DNA of 64,000 nt from an uncultured Saprospiraceae bacterium. GTDB lineage: Bacteria; Bacteroidota; Bacteroidia; Chitinophagales; Saprospiraceae. The notes beneath the pieces were generated by a model that did no database searches, was not told the DNA's origin, and saw only the letters and a program-made list of their open reading frames with translations. The stretch's first letter is position 1, and every line of letters begins with the position of its first letter. The DNA is taken from the NCBI GenBank assembly GCA_937928405.1, contig CALFWZ010000065.1, positions 62,001 through 126,000 on the forward strand, read 5' to 3'. This document shows positions 1-64,000 of this stretch, piece after piece. The position numbers and the translations under genes are program-made.

Positions 1-1013
1 CCATTGGTATTATATTTTGAAACCGCAATATCTGCCACCCCGCCACCAAAATTGGTTTGGAAAGCCCCGACATTGGTTGGATACCCAGATCCGAAACTTT
101 GCGCTCCGACATAAATATTTCCAGAGAAGTCATAGGTGGCCGAATGTCCAAAATTTTCATTATTGGTGGTTCCTGAAAGGGTGGCGGCTACAACCGTTGG
201 GTCAATCACTAATTGGTAACGCTGATCATAGCCATTCGGAAAATGAAAACTAACCGTATTGCCTTCTAACTGGTAGGCACAGACTACTTCGATTTTTTTG
301 CCCTTGATCTCTTGATAAGCGTAAGGTTCGTGTTCGACAATCTTATCTACCGAGGTATGAATAATTAGATCTCCTTTTTTTATTTCTAGGCGGTCTGCAC
401 CGCTATAGTTTAAGGCAATATCTTCCGTATTCGCACCGGGGTCAACGACAAAGTCATATTTAAAATAACCGTCAACATCATAAGCATCTAGATGTATATC
501 TGGATAAAGGTTTTCATATCGAACCTGATCAAAAATTGGCACGTGAGAAGCCCATTTAGATCGGTCATTACCTAAAAAATAATTATTGTATGCTGATCTT
601 GGTTCCGTAGCTTTTAAGTTAGCCTGATTTGCGTTTAAAAACTTTACATGGTAGGCATGTGCTCGCACGGGTTGGATTTTTTCACGATGACGATTGCTGT
701 GATCGAATAGTTTTTCGGCATCTTTATCATTGTGAAATAAATAGGTGTATCCCTTTTTTTCTAAAAAAATGGCGTTTAGGCCACCTAAAGAAGCACGGAA
801 TTGTACGGCGTCTTCCCATTGGCCCTTATTTTTTACAAAACTGAGATCGTTACCATGATCATGATCGTGGTGATGCGTGTGATCATGATCGTGATTGTGA
901 TCATTTTGTAGGAGGCCTGGCAGCGATGTTGCCATTTCAGACGTTTGAGCAAAGAGAGGTGATACACTAATGCTTAGAAAGAAAAGTAAGAATTTAAAAG
1001 AACATAGTCTCAT
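1..1013 (-). CDS. N-terminal part of a large secreted SBBP-type repeat protein (runs off the left edge); paralogue of the 26483..30970 gene
   Basis: Not in the ORF track because it has no stop in the window. Reverse-strand reading from ATG at 1013 gives MRLCSFKFLLFFLSISVSPLFAQTSEMATSLPGLLQNDHNHDHDHTHHHDHDHGNDLSFVKNKGQWEDAVQFRASLGGLNAIFLEKKGYTYLFHND...VVAATLSGTTNNENFGHSATYDFSGNIYVGAQSFGSGYPTNVGAFQTNFGGG. It has a signal peptide and aligns with VVAATISGAASDNWGFTATYDNAGNIYAGGASFDVGYPTTIGAFQTSFGGG in 26483..30970. Confidence 0.85.
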   Translation of the reverse strand, partial: MRLCSFKFLLFFLSISVSPLFAQTSEMATSLPGLLQNDHNHDHDHTHHHDHDHGNDLSFVKNKGQWEDAVQFRASLGGLNAIFLEKKGYTYLFHNDKDAEKLFDHSNRHREKIQPVRAHAYHVKFLNANQANLKATEPRSAYNNYFLGNDRSKWASHVPIFDQVRYENLYPDIHLDAYDVDGYFKYDFVVDPGANTEDIALNYSGADRLEIKKGDLIIHTSVDKIVEHEPYAYQEIKGKKIEVVCAYQLEGNTVSFHFPNGYDQRYQLVIDPTVVAATLSGTTNNENFGHSATYDFSGNIYVGAQSFGSGYPTNVGAFQTNFGGGVADIAVSKYNTN

Positions 1014-1378
1014 AGGTTACTTTTTGTTATGGGATTATTCAAATCAGTCACGCTTCCCTTAGCGTACAAGTTCAGTAAACTTTTTTGGGTACCAAAAATC
1101 CAGCATTAGAAGGCTAATGCAGTATCTTTCATGCTCGTGTTTGTAATCATATAAACGCAAATTAATGCGTGAAGTTGTGTAATATAGCAGACAAGCCGCG
1201 ATTAAAAGGGTCAATAATCCTACTAAATAGAAACTATTTTATCACAAAAGAAAGAATTGACCAATTATAGTTTTGATTTCTTTAGGAATACCCATTAAAT
1301 ATCACAATTTTTTCTCACTTAATCAAGTATCAAATTCCCTGCCTTATTAATAATTCTTCTAATTTTAGCTTTTCATTT

Positions 1379-2422
1379 CTAAAATAGGTCTTCTACTTGC
1401 TTCCAACCGTTCAAAAAGGGTTTTTCATAGACGTTTTTCCAACCTTTTTCGGGGTAGTTTTTGACATAAGTTAATAGTTCTAACTGCTTGGGAGATAGAA
1501 ATTTATCGGGATCTCCTCCCAATCCAATGGCTGTATTAACTCGAGTTGCTTGATTTGGCAGCATTGGAATAAGTCGATACGAACTGTGTAATAGGTAGTA
1601 TTTGGGCTGATGATCAGCTTTAAATGCTTGAGCCTTACTAATTTTTCCTTTGCTTATGATGGATTCGGCGACTTTTTTTTGCTCACTAGAATGGGTAAAA
1701 ATTCGATCAAACGCCTTATTTTGATTGGCTTTGGTCAATAGATTTTCGTAGCTAATAATCGCTGGATCAAAACTCACAGCAACTACTTCACTTCCACCCA
1801 TAAATCCAGGTTCTGAATCTACTACTCCAGTGATTTTTCCCAGTTTTGCTTCGCCACTCCAAAAACAATACATTCCAAAAGTAGCCTTCTGCGTAGATTG
1901 CTTTTCGGCAGTAAGATGTTCTTTTAATAATTGCAAATAATTAGGGACGGGGCGGTTGGTTTTTTCTAAGGCGGCTACCATGCCCGTTACCAGACTCTTG
2001 CGGTCATATTTTCCGTTGATTCGTGGAGTCAGTGCATTACGCTCTTGGTCAATTATTCGGACCACCGGATTATTCCAGCTTGGCTCTCCAAAAGAGGTTA
2101 ACACTTTTTTGTCCTTCCCACCTTTATTATTATGGATGGCAAGTGGAACAAAAGACTCCTCAATAGCTTCCACAATCATTGGATGACTTAAAACTTCATT
2201 TCCATAGCCTCGACAAGTACTACAGCCAGGTACCTCTTGGAATAAAATCAGGATGGGTTTATTGGTTTTTTTTGAACTGGCAATCGCTTGATCATAGTCA
2301 CGAAGCCATTGCACATCGCCAAGTTCTTCTGGTTGAGGAATATTGATGACGGCATGATTAAATGCACTTGAAACAAAAAAAATAAAAATGAAGATCGTGG
2401 ATTTTAAAAGGATATTTTTCAT
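1379..2422 (-). CDS. Thioredoxin-like protein of the VPGUxxT (seleno)protein type, Cys form, with an MsrA-like C-terminal region
   Basis: Signal peptide; ILFQEVPGCSTCRGYGNEVLSHPMIVEAIE (VPGCxxC) in the thioredoxin-like half; YCFWSGEAKLGKITGVVDSEPGFMGG resembles the MsrA GCFWxxE...G..Y.GG core. Confidence 0.7.
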   Translation of the reverse strand: MKNILLKSTIFIFIFFVSSAFNHAVINIPQPEELGDVQWLRDYDQAIASSKKTNKPILILFQEVPGCSTCRGYGNEVLSHPMIVEAIEESFVPLAIHNNKGGKDKKVLTSFGEPSWNNPVVRIIDQERNALTPRINGKYDRKSLVTGMVAALEKTNRPVPNYLQLLKEHLTAEKQSTQKATFGMYCFWSGEAKLGKITGVVDSEPGFMGGSEVVAVSFDPAIISYENLLTKANQNKAFDRIFTHSSEQKKVAESIISKGKISKAQAFKADHQPKYYLLHSSYRLIPMLPNQATRVNTAIGLGGDPDKFLSPKQLELLTYVKNYPEKGWKNVYEKPFLNGWKQVEDLF

Positions 2423-2660
2423 ATGATTTTTTTTGGAAACTGTATTAGCTTAATATTTCTATTGAATTGCTAAACGTTGTGTAACTTAAATTAGTTATTC
2501 AGTTTGTTGAATTAAAACGAATTTGTCGTGGTTTTGACGGAGGAAGAATATGAATTGAACAAAAATATTCTATAAATAAAAGTAAAATTTATTTCGAATA
2601 ATCCGTAAAATTTACTAGTCTTGTTTTCTACTTAGTTACTTTCTATCAAAAAACCATATT

Positions 2661-4493
2661 ATGAAAATTAATCTCGGCCAAGGAATATTTACCATAAAGA
2701 AAAGTCCAAATCTTATTGGCGTTAAGCTTCGACCAAATGCAAAAAAATTACCTTCAGAAATCCAAAAAGGAAAACTATTTGCTCGAGGATTGGGTGGTTT
2801 TGTCATCTATAAACCTAGTCTGGGTAATAGAAAAATTGATGCAATTTTGGATAAGGTCCGTAAAGCCCGAAATGTGGTTTTAGGAACCCATGTTTATTAT
2901 ATTGAAGGGAGTAAAAACCTAATAGTTCCCACTGGTAAAATAATGGTGGTGTTTGCTAGTCAAACCAAAATTAAGGATCGAAAAAAAATACTAGATTCCT
3001 TAGATCTGAAAGTAAATCGTCGATTTTTAAAGACGAAGTATGTGGTTGAGGTAACCAAAAAATCTCCAAACCCGCTGCGGTGCTGTACCAAATTAATGAA
3101 GGAGGAGGCCATAATCAGTGCGATGCCTGATTGGGATGCTCCACAGACTTTACACGAAGATATTCTGCCAGGCGATGACTTGTTACCTTACCAATGGCAT
3201 CTCCGAAATCAAGGTGCGGCTCCTGGTGAACCGGCTTCCAAGATTCTCCCCGATGCTGATTTAAAAATTATGGATGCATTGGATCGGTTGGGGAATAAAG
3301 GTTCTAATCAAATTACCGTTGCTGTAATAGATCAAAGTTTCCAAGTAGATCATCCGTCCTATAAAGCGCAAGTAGTGTCTACTCATTCAATCTATACCGA
3401 TCCATTCGCACCCATTGGAAGTGGACACGGAACTTCCTGTGCGAGTCTTATTTCGGCTAGTGATAATGGAGAAGGGATTACTGGAGTAGCTCCGGGATGT
3501 AACCTGATTTTAATCGAAGGCTCTACCTTTAGTTGGGATGTACTTGAAGAAATTTTTAAATTTTGCAAAAGAAAAAAGGTGGATGTTATTAGTTGTAGTT
3601 GGGGCTCTATTGAACACCACGATGCCTTGAGTCCAATGCATCAAGAAGTGATTAGAAATATTACAAGTACTGGTAGAAATGGGTTAGGAATTCCGATACT
3701 TTTTTCGGCAGGCAATGAAAACGAAGAGCGGATCAATCATTTCGGTCGCTTACCGGAAGTAATTGCCGTAGCAGGAAGCACTAGCGCTGACGAGCATTTT
3801 GACCAATCTAACCGTGGTCCAGAAATCACGGTTACGGCACCTGCCGGAAATTTTCCAATTCTGACGGCGCGCGCCAATTTTAAAACTGGAGTTGAAAAAA
3901 ACTTCTTTCGGGACGGCCAGCTGCGAGGACCAGTTGGAGAATATCAACATTTCGAAGGGACTTCTGCTTCTTGTCCGCTCGTGGCAGGTGTTTGTGCCTT
4001 AATCTTATCTGCCAACCCTAATTTGCGAGCTAGTGAAGTGAGAGAGATTCTTTCCTTGACGGCTGATAAGATTGGTAGTCCACAGGAATATGTGGAGGGT
4101 CATTCCTTACGTTTTGGCTATGGTCGGGTCAATGCTGATCGAGCAGTGGCTGAAGCTTTACGACGAGCGGACGGTGGTACCATGATTGAACCAGAGACGG
4201 TAGGAGAAGGCAATGGACTTTTTCAGTTTGATGTCAAACCCCAATCAAAAAGAGGCTTCGGTGTTCAAATGGGCGTATATGCCGAATATGGAAATGTTTT
4301 AATACAAACCAATAGATTACGAAAAAAGTACAAACATAAGACCTTGGTAAATATCAATGAGCTAAATGGCAAAACAGTTTATAAATTAATTCTTGGTCCT
4401 TTTTCTTCGAAGAATGCCGCGAAAAAGATGTTAAAATCCGTAAAAAATTCGGGAGATAACGGTTTTATCGTAAATTTGGGACTAAATTTGTAA
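2661..4493 (+). CDS. S8 family (subtilisin-like) serine peptidase with a C-terminal SPOR-like domain
   Basis: Catalytic boxes VAVIDQSFQVDHPS (Asp), GSGHGTSCASLISA (His), FEGTSASCPLVAGVCALIL (Ser). The C-terminus GFGVQMGVYAEYGNVLIQTNRL...VYKLILGPFSSKNAAKKMLKSVKNSGDNGFIVNL has the SPOR pattern. Confidence 0.85.
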   Translation: MKINLGQGIFTIKKSPNLIGVKLRPNAKKLPSEIQKGKLFARGLGGFVIYKPSLGNRKIDAILDKVRKARNVVLGTHVYYIEGSKNLIVPTGKIMVVFASQTKIKDRKKILDSLDLKVNRRFLKTKYVVEVTKKSPNPLRCCTKLMKEEAIISAMPDWDAPQTLHEDILPGDDLLPYQWHLRNQGAAPGEPASKILPDADLKIMDALDRLGNKGSNQITVAVIDQSFQVDHPSYKAQVVSTHSIYTDPFAPIGSGHGTSCASLISASDNGEGITGVAPGCNLILIEGSTFSWDVLEEIFKFCKRKKVDVISCSWGSIEHHDALSPMHQEVIRNITSTGRNGLGIPILFSAGNENEERINHFGRLPEVIAVAGSTSADEHFDQSNRGPEITVTAPAGNFPILTARANFKTGVEKNFFRDGQLRGPVGEYQHFEGTSASCPLVAGVCALILSANPNLRASEVREILSLTADKIGSPQEYVEGHSLRFGYGRVNADRAVAEALRRADGGTMIEPETVGEGNGLFQFDVKPQSKRGFGVQMGVYAEYGNVLIQTNRLRKKYKHKTLVNINELNGKTVYKLILGPFSSKNAAKKMLKSVKNSGDNGFIVNLGLNL

Positions 4494-4667
4494 TAACAGA
4501 ATTAGTCTGAGGAAATCTTTGTTTAACCCTTCATTATTTCAGACTTTTCACTTCCCAATAAACTTGAATTCTTGACCGAAATTTCTATGATTAGCAATTT
4601 CACTTCTAAGGTGATGTCCTAAAAAACGGTCATTGTCTTACACTTAAATACTATTTATCACAACAAC

Positions 4668-5132
4668 ATGAAAAAAATTACCACCACCTTCGTTTTAGTA
4701 CTGGCGATGCTTTGCTCCATTCCAATGTCTCAAGCATCCATTAATCCAATTGAAGAAATGGCCATCTCAGACGGAACAACTTATGAAGTTTACGATGCTG
4801 CCAAAAAAAAATGGGCTAAAATTAAATTGGATCGCAATCCAGAAGCCAATGGAGGCGATGAGAACTTTTGGAATATCGTTTATAGCCAAATTGTTTATCC
4901 AGACAGAGCTCAACGAGCTAAATTAGAAGGTGACGTCATACTTACCATGACGATCAGTGAGAAAGGACAATTGGTAGAGTTGAAAGTTAAACAAGAAGTC
5001 GGTGGTGGTTGTGAAGAAGAAGCTTTTAATGCCATAAAATTGGCTTCCACCAACCGTTTCATTCCTGCCATGCTGGACGGAAAACCGGTTAAGGTGCGAT
5101 ATGATGTAAGTATTAATTTTTCGATGCAATAG
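4668..5132 (+). CDS. Secreted TonB C-terminal domain protein (energy transducer TonB-like)
   Basis: Signal peptide, then IVYPDRAQRAKLEGDVILTMTISEKGQLVELKVKQEVGGGCEEEAFNAIKLASTNRFIPAMLDGKPVKVRYDVSINF, the TonB C-terminal pattern. Confidence 0.8.
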   Translation: MKKITTTFVLVLAMLCSIPMSQASINPIEEMAISDGTTYEVYDAAKKKWAKIKLDRNPEANGGDENFWNIVYSQIVYPDRAQRAKLEGDVILTMTISEKGQLVELKVKQEVGGGCEEEAFNAIKLASTNRFIPAMLDGKPVKVRYDVSINFSMQ

Positions 5133-5797
5133 GAATTATGTTGAATCGTTGAATTTAACTAGTAATTCGTGTGAGCCATGTTTTTTCTATGGTAAATTCG
5201 ATTGATGTATAATAATAATTCAGATAAGCTAAATTTTGGGATTTTCTCAATTTGGATACTAAATTCCATCCAATCAACAGTAGGATCAAGTAATTTGATT
5301 TCTTCTTGTTCTCCATGCCATGTGAATTATAGGCAATATTCTTTTTTCATTTTTATGAATTTTTCTTAATATGGATAGGAATTTATTAGTTACATGATGA
5401 TATTGGCATCCGATTTTGTTTCTCAACCAATGTAACTTTACCAGATTTTTAAAAATACGATAGGTTGCTTATGCTTCAGATGATTCTAAAAAAATTATAG
5501 CATTATAACTTTACATCAAAGTTTGTTTCATTACTCATATTTTTCTTTCTATCGAATTCAACGATTCAACAATTCAACAATGAGTTTCCTCTAAAAAGTG
5601 TTTTTCGCGCAGACCTGTTCCGAACTCGATTCGGGAGGCGCAGAGACGCAGCACCCGTTCCGAACTTGTTTCGGAAGACCTTCTAACGTGTATATCTTTT
5701 ATCGCAAAGCAAATACATATATTATTTTTATTTCATAATTATTTAAAAAATTTGTTTTCTTAGTTTTTAGAGTAAGCTCAACCATTCAACAATTCAA

Positions 5798-6931
5798 TCA
5801 CTTTCGTTTCTTTTCCCAGGTATCAAAATAGCCTCTTGCTTTCTCAATTAAACCATCCGCTTTATCATTCGTTTGTTCACGAATAAAATCAGCTAATAAC
5901 GCCTTAGTAGATTTGCCGCTATTGGACCAACGCTCTGTATCATGTTCTCGATCGGAAAGCGCAAAAATTCTTTTACCGTGAACCTGTAGCGCTTCTTCAA
6001 AAATCATTTCCAACTTGCGTTGGGTAAGTGCAATGCTCTGCAGATTTTGGATCTGGTGGAAATAAAGACTGACGATGGCATCTTTGTGTGGATTTGATTT
6101 AGCTAATTCAGTTAGCTCGTTTTCAATGGATTCTACCGTTTTTTCTTCACATTTTTTTATATCAAAACGCATCCAGGGCCGAGCTGGTATTGGAAAAAAG
6201 ATAGGTTCTACTGGCTTATTTTTTTCTAAAGTAAATAAACAAAATCCTTTGTCTTTTCCAGCTTCTGTATCACTCATCCTTTCCGTAGATCCTACATACC
6301 AAGCGGTATCGAGAATCTTGACCTTTTGATAATTATGCCAATGTCCCAGTGCTACATAATCAAATTTATTCAATAATTCTAAGCGCTCTGGTGGATAGAG
6401 TTGTTCTCCAAATTCTTCCATAATATAGCGTTTGCCAATAGAAGTATGTAAGAGGATAATATTGAATTTTTCTGAAACTGGATCGATTTTGTCCATCTCT
6501 TTCAACAAAACCCTTTCGTCATTTATGTGGGGAAGTCCGTGGACTACTAGGTCTCCAAAAGCAAAAGTTTGATAACCTTGTCCAAAGATAGGATGAATAT
6601 TTTTTATGGTTTTAAAGGCCTTTAGAATGGGACTGGTGTAAATCGTTTTTGGTGTTTCGTGATTACCTGCAATAATTACGATTGGAATATTAGCCGTGGC
6701 TAAACGATTCATCTGTTCCAAGGCAAAAATCATGGGACGATTGGGAGGGGAAGGTCGATGGAAAAAATCTCCGGAGTGAATTATCAAATCTGGATTAAGT
6801 TCTAAGGCTTGGTCTATTACAAACTTAAAGCTGTCGTAAAAATCTTGTTCTCGCAAATTAACCCCATTCGGACCTACTTTGTCTAGATCATTATAGCCCA
6901 AATGCGTATCGGAAAAATGTAATATCTTCAA
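5798..6931 (-). CDS. Metallophosphoesterase / DNA repair exonuclease SbcD (Mre11)-like
   Basis: MKILHFSDTHLG, DLIIHSGDFFHR, IVIIAGNHE, VALGHWHNYQ metallophosphoesterase motifs. Confidence 0.85.
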   Translation of the reverse strand: MKILHFSDTHLGYNDLDKVGPNGVNLREQDFYDSFKFVIDQALELNPDLIIHSGDFFHRPSPPNRPMIFALEQMNRLATANIPIVIIAGNHETPKTIYTSPILKAFKTIKNIHPIFGQGYQTFAFGDLVVHGLPHINDERVLLKEMDKIDPVSEKFNIILLHTSIGKRYIMEEFGEQLYPPERLELLNKFDYVALGHWHNYQKVKILDTAWYVGSTERMSDTEAGKDKGFCLFTLEKNKPVEPIFFPIPARPWMRFDIKKCEEKTVESIENELTELAKSNPHKDAIVSLYFHQIQNLQSIALTQRKLEMIFEEALQVHGKRIFALSDREHDTERWSNSGKSTKALLADFIREQTNDKADGLIEKARGYFDTWEKKRK

Positions 6932-7036
6932 TTGTTGATTTGTTGAATCGTTGAATCGTTGAATTCAAACGAAGGGAAATTAGTAATTTATAAATCGATT
7001 GGAAGTTAGAATAAATTCTCTAATTAACCTAAAAAA

Positions 7037-7064
7037 AATCCCGTAGGCCAAAGGCTACGGGATT
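7037..7064 (-). terminator. Rho-independent terminator of gap
   Basis: AATCCCGTAG-gccaaagg-CTACGGGATT perfect 10-bp stem followed by a T-tract on the minus strand, just past the gap stop codon. Confidence 0.8.
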
Positions 7065-7090
7065 GTTATTAATATGAGGAGTATTTTTTA

Positions 7091-8092
7091 TTATAATTTT
7101 GCAATTCTTCTAGTAAAGTCAGAAAGACGAGCAGAATATCCTGCTTCGTTATCATACCAACTAACTACTTTTAACATATTGTCTTTCACTTGCGTTAGCG
7201 AGCTATCGAAAATGGAAGAGTGTTTATTACCGACGATGTCAGAACTTACAAGCGGAGCAGTGGCATATTCTAAAATTCCTTTTAGTTCTTTTTTCGCAGC
7301 AGTAGCAAACTTACGGTTTACTTGCTCCGCAGTTACTTTTTTATCGATTTGTACATTAAGTTCTACGATAGAACCCGTAATAATTGGCACACGGAACGCC
7401 ATGGCGAACATTTTGCCTTCTACAGCTGGATAAACTTTCCCGACAGCAGTGGCTGCACCGGTAGAAGTAGGAACGATATTAAATGCTGCTGCTCTGGCAC
7501 GACGCATATCGCTGTGAGGGGCATCTTGAATTCTTTGATCTGAAGTATACGCGTGCGTAGTGGTCATCGACGCAATGTTGAAACCCCAGTTTTCATTGAT
7601 TACTTTACAAAGTGGCGCTAAACAATTGGTTGTACAAGAGGCGTTAGAGAAAATCTTATTTTTCTTATCGATTTCTTTGTCATTTACACCCAAAACAATG
7701 GTTTGAATACCGTCGCCTTTACCAGGGGCAGAAAGGATAACTCGCTTTGCACCAGCTGTTAAGTGAAGCCCTGCTTTTTCTTTGTTACGGAAAATTCCAG
7801 TACACTCTAAAACCACATCTACTTTCATTTTTTTCCAAGGTAACTTAGAAGGATCACGCTGTGTTAAGGCAGTGATTTTTTTACGTCCGATCGTAATAGA
7901 TTTTTCGTCGGAAGAAACTTTTCCATCGTACATTCCTTGCGCTGAATCGTACTTGAAAAGGTGCGCGAGCGTGGCGTTGTCTGTTAAGTCATTAATTGCT
8001 ACTACTTCTACATCTCTTGCTTCCAGCAAGTTGCGTAAAGTTAATCGGCCAATTCGTCCGAAGCCATTAATTGCGATTCTTTTTCGAGCCAT
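7091..8092 (-). CDS. gap: Glyceraldehyde-3-phosphate dehydrogenase, type I
   Basis: AINGFGRIGRLTLRNLLE, SNASCTTNCLAPLCKVI active-site Cys motif, WYDNEAGYSARLSDF. Confidence 0.97.
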   Translation of the reverse strand: MARKRIAINGFGRIGRLTLRNLLEARDVEVVAINDLTDNATLAHLFKYDSAQGMYDGKVSSDEKSITIGRKKITALTQRDPSKLPWKKMKVDVVLECTGIFRNKEKAGLHLTAGAKRVILSAPGKGDGIQTIVLGVNDKEIDKKNKIFSNASCTTNCLAPLCKVINENWGFNIASMTTTHAYTSDQRIQDAPHSDMRRARAAAFNIVPTSTGAATAVGKVYPAVEGKMFAMAFRVPIITGSIVELNVQIDKKVTAEQVNRKFATAAKKELKGILEYATAPLVSSDIVGNKHSSIFDSSLTQVKDNMLKVVSWYDNEAGYSARLSDFTRRIAKL

Positions 8093-8313
8093 AATACTGT
8101 TGATAGTTTTTCACCTAAGTAATAAGATTTTGCTTAAAAAAGCTTTAGGTGTTAGTGTAAAAATAAATTAGCGGCAAAAATAAGCATTTCATAGGGGATA
8201 GGGAGAGAATACTAGGATAATTTTATTTTTGTCTGTAAGGAGATGTTTAAATTCAACTAGAACTTTTGTTACATGGAAAATATTCCCGTTTTTACTCTTT
8301 AAAACGAGTTCTT

Positions 8314-9975
8314 ATGAAAAATCTTCCGTACTTAACCCTTCTTTTCTTCTTGGGAGCCTGTCAATCCACTCCCAAAATCCCAGCGAAAAAAATGATGCCC
8401 CCAAAATGGGTGTCTTATGATGAATCAAAACAATTAGCTGTTAACGAAGAACACAAAAATCCTCGGATGCAGTACAAACTTATTCAGTCAAAATTTTTGG
8501 ATAAAAATACCATATGGCAACGTCTAAATGGTCAGTTAGATAATTTTTCGGAGGAAGATTACCAGCGTTTAAAACCAATGATTCTGGAACAGGATATTAA
8601 AATTTTACAAAAAAATATTGCTGCCGGAAAATTTAATTATGAGCAATTAACACAATGGTATTTATATCGAATTTTAAAATTTGAAAATGATCCGGCAAAA
8701 ACCCTACATTCCATTATTGACCTCAATCCTAATGCGGTCGCTATGGCTCGTCGCTGTGATCGAGAAAAAAGTAAAAGCCAACATCCGATTTTTGGCATGC
8801 CAATTCTAGTAAAAGATAACATAAACACAGAAGGGATGACCACCACTGCTGGTGCAGAGGTACTAAAAGATAATCGGACCAATGATGCTTTTATTATTCA
8901 ACAAATAAAAAATAAGGGAGGAATTATTCTTGGCAAGGCCAATCTTAGTGAATGGGCCTATTTCTTTTGTCAAGGTTGCCCCGTTGGGTATAGTGCCCTT
9001 GGAGGTCAAACCTTAAATCCTTATGGACGACATTTTTTTGAGACTGGAGGTTCTAGCGCAGGAAGCGGAACCACCATGGCCGCTAATTATGCGGTTGCAG
9101 CTATTGGTACCGAAACGGCGGGTTCTATTTTATCTCCTTCTAGTCAAAATTCTATTGTGGGTTTAAAGCCGACGATCGGTTTACTTAGTCGAGGAGGAAT
9201 TGTACCGATTTCCAGTACCCTTGATACGCCTGGACCAATGACACGTAGCGTAGCAGACAATGCCATTTTATTATCAGCCATGTTGGGGAAAGATCCGGCT
9301 GACTCTGCTTCTGCAGCCAATCCTATTCAAAGAATTGAATGGGACAAAGTAGATAATCAAGATTTGAGTAAGCTAAGATTGGGTGTGAATGAAGATTTTT
9401 TGTCAGATTCAATTTATAAATTGACGACCGAAAAACTAGCAGCAGCAGGGGCCACCCTGATTAAGTTTAAACCAGCGGAAATTAATTTTCCTGACTTTGT
9501 TACTTTCTTAAATGCAGATATGAAAAAGGATTTACCTAGTTATTTAAGGAATTCGACTGGACCCTCAGTTACGGTTCGGTCGGTAGCAGATGTGGTTGCC
9601 TATAATTTAAAGGATACTCTGCAACGAATTCCTTACGGACAAGAATATTTTAATGGGATTGTAGCTGAGGATATTTCAGAGAATGATTTTGCAAAACTCA
9701 AAACGGAATATAAATCGAAAGCAAGTGCATTTTTTGAGAAACCGATGAAGGAACATCAATTGGATGCTATTCTATCTATTAATAATTATAGTGCTGGCCA
9801 GGCGGCGATGGCGCAGTTTCCATGTTTGACCGTTCCTATGGGCTATAAGGAAAGTGGAGAGCCAATTAGTTTGACATTTATTGCCAAACCGTGGGAAGAA
9901 GAGCAACTATTACGGATAGGCTATGCATTTGAGCAATTGACTAAGGTAAGGAAGATGCCTTCGGGATATCAGTAG
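8314..9975 (+). CDS. Amidase signature family lipoprotein
   Basis: ORF opens at 8266, but the internal Met at 8314 gives a lipoprotein signal MKNLPYLTLLFFLGACQS. GMPILVKDNINTEGMTTTAGA and GGSSAGSGTTMAANYAVAAIGTETAGSILSPSS are amidase signature motifs. Confidence 0.9.
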   Translation: MKNLPYLTLLFFLGACQSTPKIPAKKMMPPKWVSYDESKQLAVNEEHKNPRMQYKLIQSKFLDKNTIWQRLNGQLDNFSEEDYQRLKPMILEQDIKILQKNIAAGKFNYEQLTQWYLYRILKFENDPAKTLHSIIDLNPNAVAMARRCDREKSKSQHPIFGMPILVKDNINTEGMTTTAGAEVLKDNRTNDAFIIQQIKNKGGIILGKANLSEWAYFFCQGCPVGYSALGGQTLNPYGRHFFETGGSSAGSGTTMAANYAVAAIGTETAGSILSPSSQNSIVGLKPTIGLLSRGGIVPISSTLDTPGPMTRSVADNAILLSAMLGKDPADSASAANPIQRIEWDKVDNQDLSKLRLGVNEDFLSDSIYKLTTEKLAAAGATLIKFKPAEINFPDFVTFLNADMKKDLPSYLRNSTGPSVTVRSVADVVAYNLKDTLQRIPYGQEYFNGIVAEDISENDFAKLKTEYKSKASAFFEKPMKEHQLDAILSINNYSAGQAAMAQFPCLTVPMGYKESGEPISLTFIAKPWEEEQLLRIGYAFEQLTKVRKMPSGYQ

Positions 9976-9995
9976 AGACGATTCATGAGTTGTCT

Positions 9996-11666
9996 CTACC
10001 TCGGTCGTTTACGATGATAAAAAACAAACCCATTTTTTCTACCAATTTCTTTGATATGGGGATAGGCGGCCATTTGTGGTACTCGGTGGATTTTGATGAT
10101 AAAATAAGCGTCTTTGTCAATTGGACCGTTGAGTAGCCATTGTTCACCATAGTCTGGGAGATGGGTTAAGTTTTTTCTTTTTCCATAGAATAGTTGACCA
10201 TAGGATTTGAAGAATAAAGGTTCTACGTAGACATCTTGGTCGGCTTTAGATTCGTAAAAATCCATAGCAGCAGCTTGGGAATATTGTTCGATATTATTAA
10301 TGAAAAAGATAAGGGTGAAAAAAATGAAAAATGCATTTCCTAGAAAAAGTGCATAGATTCCTTTTTCTCTTTTTTTAGTTTTAAAATATTTAAAAAATAG
10401 AAATAGACTTACCGCTAAAATAATTCCAGGTAAGAAAGATAAGGCGGACCAATTTACGGTGGCTTCTAGATTCGCTCTGGCAAATGGCTTCTTTAATATC
10501 GGGTAGAGCCAGTCTGGATTTTGACCGATAGATGGAGCTAAAATGACTGCGATGATAAATATCGTTCCTAAAAATAAAACACCAAATTTCATCCAACCAT
10601 TTAGTTGAATCTTACCATGAATTATTTCAAAGATTACTTTGGTGGCTAAAAAACTCAGTGGAAAATAACACATGGAAGAATAATGGACGATTTTGGATTG
10701 GACGATGGAAAATAAAATCAAGACCACCCAGAATAATATTTTCATCCATAAAGAAAAGTTCTGTTGAAAATCATAAGTTGGCTTTGGCATTCTAAAAAAA
10801 GAACGAAGCGCAAAAATGGAAGCTGGAAAACATCCTACTAATAATACCACAAAATGATATCCCGGAAAACCTTTATGTCCCGCATCATGTGTACTGAATA
10901 ATCGGAATTGATATTTATTAAATTCTACAATAAACCAAGGACCATTTAAGAACGTTTCAATTCCATACCAACTCAAGGTCACGAGTGAGGCTGCAATGGA
11001 AAAAAATAGAAACTCTGGAATATTGACATACATGCGGAGTCGTTGATAGATCCAATAAACAAAGAAACAAAGACACACAATAAGATAGGCTACTTGTCCT
11101 TTTGTGAGGACGCCCATTCCCACAAAAAAGCCAGCCCAGAATAAATAGGTCCAGCGATTTTTATTAAGATTAATTTGAGTAGCCATTCCTTCTTTTTTCC
11201 AATAAAATAGCAGGAAAACATAAAGCCCCAAAAAGATAAATAGATTGAAAATCGGATCAATAATTCCAGAGCGAAAATAAAGATGGGGTAGGGTTGTACC
11301 GAGATAAACCGTTGCCCATAAAAAGCCGAATTGTCGATTGTATAATTGTTTCCCAATTTTATATAATACTCCTAACGTAATCAACCCAACAATGGCATTC
11401 GGCAAACGAGCCCCAAAAGCATCGACGCCAAATATTTTCATTGCCATGGCCTGACACCAGAAGAAGAATGGAGGCTTTTCCCAGAAGGGTTTAAAGTTTA
11501 CATGAACCCGAAAATAATCTCCTAGTTCAAGCATTTCCCGGCTAATTTCGGCGAAATTGATTTCATCCCAATCGAAAAGCCGAACGCCTCCCAAAAATGG
11601 AATAAATAGAAGCGCACTTAAAAGGAGCAAAGGCCATAATGGATATTGACTGAGACGATTCTTCAT
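9996..11666 (-). CDS. Glycosyltransferase family 39 (ArnT/PMT-like) membrane protein
   Basis: Multiple TM segments; LFDWDEINFAEISREML..FKPFWEKPPFFFWCQAMAMKIFGVDAFGARLPNAIVGLITL is the typical GT39 N-terminus. Confidence 0.85.
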   Translation of the reverse strand: MKNRLSQYPLWPLLLLSALLFIPFLGGVRLFDWDEINFAEISREMLELGDYFRVHVNFKPFWEKPPFFFWCQAMAMKIFGVDAFGARLPNAIVGLITLGVLYKIGKQLYNRQFGFLWATVYLGTTLPHLYFRSGIIDPIFNLFIFLGLYVFLLFYWKKEGMATQINLNKNRWTYLFWAGFFVGMGVLTKGQVAYLIVCLCFFVYWIYQRLRMYVNIPEFLFFSIAASLVTLSWYGIETFLNGPWFIVEFNKYQFRLFSTHDAGHKGFPGYHFVVLLVGCFPASIFALRSFFRMPKPTYDFQQNFSLWMKILFWVVLILFSIVQSKIVHYSSMCYFPLSFLATKVIFEIIHGKIQLNGWMKFGVLFLGTIFIIAVILAPSIGQNPDWLYPILKKPFARANLEATVNWSALSFLPGIILAVSLFLFFKYFKTKKREKGIYALFLGNAFFIFFTLIFFINNIEQYSQAAAMDFYESKADQDVYVEPLFFKSYGQLFYGKRKNLTHLPDYGEQWLLNGPIDKDAYFIIKIHRVPQMAAYPHIKEIGRKNGFVFYHRKRPR

Positions 11667-12523
11667 TTTTTGCGGTTAAACCGATTGAGAAATTTACTGA
11701 TAGTATCATCGTTCCAGCCAAGTCTTCTTTTCAAACTCGTATAAACGGCAATGAGTTGTTTATCCATCCAAATGGGAATAGCTTTTAATCCATCTCCGGG
11801 GCGAGCCTTATAATTGGTGGATCGTAAGACTGGTGCTTCTTTTTCTTCTGTAAAATAGTACAAGGCGATAGATTTACGGGTCATGTCCTCAGGGCATAGA
11901 ATGGTTTCTGGTACACCATGATAGGAATCTTCGTCGGTATTAAAAATAACACAACGGTTAAAGATGGGCGCAATTTTCTTTTCGCACCGTGACATATCCC
12001 GAGACCATAATTCAAGGTGACCATTATAGTTTTCCTCCCAATTTTCGTTTAGGTATAACAATAAGTTAACTCTGCGGCGCCAATGTCTTTTGTGCGGATG
12101 CACGGTAAAATCAGCGTGGACATTCAAAAATCCACCTCGGCAGGTCTGATGTAGTCCTCCACCTTCGAGTGAATCATCGGCGAGTAAGTTGGGAATACTA
12201 GTCAAGCGGGAAATAAAGTCGACCGTATCAGGATGGTTTAGCGTTTGAATGACTTCCCGAATATAGGGAGGCATCAAATCAAATTTATTGAGCCCATGTT
12301 TTTTTTCATTGACATGGAGATAGTGGATCCAGCCGTCGTCTTTTACGGCAGGAAAGGCAGTCATGGCCGTTTTGGCGGCGGAATCCGGAAGAAAATTATC
12401 CAAAATAATGTATGGATAGGGTTGCTCATTTTGGTAATTAAACTTACCGAGTGCTAGTTGGTTTTCCCAATAATTTAAATCAAAAATAGGAGCGGCTGTC
12501 TTTTCCATATATATAATTGCCAA
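11663..12523 (-). CDS. 2OG-Fe(II) oxygenase (prolyl 4-hydroxylase-like)
   Basis: YIILDNFLP..., FLNVHADFTVHPHKRHWRRRVNLLLYLNENW...GHLELW, FNTDEDSYHGVPE...RKSIALYYF: HxD...H...R pattern. Confidence 0.8.
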   Translation of the reverse strand: MAIIYMEKTAAPIFDLNYWENQLALGKFNYQNEQPYPYIILDNFLPDSAAKTAMTAFPAVKDDGWIHYLHVNEKKHGLNKFDLMPPYIREVIQTLNHPDTVDFISRLTSIPNLLADDSLEGGGLHQTCRGGFLNVHADFTVHPHKRHWRRRVNLLLYLNENWEENYNGHLELWSRDMSRCEKKIAPIFNRCVIFNTDEDSYHGVPETILCPEDMTRKSIALYYFTEEKEAPVLRSTNYKARPGDGLKAIPIWMDKQLIAVYTSLKRRLGWNDDTISKFLNRFNRKK

Positions 12524-12628
12524 ATGCTTGTTTATAGGGTACGAATTTTTTTTAACCCAAAAATAAACTTAATTTTGGTTGAAATTCTTATCTTTTACCT
12601 ATCATAAAAAAATCTAAAACATAAGCTC

Positions 12629-15610
12629 ATGAAAATGTACACACTACCTACGCTGATTGGCATTTTATTAATTTCAATTGGGAGTCTTTTTGGTCAAAAT
12701 GTGAGCGTTCTACCGGCTATTAAAGATAATAGCATGTTTAACGAAAGTGGGGGGAAATCTTTAGGGGACGGTAAGATTTTTGCGGGAACGACCTGTAATG
12801 GAAACATCCGCCGGGCTTTGATTCAGTTTGATGTTTCGGCGATTCCAAGTGATGCTACCGTTACCAATGTAGAATTGAAACTCGGCGCTGAAAAATCAAG
12901 AAATGGAGGAGATGGAGTGATTGATATCTATGCAGTCGATCAATCTTGGGGTGAAGGACCATCTTCTGCCTCAGGTGGCGGTGGGGATGGGGCCACGGCC
13001 ATAGCACCGGATGCCACATGGACCGACGCAATGCTCGGTACCGCTTTTTGGACTACCCCCGGCGGAGACTTTAATTCATCCTTGTTGCTGTCTACCAGAG
13101 TAACGACCGAAGAATTCCAAACCATTTCTTTTCCCACCTCTGGAAATTTTGAAAACCAAGTAGAAGCTTGGGCCTCTGACCCTTCGTCTAATCATGGTAT
13201 TCTGATCATCGGAGTAGAGGATGCAAATTGTTCTGCTTATCGTTTTGGTTCTAGAGAACAAGGGACCGCACCCGAATTGGTTGTTACATGGGAAAACCAA
13301 GGCTGTCAACCACCTACTACGAATCTTAGCATTCAGGCTTGTGATTCCTACATTTCTCCAACTGGATCGTTGTACAATCTTTCAGGGATGTATACGGAGT
13401 TAATTCCTGGCCCGAATAATTGTGATTCCGTTATTAATATTGATCTAACCATTTTTCAAAGTGTTGTGATTAATATTTTTGATACTTTATGTGTAGGGTC
13501 GACTTTTACTTTAGGAGGAGTCGTGTATGATGTAAATAATTCAACCGGCAGTTTACTTTTTCAAACAGTACAAGGTTGTGATTCAATTTATAATATTGAT
13601 TTAACTTTTGTACCGGAAACGAATGATACGATAAGACAACAGGTATGTGAAGGTTTTTCCATCATTGTAAATGGGACGACTTATGACCAAAGCAATCCAT
13701 TTGGAATAGAAGAAATGGTTAATGCAATTGGTTGCGATTCAACCATCATGATTGATCTAACATTTTTTCCGTCTAGCACGTCTGGTTTAGCATCTTATAG
13801 TGGTTGTGAAGGAGATGGATTTTCGGTGGTTATTAATGGAACGGTCTATGACGAAAATAATCCTGAAGGGATAGAAGTTCTGCCAGCAATTGATATTAAT
13901 GGATGTGATTCTACGGTAATTATTGATTTGAATTTTGCGATTCCTCCAAACTCCGGCATCGCAACAGGATCTATTTCTACGTGCAATGAGAATGGGAATA
14001 TTATTGATTTAAATAATTTGCTGAATGGTGCGGATGCTGGCGGTGTTTGGACCGAAACTTCCACCAATCCATCGACTGGATTCTCAGGCAATCTATTTGA
14101 TGGAACTGGGCAAAACGCTGGAGCATATGAATTTAGATACACCGTCAGCGGAACGGATTGTCCGGATGCTTTTACCGAGGTAACGGTGATCGTTGATGCT
14201 CCGCTCACCGCTACCGTTATAGATATGTTTACGGTGTGTAATAATGATATAGCCGGTAACAATTCTATTGTTAATTTTAATAATTTAATTACTGCGGGAA
14301 ATACTGCTGGAACATGGTTTGATGCGGATGGAGTAGGTGTTGATCTTTCTGATCTCGCTAATGTAACCTTTGATGGTGTTGTTCCAAGTGTATATAGTTT
14401 TCCTTATGTTACGCCGTCCAATGGTAATTGTCCTGGTGTAAGTTATACTTGCTTAATTACGGTTGAATCATGTATCTGCCCACCGATCATTTTAAACGAA
14501 AATTACAATGGTTGTCAAGGTGACGATTACGAAGTAATTGTTAATAATGTAGTCTACAATCAAGGCAATCCAACGGGAACAGAAACGATGATTTCTGCTA
14601 CGGGTTGTGATTCTATTGTGAATGTTACCTTAATTTTTAATGCGCCCTCAACAAGTGAAGAAGACTTTTTGACTTGTGATGCTTCCACGCCTCCTACAAG
14701 AACAGAAGTGTTAGAGAATGAAGCGTTTAATGGATGTGATTCAATTATTACATTTACAACGATTTATTTGCCAATAGATGAGACATTTATTTTTGCTTCC
14801 ACTTGTGATCCAGCAGAAGTCGGAGTGGAGATGTTTACTTTAACCAATACGAGTGGTTGTGATTCTATCATTACCATTTCTACTGAACTTTTGCCGAGTG
14901 ATGAGACGGATATTGCTATGAGTAGTTGTGATCCAGCAGAAGTCGGAGTGGAGATGATTTTACTGATGAATCAGTTTGGCTGTGATTCGATTGTTACCAT
15001 AACAACTACACTTTTACCTTCTGACACAACGTATGAATTTGGGTCTTCTTGTTTTCCGCAAGATACAGGCATTTTTATAACGAACTTAATTAATCAGTTT
15101 GGCTGTGATTCTTTGCTGATAACCGACGTAGAACTACTTGAGGTTGATAATTCAGTTACCGTAGTAGATGCCACCATTACTGCTACTTCAGCAGGAGCTA
15201 CTTACCAATGGATCGATTGTGATAATAATAATGCTCCGATTATGGGTGAAACAGGTCAGAGTTTTACTGCGACGGTTACGGGAAATTATGCAGTAGAAAT
15301 TACTCAAAATGGGTGTACTGAAACTTCTGAATGTTCTATGATTACGGTGGTCAATACCGAAGATGTCTGGTTTGCCGATCAATTGTCCTTGTCGCCTAAC
15401 CCAACCAGTGGAGATATTCGATTGACTTTTGGTGAATTAGAAATTATAAATATGCGCTTGTTAGATTTGACAGGGAAAGTGATGTTTGAGAAAAGTAATT
15501 TAACTGGTGGAACAGAAGATTTACGAATTGAAGGACCTGCCGGTTTGTATTTTCTGGGGATTGAAGTAGGAGGTGAATGGGGTTGGATTAAAGTGGTCAA
15601 GGTTAATTGA
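12629..15610 (+). CDS. Secreted DNRLRE-type domain protein with GCDS repeats and a T9SS type A sorting domain
   Basis: Signal peptide; RRALIQFDVSAIPSDATVTNVELKL (DNRLRE-like); nine or so CDS(I/V/T/L) repeats; C-terminal LSLSPNPTSGDIRLTF...LLDLTGKVMFEKSNLTGG...GLYFLGIEVGGEWGWIKVVKVN. Confidence 0.8.
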   Translation: MKMYTLPTLIGILLISIGSLFGQNVSVLPAIKDNSMFNESGGKSLGDGKIFAGTTCNGNIRRALIQFDVSAIPSDATVTNVELKLGAEKSRNGGDGVIDIYAVDQSWGEGPSSASGGGGDGATAIAPDATWTDAMLGTAFWTTPGGDFNSSLLLSTRVTTEEFQTISFPTSGNFENQVEAWASDPSSNHGILIIGVEDANCSAYRFGSREQGTAPELVVTWENQGCQPPTTNLSIQACDSYISPTGSLYNLSGMYTELIPGPNNCDSVINIDLTIFQSVVINIFDTLCVGSTFTLGGVVYDVNNSTGSLLFQTVQGCDSIYNIDLTFVPETNDTIRQQVCEGFSIIVNGTTYDQSNPFGIEEMVNAIGCDSTIMIDLTFFPSSTSGLASYSGCEGDGFSVVINGTVYDENNPEGIEVLPAIDINGCDSTVIIDLNFAIPPNSGIATGSISTCNENGNIIDLNNLLNGADAGGVWTETSTNPSTGFSGNLFDGTGQNAGAYEFRYTVSGTDCPDAFTEVTVIVDAPLTATVIDMFTVCNNDIAGNNSIVNFNNLITAGNTAGTWFDADGVGVDLSDLANVTFDGVVPSVYSFPYVTPSNGNCPGVSYTCLITVESCICPPIILNENYNGCQGDDYEVIVNNVVYNQGNPTGTETMISATGCDSIVNVTLIFNAPSTSEEDFLTCDASTPPTRTEVLENEAFNGCDSIITFTTIYLPIDETFIFASTCDPAEVGVEMFTLTNTSGCDSIITISTELLPSDETDIAMSSCDPAEVGVEMILLMNQFGCDSIVTITTTLLPSDTTYEFGSSCFPQDTGIFITNLINQFGCDSLLITDVELLEVDNSVTVVDATITATSAGATYQWIDCDNNNAPIMGETGQSFTATVTGNYAVEITQNGCTETSECSMITVVNTEDVWFADQLSLSPNPTSGDIRLTFGELEIINMRLLDLTGKVMFEKSNLTGGTEDLRIEGPAGLYFLGIEVGGEWGWIKVVKVN

Positions 15611-15695
15611 TAATGTTAATGGATAATGCTGTCTACCTTTATAGAAAAGTATTTAGAGCATAATTTTAAAAAAAAACTTTATTTAATAGAACCTA

Positions 15696-16175
15696 ATGGT
15701 AATGAATAATGGAAAAAATAAGCCAAAGATGACAGGTGTCTATTTAATTCCATTATCCTATGCCGTGTCTATGGTTTTTTGTTTTTTTCTTGGAAATCAT
15801 TTTAAAGTTCTGTTATTTGAATTTGGTTTAGGAAGTTTATGTTTACTTTTCATCAGCTTCCAAGTTTTATCATACATTTATTTAAAGGAAACACCTAGGG
15901 AGTGGGTTTTACTTTTCAAAAGGAATCTATTATTTGGTATAATTAGTATTTTGTTCTTCTTTTTTATTAGTTTAATTTTTAGTTTGAGATTCAACATCCG
16001 CCTTGAGTTCTCTCTTGAAGGGGCTCTTAATCAATTGCCTAATATTGTGGCGGCAGTTGTGATTTATGGAATCTTTACGCTCATATTTATAGTTATCTCT
16101 TCTTTTATAAACTTATTCATAGGAAGGAATAATGAGATCGGTAAAAAGATTGAAGATCATTTGATCGAAAAATAG
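15696..16175 (+). CDS. Hypothetical multi-spanning membrane protein
   Basis: ORF with about four hydrophobic segments; no recognised family. Confidence 0.6.
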   Translation: MVMNNGKNKPKMTGVYLIPLSYAVSMVFCFFLGNHFKVLLFEFGLGSLCLLFISFQVLSYIYLKETPREWVLLFKRNLLFGIISILFFFFISLIFSLRFNIRLEFSLEGALNQLPNIVAAVVIYGIFTLIFIVISSFINLFIGRNNEIGKKIEDHLIEK

Positions 16176-16284
16176 GTTAATGAATATTTTTTATTTTGCA
16201 CCCAACGTAAAGGTTATACTCAATCGTCTATTTATATAATAATTGTAATTTTGAAAAAATAATATAAACTTAAACCCTCAAGTT

Positions 16285-16863
16285 ATGAAAACGATTATCT
16301 TTTCTTTTTTACTGCCTACCTTTTTTCTTTCTAGTTTACTTCTAGTGACCTCTTGCTCGAAAGAGGAAGAAAATAACATAGAAAAAACGGTGGTGTTCGA
16401 AAATCCAACTATTGATATTTCCTTTGATACGGATGGAGCTAACATCAATATTTACATTGATGCCATTGATGACTTTACCAATGCCATTGATGGGACTTGG
16501 CCTGACCTTGATCTCTATCGAATTTATTTTGACAAAAATAACAATGGTATTCTAGATGAAGGAGTTGACTTTTTGATGAGTCCAATAGATCAGGGAATAT
16601 GTTATGCCACCTTAATTACCCAAACTTCGACGTCAGCGTGTAGTTTTATTGATGGCCTCGTTGGAACTGCAAATTTTGGTCCTACGGAAAAGGTTAGTGA
16701 TGACCATGCCTATTATCAATTAACGATACCAAAATCGCTTTTTTCTAATGAAAGGAAAGTTAATTTTACAGTAGACGTCAGAGATTCGGAAACAGGTTGG
16801 TCTAATTATCCGGTTATCCGTGATCCAGTTTTGTTTGAGGAAACTTTTGAGATTAGTTGGTAA
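16285..16863 (+). CDS. Hypothetical lipoprotein
   Basis: Lipobox-like LLLVTSCSKEEENN; no recognised domain. Confidence 0.65.
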   Translation: MKTIIFSFLLPTFFLSSLLLVTSCSKEEENNIEKTVVFENPTIDISFDTDGANINIYIDAIDDFTNAIDGTWPDLDLYRIYFDKNNNGILDEGVDFLMSPIDQGICYATLITQTSTSACSFIDGLVGTANFGPTEKVSDDHAYYQLTIPKSLFSNERKVNFTVDVRDSETGWSNYPVIRDPVLFEETFEISW

Positions 16864-16961
16864 TCATTTGCCAATAGCAACTATATCTCAAATTCAATTG
16901 GAAGATGAGGTTTCTTTGATGGATATATTTATTCCCAATCCCTGATTCGCAGGATTCAACT

Positions 16962-16999
16962 AGCGGTACAATAGCTAAAAGAGTAGCTATTGTACCGCT
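16962..16999. repeat. Perfect 16-bp inverted repeat, 6-nt loop, at the edge of the pseudogene
   Basis: AGCGGTACAATAGCTA-aaagag-TAGCTATTGTACCGCT read directly. Confidence 0.85.
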
Positions 17000-17118
17000 T
17001 CACTATGTTCGGACGCCAAGAACAGTGACTCCAACAGCACTTAATCAAGAAGAAACTCTTTTGCTAGATCTTAGATGGAGTGAAGCGTTAGTTACACCTA
17101 AAAAGCGAATACTTATCC
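16985..17118 (-). pseudogene. Decayed copy of the C-terminal (beta/gamma-crystallin-like) region of the 24574..25197 gene
   Basis: Nucleotide similarity by eye to about 24645..24785. Reverse-strand reading LGVTNASLHLRSSKRVSS*LSAVGVTVLGVRT**SG versus LSVTTVPLNLRSSKRNRASSWTAIAGVTVLCDRTWWRG. Confidence 0.65.
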
Positions 17119-17253
17119 GTATGAATAAATATTTTTCTTCCAGACCGAAGGAAACCTAGACTTCTGTTGTCTAAATTCTGAGAAAGTGTTAGATACGCTT
17201 AAATAGATTTTAAATTTATGAACGTGGTTGTTTATTAGAATTAAAAGAATTAA

Positions 17254-17949
17254 ATGTTTGATATATCCTCCTTGCAATACAACTCTGATAATCCTGCCTT
17301 GACTGCTATTGTTTTTACGATTATTTTTTCAGTGGTTTTAGGGACTTTGATTGCGTTTACCTATGAAAAAACCAGTAAAGTATTAGATCGACCCAACCAT
17401 TTTCTTCAGGCTATGGTGTTAATTACGATTGTTGCTGCTACGATAATGCAAGCCATTGGAGATAGTGTAGCTAGAGGATTAGGTATGTTGGGAGCATTAT
17501 CCATTATTCGTTTTCGTACCACGGTTAGTAATCCACGAAACATTGTATTCATCTTTGCTTCTATTGCCTCTGGAATAGCCTGTGGAGTTTTTGGATTTCT
17601 TATTGCCTTGGTAGGAACACTTGGATTTTGTCTTACGGCCTTTATTCTAAGTCTGACTTCTTTTAATGCTGAAAAATCTATGATTGGTAGTTTGAAAATC
17701 CAAGTCCCAAAAGCATATGAGGCATTTCCCGAGTTAGAAAAAACTTTAGATAAATATTGCCAAAAATATATTTTAGAAAGCTATAAAGTCTTTCAAGGAG
17801 AAAAGAAGGCGCACCTTTTATTGTACGAATATCGCCTAAAACTAAAAGCTACTTATAGTGGTGGTCATCTAGTAGATTCCTTAAAAGATTTTCAGGAGGT
17901 TAAGGTGCTTGGATTGAGTTTTAGAAATAATTCCAAAGAAATAATTTAA
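17254..17949 (+). CDS. DUF4956 family membrane protein
   Basis: Multiple TM; RGLGMLGALSIIRFRTTVSNPRNIVFIFASIASGIACGVFGFLIALVGTLGFCLTAFIL is characteristic of DUF4956. Confidence 0.8.
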   Translation: MFDISSLQYNSDNPALTAIVFTIIFSVVLGTLIAFTYEKTSKVLDRPNHFLQAMVLITIVAATIMQAIGDSVARGLGMLGALSIIRFRTTVSNPRNIVFIFASIASGIACGVFGFLIALVGTLGFCLTAFILSLTSFNAEKSMIGSLKIQVPKAYEAFPELEKTLDKYCQKYILESYKVFQGEKKAHLLLYEYRLKLKATYSGGHLVDSLKDFQEVKVLGLSFRNNSKEII

Positions 17950-17953
17950 ATTA

Positions 17954-19057
17954 ATGAAAAGAGTTAATGTGCTATATCTTGCAATTGTTCCATGTTGCTT
18001 TATTTTATTTCAAATGAATGCCAAGTTGGGAAAAGCTTCTGCCTTTTTTTATGGGTTTGCTGAAAATAAAGAAACAGAACTTAGTCATGATCAACCAGTT
18101 TTGATTCATAAAATACTGGTTACTCCTGGACAAAAAGTGCAGAAAGGGCAATTGCTCATGGAAGTAAAACAATCTTCTATTGATTTAAAAATTGACAATG
18201 CCAGTTTAGATTTAGAACGTCTACAAACCATCGCTTTACAAGAAAAACAAAAATTAGTAGATCGTATTGAACAATTGAAGGTGAAACGGTCAACCAAAGT
18301 CTCGGCATTGACCGCAGAGATACATACCTTAGAAGCGACCATTAATTATAACCAGAATTTATTAGAAGGATTAAAAAGCATTGATACCGAAAGTATTGAC
18401 CCAACTAATACTCCGAATGCCATAAAGTTACAGACGCTTAAGGAAAGTCTTAGATTGACGACAGAACCTATTGATACTGAGTTGGCTCAATTAGAAAAAA
18501 AATTAGTAGCCATTTTAAAACCTGCCCAAGTGCAACGGCAAAAATTACAAGGTCAAATCGATTTCTATAAAATCGAGCAAAGCAAATTGGATATTGTCGC
18601 ACCATCGAATGGTCTGATTGGGAATATTTTATGTAAGGAAGGCGAAAATATTTCGGCCTTTTCTAAAATGATCAATTTTTATGAACCCATGCCAACCATG
18701 GTCAAAGGCTTTGTACATGAAAGTTTGATTCTACAAGTAAAAGAGGGGGACAGCTTAATTGTTTCATCTTCTCTACATCCGGCGCAAAAAATAAAAGGGA
18801 AGATTATTGGGTTAGGCTCAAGGATTGTAGAAATACCTGAAAGACTTCGAAAGATTCCCGATTTTAAGACTTATGGCAGGGAAGTGTTGATCCGAATTCC
18901 ATCTAATAATCCTTTTCTACAAAAAGAGAAAGTAATGCTTAATTCTTTACTTGAAAAAGAAGACAATTCTTTTTCATTAGCGGGCGTGTTTTCTCTTTTT
19001 CGAACTGGGAATAAGGATAAGAATAAAAAAATTACTAATTCTATTTTGTCTAAGTAG
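17954..19057 (+). CDS. HlyD/MFP-like periplasmic adaptor
   Basis: N-terminal TM/signal, split lipoyl half-motifs (HKILVTPGQKVQKGQLLMEVKQSSIDLKI and IVAPSNGLIGNILCKEGENISAFSKMINFYE), coiled-coil between them, beta-barrel-like C-terminal part. 4-nt gap to the upstream gene. Confidence 0.75.
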   Translation: MKRVNVLYLAIVPCCFILFQMNAKLGKASAFFYGFAENKETELSHDQPVLIHKILVTPGQKVQKGQLLMEVKQSSIDLKIDNASLDLERLQTIALQEKQKLVDRIEQLKVKRSTKVSALTAEIHTLEATINYNQNLLEGLKSIDTESIDPTNTPNAIKLQTLKESLRLTTEPIDTELAQLEKKLVAILKPAQVQRQKLQGQIDFYKIEQSKLDIVAPSNGLIGNILCKEGENISAFSKMINFYEPMPTMVKGFVHESLILQVKEGDSLIVSSSLHPAQKIKGKIIGLGSRIVEIPERLRKIPDFKTYGREVLIRIPSNNPFLQKEKVMLNSLLEKEDNSFSLAGVFSLFRTGNKDKNKKITNSILSK

Positions 19058-19059
19058 AG

Positions 19060-20361
19060 ATGGGTATTAAAAATTTAAACATGTGTTATATCCATTGGTG
19101 CAATGATCTGAGACAGTCTTTTGTTTGTTGTATGGTCATTGTTTTTTTTTGTTGTCCAAAACAAAGTTTTGCTCAAAATATTTGGACCACTACCCAGATT
19201 CTTGCTGGCCCGTCCGTGGTGGTAGGTGGTGAACTCATTCAGAATAACCTGCAATTTTTAAAGGAAACCAAACAAGGAATGCCCTTGGTTGACAAAATGG
19301 AAATTAGAACCGAAACGGATGAATTTGATCTTTATCGACAAGAATATTTATTCAGAATGAGCTTTAATGGTAAGAAGACTAGGAATGTGCAAAGTGAAAT
19401 AACCAAAAATAATATCCATTTTTATGATTTGAAAGCTCAATTAATGCAGGAGGATCATCTTATCGATCAGTATGAGCGTATTGTGGATTGGTATTATACG
19501 CAAGCAGAACTAAATTTCTTAAAAGAAGAAAAAATAACCCAAGAAGATAAAAAGAAAGTTCACCAAAAGATGCTGGCAAATTCGTTGGTTATTGAAGTAG
19601 AAGATTTATTGAAAGTCGAAAAAGAACTGCAAGCATTAGATCGGAAAATCTTACAGCAACAGTTTAAAAAAGAATATATCCTACAAGAATTAATTCCCGA
19701 CTTAACATTTTCTGAAGAAATAGCGCTAGATACTAGTGGCTGGATTTCTTTTGAAACGATGACTTTTCTTCTCGGGGAAATAAAAGAACAACCCATCAAA
19801 AATCTTGCTCAGGATATTCAGATTGCTAAAATTAATTTTGAGCAACTAGAATTTGAATTGGAAAAAGCAGAAAACAAACAAGTATTGGATTTTGTACAGA
19901 TAAAATATGCTGGACGAGATAATCTAGAACTGCAAAGAGATCTATCTATCGGTATTGGATTAAATATTCCAACCAAATCAGGTGGACGTATTAAGTTAAA
20001 TGAAACCAAGTTAAGTTTATTTGATCAGCAATATAAACTGGAAATTTTACAAAAAAGGCTCGAAAAGAAAATTTCAATTAATTATAAAAAATTTGATTCA
20101 TTTCAGAAAGAATATGCGTTGCTAAGCCAGCAAATCACAGAAAACGAATTAATAAACACCCTAAAGGATTATAGCTCTACTGGAGTCGTTCATCCCCTAA
20201 CCCTGCTTCGTATAGCTTCTTCTATACTTAAGGATAAACAAGCTTTACAAAAAATCGAAAAAGAAGCCTGTTTACTTTTTTTAGCTATCCTAGTGGATAA
20301 AGGGCTTTTAACTCAGAGTCCTAACATAAATTATCTCTCCAATACCTTAATTCCATTCTAA
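19060..20361 (+). CDS. TolC-like outer membrane efflux-type protein
   Basis: Signal sequence, long helical segments, LSIGIGLNIPTKSGGRIKLNETKLSLFDQQYKLEILQKRLEKKISINYKKF resembles TolC/CusC repeats. Starts 2 nt after the HlyD-like gene. Confidence 0.6.
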   Translation: MGIKNLNMCYIHWCNDLRQSFVCCMVIVFFCCPKQSFAQNIWTTTQILAGPSVVVGGELIQNNLQFLKETKQGMPLVDKMEIRTETDEFDLYRQEYLFRMSFNGKKTRNVQSEITKNNIHFYDLKAQLMQEDHLIDQYERIVDWYYTQAELNFLKEEKITQEDKKKVHQKMLANSLVIEVEDLLKVEKELQALDRKILQQQFKKEYILQELIPDLTFSEEIALDTSGWISFETMTFLLGEIKEQPIKNLAQDIQIAKINFEQLEFELEKAENKQVLDFVQIKYAGRDNLELQRDLSIGIGLNIPTKSGGRIKLNETKLSLFDQQYKLEILQKRLEKKISINYKKFDSFQKEYALLSQQITENELINTLKDYSSTGVVHPLTLLRIASSILKDKQALQKIEKEACLLFLAILVDKGLLTQSPNINYLSNTLIPF

Positions 20362-20554
20362 TGCCAATCACCCATGATTGAGCAAGATGCATGATAAACT
20401 AATTTTTTTTAAATAAATCCCATTCTAAGCAAAGGATTTATTGGAATAAAGCATCTAAGAAATAAGAAGCCTTATATAGCCACTATTAAAAGAAAATTCT
20501 TGTAGGATAACTTCAATTTTTCGAAAATTCAATTGGTAGAACTGATTTAATGTA

Positions 20555-22882
20555 ATGAAAATACTAATAATAATTTTAATTTGTTGCGTTTTGTTTATTG
20601 AAGGGATAGCGCAGCCTGAACCATGTGGGGTTGATGCCATGACTTCTACCTGTTTAGAAGCCTGTGTTGTTTGTGATATTAATGGTTTTACTGGAACTAA
20701 TAATTTAACGGTTCAAGGGCAAACTTTTCCAGGGTTTTGTACAACCATTTTCCATAACATGTCCTATATCGCTTTTGTGGCGGGTACTGAGAATTTAACC
20801 ATAAATGTATCGGTCAGTAATTGTACAATAAACAGAGGTGTTGAGATAGGCATTTTTGAAAGTTTAGATTGTCAAACTTTTACACCGATGACAGATTGTA
20901 ATACAGATGTATCCCCAAATGCTACTGCTACCTTTAGTAATTTGGTTCCTTTAGAAATTGGACAATATTATTATTTAATTTTAGATGGTTCAATGGGAGA
21001 TATTTGTGATTGGACTTTCAATGTTGTCGAAGGAAGCACGGAAGTAGGAGCACTGACTACCTCTGGAATGATCGAAGGTGCAGAAGCGCTTTGTCCAGCA
21101 TTATCCACAAGCTATTCTACCACAGGGGCAGTGGGTGCCACCTTTTTTAATTGGACCGTAAATGGGGTAGTACAGACTAGCGAGTCTCAAGAAATAGATA
21201 TTAGTTTTCCTTCTGATGGAACTTATGAACTATGTGTCACTGCCGCTAATGTTTGTGACCAAGCGCCTCCTACTTGTACCACGATTGCTGTCACAAGTCC
21301 CACCTCTACCACCATAGTTGAAACCTTATGTAGCAATGAATGTATGGAACTAGCAGGAGAAACAATTTGTGAATCTGGATTGTACGAATTTATTATTCCA
21401 TTATCAAATGGGTGCGATAGTTTGATTTTTTTAGACTTAATAATTTTGCCAGAAATTGCTTCTTTAATTGATATTAATCTCTGTATAGGAGATGAATTTT
21501 TTATTGGGGCCTCTTCTTTTTCTAACACAGGTATTTTTTTTAAAACTATTCAGACTGATCTAGGCTGTGATAGTATGGTTACTTTGGATTTAACAATGAT
21601 AGAATGCGAAATTAATGGAACGAGTAATTTTATTTCTCCAATTTGTGCAGATGATCCAAATGGAAGCTTATTATTCTCCTTAGAAAATGGAACCCCTCCA
21701 TTCAATTATACATGGAAAAATATTACTAATCCAGCTATCCTAGGAATAGGAACTACCAATTTATTCTCAGATATTCTCATTGAAAATATCCCAGCTGGTG
21801 TTTATGAAATTTTGATTGAAGATGATTTTGGAAACGATCTTGTATTTATTCAAGAAATTATTGACCCTGATTTGCTAACCCTCGAAATTGAGGCAGATGA
21901 TTTTAATGGTTATAATTTAACATGCTTTAATACCAATGATGGAACTGCAACGGGATATGGGAATGGTGGTGTGCCACCTTACTCGTTTTTTTGGAATACA
22001 GATGAGCATGAGCGCATAATCACCGATCTTTCTGCAGGAATTTATGAAGTTCAAATTACTGATGCCAATGGTTGTACGACCACTAACCAGATAGAATTGA
22101 TCGCACCCGATCCTTTAAAATTTTCCGCTACCTATATCAATCCAGGTTGCGAAGGATTAGAAACAGGCATTATTCAATTGGATACTATATGGGGTGGAAC
22201 ACCTCCTTATTTATTTTCGTTAAATAATGACCCTTTCGAAACTACCCGAGCTTATCAAGACCTTGGTCCAGGCACTTACGATTTTTCTATGGTTGATGCC
22301 AATGGATGTGAGGTAGATACGACGGGTAGTTTATCTGAACCTGATATTCCAGAACTTTACTTGGAAGAGGATCAAATCATAGACTTAGGGTGCGAGGTAC
22401 TGCTGTCTGCAACCACTAATAATACCAACCTAATTGATATTAACTGGATAGATCTTGAAAATTCTTTAGCATGCGATACTTGTCTAAGAACGCAAGCAGC
22501 TCCTGTTAATGATACTCAATTTATTTTAACCGTGACTTCAATTGACAATTGTGCAACGAGTGATTCAATTTTCGTTGGCGTTAATAAAATACGAGATGTA
22601 TTTATTCCCAATGCTTTTTCTCCGAATGCAGATGGAATAAACGATTACTTTTTTATCTATCCAGGCAAGTCAATATCACTTATTAGAACGCTTAAGGTCT
22701 ATAACCGATGGGGAGCATTGATGTATGCTGGCACCAACTTGACAGATAGTGAGTTGGAAGGATGGGATGGGTATTTTAAAGGAGAGCTGATGAATATTGG
22801 TGTCTATGTTTGGACTGCTGAGGTAGTGTATTTGGATGGTGAAATACAAACGCTTAGTGGAGACATCACGTTAGTTTTATAA
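20555..22882 (+). CDS. Secreted protein with gliding-motility-associated C-terminal domain (T9SS type B)
   Basis: Signal peptide; C-terminus RDVFIPNAFSPNADGINDYFFIYPGKSISLIRTLKVYNRWGALMYAGTNL...GWDGYFKGELMNIGVYVWTAEVVYLDGEIQTLSGDITLVL. Confidence 0.9.
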   Translation: MKILIIILICCVLFIEGIAQPEPCGVDAMTSTCLEACVVCDINGFTGTNNLTVQGQTFPGFCTTIFHNMSYIAFVAGTENLTINVSVSNCTINRGVEIGIFESLDCQTFTPMTDCNTDVSPNATATFSNLVPLEIGQYYYLILDGSMGDICDWTFNVVEGSTEVGALTTSGMIEGAEALCPALSTSYSTTGAVGATFFNWTVNGVVQTSESQEIDISFPSDGTYELCVTAANVCDQAPPTCTTIAVTSPTSTTIVETLCSNECMELAGETICESGLYEFIIPLSNGCDSLIFLDLIILPEIASLIDINLCIGDEFFIGASSFSNTGIFFKTIQTDLGCDSMVTLDLTMIECEINGTSNFISPICADDPNGSLLFSLENGTPPFNYTWKNITNPAILGIGTTNLFSDILIENIPAGVYEILIEDDFGNDLVFIQEIIDPDLLTLEIEADDFNGYNLTCFNTNDGTATGYGNGGVPPYSFFWNTDEHERIITDLSAGIYEVQITDANGCTTTNQIELIAPDPLKFSATYINPGCEGLETGIIQLDTIWGGTPPYLFSLNNDPFETTRAYQDLGPGTYDFSMVDANGCEVDTTGSLSEPDIPELYLEEDQIIDLGCEVLLSATTNNTNLIDINWIDLENSLACDTCLRTQAAPVNDTQFILTVTSIDNCATSDSIFVGVNKIRDVFIPNAFSPNADGINDYFFIYPGKSISLIRTLKVYNRWGALMYAGTNLTDSELEGWDGYFKGELMNIGVYVWTAEVVYLDGEIQTLSGDITLVL

Positions 22883-22928
22883 TCTTCCATATCGAAAATA
22901 ATTTTTTAAAAAATAAAAATAATAATTT

Positions 22929-24305
22929 ATGAAACGTATTTTTTTTCCTTTTTGGTTGATCCTCGGTTGTTTGATTTTTTTCTCGGCTTGTAAAGGTGAT
23001 GAAGACATCGAAATCGTTTTTGACGATACAGCATTTGATCCTGTGGATTGGACCGATGCCACTCACTCAAAAAGTGCAGATCCAGATTTTGACGAAGTGT
23101 TTGAAAATAATACGGTAAAAAGACTGGATATTGTTATATCTGAGGACCGGTGGCAGGCCATGTTAGATGACATGACGAATAAGTTTGGATCGTTTGGTAC
23201 CGGAGGGGCACCTGGATTAGTAGAAACAGATAATCCTATTTTTGTTCCTGGAGAGGTGTTTTATAATGGCAAGCAATGGTATCGGGTAGGTCTTCGTTTC
23301 AAAGGGAATTCTAGTCTGCAAAGTAGTTGGCAAAACGGAATAATGAAATTATCATTTAAGTTGGATTTTGATGAATTTGAAGATCAATATCCACAAATTG
23401 AAAACCAACGATTTCATGGCTTTAAAAAACTGAGTTTAAAAAATAATTTTGATGATGATTCTATGATGAGAGAAAAAGTGGCAGGTGATATTTTTAGAAA
23501 TGCTGGTCTTGCTGCACCGCATACTGCTTTTTATACCTTATATGTTGATCATGGAGATGGTCCAGAATATTTTGGTTTATACACGTTGGTTGAGGAAGTA
23601 GATGATACGGTGATAGAAACGCAATTTTTAGATGATGATGGCAATTTGTACAAGCCTGATGGATTTGGTGCTTCTTTTGCCAATGGTACTTTTAATGAAA
23701 ATGAATTCGAAAAGAAAACCAATGAGGAAGCGTCGGATTGGTCGGATATACAAGAATTATTCGCTGTTTTACATGCAGATACCAGAACAAGTGATCCTGT
23801 CGCTTGGAGGTCAGATCTTAATGCAATTTTCAATACAGATGTTTTTTTAAAATATCTTGCCGTCAACACAGTTATTCAAAATTGGGATACCTATGGAAGA
23901 ATGACGCATAATTATTTTCTCTATAATAACCCTAATAATAATTTACTTACTTGGATACCATGGGACAATAATGAAGCCTTACAAGCAGGTAAAAGAGAAG
24001 GAGCTCACGCGTTGGATTTTTCAGGTTTGTCTGCTACGAGTTGGCCATTGATTGGGCTTTTGTATTTAGATGATACTTATAAAGCGAAGTATGATCTTTA
24101 TGTTCGGGCAGTGATGGATGGCCCTTTTAATGTGAATACGATGCAGTCTTTGTATTCCTCTTATGAAACGTTACTTGAACCTTATGCGACAACCGAAAGA
24201 ACAGGTTTCACCTTTTTATTTAGTAGTGGTAGTTTTTATTCTGGTGTAGAGGAATTGAAAAATCATGTAGTTCAACGAGCCAGCGCGGTAGCCATCTATT
24301 TATAG
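22929..24305 (+). CDS. CotH kinase family lipoprotein
   Basis: Lipobox FFSACKGD; RLDIVISEDRWQAML, GLRFKGNSSLQSSW, KKLSLKNNFDDDSMMREKVAGDIFRNAGLAAPHTAF, GLYTLVEEVDDTVIE, WIPWDNNEAL are CotH motifs. Confidence 0.88.
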   Translation: MKRIFFPFWLILGCLIFFSACKGDEDIEIVFDDTAFDPVDWTDATHSKSADPDFDEVFENNTVKRLDIVISEDRWQAMLDDMTNKFGSFGTGGAPGLVETDNPIFVPGEVFYNGKQWYRVGLRFKGNSSLQSSWQNGIMKLSFKLDFDEFEDQYPQIENQRFHGFKKLSLKNNFDDDSMMREKVAGDIFRNAGLAAPHTAFYTLYVDHGDGPEYFGLYTLVEEVDDTVIETQFLDDDGNLYKPDGFGASFANGTFNENEFEKKTNEEASDWSDIQELFAVLHADTRTSDPVAWRSDLNAIFNTDVFLKYLAVNTVIQNWDTYGRMTHNYFLYNNPNNNLLTWIPWDNNEALQAGKREGAHALDFSGLSATSWPLIGLLYLDDTYKAKYDLYVRAVMDGPFNVNTMQSLYSSYETLLEPYATTERTGFTFLFSSGSFYSGVEELKNHVVQRASAVAIYL

Positions 24306-24347
24306 GTTGGTTAATTTTATTTTAAAAAATTCCATATAAGATGGAGA

Positions 24348-24479
24348 AAGAGACTGGCTCATAAGTGATTTTTAAAGCGTTTAAGAAAAATAAATTCTAT
24401 AACTTTTCGAAAAATCTTGGCCAAAACATTAACATGACATCTTGTGTTTTTAATGTTTGGACTTATGAGGCAGTCTCTT
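24348..24479. mobile_element. 132-bp MITE-like element or IS remnant with 19-bp terminal inverted repeats (one mismatch)
   Basis: AAGAGACTGGCTCATAAGT (24348..24366) versus reverse complement of ACTTATGAGGCAGTCTCTT (24461..24479) = AAGAGACTGCCTCATAAGT. No ORF inside. No clear target duplication. Confidence 0.5.
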
Positions 24480-24573
24480 AAATTAATGGTAAAGCTTTCC
24501 CAGAATATAAAAAAAGCTTCACGATAATCTTTTATTCACAAAAGTAATAAATCTCCTGCTTTGAGGTTATTAC

Positions 24574-25197
24574 CTAAAAGAAAGAATCAGTTCGGTTGTC
24601 GAAACCAAGTGGTCTTAAGTCAACTAGACTTGCGATACCTAAAACAACAACTTTTGTACCTCTCCACCATGTTCGGTCGCAAAGAACGGTAACTCCAGCA
24701 ATGGCAGTCCAAGAAGAAGCACGATTTCTTTTGCTACTTCTTAGATTAAGAGGAACAGTAGTTACGCTTAAAAAGCCAGTACCTTGTCCATCAAATAAGA
24801 CACCAGTTCCACGAGTTGCGGCAGTTTCTGAACCTGTTACGCCATATCTTTGACTCAAATCTAGGGCATATTTCTGTGCAACTTCAGGATCTTCTAAGTC
24901 AAGCGTTTCAGAGTAAGCTAATTCTTCTTCATAAGCATCTAATCTTTCGATACTGGCTTCAGCGTAGTCTAGGTGACTGTACTTTGTTTGAATAAGATCT
25001 TTAATTTCATCCATACTATTTACTGTGATATAGTCGCCAGTTTCTGCAACGTATAAACTTATTTTTTCGTCAGTTGAAACAGGAGCTTCCGCTTCTACAA
25101 TTACATCTGATTCGAGGACAGCCTCTTTGCTGCAGCTTGTCAGGAACAATAATAATGAGCAAATCATTCCTAGTGTCATGAAAATAGTTTTAGTCAT
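24574..25197 (-). CDS. Lipoprotein with C-terminal beta/gamma-crystallin-like region
   Basis: Lipobox LFLTSCSKE. C-terminus LRSSKRNRASSWTAIAGVTVLCDRTWWRGTKVVVLGIASLVDLRPLGFDNRTDSFF resembles crystallin Greek-key motifs (N/D)(N/D)xx(S/T)S as RNRASS and DNRTDS. Confidence 0.6.
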   Translation of the reverse strand: MTKTIFMTLGMICSLLLFLTSCSKEAVLESDVIVEAEAPVSTDEKISLYVAETGDYITVNSMDEIKDLIQTKYSHLDYAEASIERLDAYEEELAYSETLDLEDPEVAQKYALDLSQRYGVTGSETAATRGTGVLFDGQGTGFLSVTTVPLNLRSSKRNRASSWTAIAGVTVLCDRTWWRGTKVVVLGIASLVDLRPLGFDNRTDSFF

Positions 25198-26410
25198 AAT
25201 TAAATAGTTTTAGTAAAATGTTAAAAAATAAATAATATTAAAAAAAAGACGTCTTTTCGAAAGTTGATGCTTGTTTAAAGCAATTACAGGTAGTTTATTA
25301 AGGTAGCATTTTATAAAGGAATGTACAATTAGTAGTCAGTATGTTTTTCTAGAATACTAGAATCATTAAATAGGATAAGATGTTCCAAACTTAAAAAATA
25401 TTTTTACAAAAACAAATGAATTTGTAAATAGTCTGTTTTTTTATTTAATCAAAATTTAAAAAATAAAATTCAATGTTATAATTATACTTGGGTGTGTATT
25501 TGTTTTGAAGAGCCACTATTTAACTAAAAGTTTGCATTAAATAACTATTGTTTATGAGTCCGATTTACCCGTTTATAAATTCTTCTCCACCGCTTATTGG
25601 CTATATCTACCGTTTATAAATTTTAATTTGTATAGTATAGGGAAAAATGAATATTTACTCTATCTAAGTTGGGCTTGAAATTGATGCTTTAATTCCTAAA
25701 TAATCTCCACTTTTTATACTGTTTTAAAAGCAAAAAAAATAAAAAGAAATTTTCTTGTGGTTATTCAAATTCTTTTAAGCTAAAAAATATGGTGTTTGAA
25801 AAATAAGTTGTCAATAGTTATTCCATTGCTTACTCAGATTTAATCAAATGCGTGTGATATAATTAAAAGAGGGAGAAGGTTAAAACCTGCTTTCAATAGT
25901 TTAATACCAAAATATTTGAAAGTATAACTGGGAGGGTGCTTTTTTGTAAAAATTAAGCGTCAATCAAAATAGTTCGATTACTAAAATTTTGTAGCGTAAC
26001 TTCCGCAATCTGTCCGAAGAAATGAGCGATCCCCCCTTTTATTGATCGGTGCTTTGAAACTCGTTGTATACGTTTATTTGCTATGATTACTTAAAACAAT
26101 GGATTTACTATAATTCGTGAATCGTAATTTTTCAAAAAGCGGTAACATTACGTTTCAAATAGGATATTCTTATTTCTGGAAAAAATGCAAGCCTTTAAAA
26201 TTCAAACTGGCGGTACGGCTGCTGGTAGGGGTTGTGATCTTGTCTGAGATGTGGCTAGAGTTACTCCGAGATCTTATTTTAATAATAGGCGATGGGGACT
26301 TGGTCTTCTTCTAACTATTGCCTGAACAGTACGATCATATTTTATGTTTCAACTAGTTGTTACGGGACTAGATATTGCTGTCGTCAATAATAGTTGGTTA
26401 ATTATTTAAT

Positions 26411-26448
26411 ACTGCTGATCTTTATTGAAATAGATAAAGATCAGCAGT
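26411..26448. terminator. Strong stem-loop terminator at the 3' side of the 26483..30970 gene
   Basis: ACTGCTGATCTTTAT-tgaaatag-ATAAAGATCAGCAGT perfect 15-bp stem with AT-rich flanks on both sides. Confidence 0.7.
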
Positions 26449-26482
26449 GTTTTATTTTAGAATTAATAACAAATTAGAATAC

Positions 26483-29400
26483 TTATTTTATAATGCTAAC
26501 ATCTCCCTGATACATTTTGACCACACCATCCACAAATTGAATTTCCGCGATATAAATAAAGACCCCAGGATTCATTGGTTGACCTCTCATGGTACCATCC
26601 CAGCCATCTTTCGGATCATTTATGTCAATATTGTTCGCCTCATAAACCAATTCTCCCCACCGATCAAAGATTTTAAAATGGTTAATTAATTGTACTGAGC
26701 CATCTCCATTGGCAAAAAAAGAATCATTGGTCCCATCGCCATTAGGAGAGAAAGCATTTGGAATGTAAACGTTTCTAGGTTTTTCAACGATGATCTGCAT
26801 CGTATCCACATACATACAACCGGTGATGGAATCCACGGTGGTAATCAAGTATTCGGCGGTATTGTTGGGTCTACCAAAAGGTTTTAAACAACCTTCACAA
26901 TCCAAATATTCTAAAGAAGTCCAACTGAAGACTTGATTTAAAAGCGGAAATAAAACCCCATCAATTTTTACACTATCTCCTAGCTCTATTACTTTATCCT
27001 CACCAGCTGAAAGGAAAATCTCTGGCGGTTCATAAATTTCTATTTCCGATGTGGTTGTACAATTGTTGGCATCTTGGGTGAGCAAGGTATAGAAGCCACC
27101 GCTTAAGTTAGGAAAGTTAAGAATGGTTGAAAGACTATCTTCGTTTAAGCTGAAAGAATAAGGAGGAACACCGCCCATAACAGCTGATATCCCAATTGCG
27201 CCATCTTCTTCGTCAAAGCAGCTAACATCTTCATAATCCACAAGAACGGTTAATGAATCTGGTTCCTCAATCATAATTTCTGTTTCATAGACGCAGTCAT
27301 TATCATTGGTAATCGAAACCTGATATGTTCCAGGAGATAGACCGGTCAAGTCAGGAAGGATGACATTATTCGACCAATTAAATTGATAATCATCCGTAAT
27401 CGAAGTAGGTGTGATGGCAGTAATTGTCCCATTATTATCTCCATAGCAAAGAATATTGGTTTGTTCGAAATCTACAAAAGGTGTGGGAGAATAGGATACA
27501 TAGATACTATCTGCTCCGATACAACCATTTGAAAAATTAGCGATTACCCAATATAAACCTTCTGAGTTGACGGTATAGGATGCAGTAGTAGAAGCATCTT
27601 GCCAAGACCATTGAGCTTGGCTAGAAGTAGTAGGAATTAAAGTTAGATTTTCTCCTTCACAAACTAAAGTGTCAGCTCCTAATGTTAAATCAGGTGTCTG
27701 CGCAAAAGTGATATTTATGTCGTCTGTACTTTCGCAACCGTCGATATTGGTTACGGTTACTGCACTGTTCCCAGACATGGTAACCAGCAGATTCGGATCA
27801 GTGGTGCCATCGCTCCATTGATAGCTAACCGCCTCTGGTAAAGTGGCATCTAGGGTCAAGGAATTTTCATCACACAATACTTGATCAACACCCAAATCGA
27901 GCATGGGGAAGGAGGAGTAAGCTACGTTGATACTATCGGTTCCCACACAGCCATTTGAAAAATTAACCGTTATCCAGTATAGGCCTTCGGTGGTGATGTT
28001 ATAAGTTGGATTATTAGAACCATCTTGCCAAGACCAACTTGATGCGTTGGGTTCGAGGGGAGATAGCGTCAGACCTTCTCCGTTACATAGTAAGGTGTCA
28101 GGTCCTAAACTTAAATCAGGCGTTATATTAAAATTGATATTTAAGTCATCAATACTCTGACAACCATCACTATTTGTTACCGTGACTGCATAATTGCCAG
28201 AGGAGGTAACCACCAGACTAGCATCGGTTGTACCGTCGTTCCATTCGTAGCTAATGCCGTCTGGTAAGGTGGCATCTAACACCAAAGAATTTTCATCACA
28301 TAAAACTTGGTCAACACCAAGGTCTAAGGTAGAGGTATCAAAAAAGGAAATCACAAATGAGTCTCGACGAGCGCATCCACCGATATTCACATCTACCCAA
28401 TAAATACCCGAACCATTGGCATCATAGGTTGGATTAGTAGAACCATCTTGCCATTGATAAGAAGCATTAATAGTGGTGGCATCTAAAAAGAGATTGGTGG
28501 CGCCGTCACAGAGCAAGGTATCTAGTAAAGTTGAATTATTATCTAGTACATCAATTTGTAATTGGAAGGTATCTCTTTCGTTACAAGCATTGGGGTTAAT
28601 AGCTATTTGCGTGACAGTATAAGACCCGCTTTCTGTAAAAGTATAGCTTGGATTTTCTTCTGTCGATGTATCATTATTACCAAAATCCCATTCAAAGGAT
28701 ACACCATTCACCCCAGAATAATTAAAGTCAATGGTCAATGGAACACATCCGCTGGTAGGGGCATCAATAAATGCCGAAGCCGTAACTGTTTCTATTTCAA
28801 AATCCACTTTAAAAACACCAATTGAACAATTTAGACTATTGGTTTGAGAATAGGCATTGGGCAGGGTATTCATCACATTTCCACTGGGTACACAGGAGCA
28901 AACTGCTTGATAAACCACGCCTGATTTATCAAATCGACTAGTACCACCATCTACGTGATTGGCATTTCCATAATAAGTTCCAAACTCAAAGAATTCTGCG
29001 TTTGGAGAAAGTTTTACCAAATAAAAATAATCGTCACCAACTGGCTCGATAGCATCATTACTGGTAGGTAATCCACTCTCCGCGCCATATCCAGAAAAAT
29101 AAATACCATTACATTTATCCACCATAAAAGCTACCGGAATAAAATCAAATCCAAAAGAATTACCCTTACCGATGACGGTGCTGTAAATTAATTGATCTAA
29201 ATCCTCGGAGAATCCAGCCAAGAATTGTTTACTTCCTTCATTGAAAAAATAGGTATTGGGGGTCACTTGAATGGTACCCGTAGTTTGACCATAAATGTGG
29301 ACGTTATCGTCTTCGTCGAGGTCTACGAAATAACTATAATCCTCTCCATTGGATCCAAAGAAAGTACTATTTTCAATATTTTCACCATCACTGGAGAGCT

Positions 29401-30970
29401 TGACAATAAAAGCAGAAGCTGATCCTCCTGGCCAATTGGGTTCGTAACCATCTGTTCCGATGGGAAAACTTTGATTTCCAGCCATTCCAGAAACGATTAC
29501 TTTCCCATTATCTAGCACACGAATACCGAGCCCAACATCTACTGAAGAGCCTCCAATATAGGTAGACCAAAACAAGGCGGATAAATCACTATTTAATTTT
29601 AAAGCCACCACATCTTGTTGTCCAATTTTTGTTGTCTGAAAGGCATTTGGCGTCACCGGAAAATCATCGGAAAGACTAGAGGAGGTAACATAAATATTAT
29701 TTTGCGCATCAAGAATGATTTCTCCTCGATTGGCATCGTTGGTATTGGGTGCCGAAATATTAATACCATCATTGTTATCGCCTCCTAAGTAAGTAGAACC
29801 GATTAATGCACTCCCACTCGCATTTAATTTTGTGACAATGATATCTGAGTCTCCATTATTATTTGATTGAAAGGCACTGCTGGTAACAGGATAATTAGTA
29901 GATCTTGTAATACCATAAATACATAATTGACCATTGAAGTCAACGACCATACTATGTGGTTGGTCCGTGTTGCTACCGCCGATGTACGTGGCATATATTT
30001 GTTGGCTTCCATCGGGGTTGTATTTTGTGATGGCAATATCCCGTGCGCCACCTCCAAAACTTGTTTGGAAGGCGCCAATGGTCGTAGGATACCCCACATC
30101 AAAAGAGGCACCACCTGCATAAATGTTTCCAGCATTATCATAGGTAGCGGTAAATCCCCAGTTATCGGAAGCTGCACCAGAAATTGTGGCCGCTACTACG
30201 ACTGGATCAATGATTAATGGATAAGCGGAATCGTATCCATTGGGAAATTGAAAAGAAACAATATTATTTTCTAATTGATAATGACAAGCTACGACTACTT
30301 CTTCTCCGTTGATCTTTTGGTAAGCATATGGTTGTTGTTCTTTTATTTGAGTTACCGATGTTTCCACGAGTAAATTTCCATCTTTGATAGATAAACCATG
30401 TGTTCCTTCGTAGGCTAATTGGATTACACTGGGATCAACTCCCGGTGCCAAAATAAAGTCATATTTGAAATTTCCCTCTTGGCTATAGGCGGTCATATCA
30501 ATGCCGTTATATAAGTCTTTGTAACGAACACCATGAAAAACTGGGACATTTCCTGCCCAGCGAGTTTCATCATTTCCTCTAAAATAATTATGATATACTT
30601 GCTGTTTGCCTTGGCCGATAATGCGAGGATTGGGAGCAGCACCTAAGAATTTGACTTGGTAGGCATGGTTATTCCAAGTCATGGTGTCCGTTCCAGGTTT
30701 ATTATGGTGTAATTTATCTAGTATGGTCAAATCATGAAAATGCCAAGTCAACGCATTTTTTTCCAAATATAAGGCATTGATTCCTCCAATCTCTACCTTA
30801 TAAGATACCTTAGGATGCCATTGATTATTATTTGGAATAAAAAGTAGCGCTTCATTTTTCGAAGAATGATCGTGCAGCGCAGAACAACCTTGACCAGATA
30901 CCTTAAAAGCAATAGAAACTAGTGCAAAGAGTAGAATTGTGAGAAATAGCAGACGGATAGGTTGCATCAT
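26483..30970 (-). CDS. Large secreted SBBP-repeat / PKD / Ig-like repeat protein with gliding-motility-associated C-terminal domain (T9SS type B)
   Basis: Signal peptide; SBBP-type propeller (YIGGSNTDQ, TYLGGDNNDG, TYIGGSSVD); PKD-like VSFEWDFGNNDTSTEENPSYTFTESGSYTVT; tandem LGVDQVLCDENSLVLDATLPDG / LGVDQVLCDENSLTLDATLPEA; C-terminus RNVYIPNAFSPNGDGTNDSFF...FKIFDRWGELVYEANN. Confidence 0.9.
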   Translation of the reverse strand: MMQPIRLLFLTILLFALVSIAFKVSGQGCSALHDHSSKNEALLFIPNNNQWHPKVSYKVEIGGINALYLEKNALTWHFHDLTILDKLHHNKPGTDTMTWNNHAYQVKFLGAAPNPRIIGQGKQQVYHNYFRGNDETRWAGNVPVFHGVRYKDLYNGIDMTAYSQEGNFKYDFILAPGVDPSVIQLAYEGTHGLSIKDGNLLVETSVTQIKEQQPYAYQKINGEEVVVACHYQLENNIVSFQFPNGYDSAYPLIIDPVVVAATISGAASDNWGFTATYDNAGNIYAGGASFDVGYPTTIGAFQTSFGGGARDIAITKYNPDGSQQIYATYIGGSNTDQPHSMVVDFNGQLCIYGITRSTNYPVTSSAFQSNNNGDSDIIVTKLNASGSALIGSTYLGGDNNDGINISAPNTNDANRGEIILDAQNNIYVTSSSLSDDFPVTPNAFQTTKIGQQDVVALKLNSDLSALFWSTYIGGSSVDVGLGIRVLDNGKVIVSGMAGNQSFPIGTDGYEPNWPGGSASAFIVKLSSDGENIENSTFFGSNGEDYSYFVDLDEDDNVHIYGQTTGTIQVTPNTYFFNEGSKQFLAGFSEDLDQLIYSTVIGKGNSFGFDFIPVAFMVDKCNGIYFSGYGAESGLPTSNDAIEPVGDDYFYLVKLSPNAEFFEFGTYYGNANHVDGGTSRFDKSGVVYQAVCSCVPSGNVMNTLPNAYSQTNSLNCSIGVFKVDFEIETVTASAFIDAPTSGCVPLTIDFNYSGVNGVSFEWDFGNNDTSTEENPSYTFTESGSYTVTQIAINPNACNERDTFQLQIDVLDNNSTLLDTLLCDGATNLFLDATTINASYQWQDGSTNPTYDANGSGIYWVDVNIGGCARRDSFVISFFDTSTLDLGVDQVLCDENSLVLDATLPDGISYEWNDGTTDASLVVTSSGNYAVTVTNSDGCQSIDDLNINFNITPDLSLGPDTLLCNGEGLTLSPLEPNASSWSWQDGSNNPTYNITTEGLYWITVNFSNGCVGTDSINVAYSSFPMLDLGVDQVLCDENSLTLDATLPEAVSYQWSDGTTDPNLLVTMSGNSAVTVTNIDGCESTDDINITFAQTPDLTLGADTLVCEGENLTLIPTTSSQAQWSWQDASTTASYTVNSEGLYWVIANFSNGCIGADSIYVSYSPTPFVDFEQTNILCYGDNNGTITAITPTSITDDYQFNWSNNVILPDLTGLSPGTYQVSITNDNDCVYETEIMIEEPDSLTVLVDYEDVSCFDEEDGAIGISAVMGGVPPYSFSLNEDSLSTILNFPNLSGGFYTLLTQDANNCTTTSEIEIYEPPEIFLSAGEDKVIELGDSVKIDGVLFPLLNQVFSWTSLEYLDCEGCLKPFGRPNNTAEYLITTVDSITGCMYVDTMQIIVEKPRNVYIPNAFSPNGDGTNDSFFANGDGSVQLINHFKIFDRWGELVYEANNIDINDPKDGWDGTMRGQPMNPGVFIYIAEIQFVDGVVKMYQGDVSIIK

Positions 30971-31250
30971 AAGTAATTAGTTAAGTAGTAGTAATAGCTT
31001 AATATTAGTGGGCAGTGTCGTAAGTAGTTGTCTCTACATATATTATACACAGTATAGATAATTTTTTTTTATTTCCATATGTTTTTTTAGTTAAAAAATC
31101 ATTATTGGCGAATTTTAGCTAGGAATGTTGGGGTTTGGGAGTTGGATATTCCTATTAGTCGATATATTTTTCAGCTTCATCTAAAAATAAAACTTGAAAA
31201 CGCTATTAATTATATCTTCTTAATAGTTATTTTTTATCATAAAAAATTTA

Positions 31251-31484
31251 ATGATGGGAATGAATAATTGGGGTGGTATAACCGAACATATGTATCAACG
31301 ACCGAGAGCCGTTTTTGGAAATAAGAAAGATCATACCATTAGCTCTGAACAGTTGGCGACCTCGAAATTAGATGTCGAGGAGGATAGGATTGAGCAGGTA
31401 AAGAAAAGGCAATTGGTGCAAACACTATTGGTTTGGTATGTGATTCCTTTACTGATCATCTTGGGTGCATTTTTGAAGGAATAG
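31251..31484 (+). CDS. Small protein with one C-terminal transmembrane segment
   Basis: 77-aa ORF ending LLVWYVIPLLIILGAFLKE. Confidence 0.5.
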   Translation: MMGMNNWGGITEHMYQRPRAVFGNKKDHTISSEQLATSKLDVEEDRIEQVKKRQLVQTLLVWYVIPLLIILGAFLKE

Positions 31485-31496
31485 TGTTTGGAGGGA

Positions 31497-32378
31497 TTAT
31501 AACTTAAGCATCTTATGTATTTCTTTTTGTTTATTTTTCTCAATCGTCAAAAAATACACACCTGGCGTCCATCCGCTACAATCAATATTCGTTGTTCCAT
31601 GGTTTGTTTCCGAATAAACTATTTGACCCATTAGGTTGAAAACCGTCATCCTGGTTCCTGCTGAATCATTGAAAGATTTTACTGTAAAATTGGTACTTAT
31701 TGGATTTGGAAAAATGTCATATTCAGTATCTTTTGTGGTCACTTCTTTGTTATTGACCATTAGATCTCCACATTCGCAGTTATTGTTGGAATAACAATTT
31801 AACCATGATCCTGATTCAAAATATTCATAGGAAGGAAGTATTCCCGCTGAACTTCCTACCCCTTCTATAAAATAGGCGGGAGCTAATGGAAGATCAAATC
31901 TATATCTATTTCTCCATGTTCCACATACTAATACAGAATCTATTTGATTAACAATTCCAATCCCACTTATACCTCCACCTCCTGATGCCACTGTTTCAAT
32001 GGTATCTCCTAAAATTAAATTATAATCAAACAGCACTGATTCTTGCATCGCTCCACGACCTACTAATAATACTTGCTTCTGATCATTTTCTCTAATGGCT
32101 CCTGAATATTCATCTATCTCCATTGAATCAACTATCTCAAATTGCCAAGGGTCATCATAAAAATAAGTTATACCATAACTATACAACTTATGGTACGCAA
32201 CATTATTGATTAGCGTATCTCCATCCACTACTACCTCATAAAAGGAAGTTGAAAACCACACAGCATAAGAAGATTGACTCCAAACACTATTTTCAAAATC
32301 AATGCTTGTATAAGGAACTTGGGCTATTGAACTTCCAACGTTTAGTAAAAGGAATAAGGTAAGTATTAGTTTGTTCAT
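31497..32378 (-). CDS. Secreted protein with T9SS type A C-terminal sorting domain
   Basis: Signal peptide; DIFPNPISTNFTVKSFNDSAGTRMTVFNLMGQIVYSETN...WTPGVYFLTIEKNKQKEIHKMLKL. Confidence 0.85.
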   Translation of the reverse strand: MNKLILTLFLLLNVGSSIAQVPYTSIDFENSVWSQSSYAVWFSTSFYEVVVDGDTLINNVAYHKLYSYGITYFYDDPWQFEIVDSMEIDEYSGAIRENDQKQVLLVGRGAMQESVLFDYNLILGDTIETVASGGGGISGIGIVNQIDSVLVCGTWRNRYRFDLPLAPAYFIEGVGSSAGILPSYEYFESGSWLNCYSNNNCECGDLMVNNKEVTTKDTEYDIFPNPISTNFTVKSFNDSAGTRMTVFNLMGQIVYSETNHGTTNIDCSGWTPGVYFLTIEKNKQKEIHKMLKL

Positions 32379-32457
32379 GGTTTTTTATTTATGATGCGAA
32401 TCAGGAGTTGAAATTCAATTCAAAATCAAAAAATTGCTAGAAGCAAAAGGCAAAATT

Positions 32458-32802
32458 TTATTCGATTCCTATAATCCCCAAATTTTCAGATTCCATCACC
32501 ATTTCAAAACAACCGGCCTCGGTAATGTAGGTGCATAATTCTCTGCCATTGCAATCAATTAGAAGTTGAGGTAGAAGATCTGCACAATCGTTATGAAGTA
32601 AAGCAAAACTGGTCGACTCATTTTCGAACAGCACAAGATAATCTTTTCCACAGGGTACTTCTCCACCGTTGTATGGCCTCAATTCAAATTGTTCTAAGAA
32701 ATGATCGATACATGGTTGATTTTCATGTAATTCATCCTCGCTATTGCAGGCTACTAAAATAAGTATAAATAGACTTAAAAGCCATGATCTAGTTGATTTC
32801 AT
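32458..32802 (-). CDS. Hypothetical Cys-rich lipoprotein
   Basis: Lipobox ILVACNSED; several conserved-looking Cys residues. Confidence 0.6.
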   Translation of the reverse strand: MKSTRSWLLSLFILILVACNSEDELHENQPCIDHFLEQFELRPYNGGEVPCGKDYLVLFENESTSFALLHNDCADLLPQLLIDCNGRELCTYITEAGCFEMVMESENLGIIGIE

Positions 32803-33098
32803 AATTAACCTTTTTTAGTAACTATTCAGCATCAAAACATTTTTGCCACTAAGACACAAAGAACACTAAGTTTTTCTTCAGACGTAATAATAAATTTATA
32901 TTATCCTTTGTGATCTTAGCACCTTAGTGGCCTTATTTTTCATTACAAAGGGGAAGAATATAAAATTAGTGGTGAATAATTAACTTTTTTATTTAATAGA
33001 CGGTCTGTTTACCAAATTGGTTGGGTAGAAGATGTAAAATGCAAACGGCATGCAAAAGAAAAATGTACACCTATAAAAGACCCAAGTTTTTTTTAACA

Positions 33099-34421
33099 CT
33101 AATTTTTAGGACAATCCCTAGTCGGACCATTGGGTATTAAAATTTTCAAACCTGTAATTTTATTATCGGATGCCATGTTAAACTGGATACGAATATTACT
33201 ATCAGTCAAAAATAAATGGTCACCCATTGGTTTTAGTGGCGTAGATACTCCATTAGAACTAATATATAATGTTTCTTTTTCTATTGTTATTTTTCTGATT
33301 CTTTCAACCCCATACTCACCTGTATATTTTCTTAAGTCCTCCGTACTCAAGCTAATATTTTTAGCTAACGCCGTTTTATTCTCTATCAATAATGTTAAGT
33401 ACGCTTTTTCTTTTTCCGTAGCCGTTTTTGAAATTGTTTTTAACGCTTCTAAATGCGCGACATCTAAGGCTTTTTCTTTTGATACTTTTATATGAGGAAT
33501 GACACCTACGCCTTCCCAATTTGTTTTTGTAAGCGGATTGATCGCTCTTCCGGTGGGAATAAAGATAACAAAATCATTGTCAATGGCCACATATCCTCCG
33601 GGGTTGGCACCACCGCCACTAATTTCACCAATCACGGTAGCTCTTTTTAGATGTTTTAAATTATAGGTAAATTCTTCTGCTGCGGAAAAGCTTCGATTGC
33701 TAATCAAAACGTAGACGGGAGTTTGATCCATTTTTTTTCCATTCACTTCTTTCGTTGTCCAACTCTCAGTTAATTTATCTTCCATTCTAAAATAAAAACT
33801 GTTAAGGTGGGTTGGGTTCTTGAATAAATAAGATTGCAGATGTCTAATCATGGCTGGCGAGCCTCCTGGATTGGAACGAAGGTCAAAGATAATAGCATCT
33901 GAGTTGGCAACATAGGCCATCGCAGCATCTGCCACTTTACCCGCCTCTTCCATAAAATCACTGAATCCATTCAAAGTAATTAAACCAATATTGCCTTCTA
34001 ATATTTCTACTTTTGAAAACCTGAAATTCTTTTTCGCTTCTTCTTTTTTCCACTTTTCTAAAACCGCAGGTTCAGGATCATCATTAGGATTTCCTCCTCG
34101 GAGATCTTTATTCATTTCTTGATTAAATCTCACTCTGATATGATTATCTTTCGATATCGCGTATAACTCTTCGGTGAGTCTTTCCGAAATCTCATTAGGA
34201 TCTGAAAGATTATTGTAGTTGCCATTTTGCAAATTCCGAGTAATCTGATTCGCCATTTTATCGGCAACTTCCGGAAATACATAATCTGATTTTAATTGTT
34301 GAGCGATCTCGTTCACGACGGCTTCTAAGGTAGACTTGGAAATATGACTGTCTTGGCTGAAGGTGAAATTTGCTCCTGCAAAAATGAAAAGTAGGAGGAA
34401 TACAGGTTGCTTTAGGTTCAT
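33099..34421 (-). CDS. S41 family (tail-specific / C-terminal processing) peptidase
   Basis: Signal peptide; ADAAMAYVANSDAIIFDLRSNPGGSPAMIRHLQSYLF; PVYVLISNRSFSAAEEFTYNLKHLKRATVIGEISGGGANPGG (catalytic Ser region). Confidence 0.9.
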   Translation of the reverse strand: MNLKQPVFLLLFIFAGANFTFSQDSHISKSTLEAVVNEIAQQLKSDYVFPEVADKMANQITRNLQNGNYNNLSDPNEISERLTEELYAISKDNHIRVRFNQEMNKDLRGGNPNDDPEPAVLEKWKKEEAKKNFRFSKVEILEGNIGLITLNGFSDFMEEAGKVADAAMAYVANSDAIIFDLRSNPGGSPAMIRHLQSYLFKNPTHLNSFYFRMEDKLTESWTTKEVNGKKMDQTPVYVLISNRSFSAAEEFTYNLKHLKRATVIGEISGGGANPGGYVAIDNDFVIFIPTGRAINPLTKTNWEGVGVIPHIKVSKEKALDVAHLEALKTISKTATEKEKAYLTLLIENKTALAKNISLSTEDLRKYTGEYGVERIRKITIEKETLYISSNGVSTPLKPMGDHLFLTDSNIRIQFNMASDNKITGLKILIPNGPTRDCPKN

Positions 34422-34455
34422 TTTATATGGCTTTAATTAATAATTGATGTAAATA

Positions 34456-34473
34456 TAGTTGATATATCAACTA
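34456..34473. promoter_or_regulatory. Candidate MarR operator
   Basis: Perfect 18-bp palindrome TAGTTGATATATCAACTA between the divergent S41 peptidase and MarR genes. Confidence 0.65.
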
Positions 34474-34577
34474 AATTCAAATACCTTAACTTTTTTAGAT
34501 GGTGAAGGTGATAATTTCATGACTATGCAAATTATTGACGGAGCAATCACTATCTTTGCCGCAAAACAAATTCCATT

Positions 34578-35012
34578 ATGCTAAAAGCAGAAGAAACTAT
34601 TTTTTATTCCATCGAATCCAGTATTAAAGCTTACAGAAAATTTGCCCAGGCCAATATTCGCAAGATAGATCCTTCGTTAACGATCGATCAATCCATGCTG
34701 ATTGATAAATTAATAGAAAACCCTTTTGCGACACAAAAAGAGTTAGCAGAATTGATTTTTAAAGATGTTGCTTCTGTAACAAGAATGATTGAATTGTTGG
34801 TGAAAGCTGGATTTATTACGCGAAAAACAAATCCTGATAACCGACGTCAAAATATTCTTACCCCTACCAAGAAGTCCAAAGACTTACTGGATAAACTTAG
34901 AAGTACGGTAAAAAGCAATCGAGAAAAAGCCTTAAAGAATATTACTGCCAAGGATTTGGAAAAATGTAAGCAGACGTTGAATAAAATTCTTCAAAATATA
35001 GAGAAGGGGTAG
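34578..35012 (+). CDS. MarR family transcriptional regulator
   Basis: wHTH: SLTIDQSMLIDKLIENPFATQKELAELIFKDVASVTRMIELLVKAGFITRKTNPDNRRQNILTPTKKSKDLL. Confidence 0.9.
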   Translation: MLKAEETIFYSIESSIKAYRKFAQANIRKIDPSLTIDQSMLIDKLIENPFATQKELAELIFKDVASVTRMIELLVKAGFITRKTNPDNRRQNILTPTKKSKDLLDKLRSTVKSNREKALKNITAKDLEKCKQTLNKILQNIEKG

Positions 35013-35063
35013 AATTGTATAAACAATACTGTATCTTTGATTTTTTTTAGACAACAAATCATT

Positions 35064-37253
35064 ATGATGAAAATAAAAATACCGCTAATAATTTTTTCTA
35101 CGCTCCTTACGATAACGCTAATTGGACAACCGCCTTCTTTCGAATGGGTCAAATCTTATGGTGGAACACAAGGGGACTATGGTGAGCATGTAGCCATAGA
35201 TGCAATGGGTAATGTATATACGACTGGATATTTTAAGGATTCGGTAGATTTTGATCCAGGACCGGAAGAATTTATTTTGGCCTCCAATGGGTATCGGGAT
35301 GCTTTTGTTACTAAATTCGATGCTAATGGTCAATTTCTTTGGGCGGTTGCTTGGGGAGGTGAAATAGATGATGATTACGGATATGGGATAGATGTGGACC
35401 AATCGGGTAATGTCTTTATAACGGGTTCTTTTGTAGGAACCGTTGATTTTGATCCGGGACTAGCAGTTTATAATATGTCTACTAGTTATGAATTTGCGGA
35501 TGATATTTTTGTCTTAAAACTAAGCACACATGGCTCGTTTTTATGGGCGCATAGTTTTGGTAGTGGAAATCAATATACAAATGGGGAGGCGGTAGTAGTA
35601 GATGAAGTGGGTGATGTATATATCACTGGAAGATTCAGAAATACGGTAGATTTTGATCCAGGCCCAGGCAGTTTTGAATTGGGACTTTCTGGTGATCGTT
35701 CGATTATTTTTGTTTTAAAACTTAGTTCGGAAGGGGAATTTGTTTGGGCAGAAATGCTGTATGGTCCTAAGTTTACAAGTATTAGAGATATTACCTTAGA
35801 TCACCAAAACAACTTGTATGTTATAGGTAGTCAAGATAGATTAACTGCAAATGATCAAGAATTATTTATTGTTAAGTTCAACCACGAAAATGGAAATATC
35901 TTTTGGACTAAAAAGATCCCTATTTCGGAACCCAATCAATTTTTTGGGATGGGTATTAGGGTGGATGAAGAAGGATCCATTTATGCCACGGGTACTTTTA
36001 GTGGAACGGTAGAGATTGACTCAGGGACTGAAACTATGGAGATTTCCGGGGTAGATGATATTTTTATTATAAAATTAGATAGCAATGCGAATGTCCAATG
36101 GGCCAAATCAGTTGGGGGTTCCGATTATGATATTGGTAGAGACTTGGATATTGATAGCCAAGGTAATGTTTACATCACTGGATATTACCATGGATCTGTT
36201 GATTTCGATCCTGGCCCTGGTGAATTCTGGATGTCTACTAGTCCTTCCTTTCAGCATGATGCCTTTATCCTAAAGCTAGATTCGGATGGCCTCTTTTTGT
36301 GGGCTAATAGGTTTAGCAGTATCTATTCTGATTCAGGTAATTCTTTAGTGATAGATGACAACGATTATATTTATATGACTGGTTATTTCAGTCTTACGGT
36401 AGATTTTAATCCTCTTGTTGGTGTTAATACAGCAACATCTAATGGAAATGTGGATGTATTTGTGCTTAAACTGAGTAACAGAAATTGTGATCGAACGCCA
36501 GTAATTAGATCTTCCAATAATAGTTTTGAACTTTGTGCAAATAATAGTCTTACCCTTTTTGCGGAACTACCTGAATGGGCTATCATAGAAGGGTTTACTT
36601 GGAGCACCGGGGAGACGACAGATTCCATTATCGTCATGCCAGAGAGTGATATCTTGTACACTGTTTCTGCTGACTATATGATTGATACGTTGGTATGTAT
36701 GGGATCAGATTCTGTCTTAGTGTCTACAAACGATGTACTCGAAATCCCACAAGAATTACCAGATCTTGTCATTGATCCCGATGCACCTACTTTTCAAGTA
36801 ACCATACCCGAAGTCACCGACGCCCTTGCCTATTTTTGGGAGGTACCAACAAATGTTCAAATAATTACCGGTGCCAATACCAATACCCTCACCGCAGCTT
36901 GGGGAGGAACTTCGCTGGGAGGAGAAATTTGTGTTAGTGCCTTTAACGAATGCGGAATTGGCCCGGCTGCTTGTATGGAAGTATTGGTCGATCTTACCAA
37001 TAATTTATCGGATCTAGATAATTTTAATGTATCTATTTTCCCGAATCCTGCCCATGATATTTTAGACATCCTTTTTAATGATGATGAAAGGTATACAATA
37101 GCGTTACACGATCTATTTGGAAGGGTGGTGATAGGAGCAAGCGATTATCATCAAACAGCTCAATTAGAGACTAGTAATTTGCCAGTAGGGATGTATTGGT
37201 TAAAGATTAGTAGAGGGGATGAGTCCGTCTCGAAAATAATTATTAAAGAATAA
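35064..37253 (+). CDS. Secreted SBBP-like repeat protein with T9SS type A sorting domain
   Basis: ORF opens at 35037; Met near 35064 gives a signal peptide MMKIKIPLIIFSTLLTITLIGQPPS. Repeated GNVYITGY...VDFDPGPG motifs; C-terminal VSIFPNPAHDILDILF...HDLFGRVVIGA...LPVGMYWLKISRGDESVSKIIIKE. Confidence 0.85.
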   Translation: MMKIKIPLIIFSTLLTITLIGQPPSFEWVKSYGGTQGDYGEHVAIDAMGNVYTTGYFKDSVDFDPGPEEFILASNGYRDAFVTKFDANGQFLWAVAWGGEIDDDYGYGIDVDQSGNVFITGSFVGTVDFDPGLAVYNMSTSYEFADDIFVLKLSTHGSFLWAHSFGSGNQYTNGEAVVVDEVGDVYITGRFRNTVDFDPGPGSFELGLSGDRSIIFVLKLSSEGEFVWAEMLYGPKFTSIRDITLDHQNNLYVIGSQDRLTANDQELFIVKFNHENGNIFWTKKIPISEPNQFFGMGIRVDEEGSIYATGTFSGTVEIDSGTETMEISGVDDIFIIKLDSNANVQWAKSVGGSDYDIGRDLDIDSQGNVYITGYYHGSVDFDPGPGEFWMSTSPSFQHDAFILKLDSDGLFLWANRFSSIYSDSGNSLVIDDNDYIYMTGYFSLTVDFNPLVGVNTATSNGNVDVFVLKLSNRNCDRTPVIRSSNNSFELCANNSLTLFAELPEWAIIEGFTWSTGETTDSIIVMPESDILYTVSADYMIDTLVCMGSDSVLVSTNDVLEIPQELPDLVIDPDAPTFQVTIPEVTDALAYFWEVPTNVQIITGANTNTLTAAWGGTSLGGEICVSAFNECGIGPAACMEVLVDLTNNLSDLDNFNVSIFPNPAHDILDILFNDDERYTIALHDLFGRVVIGASDYHQTAQLETSNLPVGMYWLKISRGDESVSKIIIKE

Positions 37254-37303
37254 ATTCATTCTTAAAACCAAAGTACATAAACGCAATGCTTTTTGTTGGT
37301 TAG

Positions 37304-37343
37304 TTAGTTGGCCCTATTTTTTTCAAAAAGTAGGGCCAACTAA
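37304..37343 (+). terminator. Stem-loop terminator downstream of the 35064..37253 gene
   Basis: TTAGTTGGCCCTA ... TAGGGCCAACTAA perfect 13-bp stem. Confidence 0.7.
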
Positions 37344-37689
37344 TAATAGGACATCTGGCAATATATTTAAGAAAAAAATCGAGATGACTCGTGTACTTTA
37401 AACTTAATTTCTTCTCTTGGAATAAATTCAATTTCAGAGCAAATATCAATTTTTATTTTAGTTCTATCTTTAACTACGATTCCTGTTTGATTTGGGAAAT
37501 TAGAATTTATTATTTCAAATTTACCTAACTCAACCATTTTGTTTAAAACCCTTTTTCCGTCCCTAAGTGATTATTTTCGCAAATCAAGTGTTTAGTACAA
37601 CCCCATTTCTCTTCAGTCATTATTGGGTGACCGATTCCCTTAGACGTACTGAGCGAGGATGAAAAGAAAGAGCAAGAAATATCTCGTGT

Positions 37690-37822
37690 AAAGAGGGGAT
37701 ACTTTGTTTGTTGAACCGCCGGATACGCGATCCGTATGTCCGGTGGTGTGAGACTTGTGCGACTCATTAGAGGCGTAGGTGCAGCTCGGCTAGTTTTCTA
37801 GTCGAGGTCATCTACTCGATTA
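37690..37822 (+). mobile_element. 3' tail of a group II intron (domains V and VI); no intact reverse transcriptase in the window
   Basis: ACCGCCGG-ATACG-loop-CGTAT-GT-CCGGTGGT (37715..37747) has the domain V shape: helix, 2-nt bulge, distal helix. It is followed by a D6-like hairpin CTCGGCTAG-tttt-CTAGTCGAG (37785..37806) and CATCTACTCGATT. Confidence 0.6.
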
Positions 37823-37832
37823 GGCACAGGTT

Positions 37833-38300
37833 TTATTGTTTATTAATCCATTCATGAATAGAAACATACCAGCTTTTGTTAGTATCTAAAAAATCTTTCA
37901 GGACAGGGCTATTTTTTATCATGTCATTAGCATAATTCCTCCAACCATTTTTAGTTTTTTCATTCATGTTACTTCCTGAAGCATGATCTAACATATCACA
38001 AATCATTTCCGAAATAATTATACATTTTGCTTTATCTGATTCACTTAGATTTTTATCAATTTCTTTTCCTTCATAGAAAAATGGAATTAATTGTGGATTT
38101 TGAATTAGTTGATTTTGAATTTCAATTGCATGATTAAACAGACTGCTTCTTGTCGCTTCAATTGATTGATTATCTGCAGAACTGGTTTGTTTTATAAACC
38201 ATTGTTCCTGTGTTTGTAGGATTTTGTTCTGTTGATAGAGAAGTGCTGAACCAGCTAAACCCGTGAATGCTACAATTACCCCAACAAATATATTAAACAT
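37833..38300 (-). CDS. Hypothetical membrane-anchored protein
   Basis: N-terminal TM (FNIFVGVIVAFTGLAGSALLYQQ), helical remainder; no family named with confidence. Confidence 0.6.
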   Translation of the reverse strand: MFNIFVGVIVAFTGLAGSALLYQQNKILQTQEQWFIKQTSSADNQSIEATRSSLFNHAIEIQNQLIQNPQLIPFFYEGKEIDKNLSESDKAKCIIISEMICDMLDHASGSNMNEKTKNGWRNYANDMIKNSPVLKDFLDTNKSWYVSIHEWINKQ

Positions 38301-38315
38301 CCATTTTCTTAATCT

Positions 38316-38678
38316 TTACCAACTTATTAGTCCAAATCCTAATTCTATTAAGTTGATTATTGAATTCTCTATTTTCTTTTCATCACTTGTTGTTATTCCT
38401 TCTACCAAAAGCTTCACTTGATTATTTGTTTCTTCTGGAGTTTTAGAAACCTTAATTTTTAGCCAGTCAAATATCCGTTTTCGAAACAGGAAAATCAATA
38501 TAATTAACGTAGCAATTACAAAAAGGCTAATAATTGCTACAATTGTAATTGATTCAATATGATTTGCCACTTCACTAAACAAACCTAAGCCTATTGGCAT
38601 CCCACAAACGAATCCAATTATTATTCCTGCTGTTAATAATTCTAAAGTTTGATTTTTTTGTTTCAAATTATGTTTCAT
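38316..38678 (-). CDS. Hypothetical two-TM membrane protein
   Basis: Two hydrophobic segments; 15-nt spacing to the gene at 37833..38300 on the same strand. Confidence 0.55.
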   Translation of the reverse strand: MKHNLKQKNQTLELLTAGIIIGFVCGMPIGLGLFSEVANHIESITIVAIISLFVIATLIILIFLFRKRIFDWLKIKVSKTPEETNNQVKLLVEGITTSDEKKIENSIINLIELGFGLISW

Positions 38679-38748
38679 TTTTTTACTTACTTGTGCCTAA
38701 CGGTCTTGCTACCTGCTGGATTTATATTACATAACAATGAATTTAATT

Positions 38749-40401
38749 CTACGCATGAATAGTTTTAAAATCATCGCGATCTATTGTTTTTGTTTTATTA
38801 CAAAAACCACAATTCAATATGTATATTTCCTTATGCCGAGATAACCATTGATTTGTTATTCCTTGACCACATTCACAGTTATAGGGACAGTAAAAAGCAA
38901 GAAAGTGTTGGTCTAAGGCAACAAGTAATTCTTCAGTTGGTTTATTTAATTTAAATAGAAAATTTGATCGAATTCCAAACCAATCTTTAACTGCTTGAGG
39001 ACAATGATAATCATCATATGTTAATTCGAAATCATAGTCATTCTGACATCCAATTAATGGATTTCCACTATTAGGAGTGGACAATAAAGATGAATATGTA
39101 ATCTCCCTATTTTCAAAATGAGGTCTCATAATCTTTAAAATATGATTAAAGTGATTCTTTACTTCAGGATTCCAAATGTTTTTCTCATTGTATTGTGCAA
39201 AATAATCAATGATCTTTATACAATCAGGTATAATATTATTCAGAGGTTTTATTCGATAACTTTTTGCTATTTCTGTGTCATCTATTTGGTTTAATATATC
39301 TGAAATTGATTCAAAATTGCCTTTTGTTTTGCCAAATGTTACATCTGCAATTCCCCTTATAGCAACATAGAGTCTTGTAATTGGATTCCCTACTAAATAG
39401 TTTTCATCCTTTAAATGTGGAGGAGCTTGCAATGCATACCAACATGCGGATGAAGTAGTATACAAAATGTGTTTTATCTTTTTAAAGTCTTTAGATTTTA
39501 ATGCTTGGTAAAAAGAATCAAAGCCTAATATAATTGAAACATAGTTTAATATAAATAAATAATCTTCTTTTGGCTTTTTTGAATCCTCCCTTTTTATGTA
39601 TATTTTTTCAAAATAGAAGATAGCTTCATTGATACCAGACTCTCCTAATAAGTGAAAAATAAAAAGAATGGAATTTGTAATTGCTTTAGCTTCAAAAATG
39701 GAAACTGGTCTCAGATACCAAAACTTTTTAGTATTTGGTGCTTGAAAAGTATGAAAAAAATTCGATACTGTTACTAATTTTAATGGATAACCTCTGTTAT
39801 ATAGATCAAGACTTCCTTTTATGTCTTTACTCCAGCCGTCTTTAATGTATTTACTCAAAACAGGAATAGTTGAAGCATCCCCCATTGCATAGAAAAAATT
39901 AATAATCTCACCTAGTTCTCCCCAATATTGGTTAAGTACTTTAAAATCTAAATCGTTTTCTGAAAGTTTTTCAGAAAACGAAGCTAAAAATCTTAATTTA
40001 TTTACAGTTCTTTTGTTATCCAATATTTGAGGAAAAAATTCTTGTAAAATTGAATACTCCCTAATTGTATTGACATAAAATTGTAATCCAAAAGGGCTTG
40101 TTAAAAAATCAATTTTATGTGTTAGTTCATGAATAAATGAAGTAATGCATACAAGTATTTTCGTTCTTTCCTCCTGAGGTAGATTCCAAAAATAATTAAC
40201 AACCCTTTTGTCATTTGGCCATTCATCATTTGTAAAGTCGTAAATGGTAAATCCAGTTTTATCATACTGCAATTGCATGAATGCTCTAAAAGATAAAATT
40301 TCCCCAAATAGTTTATTCGGGATATTAATCTCTAGTGTTCGAGGTTGAAAAGAGAATCTACCTAATTGAGATAAAACATTATCCCATTTTGTAGTTTTCA
40401 T
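38749..40401 (-). CDS. Uncharacterised protein with HEXXH motif and C-terminal Cys-rich (zinc-ribbon-like) region
   Basis: ITSFIHELTHKIDFLTSPFG (HELTH) near the N-terminus; C-terminal YCPYNCECGQGITNQWLSRHKEIYILNCGFCNKTKTID. Confidence 0.7.
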   Translation of the reverse strand: MKTTKWDNVLSQLGRFSFQPRTLEINIPNKLFGEILSFRAFMQLQYDKTGFTIYDFTNDEWPNDKRVVNYFWNLPQEERTKILVCITSFIHELTHKIDFLTSPFGLQFYVNTIREYSILQEFFPQILDNKRTVNKLRFLASFSEKLSENDLDFKVLNQYWGELGEIINFFYAMGDASTIPVLSKYIKDGWSKDIKGSLDLYNRGYPLKLVTVSNFFHTFQAPNTKKFWYLRPVSIFEAKAITNSILFIFHLLGESGINEAIFYFEKIYIKREDSKKPKEDYLFILNYVSIILGFDSFYQALKSKDFKKIKHILYTTSSACWYALQAPPHLKDENYLVGNPITRLYVAIRGIADVTFGKTKGNFESISDILNQIDDTEIAKSYRIKPLNNIIPDCIKIIDYFAQYNEKNIWNPEVKNHFNHILKIMRPHFENREITYSSLLSTPNSGNPLIGCQNDYDFELTYDDYHCPQAVKDWFGIRSNFLFKLNKPTEELLVALDQHFLAFYCPYNCECGQGITNQWLSRHKEIYILNCGFCNKTKTIDRDDFKTIHA

Positions 40402-40427
40402 AATTTTAGGTTTAGATTTAAAATTAA

Positions 40428-40865
40428 CTATTCTTTTTCATCACTAGTGATTTCACAAAAAGCTTCAACACCAGTATTTACAATTATTACAGCAATTGGT
40501 ATCATTACACTAAGAGCTACTGCTGGAATTCCTAAGGTTGTAACAATAGCTGTTAATACAGCACCAGTGGACGAAGCTATGCCTGAGGAAACAAGTTTAC
40601 TTAATTCGCCATCCTCCTTGCATAAATTATTTCTTATTAGCTTCGAATAAGCTTTAAAAAAATCTTTTGAGTTTATTTCAGATAGAGAAAACCCTAGTTC
40701 TGATTCGCCTTCAGGAATTATACTTTCAATAGGATATCCTAAATTTTCAAAATCATTAATAGCTTCACTAAGTTTTTCATAGCCTAATTCTAGGTTATTT
40801 TTTTGTATACTATCATTTAATTCTATAGCTTTTAAAATTGCTTGGTCTAATGTTAGTTCTTCCAA
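40428..40865 (-). CDS. Small protein with hydrophobic Gly/Ala-rich C-terminal segments
   Basis: Acidic helical N-terminus then SGIASSTGAVLTAIVTTLGIPAVALSVMIPIAVIIVNTGVEAF; 26 nt upstream of the HEXXH gene, same strand. Confidence 0.6.
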   Translation of the reverse strand: MEELTLDQAILKAIELNDSIQKNNLELGYEKLSEAINDFENLGYPIESIIPEGESELGFSLSEINSKDFFKAYSKLIRNNLCKEDGELSKLVSSGIASSTGAVLTAIVTTLGIPAVALSVMIPIAVIIVNTGVEAFCEITSDEKE

Positions 40866-41364
40866 TTTGATTTGATTTGATTTGATAGTTATATAATTTA
40901 TTTAACAAACACTTAAAACTAGTTCATATTTGGACTCAGGGACATCATTTTTTGAAACTACTCAGGTCTATTGGACTAAAGTTAGGTGTGAAAATATATT
41001 GTTTAGAGCGATTTTAACAGTATTTGTATTGTTATTTTTCAGGTTAGCTTTTATAACAATTTATTGGTAATTCTAGTTAGTTAAAATAATTTTATTAACG
41101 ATTGATAATTAAAGGATTAAAAGAGTAGTGTGACCTAGGGTGTCCCTTTTTTTTCTTGCAGGTAACTAATTTATACCCGAAATAATTTTATCTCGACTTT
41201 CGCTTTTTGTCCAATCACTCTCAATATCCAAATCCCAAGCATAACACATAAAAACCATAAATATACAACATTATTTTTAATCTAAATCCCTTAAGAAAAA
41301 ACAAAAATCCCCAAAAGAGCCAATAGCCCTCCTGAGGATTTCAATCCATCCTAACCAAATCCAA

Positions 41365-43773
41365 CTACCGAATACTTCCCCGCGCTCGTCGCACGCGCAC
41401 ATCTGCTCCGATATCCCAAGCCACGGTCATCCCAACTCGCTGACCTTGCCATCTCCGCGCATAAGCATTGGTGAAATTAGGTAAGGTGGCACCGCCGCGG
41501 TATACGTTTAGGGCAAACAAATTTCGGACATTAATCGATACCTGTAAGCGGTCGCTTAAAAACTTGCGACTGATCCCAGCGTTGATTCCATAGAAGGGAT
41601 CACGGAAAGATTGTAAATAGCGTTGACCGCCGTAGTAATAGAAAGAAGCTTGGATGCGAATGGCTTGTGGTAATTTTCCTCGGACGCCGATTTCTGAACT
41701 AAAGGTCGTAAAAGAATTTCCAAAATCTACGCCTTCGTAAAATCCGGTTTGTCGAAATTCTGCGGCTCTGGCTTCGCCAGTAAATTGCCAACCTTTGAAG
41801 GGTTCGTAGGTAATGATGATACCTCCTTCTAGGATCCGCTCTTGTTCTAAATTAATGGGGAAGTAGGTAACCAAACCGCTGCTGTCTTGTAAGACTTGGG
41901 TATCGTAAAAGCCATCAATATAATGCGCTGACAGGAATGGAGAGACGGTCAGTTTTTCGCCGTTATACAACATTTTTATTTCGATCAAATCTCTAAAGCT
42001 GGGATCAAGGTCTGGATTCCCAAATCGCAATTCATTGGGATTTTCTATTCCACCAAAAGGATTTAATTGCCAAAATCCGGGTCGCTGAATTCGTTTACTA
42101 TATCCAATACTGGCATTGATTTTTTTAGAAAATTTATAGCTCACCGTCGCCGAGGGAAATACCCAATTATAGGACTTTTTAATATCTTCCGTACCGGCTT
42201 TATTGTCTTCGACTTTTACATTGGTGTATTCACTTCGCAATCCCATCTGGACGCCCCACTTATCTTTTTCAAAAGCATATTGTGCATAGACTGCTGCGAT
42301 TCGTTCGTAATAATCTACTAAGTTTTCAAGATCTCGATAAACTTTAAAATCTTCCGATCGTTTTTCTTCTGCCAGGTAATCACTGGAAATAATGCGCATC
42401 TCTCCTCGGACCCCAATTTCTAATTTTCCATGTTCTCCTAGTTTTTGTTCATAGTCTCCTTGCAAGAGATAATCATGGCTAGATTCCATATTCCGAGTGC
42501 GTAGTTGGAACGCTTCTGAAGTGGTAGGAAAGCGTTCTGTCACAATAGTTAATTCTTGTTCATCATTGGCCCAAAAATCATTTTGAAATAACAGAAAAAA
42601 CTTACTGCCTTCCTTCGCAAAGTCTTGCGCCCAGGATGCTTCAATCTGGTGATAAGTTTCTGGCTCTAGAAAATCATAGGATTGTAACCAGTCTTGTTGT
42701 AGATTTTCTTGACCATCACGATAGGTATAATTTACTTCAGAAAGGTCATCATTTGTTTGGTGATAAAGCGAGTAGGAGGCACTGAAGGTGGTGTTTTTCG
42801 TTGGTCGAAAATCCACACCAGCAAATAGATGTCCGGCTTTATCATTGCGTTCTTGATCGAGATCTTCGTTTAATATTTGAGTGCCAGTTGGTAATTGACT
42901 AATCCGTTCGGCATTGCCAGTACTGAAAAAATCGGAATATCTTAATCCTCCATTGCCAAAATACGTCCACTTGTTTTCGCTTCTAGAAAAACTTCCATTC
43001 AGTCGATAATCGGTTGGGATTCCGACCGAAGCACTTACTTGACCGCCACCACTTTTAGCAGATTGATCTTTGAGAATAATATTGATGATTCCCGCATTAC
43101 CGGAGGCTTCGTAGCGCGCAGAAGGATTGGTCATGATTTCTATTTTATCGATATTGGAAGCCGGAATTCCTTGCAAAGAATTATTATCGGCCAAGGCAGA
43201 AGGTTTCCCATTAATCAAGACTTTGACCGAGGCATTACCTCGTAAACTCACGATCCCTTCTGGAGAAACATTCACCATTGGAACATTGTCTAATACCTCA
43301 TTGGCAGTACCACCTTGTGAAATAATGTCTGCTCCAACATCGAAGATTTGCTTGTCGAGTTTTAAGGTCATCCGACTGCGTTCAGCCGTGACAGTGGCAC
43401 CTGCCAGATCCACTGCCGTGCTGGACATTTTGATATCTCCCAAATCATAATCAGCACTCAATTCGATCATCGTATCGATGGTAGAAAATCCGATAAATTC
43501 TATTTTGAGATTATATTGACCTTTCGGTAAACGAAGTGAAAAATTACCTGTGCTATCGGTACTCATTCCGGTGACCAAGACTTGTTGAAGATCATATGCT
43601 GCGACGGTAGCAAATTCTAAAGGCAATTCATATTTTGCATCGACGATACGACCTGATAAATTGGCTTTCGCTGGCAAAGGGGTGGCTGATAGGCTACCGG
43701 CAATTGCCAGTGCCCAGAGGACAAAAAAGAATTTCATATGGATGGTTTTTTTACTTGTGAATAGGGTGTTCAA
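41365..43773 (-). CDS. TonB-dependent-receptor-like outer membrane beta-barrel protein
   Basis: CarboxypepD_reg-like N-terminus (LSGRIVDAKYELPLEFATVAAYD), plug-like VLDNVPMVNVSPEGIVSLRGNASVKVLINGKP, SARYEASGNAGIINIILK, then a long barrel. Confidence 0.88.
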   Translation of the reverse strand: MNTLFTSKKTIHMKFFFVLWALAIAGSLSATPLPAKANLSGRIVDAKYELPLEFATVAAYDLQQVLVTGMSTDSTGNFSLRLPKGQYNLKIEFIGFSTIDTMIELSADYDLGDIKMSSTAVDLAGATVTAERSRMTLKLDKQIFDVGADIISQGGTANEVLDNVPMVNVSPEGIVSLRGNASVKVLINGKPSALADNNSLQGIPASNIDKIEIMTNPSARYEASGNAGIINIILKDQSAKSGGGQVSASVGIPTDYRLNGSFSRSENKWTYFGNGGLRYSDFFSTGNAERISQLPTGTQILNEDLDQERNDKAGHLFAGVDFRPTKNTTFSASYSLYHQTNDDLSEVNYTYRDGQENLQQDWLQSYDFLEPETYHQIEASWAQDFAKEGSKFFLLFQNDFWANDEQELTIVTERFPTTSEAFQLRTRNMESSHDYLLQGDYEQKLGEHGKLEIGVRGEMRIISSDYLAEEKRSEDFKVYRDLENLVDYYERIAAVYAQYAFEKDKWGVQMGLRSEYTNVKVEDNKAGTEDIKKSYNWVFPSATVSYKFSKKINASIGYSKRIQRPGFWQLNPFGGIENPNELRFGNPDLDPSFRDLIEIKMLYNGEKLTVSPFLSAHYIDGFYDTQVLQDSSGLVTYFPINLEQERILEGGIIITYEPFKGWQFTGEARAAEFRQTGFYEGVDFGNSFTTFSSEIGVRGKLPQAIRIQASFYYYGGQRYLQSFRDPFYGINAGISRKFLSDRLQVSINVRNLFALNVYRGGATLPNFTNAYARRWQGQRVGMTVAWDIGADVRVRRARGSIR

Positions 43774-43945
43774 TCACCCTAAACTTATTGAAAGTTTATT
43801 AATTTATTTCATTTACAATTTAAAAAATATAACTGTTTAGTTTTTTATCTAATGAGTAAAGTTGAATTATGCTTCCATATTGTGTATCCAATATTGTAAA
43901 AAAAAACTTTATAAATTGTACAGCCTCGCTAAGAGAAATAGTGTT

Positions 43946-46900
43946 TTATCTAGTAAAATATTTCAATATTGATGGATTATCTAGCAGCAAAGCTTGTTTA
44001 TACGGTGTCCAAGTATCATCGCTGACTTTTAGGTCTACGTCTTTTAGAAAATCTTGATCAAGTCCCATCACTTCGCTTCCTGATAAATAATTTTCGCGAT
44101 CTTTGTTTAAGCGATATTCATTTCTGGTAAGCATATGTTTTGTATTGGCTCCGGCTTTAATCAGCACAGACAAGACTTCGATATTGCGAGATTCTACTGC
44201 GATGAGCAGGGGAGTGGCGCCAATATATTCCCAGACCAGCGGTTCTTGAGTATAGTTTCCATCGGTGCTAGAATAACGCATTGTTGGGTCAACGTTGGCA
44301 TTATTATTTAAAAGTAATTTGGCCATCTCGTGATGATTTTCGAGCGCAGCATAATGCAAAGCGGTTAATCCCGAAGCAGAACTTTGATTGACATCGGCGC
44401 CATGCTCAATGAGTAGTTTTGCTAAGTCCAGGCGGTTAGAACTGGCAGCAGCCATCAAGGCAGTTTGTCCAGTATCATCCGTAGAATTTATCGTTTTATC
44501 GTGTTGTAATATTTGACGGCATTCTACTTCAGATCCATTTCTGACGGCTTCTAATAATGCTGGCGTATTGTTCTTTAAATCGTATTGTCTTAAATGAGTT
44601 CCTTTTTCAGTTACATGGAAAGATGCTCTTTTACCTATTTCGTTTTTCTTTTCTTTTTCCAAGATTTTTCTTAGTTCTTTTAAATCTCTTTTTTCTTGAT
44701 TATCTCCTTGTGAAATCAAACCTAGAAAATTGATCAGGTCTGAATTTCCACTCAAACGTGCCCAATCATAGGCGGTCATTCCGTTGACATCTTTTATGGT
44801 CCAGTCTGCCAGTCTGGACACCAACAAAACCGCTGCACCATTTTTACCATCTGCTGCTGCACACATTAGGGGCGTTCGACCTTGGTTATCTTGTGCATTG
44901 ACCTCCGCTCCTAAACCGAACAAAACCTGCATATCAATAGTGTGATTTTCTGCGGAAGCAATATGCAGTGGCGTCCGTCCATAATAATCTCGGGAATTTA
45001 TATCCGTTCCATGCTCTACCAAACTTTGAACTTTTTCAATTTTTCCGTCTAAGGTTAGTTGATGAATTTTAGGTCTTTTTTCTCTTCTGGCAGAAGCCTT
45101 CCTGCGTTCTTCAGATGCCCTCTCACGTTCTTCAGATGCTCTCTCGCGTTCTTCCGACGCTATTTCATTTATTTCGAATTTTTCTAAATCCAAATAATTT
45201 CGGGTTTCATATTCTTCTTGCTCTTCCGCATAATCGAACGCGGTAGAACCATTTGAATCAGCGATTGATTTATCTGCCCCTGCTTTCAAAAGGGTTATCA
45301 CGATCTGCTTTTTTCCCTCAGAAGCGGCATACATTAGCGCGGTACGGCCAGCAGCATCTTGTTTATCAAGGTTTACGTTTTTTGAAATTAAAAAATCAAC
45401 GATGTCTCTTTTACCTTCTGCTGCTGCAATGTGAAGTGGAGGTAAGCTTTTGCCTTTGCCATTGATATCTGCTCCATACTTCAAAAGTAATTGCAGACAT
45501 TTGAGTTCGCCTTCAGAGGCCGCCATAGTAATAGCAGTTGGACTACCTTGGTTCCAATAATAATTGACTTCTGCACCAGCCTTTAACAAAAGTTTCATGC
45601 TCGCTAAAGAACCTTCATCCGCTGCTTCAATCAAGGCGGTCCAGCCATTGAATTTTTGATTGACCTTGGCTCCTTGCGCCAATAAATAGGCTACGATTTC
45701 TGCTTCATCTTCACTGGTAGCCATCATTAAAGGTGTAAAACCTTCCGAGCCAATTCCGTTGATGTCAATTCCGGTTTTAAGTAAAGTTTTAACAAAATCA
45801 ATATCGCCTTCTCCGCAAGCCATGACCAGCGCATCAACTCGTGTTGCTTCGGTTTGTCCTTGGATAGGAGCATCAGGCGCAGGTGGATTAACTGGTGGTG
45901 CGGGTGCCGCTACTGGTAAACCGTTTGGACTATCCGTGGAATTATAATTTGATAATGACGGTTCATCATCCGTTGTTGTAGAAACGGTCGTAGTCGTAAT
46001 TCTATTAATTGGTAGTTTGTCAGCGTTATCAGCTGGCGGATAATCTGGATTGGTGATTGTTTCATTAACTTCCGTCGTCTCCGACAACTCTGTAACTTGC
46101 ACGGTTCTTCCTGTTGCTGCTATACCTAGAAATAATGCAGTAATTAAAATACAGGCGGTGGCGAATCCTTCTCTAAAAGTGCCAGTACTATTGGCAACAC
46201 TAAATAGTCGGTGAATTCTACCAGCAAACCCACCTCGTTCTCTTTTTTTATTTTTTCCCGCAAGGGCCATTGCAAGAGTTGGATTTTTCTGTATTTTTAA
46301 TTTAAGCGCTGATACATTGATTAAGGTTTTGGCGTAAGAAGTAGCCGGCCCAGTCGCAGCGACGGCTAGATCATCACAACAATGTTCACGTTCATCATCA
46401 ATTCGATGACTCATCCACCAAACTCCGGGATGAAAAAAGAAAACATTACAAAGAAACGTTTGAATAAGATTGACTATAAAATCTTCTCGTCTGATGTGGG
46501 CAAGTTCATGGGCGAGCACCGCATAAATTTCAGTTTCGGATAAACTATTAAAAATCTGTTGAGGAAACAATACCACTGGTTTGAGCCAGCCAATGACCAT
46601 CGGAGATTGAATACGGATACTGGTGAGATATGCGACCTTTTTTTGGATGCGCAGCTTCCCTTCCAATTCTTCAATTCTATCTTTCCATCCCGTCGGAAAT
46701 ACTTGAGTGCCATAATGTTTGAGTCGTTGCACATAGGCCAGTTGACCTAAAAAACGCAATTGTAAAAACAAGACACCTAAAAACCAAATGGTCACTAATA
46801 ACGGTAAGTGACGTTTATAATAATCTCTAAACACAGCGATCCAACCAGACTGTTCCGCTGGAGAGATTTCGCTGTTGGGAGGTAGCGTACTTTGGATTGT

Positions 46901-47221
46901 CGGATCTGAATTTCCTGACTTTTCAGCCTGATTGATCATGGGAAATACCTCGCCACTTGGTTGATTGGAAAGGATGGAAGCTGAAAGTTCAGATGGATTA
47001 TTTACTTCCTGCCAATGTTGCCAAAAAGTGGTAGAAACAGTTAGAAAGAAGGCACAAAGAATACCTACCGCTACGATGTACCTGGATTGGGCAGTATAGC
47101 TTCGTAAAGCGATTAGGATTAAGACTAATAAGATAGCAAATACTGCACCCTGCCAAACACTATGCAGCAAAGTCCAACCTAATGCTTCGATAGATTCTGG
47201 GTTTAAAATATATTCGATCAT
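43946..47221 (-). CDS. M56 (BlaR1-type) peptidase fused to a long ankyrin-repeat region
   Basis: N-terminal TMs; AVLAHELAHIRREDFIVNLIQTFLCNVFFFHPGVWWMSHRIDDEREHCCDDLAV (M56). About a dozen ankyrin repeats follow (GRTALMYAASEGKKQIVITLLKAGAD, GLTALHYAALENHHEMAKLLLNNNANV, etc.). Confidence 0.92.
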   Translation of the reverse strand: MIEYILNPESIEALGWTLLHSVWQGAVFAILLVLILIALRSYTAQSRYIVAVGILCAFFLTVSTTFWQHWQEVNNPSELSASILSNQPSGEVFPMINQAEKSGNSDPTIQSTLPPNSEISPAEQSGWIAVFRDYYKRHLPLLVTIWFLGVLFLQLRFLGQLAYVQRLKHYGTQVFPTGWKDRIEELEGKLRIQKKVAYLTSIRIQSPMVIGWLKPVVLFPQQIFNSLSETEIYAVLAHELAHIRREDFIVNLIQTFLCNVFFFHPGVWWMSHRIDDEREHCCDDLAVAATGPATSYAKTLINVSALKLKIQKNPTLAMALAGKNKKRERGGFAGRIHRLFSVANSTGTFREGFATACILITALFLGIAATGRTVQVTELSETTEVNETITNPDYPPADNADKLPINRITTTTVSTTTDDEPSLSNYNSTDSPNGLPVAAPAPPVNPPAPDAPIQGQTEATRVDALVMACGEGDIDFVKTLLKTGIDINGIGSEGFTPLMMATSEDEAEIVAYLLAQGAKVNQKFNGWTALIEAADEGSLASMKLLLKAGAEVNYYWNQGSPTAITMAASEGELKCLQLLLKYGADINGKGKSLPPLHIAAAEGKRDIVDFLISKNVNLDKQDAAGRTALMYAASEGKKQIVITLLKAGADKSIADSNGSTAFDYAEEQEEYETRNYLDLEKFEINEIASEERERASEERERASEERRKASARREKRPKIHQLTLDGKIEKVQSLVEHGTDINSRDYYGRTPLHIASAENHTIDMQVLFGLGAEVNAQDNQGRTPLMCAAADGKNGAAVLLVSRLADWTIKDVNGMTAYDWARLSGNSDLINFLGLISQGDNQEKRDLKELRKILEKEKKNEIGKRASFHVTEKGTHLRQYDLKNNTPALLEAVRNGSEVECRQILQHDKTINSTDDTGQTALMAAASSNRLDLAKLLIEHGADVNQSSASGLTALHYAALENHHEMAKLLLNNNANVDPTMRYSSTDGNYTQEPLVWEYIGATPLLIAVESRNIEVLSVLIKAGANTKHMLTRNEYRLNKDRENYLSGSEVMGLDQDFLKDVDLKVSDDTWTPYKQALLLDNPSILKYFTR

Positions 47222-47643
47222 TTCTTTTGGTTTTTCTTATTTTCTAAAGCATCAATATACGCTTTGAGTTCTTCGAGATCGGCTGCGTCTGGGGTATGTT
47301 GACCGAGCGCACGCATTACGAGTTTTTTCGCTGAACCGCCAAAGGTTTTATCCAAAAAAGAATCTAATAATTTATCTTGAGTAGCAGTCTGCGCGATCAC
47401 CGCTCGATAGATATGTTTGCGTCCTTCGGAAGTACGATCCAGCATACCACGTTCCATCATCACTTGCATGGTTTTTAAAACGGTGGTGTAAACGATTGGT
47501 TTTTCGCGTTCCAGTGCTTCGTGAATATCCTTGACGGATAATGGTCCTTGACTCCAAAGTAGTTGAAGAATGGATAGTTCGGATGCCGTTGGAGCGATGT
47601 TTGATTTTTTATTTTTCATGTTACTACGATTTCTCTCGTACAA
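47218..47643 (-). CDS. BlaI/MecI/CopY family transcriptional repressor
   Basis: PTASELSILQLLWSQGPLSVKDIHEALEREKPIVYTTVLKTMQVMMERGMLDRTSEGRKHIYRA; overlaps the M56 gene by 4 nt. Confidence 0.92.
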   Translation of the reverse strand: MYERNRSNMKNKKSNIAPTASELSILQLLWSQGPLSVKDIHEALEREKPIVYTTVLKTMQVMMERGMLDRTSEGRKHIYRAVIAQTATQDKLLDSFLDKTFGGSAKKLVMRALGQHTPDAADLEELKAYIDALENKKNQKK

Positions 47644-47859
47644 ATCTACGATAAAAATCGTAGTAACGCAAATTTGGGATATTTTTTGTGGCAGAAGAGG
47701 GGAGCAGTGGGCTTAGCATTTGGTAAAGAACGAGGGTTTTTGGTTTGTTGTAGCGGATAGCGTTATTCGCTCTTTAGGTAAATGGTTTTTAGCCAATTAG
47801 CCTTCTTTTGGTTAAAAGGCTAATTGACAAATAAGCTAACCAACTGATAATATTATACC

Positions 47860-48609
47860 TTACCAATTCTTTCTTCTTACTTCAGATTCTCCCCGTACAC
47901 GCTTGTTAATAAATCCGCCGTCACCTCGGTAATGAAAGGTACTTTCTCCGGTGGCTTTCAGTTTAATATCACCGTTGACTGTTAATTTGGCTTCACTCTC
48001 GTCGGTTAAATCAATATCTAAATCGTCGACTACAAAATCAAAGCTTTTGATTATACTGTCTTCATTGGCAGCGACCACCATTTTATTGGCAGTACCTGTG
48101 ATTTTTAAAACGGAGTCCTCATCTAAGTCAACTTTCAAGTTTTCGACATCCAGGTGCCCCGTTAAAGTACAATCTTCATCTAAAAGAATGGTCAAATTCT
48201 CTGTGTTTAGTTTATCTTCCAATCTAATGACAACATCTTCATCTCCTCTAATTTCGGTTAAGTTTTTTGCAGTGATATAGGCGACTAATTTTTCATCGGC
48301 ACTATTATTTTTATAACCTGTACTGTAGGATTTTGTATATATCTTTAAAGTGGTCCCATGTTTTTCAACTTGTATCAGATCATGTAAATTCTCATTTGCC
48401 TCAATTTTTACTTTTTCCACGTTGTCAGAAAACCGAATAAAAACTTCAAAATCTTCACTGACCTCTATTTTATCAAATCCAGTAATGGTTTTGGTTTCGG
48501 TAGTAATGGTGTGTGATAATTGGAGATATTTATCATTTTTTTGTCCAAAAGCATTCGAGAAGAAAAGGGTGAGTATTATAGTAAATAAAATATAATTGAA
48601 TAATTTCAT
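47860..48609 (-). CDS. Head GIN domain (DUF2807) secreted protein
   Basis: Signal peptide; FDKIEVSEDFEVFIRFSDNVEKVKIEANENLHDLIQVEKHGTTLKIYTKS. Confidence 0.85.
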   Translation of the reverse strand: MKLFNYILFTIILTLFFSNAFGQKNDKYLQLSHTITTETKTITGFDKIEVSEDFEVFIRFSDNVEKVKIEANENLHDLIQVEKHGTTLKIYTKSYSTGYKNNSADEKLVAYITAKNLTEIRGDEDVVIRLEDKLNTENLTILLDEDCTLTGHLDVENLKVDLDEDSVLKITGTANKMVVAANEDSIIKSFDFVVDDLDIDLTDESEAKLTVNGDIKLKATGESTFHYRGDGGFINKRVRGESEVRRKNW

Positions 48610-48683
48610 GATAATAGAATTTTATGAGTAATGTCTTAATGACAGGTGTGTTTTTAATATGTTGCATTTGATATTAAAAAAAA

Positions 48684-48713
48684 GTTCCGTCTTTGGTTTT
48701 CCAAAGACAGAAC
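48684..48713 (-). terminator. Terminator of the matrixin-like gene
   Basis: GTTCcGTCTTTGG-TTTT-CCAAAGACaGAAC stem with minus-strand T-run. Confidence 0.7.
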
Positions 48714-48753
48714 ACTTTACTTACAATTGTCCATATATTACTTGGCGGTCAGA

Positions 48754-49833
48754 TCAACCACCACAATTAATATTCGCTGACCAAGCATCAGATTGACCTT
48801 GTACTACAGTTTCTACTTCTAAGTAAAAGGAACCACCTGTTGCCGTGCTAAAAGTCAGCGTCTTGGTGGAGGGTCCATTTAGAGAAGAACCCCATGGACC
48901 AGGCTGTGAAGAATAACCAATCCATCCGGAGCTTACAACGGTTCCACCACCTACTTCCACCACTCGGAATCTATTGGGGACATCATTGGCCTGAACAAAA
49001 ACACTAGAAGTTGCCATGCTTGCGGAGTTACACGGTGGCAAGTCAAAAGGCACCGTTGGATAAATTTGATATCCTTGCGTACTACTATTTCCTGAATAAG
49101 ATCCACCACAGGGAGGATTGGCAGGATAAAGAATTTCTAAAGCATTAACATCTTCAGGTGTAAATTCACACAATCCTGCACACAATGCGTTTGGCAAGCC
49201 ACCTGAATTCATAATAGAGAAAAAATCATTGGTAGGTGTTCCAGGAATTAAAGTTAAAAAACCAAAGTCTGTATGCCCAAATCCAAGTGCGTGCCCAATT
49301 TCGTGCATGGCAATAAATTGTATGTCACAGGAAGTGATTGGTGCATTGTCATTACAAAAACAATCAGTTGTGTTTATTCCTGTATGAAGCCTTACTTCTA
49401 TTTGGTTAGTAGTATTATTTAGAAGTGCACTACCTCCATTACAGTCACCACCTCCTAAATTCTCACACAAAACAATAATGTCGGCATCATTTTGATTATA
49501 AACCCTGGTAAGATTAATAGAAGTTCCAAGTAAGTCATTAAAATCAGCAATTCCATTTACAGTAGCTTGGGTATAAAAATTATCGCATCCGCCAGTAATA
49601 AATATAGAAAAACATCCATCGTCACCTACTGGGAGATTATTTGAAAAACGATGCCGTTCACTTGCTCTCCTTCTGCTATTTTGTTGAGGTTCAAATATAC
49701 ATACTAGATTATTTGAGTGACTATCAGCTTTTTCTATAGCTGCTGGTTTTTCTTCATTGACAATTTGTTCTTTTTCACAAGCTCCAAAGATGAGCAAAGT
49801 GATAAATAATAGTGTAAATTTTAATAATTTCAT
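48754..49833 (-). CDS. Matrixin-like zinc metalloprotease lipoprotein
   Basis: Lipobox LIFGACEKE; FIAMHEIGHALGFGHTD (HExxHxxGxxH) and Met-turn FFSIMNSGG. Confidence 0.88.
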   Translation of the reverse strand: MKLLKFTLLFITLLIFGACEKEQIVNEEKPAAIEKADSHSNNLVCIFEPQQNSRRRASERHRFSNNLPVGDDGCFSIFITGGCDNFYTQATVNGIADFNDLLGTSINLTRVYNQNDADIIVLCENLGGGDCNGGSALLNNTTNQIEVRLHTGINTTDCFCNDNAPITSCDIQFIAMHEIGHALGFGHTDFGFLTLIPGTPTNDFFSIMNSGGLPNALCAGLCEFTPEDVNALEILYPANPPCGGSYSGNSSTQGYQIYPTVPFDLPPCNSASMATSSVFVQANDVPNRFRVVEVGGGTVVSSGWIGYSSQPGPWGSSLNGPSTKTLTFSTATGGSFYLEVETVVQGQSDAWSANINCGG

Positions 49834-50362
49834 AATACTTGTTTTTTTATGGTTAGAAAATTTTTTTTAATCTTAAATGTCATTTATGCTGAAGTAGTGA
49901 GGTGCTTTTGGAAAATGAATTAATGTGTACGTTAATTTTTTTTACTAAAAATTGTAACGATTGAATTAAAAAATAAAATGTTAATTACTAGATGTGAATA
50001 TCATACTTAAGTCTTCAACGAATTTTTAAATAACAAATTAAATAAACAGTTAATGCACGGTTTATTTTCTGAACGATACTAGTGATCATTTGTTCAGTTT
50101 GATATTATTTTTATGTGAAAGCCAGTTAAGATAGATGGTGTCTATCAATTTATTTCCTTTACCCCAAAGGCGGACTATTTGATAAGATGTGGCGAAAAAT
50201 ACGGAGTTTTCATGTTTTTGAATACTATTCAAAGAGGATTCTCTCAAAAAATGCCTCATCTGATTATTAAAATATCAATCACAAATCAGGAACTTATTAT
50301 TTGGCTGTTACTAAGTGCAAAAGCTGGGATTTAATTAATTTTTTAACCTAGCCCTTAAAAGG

Positions 50363-50417
50363 AAATCTAGTCTGAGTACAGCATAAACTATATGCTGTGC
50401 ACAGGCTAGATTTTTTT
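50363..50417 (+). terminator. Intrinsic terminator upstream of the methyltransferase gene; no + strand gene precedes it
   Basis: AAATCTAGTCTGAGTACAGCATA-aacta-TATGCTGTGCACAGGCTAGATTT (three mismatches in the stem) followed by a T-run (50411..50417). Confidence 0.75.
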
Positions 50418-50447
50418 ATGGAAAATATAAACTTGAACCATTCCTTT

Positions 50448-51110
50448 TCAATGGAAAACGTTTATTTTTATGAAATGGAAGAATGGTACTCAGAAACCCA
50501 TAAAACTTGGAACAAGGTTGCTCAACGCTATGAAGAAAAATTCATGGATTTGGAATTATATAATGATAGCTATCAAAGGTTTTGTGATGAATTATCGCGG
50601 CCAGATGCTTCTCTGCTGGAAATTGGATGCGGACCTGGAAACATTACTCGTCAGCTTTTGAAGCGGAATCCCAAGCTAAATATTTTGGCAACCGATGTTT
50701 CTAAAAATATGATTGATTTAGCAAAAAAGAACAACCCCGGAATAGAAGTTCAAGTATTGGATGGTAGAAATTTAAAAAGCATCAAAAATAAATTTGATGG
50801 AATAATTTCTGGTTTTACGATCCCATATTTATCCAAATCAGATAGTCAGAAATTATTAAGGGACTGTACACGTCTATTAAACGAAGAAGGTGTGTTATAC
50901 CTAAGTTTTGTGGATGGAGACTATGGACAGTCAGGATTTGTTTCCGGTAGTTCAGGAGACAGAACCTATTTTTATTATCACCAACTAGAAACTATAAAAC
51001 AGACGCTGGAAGAAAATAATATGAACACCGTAGAGGTCTTTAAGAAAGCCTATCAACGATCAGATGAAAATGCTGAGTGGCATACTATTTTGATTTTAAA
51101 AAAAATCTAA
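50448..51110 (+). CDS. Class I SAM-dependent methyltransferase
   Basis: ASLLEIGCGPGNITRQLLKRNPKLNILATDVSKNMIDLAKKN. The ORF opens at 50397, inside the terminator stem, so a downstream Met (around 50448) is more plausible. Confidence 0.85.
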   Translation, partial: SMENVYFYEMEEWYSETHKTWNKVAQRYEEKFMDLELYNDSYQRFCDELSRPDASLLEIGCGPGNITRQLLKRNPKLNILATDVSKNMIDLAKKNNPGIEVQVLDGRNLKSIKNKFDGIISGFTIPYLSKSDSQKLLRDCTRLLNEEGVLYLSFVDGDYGQSGFVSGSSGDRTYFYYHQLETIKQTLEENNMNTVEVFKKAYQRSDENAEWHTILILKKI

Positions 51111-51208
51111 GTTCTGGACATAATTAAAATGCGGTAAGATAGAAAGATCAAATGTTCTATACAGCTACCCAGTGCAAATTTTTGCTATCCTAAATACTTT
51201 AAAACCCA

Positions 51209-51242
51209 TCCTGATATTATTAAAATATCAGGAATATTTTTT
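51209..51242 (+). terminator. Terminator of the methyltransferase gene
   Basis: TCCTGATATT-attaa-AATATCAGGA followed by ATATTTTTT. Confidence 0.75.
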
Positions 51243-51274
51243 ACATACAATTCGATAATTATAGATATGTTTGT

Positions 51275-51550
51275 ATGATGAATATGACAAGTTTTATAAT
51301 TGACGCCCTAGGATGGATCGGTTCTTTGATTCTAATTATCGCTTATTTTCAAAACAGTCGGAATAAAATAAATGCTCAGTCTCCGCTTTATCAATTTTTA
51401 AATGTCTTAGGAAGTATTTTATTGATTGTAAATACGGTGTACTACGGTGCTTATCCCTCTAGTGTTGTCAATATTGTTTGGGTATTTATTGGTCTTCATT
51501 ATCTTAATAAATATAGAAAAAATGAACCAGTACCTGCATCACAAAATTGA
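51275..51550 (+). CDS. CBU_0592-like small membrane protein
   Basis: DALGWIGSLILIIAYFQNSRNKINAQSPLYQFLNVLGSILLIVNTVYYGAYPSSVVNIVWVFIGLHYL. Confidence 0.75.
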   Translation: MMNMTSFIIDALGWIGSLILIIAYFQNSRNKINAQSPLYQFLNVLGSILLIVNTVYYGAYPSSVVNIVWVFIGLHYLNKYRKNEPVPASQN

Positions 51551-51634
51551 ATGGTGGGATAATTGGTGATTCTGATAAAGCTAATAAGCGAGAGGAGACT
51601 TCTTTCCACTTTTGAAAATTTTAATAAAGATTAA

Positions 51635-53038
51635 ATGAAAAACGCCACTCAACATCAAATGTTCAAGGAAATCGAGGAGAAGAAAATATTTGAACAGAGT
51701 CAAGCCTATGCTTTTGAATATTTGGATAATATCTTTGACAGAAATGTTTATCCAACAGAAGCAGCTTTAGCTAATTTGCCAAAATTTGAGGAAGACTTTC
51801 CGGAGCATTCAACCGCACCCTATAAAATTTTAGAACAGCTTCATCGTTATGGCAGTCCGGCAACGAATGCCACTATGGGGGGAAGATATTTTGGGTTTGT
51901 GAACGGCAGTGCCTTGCCGATTGGATTGGCGGCTAAAACTTTAGCGAGCTTTTGGGATCAGTGTCCTGCTATGCACGTCCTATCTCCGATCGGTAGTCAA
52001 TTAGAATCTGTGGTGGAAAAATGGTTGATTCATTTATTCAATTTACCTAAAGAAAGTTGTGCTGGATTTGTCAGTGGAACTTCGATGGCAAACCTGTCTA
52101 GTCTTGCGGCTGCGAGGTGCCGAATCTTAAAAAATAATAATTGGGATATCAGTAAAAAAGGACTTTATAATGCGCCAAAAATTAGAATAGTAACTGGACA
52201 GCATGCACATTCCACCATTCTAAAATCCATCGGAATGTTAGGTCTTGGACAAGATAATATCGAATGGGTGGAGGTAGATGAGCAGGGGAGAATTATTCCT
52301 GAATTGATGCCCGAATTGGATAAAAATACCCTATTGATTTTACAAGCTGGAAACGTTAATAGTGGTTCTTTTGATGATTTTAAAACTATTTGTAAAAAAG
52401 CTAACAAGGCCAATGCTTGGGTGCATATAGACAGCGCTTTTGGTCTCTGGGCCGCCGCCGCTGGGCCGCTTAAGTACTTGACAGAAGGAATTGAATTGGC
52501 TGATTCTTGGGCCGTTGATGGGCATAAAACATTGAATACACCTTATGATTGTGGGATTGTTTTATGTAAAGATAAAGAAGCGATGGTGGAAGCATTGCAT
52601 ATGACGGGTAGTTATATTATTAGAAGCGAACAAAGAGACGGAATGCTCTACACCCCTGAAATGTCCAGAAGAGCAAGAATTATTGAATTATGGGCCATTA
52701 TAAAATATCTTGGAAAAACAGGTATTGACAATTTGATCCTAACCATGCATCAAAGAGCCAAACAATTTGGAGAAGAAATTGGTCAACTCAAAGGGTTCCA
52801 GGTAGAAAATGATATTGTCTTTAATCAAGTGCTGGTTAGATGCGAAAATGATAGAATTACGGAAACTGTTTTAGCAAATATTCAAAAGGACAGAGTTTGC
52901 TGGTTAGGTGGTGCTGTTTGGCATCATAAAAAAGTAATCAGGGTAAGTGTTTGTTCTTGGGCTACTACTGAAAAAGATATTTCTTTGTCGGTTGATTCTT
53001 TTAAAAGAGCATTGGACAAAAGCATAAGTGAATCATGA
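51635..53038 (+). CDS. PLP-dependent group II decarboxylase / aminotransferase-like protein
   Basis: GFVSGTSMANLSSLAAAR, ANAWVHIDSAFGLWAA, SWAVDGHKTLNTPYDCGIVL (PLP Lys). Confidence 0.88.
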   Translation: MKNATQHQMFKEIEEKKIFEQSQAYAFEYLDNIFDRNVYPTEAALANLPKFEEDFPEHSTAPYKILEQLHRYGSPATNATMGGRYFGFVNGSALPIGLAAKTLASFWDQCPAMHVLSPIGSQLESVVEKWLIHLFNLPKESCAGFVSGTSMANLSSLAAARCRILKNNNWDISKKGLYNAPKIRIVTGQHAHSTILKSIGMLGLGQDNIEWVEVDEQGRIIPELMPELDKNTLLILQAGNVNSGSFDDFKTICKKANKANAWVHIDSAFGLWAAAAGPLKYLTEGIELADSWAVDGHKTLNTPYDCGIVLCKDKEAMVEALHMTGSYIIRSEQRDGMLYTPEMSRRARIIELWAIIKYLGKTGIDNLILTMHQRAKQFGEEIGQLKGFQVENDIVFNQVLVRCENDRITETVLANIQKDRVCWLGGAVWHHKKVIRVSVCSWATTEKDISLSVDSFKRALDKSISES

Positions 53039-53416
53039 TTGTTAAATATTGTAACAATACACAACCAATAGATGTGTTTGTCTATATTTCACCAATGACA
53101 GAATACAAATTGTAATTTCCGTGAAAAAATGTCCTTAAGCTCTGGTGCTCATTTTAAGCATGAAATTCCATTTAGAGCAGTAGCTGTTTTGCTTGGAGGT
53201 AAAGGTGAAAACTCCTATTGATGTAGATTAATTAATGAAGTAAAAGGAAGCTAGTACTTTCTTCTGGTACTTTATCGCTATTTTTTTAGCAAACTAATAA
53301 AAATTTAGGAAGGTTTTATTATCTTAAAGTCCTTGATTTCGTAAAACTTTAACCGGTCTTGAAATGGATAACCCAATTCTGAAAATTCACCAAAACCCTA
53401 AAACTTTTTTAACCAA

Positions 53417-55636
53417 ATGATACCAATAAAAAGAACCGAAGAACCCGAAATTTTTCGTAGTAAGGCTGTTAAAACCGAACGAAATAAACTAGTAGAAAGG
53501 TTTAATGATCAGACGGCTCAGGCAAGGATGCAATTCAACATGGCCATCCTCAGCAAAATCAAACCGGTCCTGTTGGAGATGTGCAGTCATAAATGTGCTT
53601 ATTGTGAATCAACTATCGGGATCGTCTCATCTGGTACCATTGAACATTATAGACCGAAGTCTGGAGCCAGAGGATTAAAAGGAGAATATCATAAAGACCA
53701 TTATTGGTGGTTAAGTTATGATTGGGAAAACTGCCTGATTGCTTGTGAGGTTTGTAATTCAAAAAAACGGAATTATTTTCCGTTAGAAAATGAAAAAAAG
53801 AGAGCAAAAATAAATGATGTTGGAAAGGATTTACGCAAAGAAAAACCACTCTTATTAAATCCTTGCTTCGATCAACCCGATGATCATTTTAATTTTTTAG
53901 AAAATGGTAAACTCGCTCCTTTGACAGAACGAGGAGAGGTGACGATAAAATTGATCGGATTAAATAGAAAAAATTTAGTTGCTCAAAGAAAACGAGCCAT
54001 CTCAAATTTTAAACTCAAATTAAGGCAGTTAGCCTTGCTGCCCGGTGGAGATCTTTATTCTGAAGATGCTCAATTGATGGATGAAATTAGACAGCTTCTA
54101 TCAGACAAACCTCCTCAAGCTTACGCCGGTACTTTAAGATCTATTTATAATACTTGGTTATCTGAGCAAACCGCACTGAACGTGGAAACCGAAAAAAATA
54201 TTCAAGAAACGAATCAATCGCGACCTCGAAGTTTACCGAATCAGTTTTCTATGAAGGGGCTATCCAAACCCAAGGCTTCTCCCAAACAAAGTGTTCAAAA
54301 GAAAATGTCCAAGCTGGAACAAGAAAAAGTTCTTAAAGTTAGGGCTACCTATAAAAGGTTAAAACAGTTTTCTATTAAATCGATTGAGATCAAAAATTTT
54401 AAGTCGATCAACCATCTAAAGTTAGATTTAAATAATACCCATAGCGAAGACGGATCCCTGCAAGAATCTTGGTTGTTGATTCTCGGTGATAATGGAATTG
54501 GAAAAAGTTCTATCCTGCAAGCGATTGCGCTTTGTCTAATGGGTAGAACGGCTTTAGATAAACAGGAACTTGATGTGTTACAATATCTTAAAAGAGGGGA
54601 GAAAAATGGGTTTATTAAAATCAAAGGTCATAGCACCAACAGTACAATTTTATTAGAATTTGATGAGCAAGGTTTTAAAACCAAAAGAGCTAGTCCAGTT
54701 TGTTTTACGGTAGGATATGGTTCCACACGTCTTTTACCGAAAGGAAATATTCAGCCTTATCCTTATAAAGAACCTTATATAAACATCAAAAATTTATTTG
54801 ACTATAGTTATTCATTAGAGAATCCTAATCTATGGTTAAGCGAAATTAGTACAAAGGAATTTGATGATCGGGTAGCTCCTGCCTTGATTGATTTACTCTT
54901 GTTGGATGGTGATGACAAGTTGAGTTTTGAGGAGGATAAAGTTTATATCACGCATTTAAATGAAAAACATCTCTTAGAGCATATGAGTGATGGGTTTAGA
55001 TCAATTGCTGGTCTGGCGCTAGATTTGATGAAAACTTTATCGATTGATCAAGCAGACTTCCACCATGCTACGGGGGTGGTTTTGATCGATGAAATAGGCA
55101 GTCACTTACATCCTAGATGGAAAGTGAAAATTGTAAGAGCTTTAAAGAAAACATTTCCAAACCTACAATTTATTGTTACTTCCCATGAACCACTTTGTTT
55201 GAGAGGAATCGAAAAAGGAGAAGTAGGTGTCTTGGTAAGAAATAATAATAGAGAGGTTCAAATTTTAGATGCTTCTGTGCTCAGTGATCATACCGTGATG
55301 AGTATCGAACAATTGATTACGTCAGATCTATTTGGTTTGTTGGATGTTTATGATGAAAATGTTGTGAGAACTTATGAAGAATATTATGAATTGTTAAGTA
55401 AACCAGTAAAAACGGAGAAAGAGAAAGAAAGATTATCAACACTTTCTGAAACGATCTCTGTTGATAAAATGCTTCTAGGAGCGACGAAAGCACAGCAAGC
55501 ACATTATGAATTATTACAGAAAAATTTTGTAAAAGAATTTGTAGAAAGTGGTTTTAAAACAAAACAAGCCTTAAAAGAGAAAACCAAAGAACAAGCCAAG
55601 TCATTAATTGATAAGAAAAATTTGAATTGGTTATGA
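53417..55636 (+). CDS. Gene A: PtuB-like HNH nuclease fused to a PtuA-like AAA (SMC/ABC-type) ATPase
   Basis: HNH: CAYCESTIGIVSSGTIEHYRPK...YDWENCLIACEVCNSKKRNYFPL. ATPase: IEIKNFKSINHLKLDL, Walker A LILGDNGIGKSSILQAI, signature HMSDGFRSIAGLALDLM, Walker B VVLIDEIGSHLHP, FIVTSHEPL. Confidence 0.9.
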   Translation: MIPIKRTEEPEIFRSKAVKTERNKLVERFNDQTAQARMQFNMAILSKIKPVLLEMCSHKCAYCESTIGIVSSGTIEHYRPKSGARGLKGEYHKDHYWWLSYDWENCLIACEVCNSKKRNYFPLENEKKRAKINDVGKDLRKEKPLLLNPCFDQPDDHFNFLENGKLAPLTERGEVTIKLIGLNRKNLVAQRKRAISNFKLKLRQLALLPGGDLYSEDAQLMDEIRQLLSDKPPQAYAGTLRSIYNTWLSEQTALNVETEKNIQETNQSRPRSLPNQFSMKGLSKPKASPKQSVQKKMSKLEQEKVLKVRATYKRLKQFSIKSIEIKNFKSINHLKLDLNNTHSEDGSLQESWLLILGDNGIGKSSILQAIALCLMGRTALDKQELDVLQYLKRGEKNGFIKIKGHSTNSTILLEFDEQGFKTKRASPVCFTVGYGSTRLLPKGNIQPYPYKEPYINIKNLFDYSYSLENPNLWLSEISTKEFDDRVAPALIDLLLLDGDDKLSFEEDKVYITHLNEKHLLEHMSDGFRSIAGLALDLMKTLSIDQADFHHATGVVLIDEIGSHLHPRWKVKIVRALKKTFPNLQFIVTSHEPLCLRGIEKGEVGVLVRNNNREVQILDASVLSDHTVMSIEQLITSDLFGLLDVYDENVVRTYEEYYELLSKPVKTEKEKERLSTLSETISVDKMLLGATKAQQAHYELLQKNFVKEFVESGFKTKQALKEKTKEQAKSLIDKKNLNWL

Positions 55637-56454
55637 TTAAAATTAAAAGAACACCTCCACCCGCATTTTTGCTCGACAAGAAAAAAAAATGGTTAAAAGA
55701 AATCGATAAGGCGATCGCGCATTATGCAGGCAATCCTTCAGAATCATTTGAATTTAAACATTATAGAGATAAGCAGGTAAAGCTCGCTCTGGAAAAGATA
55801 TTTTCCAAATGTGCTTATTGTGAAAGTATTTATCAAGCCTCCTCAGATGGAGACATCGAACACTTTAGACCGAAAGGAGCGATTGCCGAAATTAAAAGAA
55901 AACCTGGATATTATTGGTTAGCCAATGATTGGGAAAACTTGCTATTGTCTTGCCAACATTGCAACCAGCAAAGGAAACATAAAATTTATGGATTAGATAA
56001 GCCGCTGACACAAGGAAAAAAAGACCAATTTCCACTTAAAAACGAAAGGAGCAGAATGAATGGTCCGGGAGATAGTTTTGCAAAAGAAGAAAAAGCAAGA
56101 TTATTGATTAATCCATGTATTGAAGATCCTGAGGACCATTTTACATATCATAAAGAATTGCCAGTGATGATTCCTAAAACGGATATGGCCAAAGAGTCCA
56201 TCCGTATTTATGCGCTTACTCGACATAAATTAATCGTTGAAAGATCTAAAGTGAGAATTCATTTATTTCAACAAATGCAACAAGTAAAATTAGGATTAGA
56301 AAATTGGAATCAAAATCCCGAAGACCCTAAATTAAAAAAGGCGTATAGTTTGGCGAATGATATCCTGCTTGGATTTGCAGCTCCCAATAAACCTTATGCC
56401 GGAATGTGTCGATTTTATATACGACAGTTTTTAAAAGAAAACCAACTGATTTAA
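55633..56454 (+). CDS. Gene B: stand-alone PtuB-like HNH endonuclease
   Basis: CAYCESIYQASSDGDIEHFRPKGAIAEIKRKPGYYWLANDWENLLLSCQHCNQQRKH. ATG at 55633 overlaps the gene A stop as ATGA (the track start at 55627 is TTG). Confidence 0.88.
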   Translation: MIKIKRTPPPAFLLDKKKKWLKEIDKAIAHYAGNPSESFEFKHYRDKQVKLALEKIFSKCAYCESIYQASSDGDIEHFRPKGAIAEIKRKPGYYWLANDWENLLLSCQHCNQQRKHKIYGLDKPLTQGKKDQFPLKNERSRMNGPGDSFAKEEKARLLINPCIEDPEDHFTYHKELPVMIPKTDMAKESIRIYALTRHKLIVERSKVRIHLFQQMQQVKLGLENWNQNPEDPKLKKAYSLANDILLGFAAPNKPYAGMCRFYIRQFLKENQLI

Positions 56455-56464
56455 ATATTAGAAA

Positions 56465-58324
56465 ATGAGCAAAAACATCATCATTTGTCTTGATGGAACT
56501 GGCAATCAACCAGGTAGAGATCCTTCCAATATAATTAAATTGTATCGGATGCTGCGACGAGAGTCAGATAAACAGATTACCTATTACGATCCAGGTGTCG
56601 GAACGATGGGCGATGAAAGATCAAGGACTTCGATTTCTAAAACTATCACCAAATGGCAAGGCTTGGCTTTTGGACGTGGGCTAATGAAAAACGTGATGCA
56701 AGCTTATACCTTTCTGATGGATCATCACGAGGATGGTGACAAGGTTTTTATCTTTGGCTTTAGTCGTGGTGCCTATACGGCCAGGGTTTTAGCAGCCTTT
56801 ATTAAAGAATGTGGTTTGCTGGAGCGAGGAGCATATAGTTTGTTCCCATATGCTATGGAATTTTTTCACAAAAAATCGCCGATTGAAGATCGAGCAGCAG
56901 AAGAAAATCTATACAAGATACGGTCAAATTTTAGAAGTACGTATAGTAGACTTTTAAAAGATCCCAAACATCCGGATAACCCCAAAAAATCTACTTATCA
57001 ACTTCGTATTCATTTCCTAGGATTATTTGACACCGTCAAAAGCTATGGTTATTTTAGAAGCCCAATAGCTTTTAGAAATGAGGAGGTCAATCCAAGCGTA
57101 AGAACCTTGCGACATGCCATTTCAATTGACGAAAAAAGAAAATTTTTTCCCCAGATGCATTGGCAAGCCTCTTCCAAAGGTTCACAAGATTGTAAGGAAG
57201 TTTGGTTTGCTGGGGTCCATTCAGATGTAGGAGGCGGTTATCCTGAGGCTGAATCTGGTCTGGCAAAACTAGCCTTAGAGTGGATGTGTCATGAGGCGGT
57301 TTTACTTGGTCTCTTGGTAGACGCAAAACGATATGGTAGTTTGCTGCAAAAACAAGGTGATGGACTTGGCAATTGGATACCTAAAAATGTGGATGAAAGA
57401 TATGCCCACCCGGATCCAACCGCCGTGGCTCATGAATCTCTTGCCTCCGCGTGGAAGTTGCTGCAATTGTATCCTAAAAAACAAGAAGCTTGGGAAGAAA
57501 ACAATAAAGAGCGAACCATTAAAAATGAACTAGAACGACTTTTCATAGAAAAGGAAATGGGTTCAACCAAAAAGGAACTAAATCCGATTCGAATTCATCA
57601 ATCAGTTATTGATCGTTTTAAGGCAGAAATCGGGTATGCCCCCAACAACTTTTCCCAAAAATTTCTAGAAGGAAACTATAAAGTCGAACATACATTATTT
57701 ATAAATTCCAAGAAATTAAAAGGAAAACTACCCTCACCGCCCTCTATCAAATCGGCAGATATCATACCCTTGACGGATCTTGAACTTGAGAAAGTAGCAG
57801 CTTATCAATATGTACAGCATGCTAATCAACCTAAACTTGGGCCAAGCTCAAAATGGGATCTACATCGGGATGCTTTTGTTTTTGCTAGTTATGTAGGAGG
57901 TCTCAGGTTTGTTGATCTATGTGGCTTAACTTGGGGTGATTTTGATGGTAAAAACATAAATCTTTTAATGCATTCAACAAGTCCAGTTCCCATCTCGGTG
58001 GCTCCAAAAGCCGTGGAAATATTGGAAAAATATAAACCAGATGATTTTAAGCCGGAGGATTGTATTTTTCCAATCCTTGAGGTAGAAGATGCTGCATCTG
58101 AATTATTTCAAAGCAGGATTATTGCTAAAAATATTACCGTCAATAAAGATCTAAAATTTATGGGCGATGAAATCGGTATGCCAATGGAAAAGAGAATGTC
58201 CTTCGATACGGCTCGTCATACTTGGGTGAGAATAGCACGTAGTCAAGCCTTAAACAAGGAACAGATTAGTCAAATTCTGGGAATGCCTTTGAAGTTGTTT
58301 ATCAAGATGTATGGAAAAGCATAA
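56465..58324 (+). CDS. Gene C: DUF2235 (Tle1-like alpha/beta hydrolase) fused to a C-terminal tyrosine-recombinase-like domain
   Basis: DUF2235: NIIICLDGTGNQPGRDPSNIIKLYRML, VFIFGFSRGAYTARVLAAFI, EVWFAGVHSDVGGGYPE. Recombinase-like: FASYVGGLRFVDLCGLTWGDF (box I), SFDTARHTWVRIARSQALNKEQISQILGMPLKLFIKMYGKA (box II/Tyr). One continuous ORF. Confidence 0.88.
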   Translation: MSKNIIICLDGTGNQPGRDPSNIIKLYRMLRRESDKQITYYDPGVGTMGDERSRTSISKTITKWQGLAFGRGLMKNVMQAYTFLMDHHEDGDKVFIFGFSRGAYTARVLAAFIKECGLLERGAYSLFPYAMEFFHKKSPIEDRAAEENLYKIRSNFRSTYSRLLKDPKHPDNPKKSTYQLRIHFLGLFDTVKSYGYFRSPIAFRNEEVNPSVRTLRHAISIDEKRKFFPQMHWQASSKGSQDCKEVWFAGVHSDVGGGYPEAESGLAKLALEWMCHEAVLLGLLVDAKRYGSLLQKQGDGLGNWIPKNVDERYAHPDPTAVAHESLASAWKLLQLYPKKQEAWEENNKERTIKNELERLFIEKEMGSTKKELNPIRIHQSVIDRFKAEIGYAPNNFSQKFLEGNYKVEHTLFINSKKLKGKLPSPPSIKSADIIPLTDLELEKVAAYQYVQHANQPKLGPSSKWDLHRDAFVFASYVGGLRFVDLCGLTWGDFDGKNINLLMHSTSPVPISVAPKAVEILEKYKPDDFKPEDCIFPILEVEDAASELFQSRIIAKNITVNKDLKFMGDEIGMPMEKRMSFDTARHTWVRIARSQALNKEQISQILGMPLKLFIKMYGKA

Positions 58325-58521
58325 TTCAATATTTTCTTTAGAATTAGGGCTAGTAGTTAAATTGAAAATTTGCTAGGATGCTGTTTGAAAATGATTTGTT
58401 TAAACTCTAATAGGGAACAGAGTATATGCTAAATGGTGCAAACTCAACCAAGTTTCAGGTTTAGTTTTGAATCTAACCAGAAGGGCAATAAAGGTGTCAA
58501 TCCAAGGGCTCGTTCTTTTGA

Positions 58522-58965
58522 TTAAAAAATATTCTTTGTATCGTAATTCATCCCAAAGTGGTTGATTGTAAGTGGTTTTTTTTTGTGTTTTTTGAAATAT
58601 ATATTTGAGGTTATATGTCTTTGTCCTGGTAGATTCGTTACCAACTGGCAGACAAAAGAGAATAGCATTATCCAGATAGTTTGGAGTAATAATTTACAAT
58701 TTAGTCGAGTTTTAACAATATTTATTCGAAGTTTTGTATAGTGTTTTAATTGTAGGTCTATTTTCGAGGTATCTATAAGTATAAGCCAATTGACATAAAG
58801 CATACTGGCATTCCAATCGTTATCTTTTGGATAATAGAGACATAATTCTTGTTTAGATGTGGAATAAACATGCGGGAGTTTCTTTTTGCCTTTTGCTAGC
58901 GAAAGTGGTTTCGGATCCAGCACCTTTACTTTGATGAATTTATTCCTTTTTAATGTAGTCTGACT
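58522..58965 (-). pseudogene. Remnant of a family with an (I/L)PHxYS...LCLYYP...W pattern
   Basis: Open frame reads SQTTLKRNKFIKVKVLDPKPLSLAKGKKKLPHVYSTSKQELCLYYPKDNDWNASMLYVNW. It has no ATG (GTG/Val at 58923), is cut off upstream by stops, and the remainder no longer resembles the family as I remember it. Confidence 0.4.
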
Positions 58966-59004
58966 TTATAGTTATTGCTTAAAGGAGTTTCCTTAAGAAG
59001 CTTC

Positions 59005-59883
59005 TCAATTAAAATTTTCAGAGATATACTTTAATGCTTCACTAATTTTTAGGCTAGTAGTTGATGGTCCAGTTCGGATATAGAACATTTCTTGTTCATT
59101 GTGTTTAACGAATGCGGGGAAGTTGGATTTTGAACAATCAATTCGAAGGTATTCCCTACCATCGAAGGTTTCGACTTGGGTGGAAATAAATTGTAGGTGA
59201 TTAGGAGATATTTTAGATTTAATCAGAGAGGTAAGATGTAGTAACATTTTGTCTTCGGTTGCGAATCCATCTAAATCTAAACCAATAACTTCTCCTTCGT
59301 CATTTACGCCTATGAATAGGTTTCCTCCAGTGGTGTTGAGTAGCGCGGCGATTGTTTTGATGGAAGCAAGTTCTATGGCTTTATCTTTTTTAGCTGCTTT
59401 GTGATTCCATCTAAGACTAGATTTAAACTCAATTAGATCTGATTCTCCTCTTGAAATTAGTTCTTTGGAAGAAGTATTTTGTAGCGTTTTAAAATAGCTT
59501 GTTACGCTTTCTCCCATTCTTCGGGTAAGTGTCAGGGCTAGGGCAGGAGGAATGAGCTTATCATTAAATAAACTAGTTCCACACAATTTAACCACGGTAG
59601 TTGTTTTTATGGCAAATAATTCTCCTAACCTAAAACTGCCATTTAATAAGCCTATTTCACCAATAAATTCTTTTGGACCTATTTCTATTTGATTTTTATC
59701 TGGAAAGGTTAGCCGCAATTGGCCTTCAATTACAAAGTATAAAAAACTTGGAGGTTGGTCTACTCTGAAGATAATGGTCTCTTTTGCAATTTTTTCTTCA
59801 TGCAAAATTTCATTAAGCAATGACTTCTCTGTACTCGTTAGATTTTTAAAAAGATAAGATTTACTTATTTTATCGATCAGCAT
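59005..59883 (-). CDS. Cyclic-nucleotide-binding-like domain fused to an AlbA_2 (Schlafen-type) domain
   Basis: N-terminal half KETIIFRVDQPPSFLYFVIEGQLRLTF...FIGEIGLLNGSFRLGELFAIKTTTVVKL (CAP_ED-like); C-terminal half ESDLIEFKSSLRWN...IKTIAALLNTTGGNLFIGVNDEGEVIGLDLD...YLRIDCSKSNFPAFVKHNEQEMFYIRTGPSTTSL (AlbA_2). Confidence 0.85.
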   Translation of the reverse strand: MLIDKISKSYLFKNLTSTEKSLLNEILHEEKIAKETIIFRVDQPPSFLYFVIEGQLRLTFPDKNQIEIGPKEFIGEIGLLNGSFRLGELFAIKTTTVVKLCGTSLFNDKLIPPALALTLTRRMGESVTSYFKTLQNTSSKELISRGESDLIEFKSSLRWNHKAAKKDKAIELASIKTIAALLNTTGGNLFIGVNDEGEVIGLDLDGFATEDKMLLHLTSLIKSKISPNHLQFISTQVETFDGREYLRIDCSKSNFPAFVKHNEQEMFYIRTGPSTTSLKISEALKYISENFN

Positions 59884-59942
59884 TTATATAAGATTTATTT
59901 ATTTATTTATTTATAGAACTTATAAGTACTTTTATCATGTTT

Positions 59943-60590
59943 CTAAAAAAAAACGTGACATGCACCAAAGAAAAAGATAGAAATACTCAATCCCCAAAGA
60001 AATACATTATAAGCAATTCGGATAAATTTATAGCGATGACTTAGGTCTAATCCGAGGTAGTAAATATCTCTTTTAATAGTATCGTAAAGAAACTTTCTAT
60101 CGGACATCATTTCTTCAACGGCCCATTCGTAATCGGCTAGCGATACTTGATAAAAATCATCAAAGGTCATGAGGCTAGCGGATTTATCGGTAACTTTATC
60201 TTTTGAGAAGGAGGTTCTTTCCTTCTTTGGTCGAGTAGCAAATATGGCAAAAGCGATAGATACTAAATTCGTGATGACCATCGGAACAATCCCGTAGATT
60301 AAATGCGGATCCTCATCTAATTGTGTATATAAACTTCCTAAGACAACAGAGATAATAATTGAATTGATCGTGATTAAAATACTAGATTTTGTATCTACTA
60401 TTTGACGACGCGTATACAAATTTTTTGAAGACAGTCGAAACCAAGTTTCTAATCCTCTATCTGGAAAACCTTCAACTTTTGATAATTTTTTCTTAAGAGA
60501 TTTTAGCTTGTCTTTATCAATGTTCAATTCTTTACGAAGGAGTTTATCTAAGCCCTTTTCTTCTTTTTTGTTTGATGATTTTTCTGACAT
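59943..60590 (-). CDS. Pycsar effector PycTM / DUF5706-like membrane protein
   Basis: TRRQIVDTKSSILITINSIIISVVLGSLY, MVITNLVSIAFAIFATRPKK, LMTFDDFYQVSLADYEWAVEEMMSDRKFLYDTIKRDIYYLGLDLSHRYKFIRIAYNVFLWGLSISIFFF. Confidence 0.75.
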   Translation of the reverse strand: MSEKSSNKKEEKGLDKLLRKELNIDKDKLKSLKKKLSKVEGFPDRGLETWFRLSSKNLYTRRQIVDTKSSILITINSIIISVVLGSLYTQLDEDPHLIYGIVPMVITNLVSIAFAIFATRPKKERTSFSKDKVTDKSASLMTFDDFYQVSLADYEWAVEEMMSDRKFLYDTIKRDIYYLGLDLSHRYKFIRIAYNVFLWGLSISIFFFGACHVFF

Positions 60591-61378
60591 TAATTATTTA
60601 ATTTAAATTGGAGACTCAGGCCTGTTAAGCCGTATGTTTGAACTTGTACTCTTTTTTGTTTATGTAATCTGGGAATCAAATAACCTATGCTGGCTCCAAG
60701 TGCGTAGCCTGCTATAATGTCCGTTGGAAAATGTCTTCCTGCTTCATATCGAAGAAATCCTATCGTCGCCGGAATGATGGCAGCAGTCGACCAAATTAAG
60801 TACTTGTTTTTTATATTAGGATGAACATCTGTAATAATAGTTGCCATCAAAAAAGACATTGCAGTGGTGACAGAGGTATGTCCAGAGAAAAAAGATAGTC
60901 TGGCTTCGCCTTCCAATTTTCTTTCTATCGATACAGCTGGATCATAGTTGAATGGCCGATATCTTTTGGACAATCCTTTTGAAATATTCGTTATTCCATT
61001 TGTTATTAATATGGTTTCCACCGCCATTAATCCAACGGCCATTCCTTCAAATCTACACTTGGGAATAACATAAGCAATGACTGGAAGAGAAAGAGAACTG
61101 TAAAGAATAATATCACTAATTTTTTTAGCATTAGTCGAATTATTGCTGATTGCATCCCGATCCAATCGATTAATACTATTTGGGTCTAATGCGTTGATTT
61201 CAACTAATGTTGGCGCCTCAACATTGGTTTTTAAAATATCACCCAATACTTGAAGCCCAACGCCTGCACCAACGATGACAAGATCTTTTTTCCAGCTTAG
61301 ATTATAGACATTTTCTTGGCTATTCCCGTAATATGGAAGAATCAGAAATAAGATTAATAAAAGTCTAAGTTTTATCAT
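60590..61378 (-). CDS. PAP2 superfamily phosphatase
   Basis: SKRYRPFNYD, SFFSGHTSVTTAMSFLMA, RYEAGRHFPTDIIAGYALGASIGYLIP; stop overlaps the next start as TAATG. Confidence 0.88.
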   Translation of the reverse strand: MIKLRLLLILFLILPYYGNSQENVYNLSWKKDLVIVGAGVGLQVLGDILKTNVEAPTLVEINALDPNSINRLDRDAISNNSTNAKKISDIILYSSLSLPVIAYVIPKCRFEGMAVGLMAVETILITNGITNISKGLSKRYRPFNYDPAVSIERKLEGEARLSFFSGHTSVTTAMSFLMATIITDVHPNIKNKYLIWSTAAIIPATIGFLRYEAGRHFPTDIIAGYALGASIGYLIPRLHKQKRVQVQTYGLTGLSLQFKLNN

Positions 61379-61475
61379 TTTGTATAAGGTCGATACTTAA
61401 ATACACCGTTTACTAAATCCCTAAAGAACGTAAATATTTAATGGAAATAAGCATATTAGAAAAAGACTTTTTTGG

Positions 61476-64000
61476 TTAAAAAGCCAATGCTCCACCCACA
61501 TTAAGGGTAGATTCGTTTTCCGCTTTGAAATATCCAATTCTAAAACCTACTAGATTTAAAGGCGTAAAAAATATTCCTCCACCAACACTTGTGTGCCATC
61601 CATCAACTTCATTAACTTCGTCTTCATACCAAGCTCTACCATAGTCGAAGGATCCAAATAGTCCTAATGCCATAGGAAAGGCTCCCTTCCCTTGAAAAAG
61701 TTTTAACCTTAGATCACTTGCATGGTAAGCGATGGTTTCTCCAGCAAAGCGATTGGTTCTAAATCCTCGTAATTGAGTACCACCTCCTAGGTAATTAGCA
61801 TGGAAAAATTCTGCATCACCGACCGTATGAGCAGCTCCTATATTCATCGCTAAAACCAACCGATTGGTTTGGCTAAATGGAATATAAGTGGTTAGTCCAG
61901 TACCGAAAGTTAGGTTGGAATATTTGGAATCCTGAAAGTTTAATTTATAATCGGTAAACATGTTAAAACTAAATCCTCTAGTTGGTACCGTAGGATTGTT
62001 GATGCGTTCCGTTGTCCACTCTAATCTAAGTCCACCATAGAGTTTACTTTCAAAAGCCTCTGCAGGTAGATTGGCTTGATCAAGGAGGTAGAAACGAGGA
62101 TCATCATCCGTTTCTTCTAAATTGAAAAATTCCACAGAAGGATTGATCTTAAAACTAGAACTATTCCAAATTGGTTTGACAAAACCAGGATTAATATCAA
62201 TATGGGTTCCTTTTACAATATGAAAGGTCGTATTAGAGGCTTCATCAATGGTAGGAAAGACTTCTTCATAATCAACATAATTATTTCCTAAACCATAGTA
62301 TTGTTGGATATAGGCAGGACCTAATCCAGTGGCATTTAATTCAAAATCCCATTTCCCTAATGCTTTCGGAAAATAGCCCGCATAGTTGACGACAAAGGCC
62401 GTATTTTGAGGATAGAAAGAAAACGCAAGGGTATGGTTTGCTTTAAAAGGATCAGATCTAAAGCCATGTTTTTTCCACCAAATATTATAAGTCAATCCCA
62501 ATCCCTCGTCGGTATAAAAACCTACAATAGGGAAGTGGAAAAGTCTATTTTGATTCCAATCTAATCTATTATAGCGGTTGATACCATCTTCGTTTTTTAT
62601 ATGAGATTTATGAGGTCCAGTAACGACTATTCCTTCTGGTCGATCATAGACTAAAATATTATTATTGGTAGACTCATTAACGATTACGTCTTCTCCGCTT
62701 CCTCCAACAATCCTAATTTTGATGGAAGATTTATGGTTTCCTTTAATTAAAAAGTGATCCGATTTTTTTAATCCATGTAGTTGTATTTCTTTTGTTATTT
62801 TTCCATCTAAGATATTTTTATACTTAATGTTCTTAGGAGATTTTTTCTTACTATAAGCAACTATTTTTACTTGATTTCCTGACAGGTATTCTACTTCAAA
62901 GAAATCTTCTTTGTTGGTTCCCGGTACGGATACTTCTTTGTAGATATAATCATACCAGTCGCTGGCATACTTTTTTAAGTCAGCTCGTCTTACGCGTAAG
63001 ACTTCTTTGATTTTATCAGCATTCAGTTTTTGAATTTCTTCCGGCCAATCAAGAAAAGCTTCATCGATAATTTGATCAGTTAAGTTTCTTTCTAATTCTT
63101 CTGCAGCGGCTAAAAAATCAGCTTTACCTAAATCATTTAAGAACGTTCGATCAAAATATCTTCCACTAAAAATAAGTCCTGGAAAAAAGTCAATTTTATT
63201 TTTAAACCTTCGGAGTGTTGGGTTAAAGAAAGGTCTACTAGCGACATAATCCAAGACTCCGTCATTCTTGTAAAACACTTGATCTCGATCACGGGGAACG
63301 GGTCTATAAAGTGTCGAATCTTGGGTTTTAAAAGAAGCCCATCGCCATTGATCTTCATGTCTATCCCAATCACCAATCCACATATCAAACAATCTTGACC
63401 GAAGCGTAATTTCTTTGTCTATTTTGTGTTTAGAATTTTTTATTAGTAACTCTGCCAAATCAAGCGTATTAATGGTCTTTTTTGTTCCTCCGTAATTTTT
63501 ATGGGTGCTAGCATTTCCTCCAGGACGTTCTTCAAAAACATAAAGCGCATCGGCAAAATCACTATTATAATCACCTAATGATTCTTGATGGGGGAGATAT
63601 ACCAATTTTGGATTGGCATGGTAAATTCTAGCAGCGTCCGCTAGTTTAGGGATTACCAAGGCGCCGTAAGGATGCGAGGCTGCGATACCATCCTGAATAA
63701 TAGATTGGACCACCGTATTTCTTAATGGTGGTGGTACTATTTTTTCAACATTTTTATTAACAGACCGCAGGACATATTGAACGCCATCTGCATTTTCTAG
63801 TCTTAAAGAATTTGTCTGAAAACCTCCACCTTGCTGTATCGGTTTTAGTCCTCCTGCTACTTCATCCAACCATAATAAAGGCGCTTCTACGTCTTGTCTC
63901 CAAGCTTCTCGATAAAATTTACCTCGTAAAAATCTCCATTTTCCATATCTATCAGTTGCATTCGTTGTGATGGTTTTTGGATAATCGCTTTTAGGTTTAT
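61476..64000 (-). CDS. BamA/TamA-like outer membrane protein with an N-terminal region resembling FAM20/HipA-type kinase motifs; 5' end outside the window
   Basis: The frame stays open past the track start at 63869 to the window edge (KPKSDYPKTITTNATDRYGKWRFLRGKFYREAWRQDVEAPLLWLDEVAGG...). SRLFDMWIGDWDRHEDQWRWASF; C-terminal barrel ending NVGGALAF. Confidence 0.82.
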   Translation of the reverse strand, partial: KPKSDYPKTITTNATDRYGKWRFLRGKFYREAWRQDVEAPLLWLDEVAGGLKPIQQGGGFQTNSLRLENADGVQYVLRSVNKNVEKIVPPPLRNTVVQSIIQDGIAASHPYGALVIPKLADAARIYHANPKLVYLPHQESLGDYNSDFADALYVFEERPGGNASTHKNYGGTKKTINTLDLAELLIKNSKHKIDKEITLRSRLFDMWIGDWDRHEDQWRWASFKTQDSTLYRPVPRDRDQVFYKNDGVLDYVASRPFFNPTLRRFKNKIDFFPGLIFSGRYFDRTFLNDLGKADFLAAAEELERNLTDQIIDEAFLDWPEEIQKLNADKIKEVLRVRRADLKKYASDWYDYIYKEVSVPGTNKEDFFEVEYLSGNQVKIVAYSKKKSPKNIKYKNILDGKITKEIQLHGLKKSDHFLIKGNHKSSIKIRIVGGSGEDVIVNESTNNNILVYDRPEGIVVTGPHKSHIKNEDGINRYNRLDWNQNRLFHFPIVGFYTDEGLGLTYNIWWKKHGFRSDPFKANHTLAFSFYPQNTAFVVNYAGYFPKALGKWDFELNATGLGPAYIQQYYGLGNNYVDYEEVFPTIDEASNTTFHIVKGTHIDINPGFVKPIWNSSSFKINPSVEFFNLEETDDDPRFYLLDQANLPAEAFESKLYGGLRLEWTTERINNPTVPTRGFSFNMFTDYKLNFQDSKYSNLTFGTGLTTYIPFSQTNRLVLAMNIGAAHTVGDAEFFHANYLGGGTQLRGFRTNRFAGETIAYHASDLRLKLFQGKGAFPMALGLFGSFDYGRAWYEDEVNEVDGWHTSVGGGIFFTPLNLVGFRIGYFKAENESTLNVGGALAF

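Follow-up and report, generated by a model that had tools for sequence, protein, structure and literature searches.

The locus considered here raises the question of what a receptor built like BlaR1 senses, and what it controls, when its outer part consists of ankyrin repeats. It lies in a window of 64,000 nt, the whole stretch of DNA that was analysed, from an uncultured Saprospiraceae bacterium, and all coordinates are positions within this window. The features on which the analysis is based are three genes and the promoter region in front of the first of them.

47641..47672, minus strand: Bacteroidota-type promoter, TTTG-N20-TAGATTTG (read from the sequence; kept in most orthologs)
47646..47663: operator dyad 1, CTACGATAAAAATCGTAG, between the promoter elements (ortholog comparison)
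47624..47641: operator dyad 2, GTACGAGAGAAATCGTAG on the minus strand, immediately before the blaI ATG (ortholog comparison)
47218..47619, minus strand: blaI, repressor of the BlaI/MecI family, 133 aa (PF03965, 92 bits; PDB 1sd4 BlaI and 1okr MecI)
43946..47221, minus strand: M56-Ank, M56 metallopeptidase of 1091 aa whose C-terminal part is made of ankyrin repeats (PF05569, 112 bits; Ank_2, 265 bits)
41365..43737, minus strand: third gene, OMP_b-brl_3 barrel resembling TonB-dependent transporters, 790 aa (PF14905, 285 bits; Plug; CarbopepD_reg_2; fold)

The repressor gene and its putative operator

The earlier note had described a BlaI-like gene overlapping an M56 gene by 4 nt, and this arrangement on the minus strand is confirmed by the matches to PF03965 and PF05569. 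In the profile search, the Penicillinase_R domain of the repressor scores far above the cut-off of 22.6 bits, and BlaI (1sd4) and MecI (1okr) are among its closest solved relatives in the PDB. The start of blaI has to be moved, as the TTG at position 47643 assumed in the earlier note is less likely than the ATG at 47619, which is the most likely start because the codons added by the TTG fall on a conserved operator.

This putative operator, which together with the third gene had been missed previously, consists of two dyads of the form NTACGAN6TCGTAN that lie 22 bp apart over the blaI promoter and are present in all orthologs. The dyads are almost unchanged even where the M56-Ank orthologs share only 53% identity, and the DNA farther upstream is not conserved. 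The promoter itself matches TTTG-N20-TAnnTTTG, a consensus of Bacteroidota. No other exact dyad site was found in the 7.07-Mb genome of the organism, and a wider regulon was rejected, with only one other site at two mismatches and, at three mismatches, fewer sites than for the reversed pattern. These comparisons provide good evidence that the dyads are a putative operator for the self-repression of one operon only.

The double-dyad pattern occurs in 51 of 398 genomes of the family (reversed control: 0), and at least 25 of the 30 sites examined stand directly before a BlaI-M56 pair. The central bases vary with the kind of pair (TACGAT, TACGAA, TACGAC), which suggests a specificity code, and these operator types could help to infer, throughout the family, the specificity of BlaI proteins and their regulons. 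One locus, L146:5579-5655 in genome G288, contains three operator-like dyads, but neither a blaI nor an M56 gene adjoins them; a role in regulating another gene was considered and rejected, as no convincing target lies near, and the locus has probably decayed.

Elsewhere in the window, positions 53417-58324 on the plus strand carry Septu-like defence genes, namely a PtuA-type ATPase to whose N-terminus an HNH/PtuB-like part is fused (PADLOC PtuA, 645 bits) and a second PtuB-like HNH gene overlapping it. They are followed by a Tle1-like (DUF2235) phospholipase gene, whose C-terminal half is without explanation.

The M56 protease and its ankyrin arm

M56-Ank can be divided into an N-terminal protease part and a long C-terminal arm, all parts being encoded on the minus strand.

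46112..47221: M56 part, aa 1-370 (hydropathy and charge; BlaR1 8exp, E 7e-9)
aa 21-39, 49-67, 141-159 and 352-370: four predicted membrane helices (hydropathy and charge)
46496..46510: HELAH zinc site, aa 238-242 (invariant in 14 sequences; H201EXXH in BlaR1)
46373..46387: E279xxxD283, third zinc ligand motif (invariant in 14 sequences; E242XXXD in BlaR1)
45854..46111: disordered linker rich in Pro and Thr, aa 371-456 (pLDDT under 50; about 19% identity among orthologs)
45182..45853: ankyrin block 1, aa 457-680, about 7 repeats (Ank_2 profile; AlphaFold model)
45071..45181: charged helical linker ASEERERA..., aa 681-717, not conserved (AlphaFold model; ortholog comparison)
44708..45070: ankyrin block 2, aa 718-838, about 4 repeats (Ank_2 profile; AlphaFold model)
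43949..44569: ankyrin block 3 with a conserved insert, aa 885-1091, about 5 repeats (Ank_2 profile; AlphaFold model; orthologs)

The M56 domain, with its HEXXH and EXXXD motifs, scores well above the PF05569 cut-off of 31 bits, and the closest solved relative of the protease part is BlaR1 of S. aureus (8exp). The key residues of BlaR1 are H201EXXH, E242XXXD, D210 and Y261 (PMC9834060). By spacing, the first three match H238-H242, E279/D283 and D247 of M56-Ank, while Y261 matches Y296 with a shift of two residues, and all of these counterparts, Y296 included, are invariant in the 14 sequences compared (the window and 13 orthologs). The earlier note had allowed for an inactive peptidase domain; with the catalytic residues of BlaR1 invariant, the protease looks active as far as its sequence can tell.

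From hydropathy and charge, M56-Ank is predicted to have its N-terminus outside, a cytoplasmic protease and periplasmic ankyrins, because the loops near the helices that are rich in Lys and Arg are those expected inside, and the same topology is predicted for the orthologs. The ankyrin region, whose side of the membrane the earlier note wished to have settled, is thus predicted to lie beyond the inner membrane, at the position taken by the sensor in BlaR1.

An AlphaFold model, for which the same 14 sequences were the input, recovers the protease part, the membrane helices and the disordered linker and, in the C-terminal half, three ankyrin blocks that add up to about 16 helix pairs (7+4+5); only local domains of the model were used, because its overall pTM is low (0.35). 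A fold search with it confirmed the ankyrins and returned nothing further. The block arrangement described previously therefore stands, but not the number of about a dozen repeats, and the charged linker said to split them is present but shorter or missing in orthologs. The view that ankyrins take the place of the beta-lactam sensor is upheld by the Ank_2 match and by the absence of any penicillin-binding (transpeptidase-like) Pfam domain in M56-Ank, which also scores 98 bits against NCBIfam blaR1_generic, under the cut-off of 400. Since the defining sensor domain is absent, M56-Ank is not a beta-lactam receptor.

An arm of this kind might also act as a tether or scaffold, for example one that holds the barrel near the inner membrane, with general envelope stress felt by the helices or by the variable periplasmic loop. 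The orthologs range from 850 to 1205 aa and vary in ankyrin number and linkers, as expected of a spacer. However, the ankyrin blocks are 56-64% identical within the Saprospiraceae clade as opposed to just 22% for the periplasmic loop, and the arm occupies the position of the BlaR1 sensor, so that we regard a purely mechanical role as unlikely.

As for the substrate, the cleavage site N101-F102 of S. aureus BlaI aligns with R103-A104 of the BlaI in the window; the nearly invariant P1' Phe of that site is Ala here, and any cut must therefore be elsewhere or obey another rule. The missing Phe would suit a protease that cuts another substrate, with BlaI acting as operon repressor only and answering something else. 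Against this speak the predicted cytoplasmic side of the active site and the adjacency of BlaI and M56 genes in nearly all pairs examined, which mostly overlap or lie within about 110 nt of each other, and we consider a separate substrate quite improbable.

Distribution of the fusion and the neighbouring barrel

A scan of 84,980 species genomes yielded 16 M56-ankyrin loci. The carriers are Saprospiraceae MAGs (one filed as Chitinophagales), Neolewinella xylanilytica, N. antarctica, Lewinella sp. IMCC34191, an uncultured Lewinella and Lewinellaceae SD302, and searches with the operator added further loci (L140, L143, L144, L148). Within a 396-genome sample of the phylum, the sole full-length match was the M56-Ank of the window itself, and the best other M56 loci inspected had no ankyrins. 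An assembly accident can be dismissed as the source of the fusion, since numerous genomes, among them those of cultured strains, have the same architecture. A search for plasmid carriage of the locus gave no match.

In the tree of M56 domains, 19 ankyrin fusions form one clade (SH-aLRT 95) and L054 lies elsewhere. The fusions L055 and L057 belong to another M56 type with a HEKIH motif and have their own BlaI genes. Because the main clade, L054 and the HEKIH type are separate, the fusion of ankyrins to an M56 protease has taken place on at least three occasions. In L055:1-2448 and L057:4272-6869, C-terminal ankyrins were gained by this distantly related type beside its own BlaI gene. In a relative of the same genus (L051/L070, G002:C507), the M56-Ank frame is broken in the third ankyrin region and the rest continues in another frame, which reflects either decay or an assembly error.

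The survey of fusions and their neighbours suggested by the earlier note thus reveals a recurrent architecture with, in the main clade, a conserved blaI before it and a barrel after it. The earlier note had also reckoned with a fusion already characterised; in the open literature searched, no paper describing an M56-ankyrin or BlaR1-ankyrin fusion was found, and a paper on the Bacteroidota outer membrane and another on Porphyromonas that came up concern other subjects. The architecture may already have an entry in domain databases.

The barrel consists of a CarboxypepD_reg domain, a plug (PF07715) and the PF14905 barrel, and in a Foldseek comparison its model resembles PhuR, Cir and FhuA with a TM-score of about 0.4-0.5. 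Its gene lies 3' of M56-Ank by 6-278 nt in every locus of the clade whose contig continues, except in G002, where 529 nt separate it from the interrupted M56-Ank frame. The order blaI, M56-Ank, barrel is seen in about 20 distinct loci, partial ones included. Of 61 relatives, only three contain a close barrel ortholog (75-82% identity), and they are the same three that possess M56-Ank. The next match among the 61 falls to 35% identity, and no close ortholog is present in five further genomes from the same genus, including one rated complete. Since the barrel orthologs are confined to genomes with M56-Ank, the three genes travel together. In the window the barrel is separated from M56-Ank by 208 nt, a gap that makes a single transcript less than certain. 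The sister group of M56-Ank (L052, L053, L145, L147), with very regular repeats, has no barrel gene nearby, so that the receptor can exist without an adjoining barrel partner. The basic C-terminal tail of the barrel (GADVRVRRARGSIR) was considered as a specific ankyrin ligand and rejected, as basic tails are also common in the rest of the barrel's family, including paralogs in the same genome.

The co-inheritance of the barrel also bears on whether the pair is an ordinary wall or antibiotic sensor of the BlaR1 kind, whose ankyrins relay to a separate binding protein and whose barrel is an incidental neighbour. Such a function would be in line with the known members of the receptor family, which sense beta-lactams or wall fragments (PMC9834060; PMC3305447). 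However, M56-Ank lacks the penicillin-binding domain, no beta-lactamase or PBP gene adjoins the operon, and the barrel gene has been retained and inherited together with the pair, which leaves this the most improbable of the explanations considered.

Proposed regulation and relation to known systems

We consider it probable that the three genes form a self-regulated operon on the BlaR1/BlaI plan, in which BlaI represses, a protein bound by the ankyrins activates the protease and the three genes are induced. BlaI would bind the two palindromes over the promoter and keep the operon repressed, while M56-Ank would span the inner membrane, its zinc protease facing the cytoplasm and its long arm reaching into the periplasm. 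The ankyrins, which we infer to be the sensor, would bind a partner in the periplasm, presumably a protein, and by analogy with BlaR1 this binding would activate the cytoplasmic protease. The activated protease would then remove or inactivate BlaI, probably by cleavage, and the three genes, barrel included, would be expressed.

With the operator and the third gene, the output is narrowed to the own operon, and the transporter or its cargo becomes one candidate signal. Because the barrel is the co-inherited neighbour, the barrel or its cargo is the leading guess for the signal, one that we hold with considerable reserve. The fuller proposal of a trans-envelope route, in which the periplasmic ankyrin arm reads the barrel or its delivered cargo and the M56 protease removes the repressor, with no sigma/anti-sigma pair involved, and in which ankyrins were adopted as sensors at least three times, is rather doubtful as a whole. 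The model of a self-regulated operon is favoured by the invariant catalytic residues, the predicted topology, the conserved dyads found only at this promoter, the recurrent gene order, the restriction of barrel orthologs to genomes with M56-Ank, the double-dyad sites in front of BlaI-M56 pairs and the repeated gain of ankyrins. The Ala at P1' of BlaI, the sister group without an adjoining barrel and the 208-nt gap count against it.

With BlaR1/BlaI and MecR1/MecI of S. aureus and B. licheniformis, the pair shares an M56 zinc protease with the same catalytic residues, a cognate BlaI repressor, four helices with both termini outside (as predicted here), an operon that is probably self-regulated here as well and the outside position of the putative sensor. 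It differs in having ankyrins instead of the penicillin-binding sensor, in lacking the Phe of the BlaI cleavage site, in its operator half-site TACGA and in an output that is an outer-membrane barrel rather than a beta-lactamase or PBP. Its members belong to the M56 and BlaI families and, to judge by their anatomy, work like BlaR1/BlaI.

Other BlaI-M56 pairs of Bacteroidota have the same protease and repressor and often the same double-dyad plan of the operator, whereas their C-terminal part is usually an uncharacterised region of the 'NGKL-ELYIDG' type instead of ankyrins, and none was seen with an adjoining barrel gene of the OMP_b-brl_3 family. Most Bacteroidota M56 proteins (L111-L139, L013-L036) end in this region with the recurring 'NGKL-ELYIDGEKVPE', often with a 'VNGK..HKKY' ending, and it is a possible sensor. 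With systems of the FecA-FecR-FecI type, the only likeness is the pairing of a transporter-like outer-membrane barrel with an inner-membrane regulator, since no STN signalling domain was found on the barrel in the window, and the operon has no sigma/anti-sigma pair but a protease with its repressor. A precedent for ankyrin repeats that work in the periplasm is AnkB of Pseudomonas aeruginosa, a periplasmic ankyrin protein that is not fused to a protease and is not known to regulate genes.

Receptors of the BlaR1 type are known for the detection of beta-lactams, yet many of the M56/BlaI pairs that occur in Bacteroidota have different outer parts. The pair described here combines an unusual putative sensor part, a defined output operon with a barrel, a conserved operator and homologs in cultured Neolewinella, so that the signals of non-antibiotic M56 receptors become open to direct tests. 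In Saprospiria, M56-Ank may be the means by which the cell detects a protein within its envelope.
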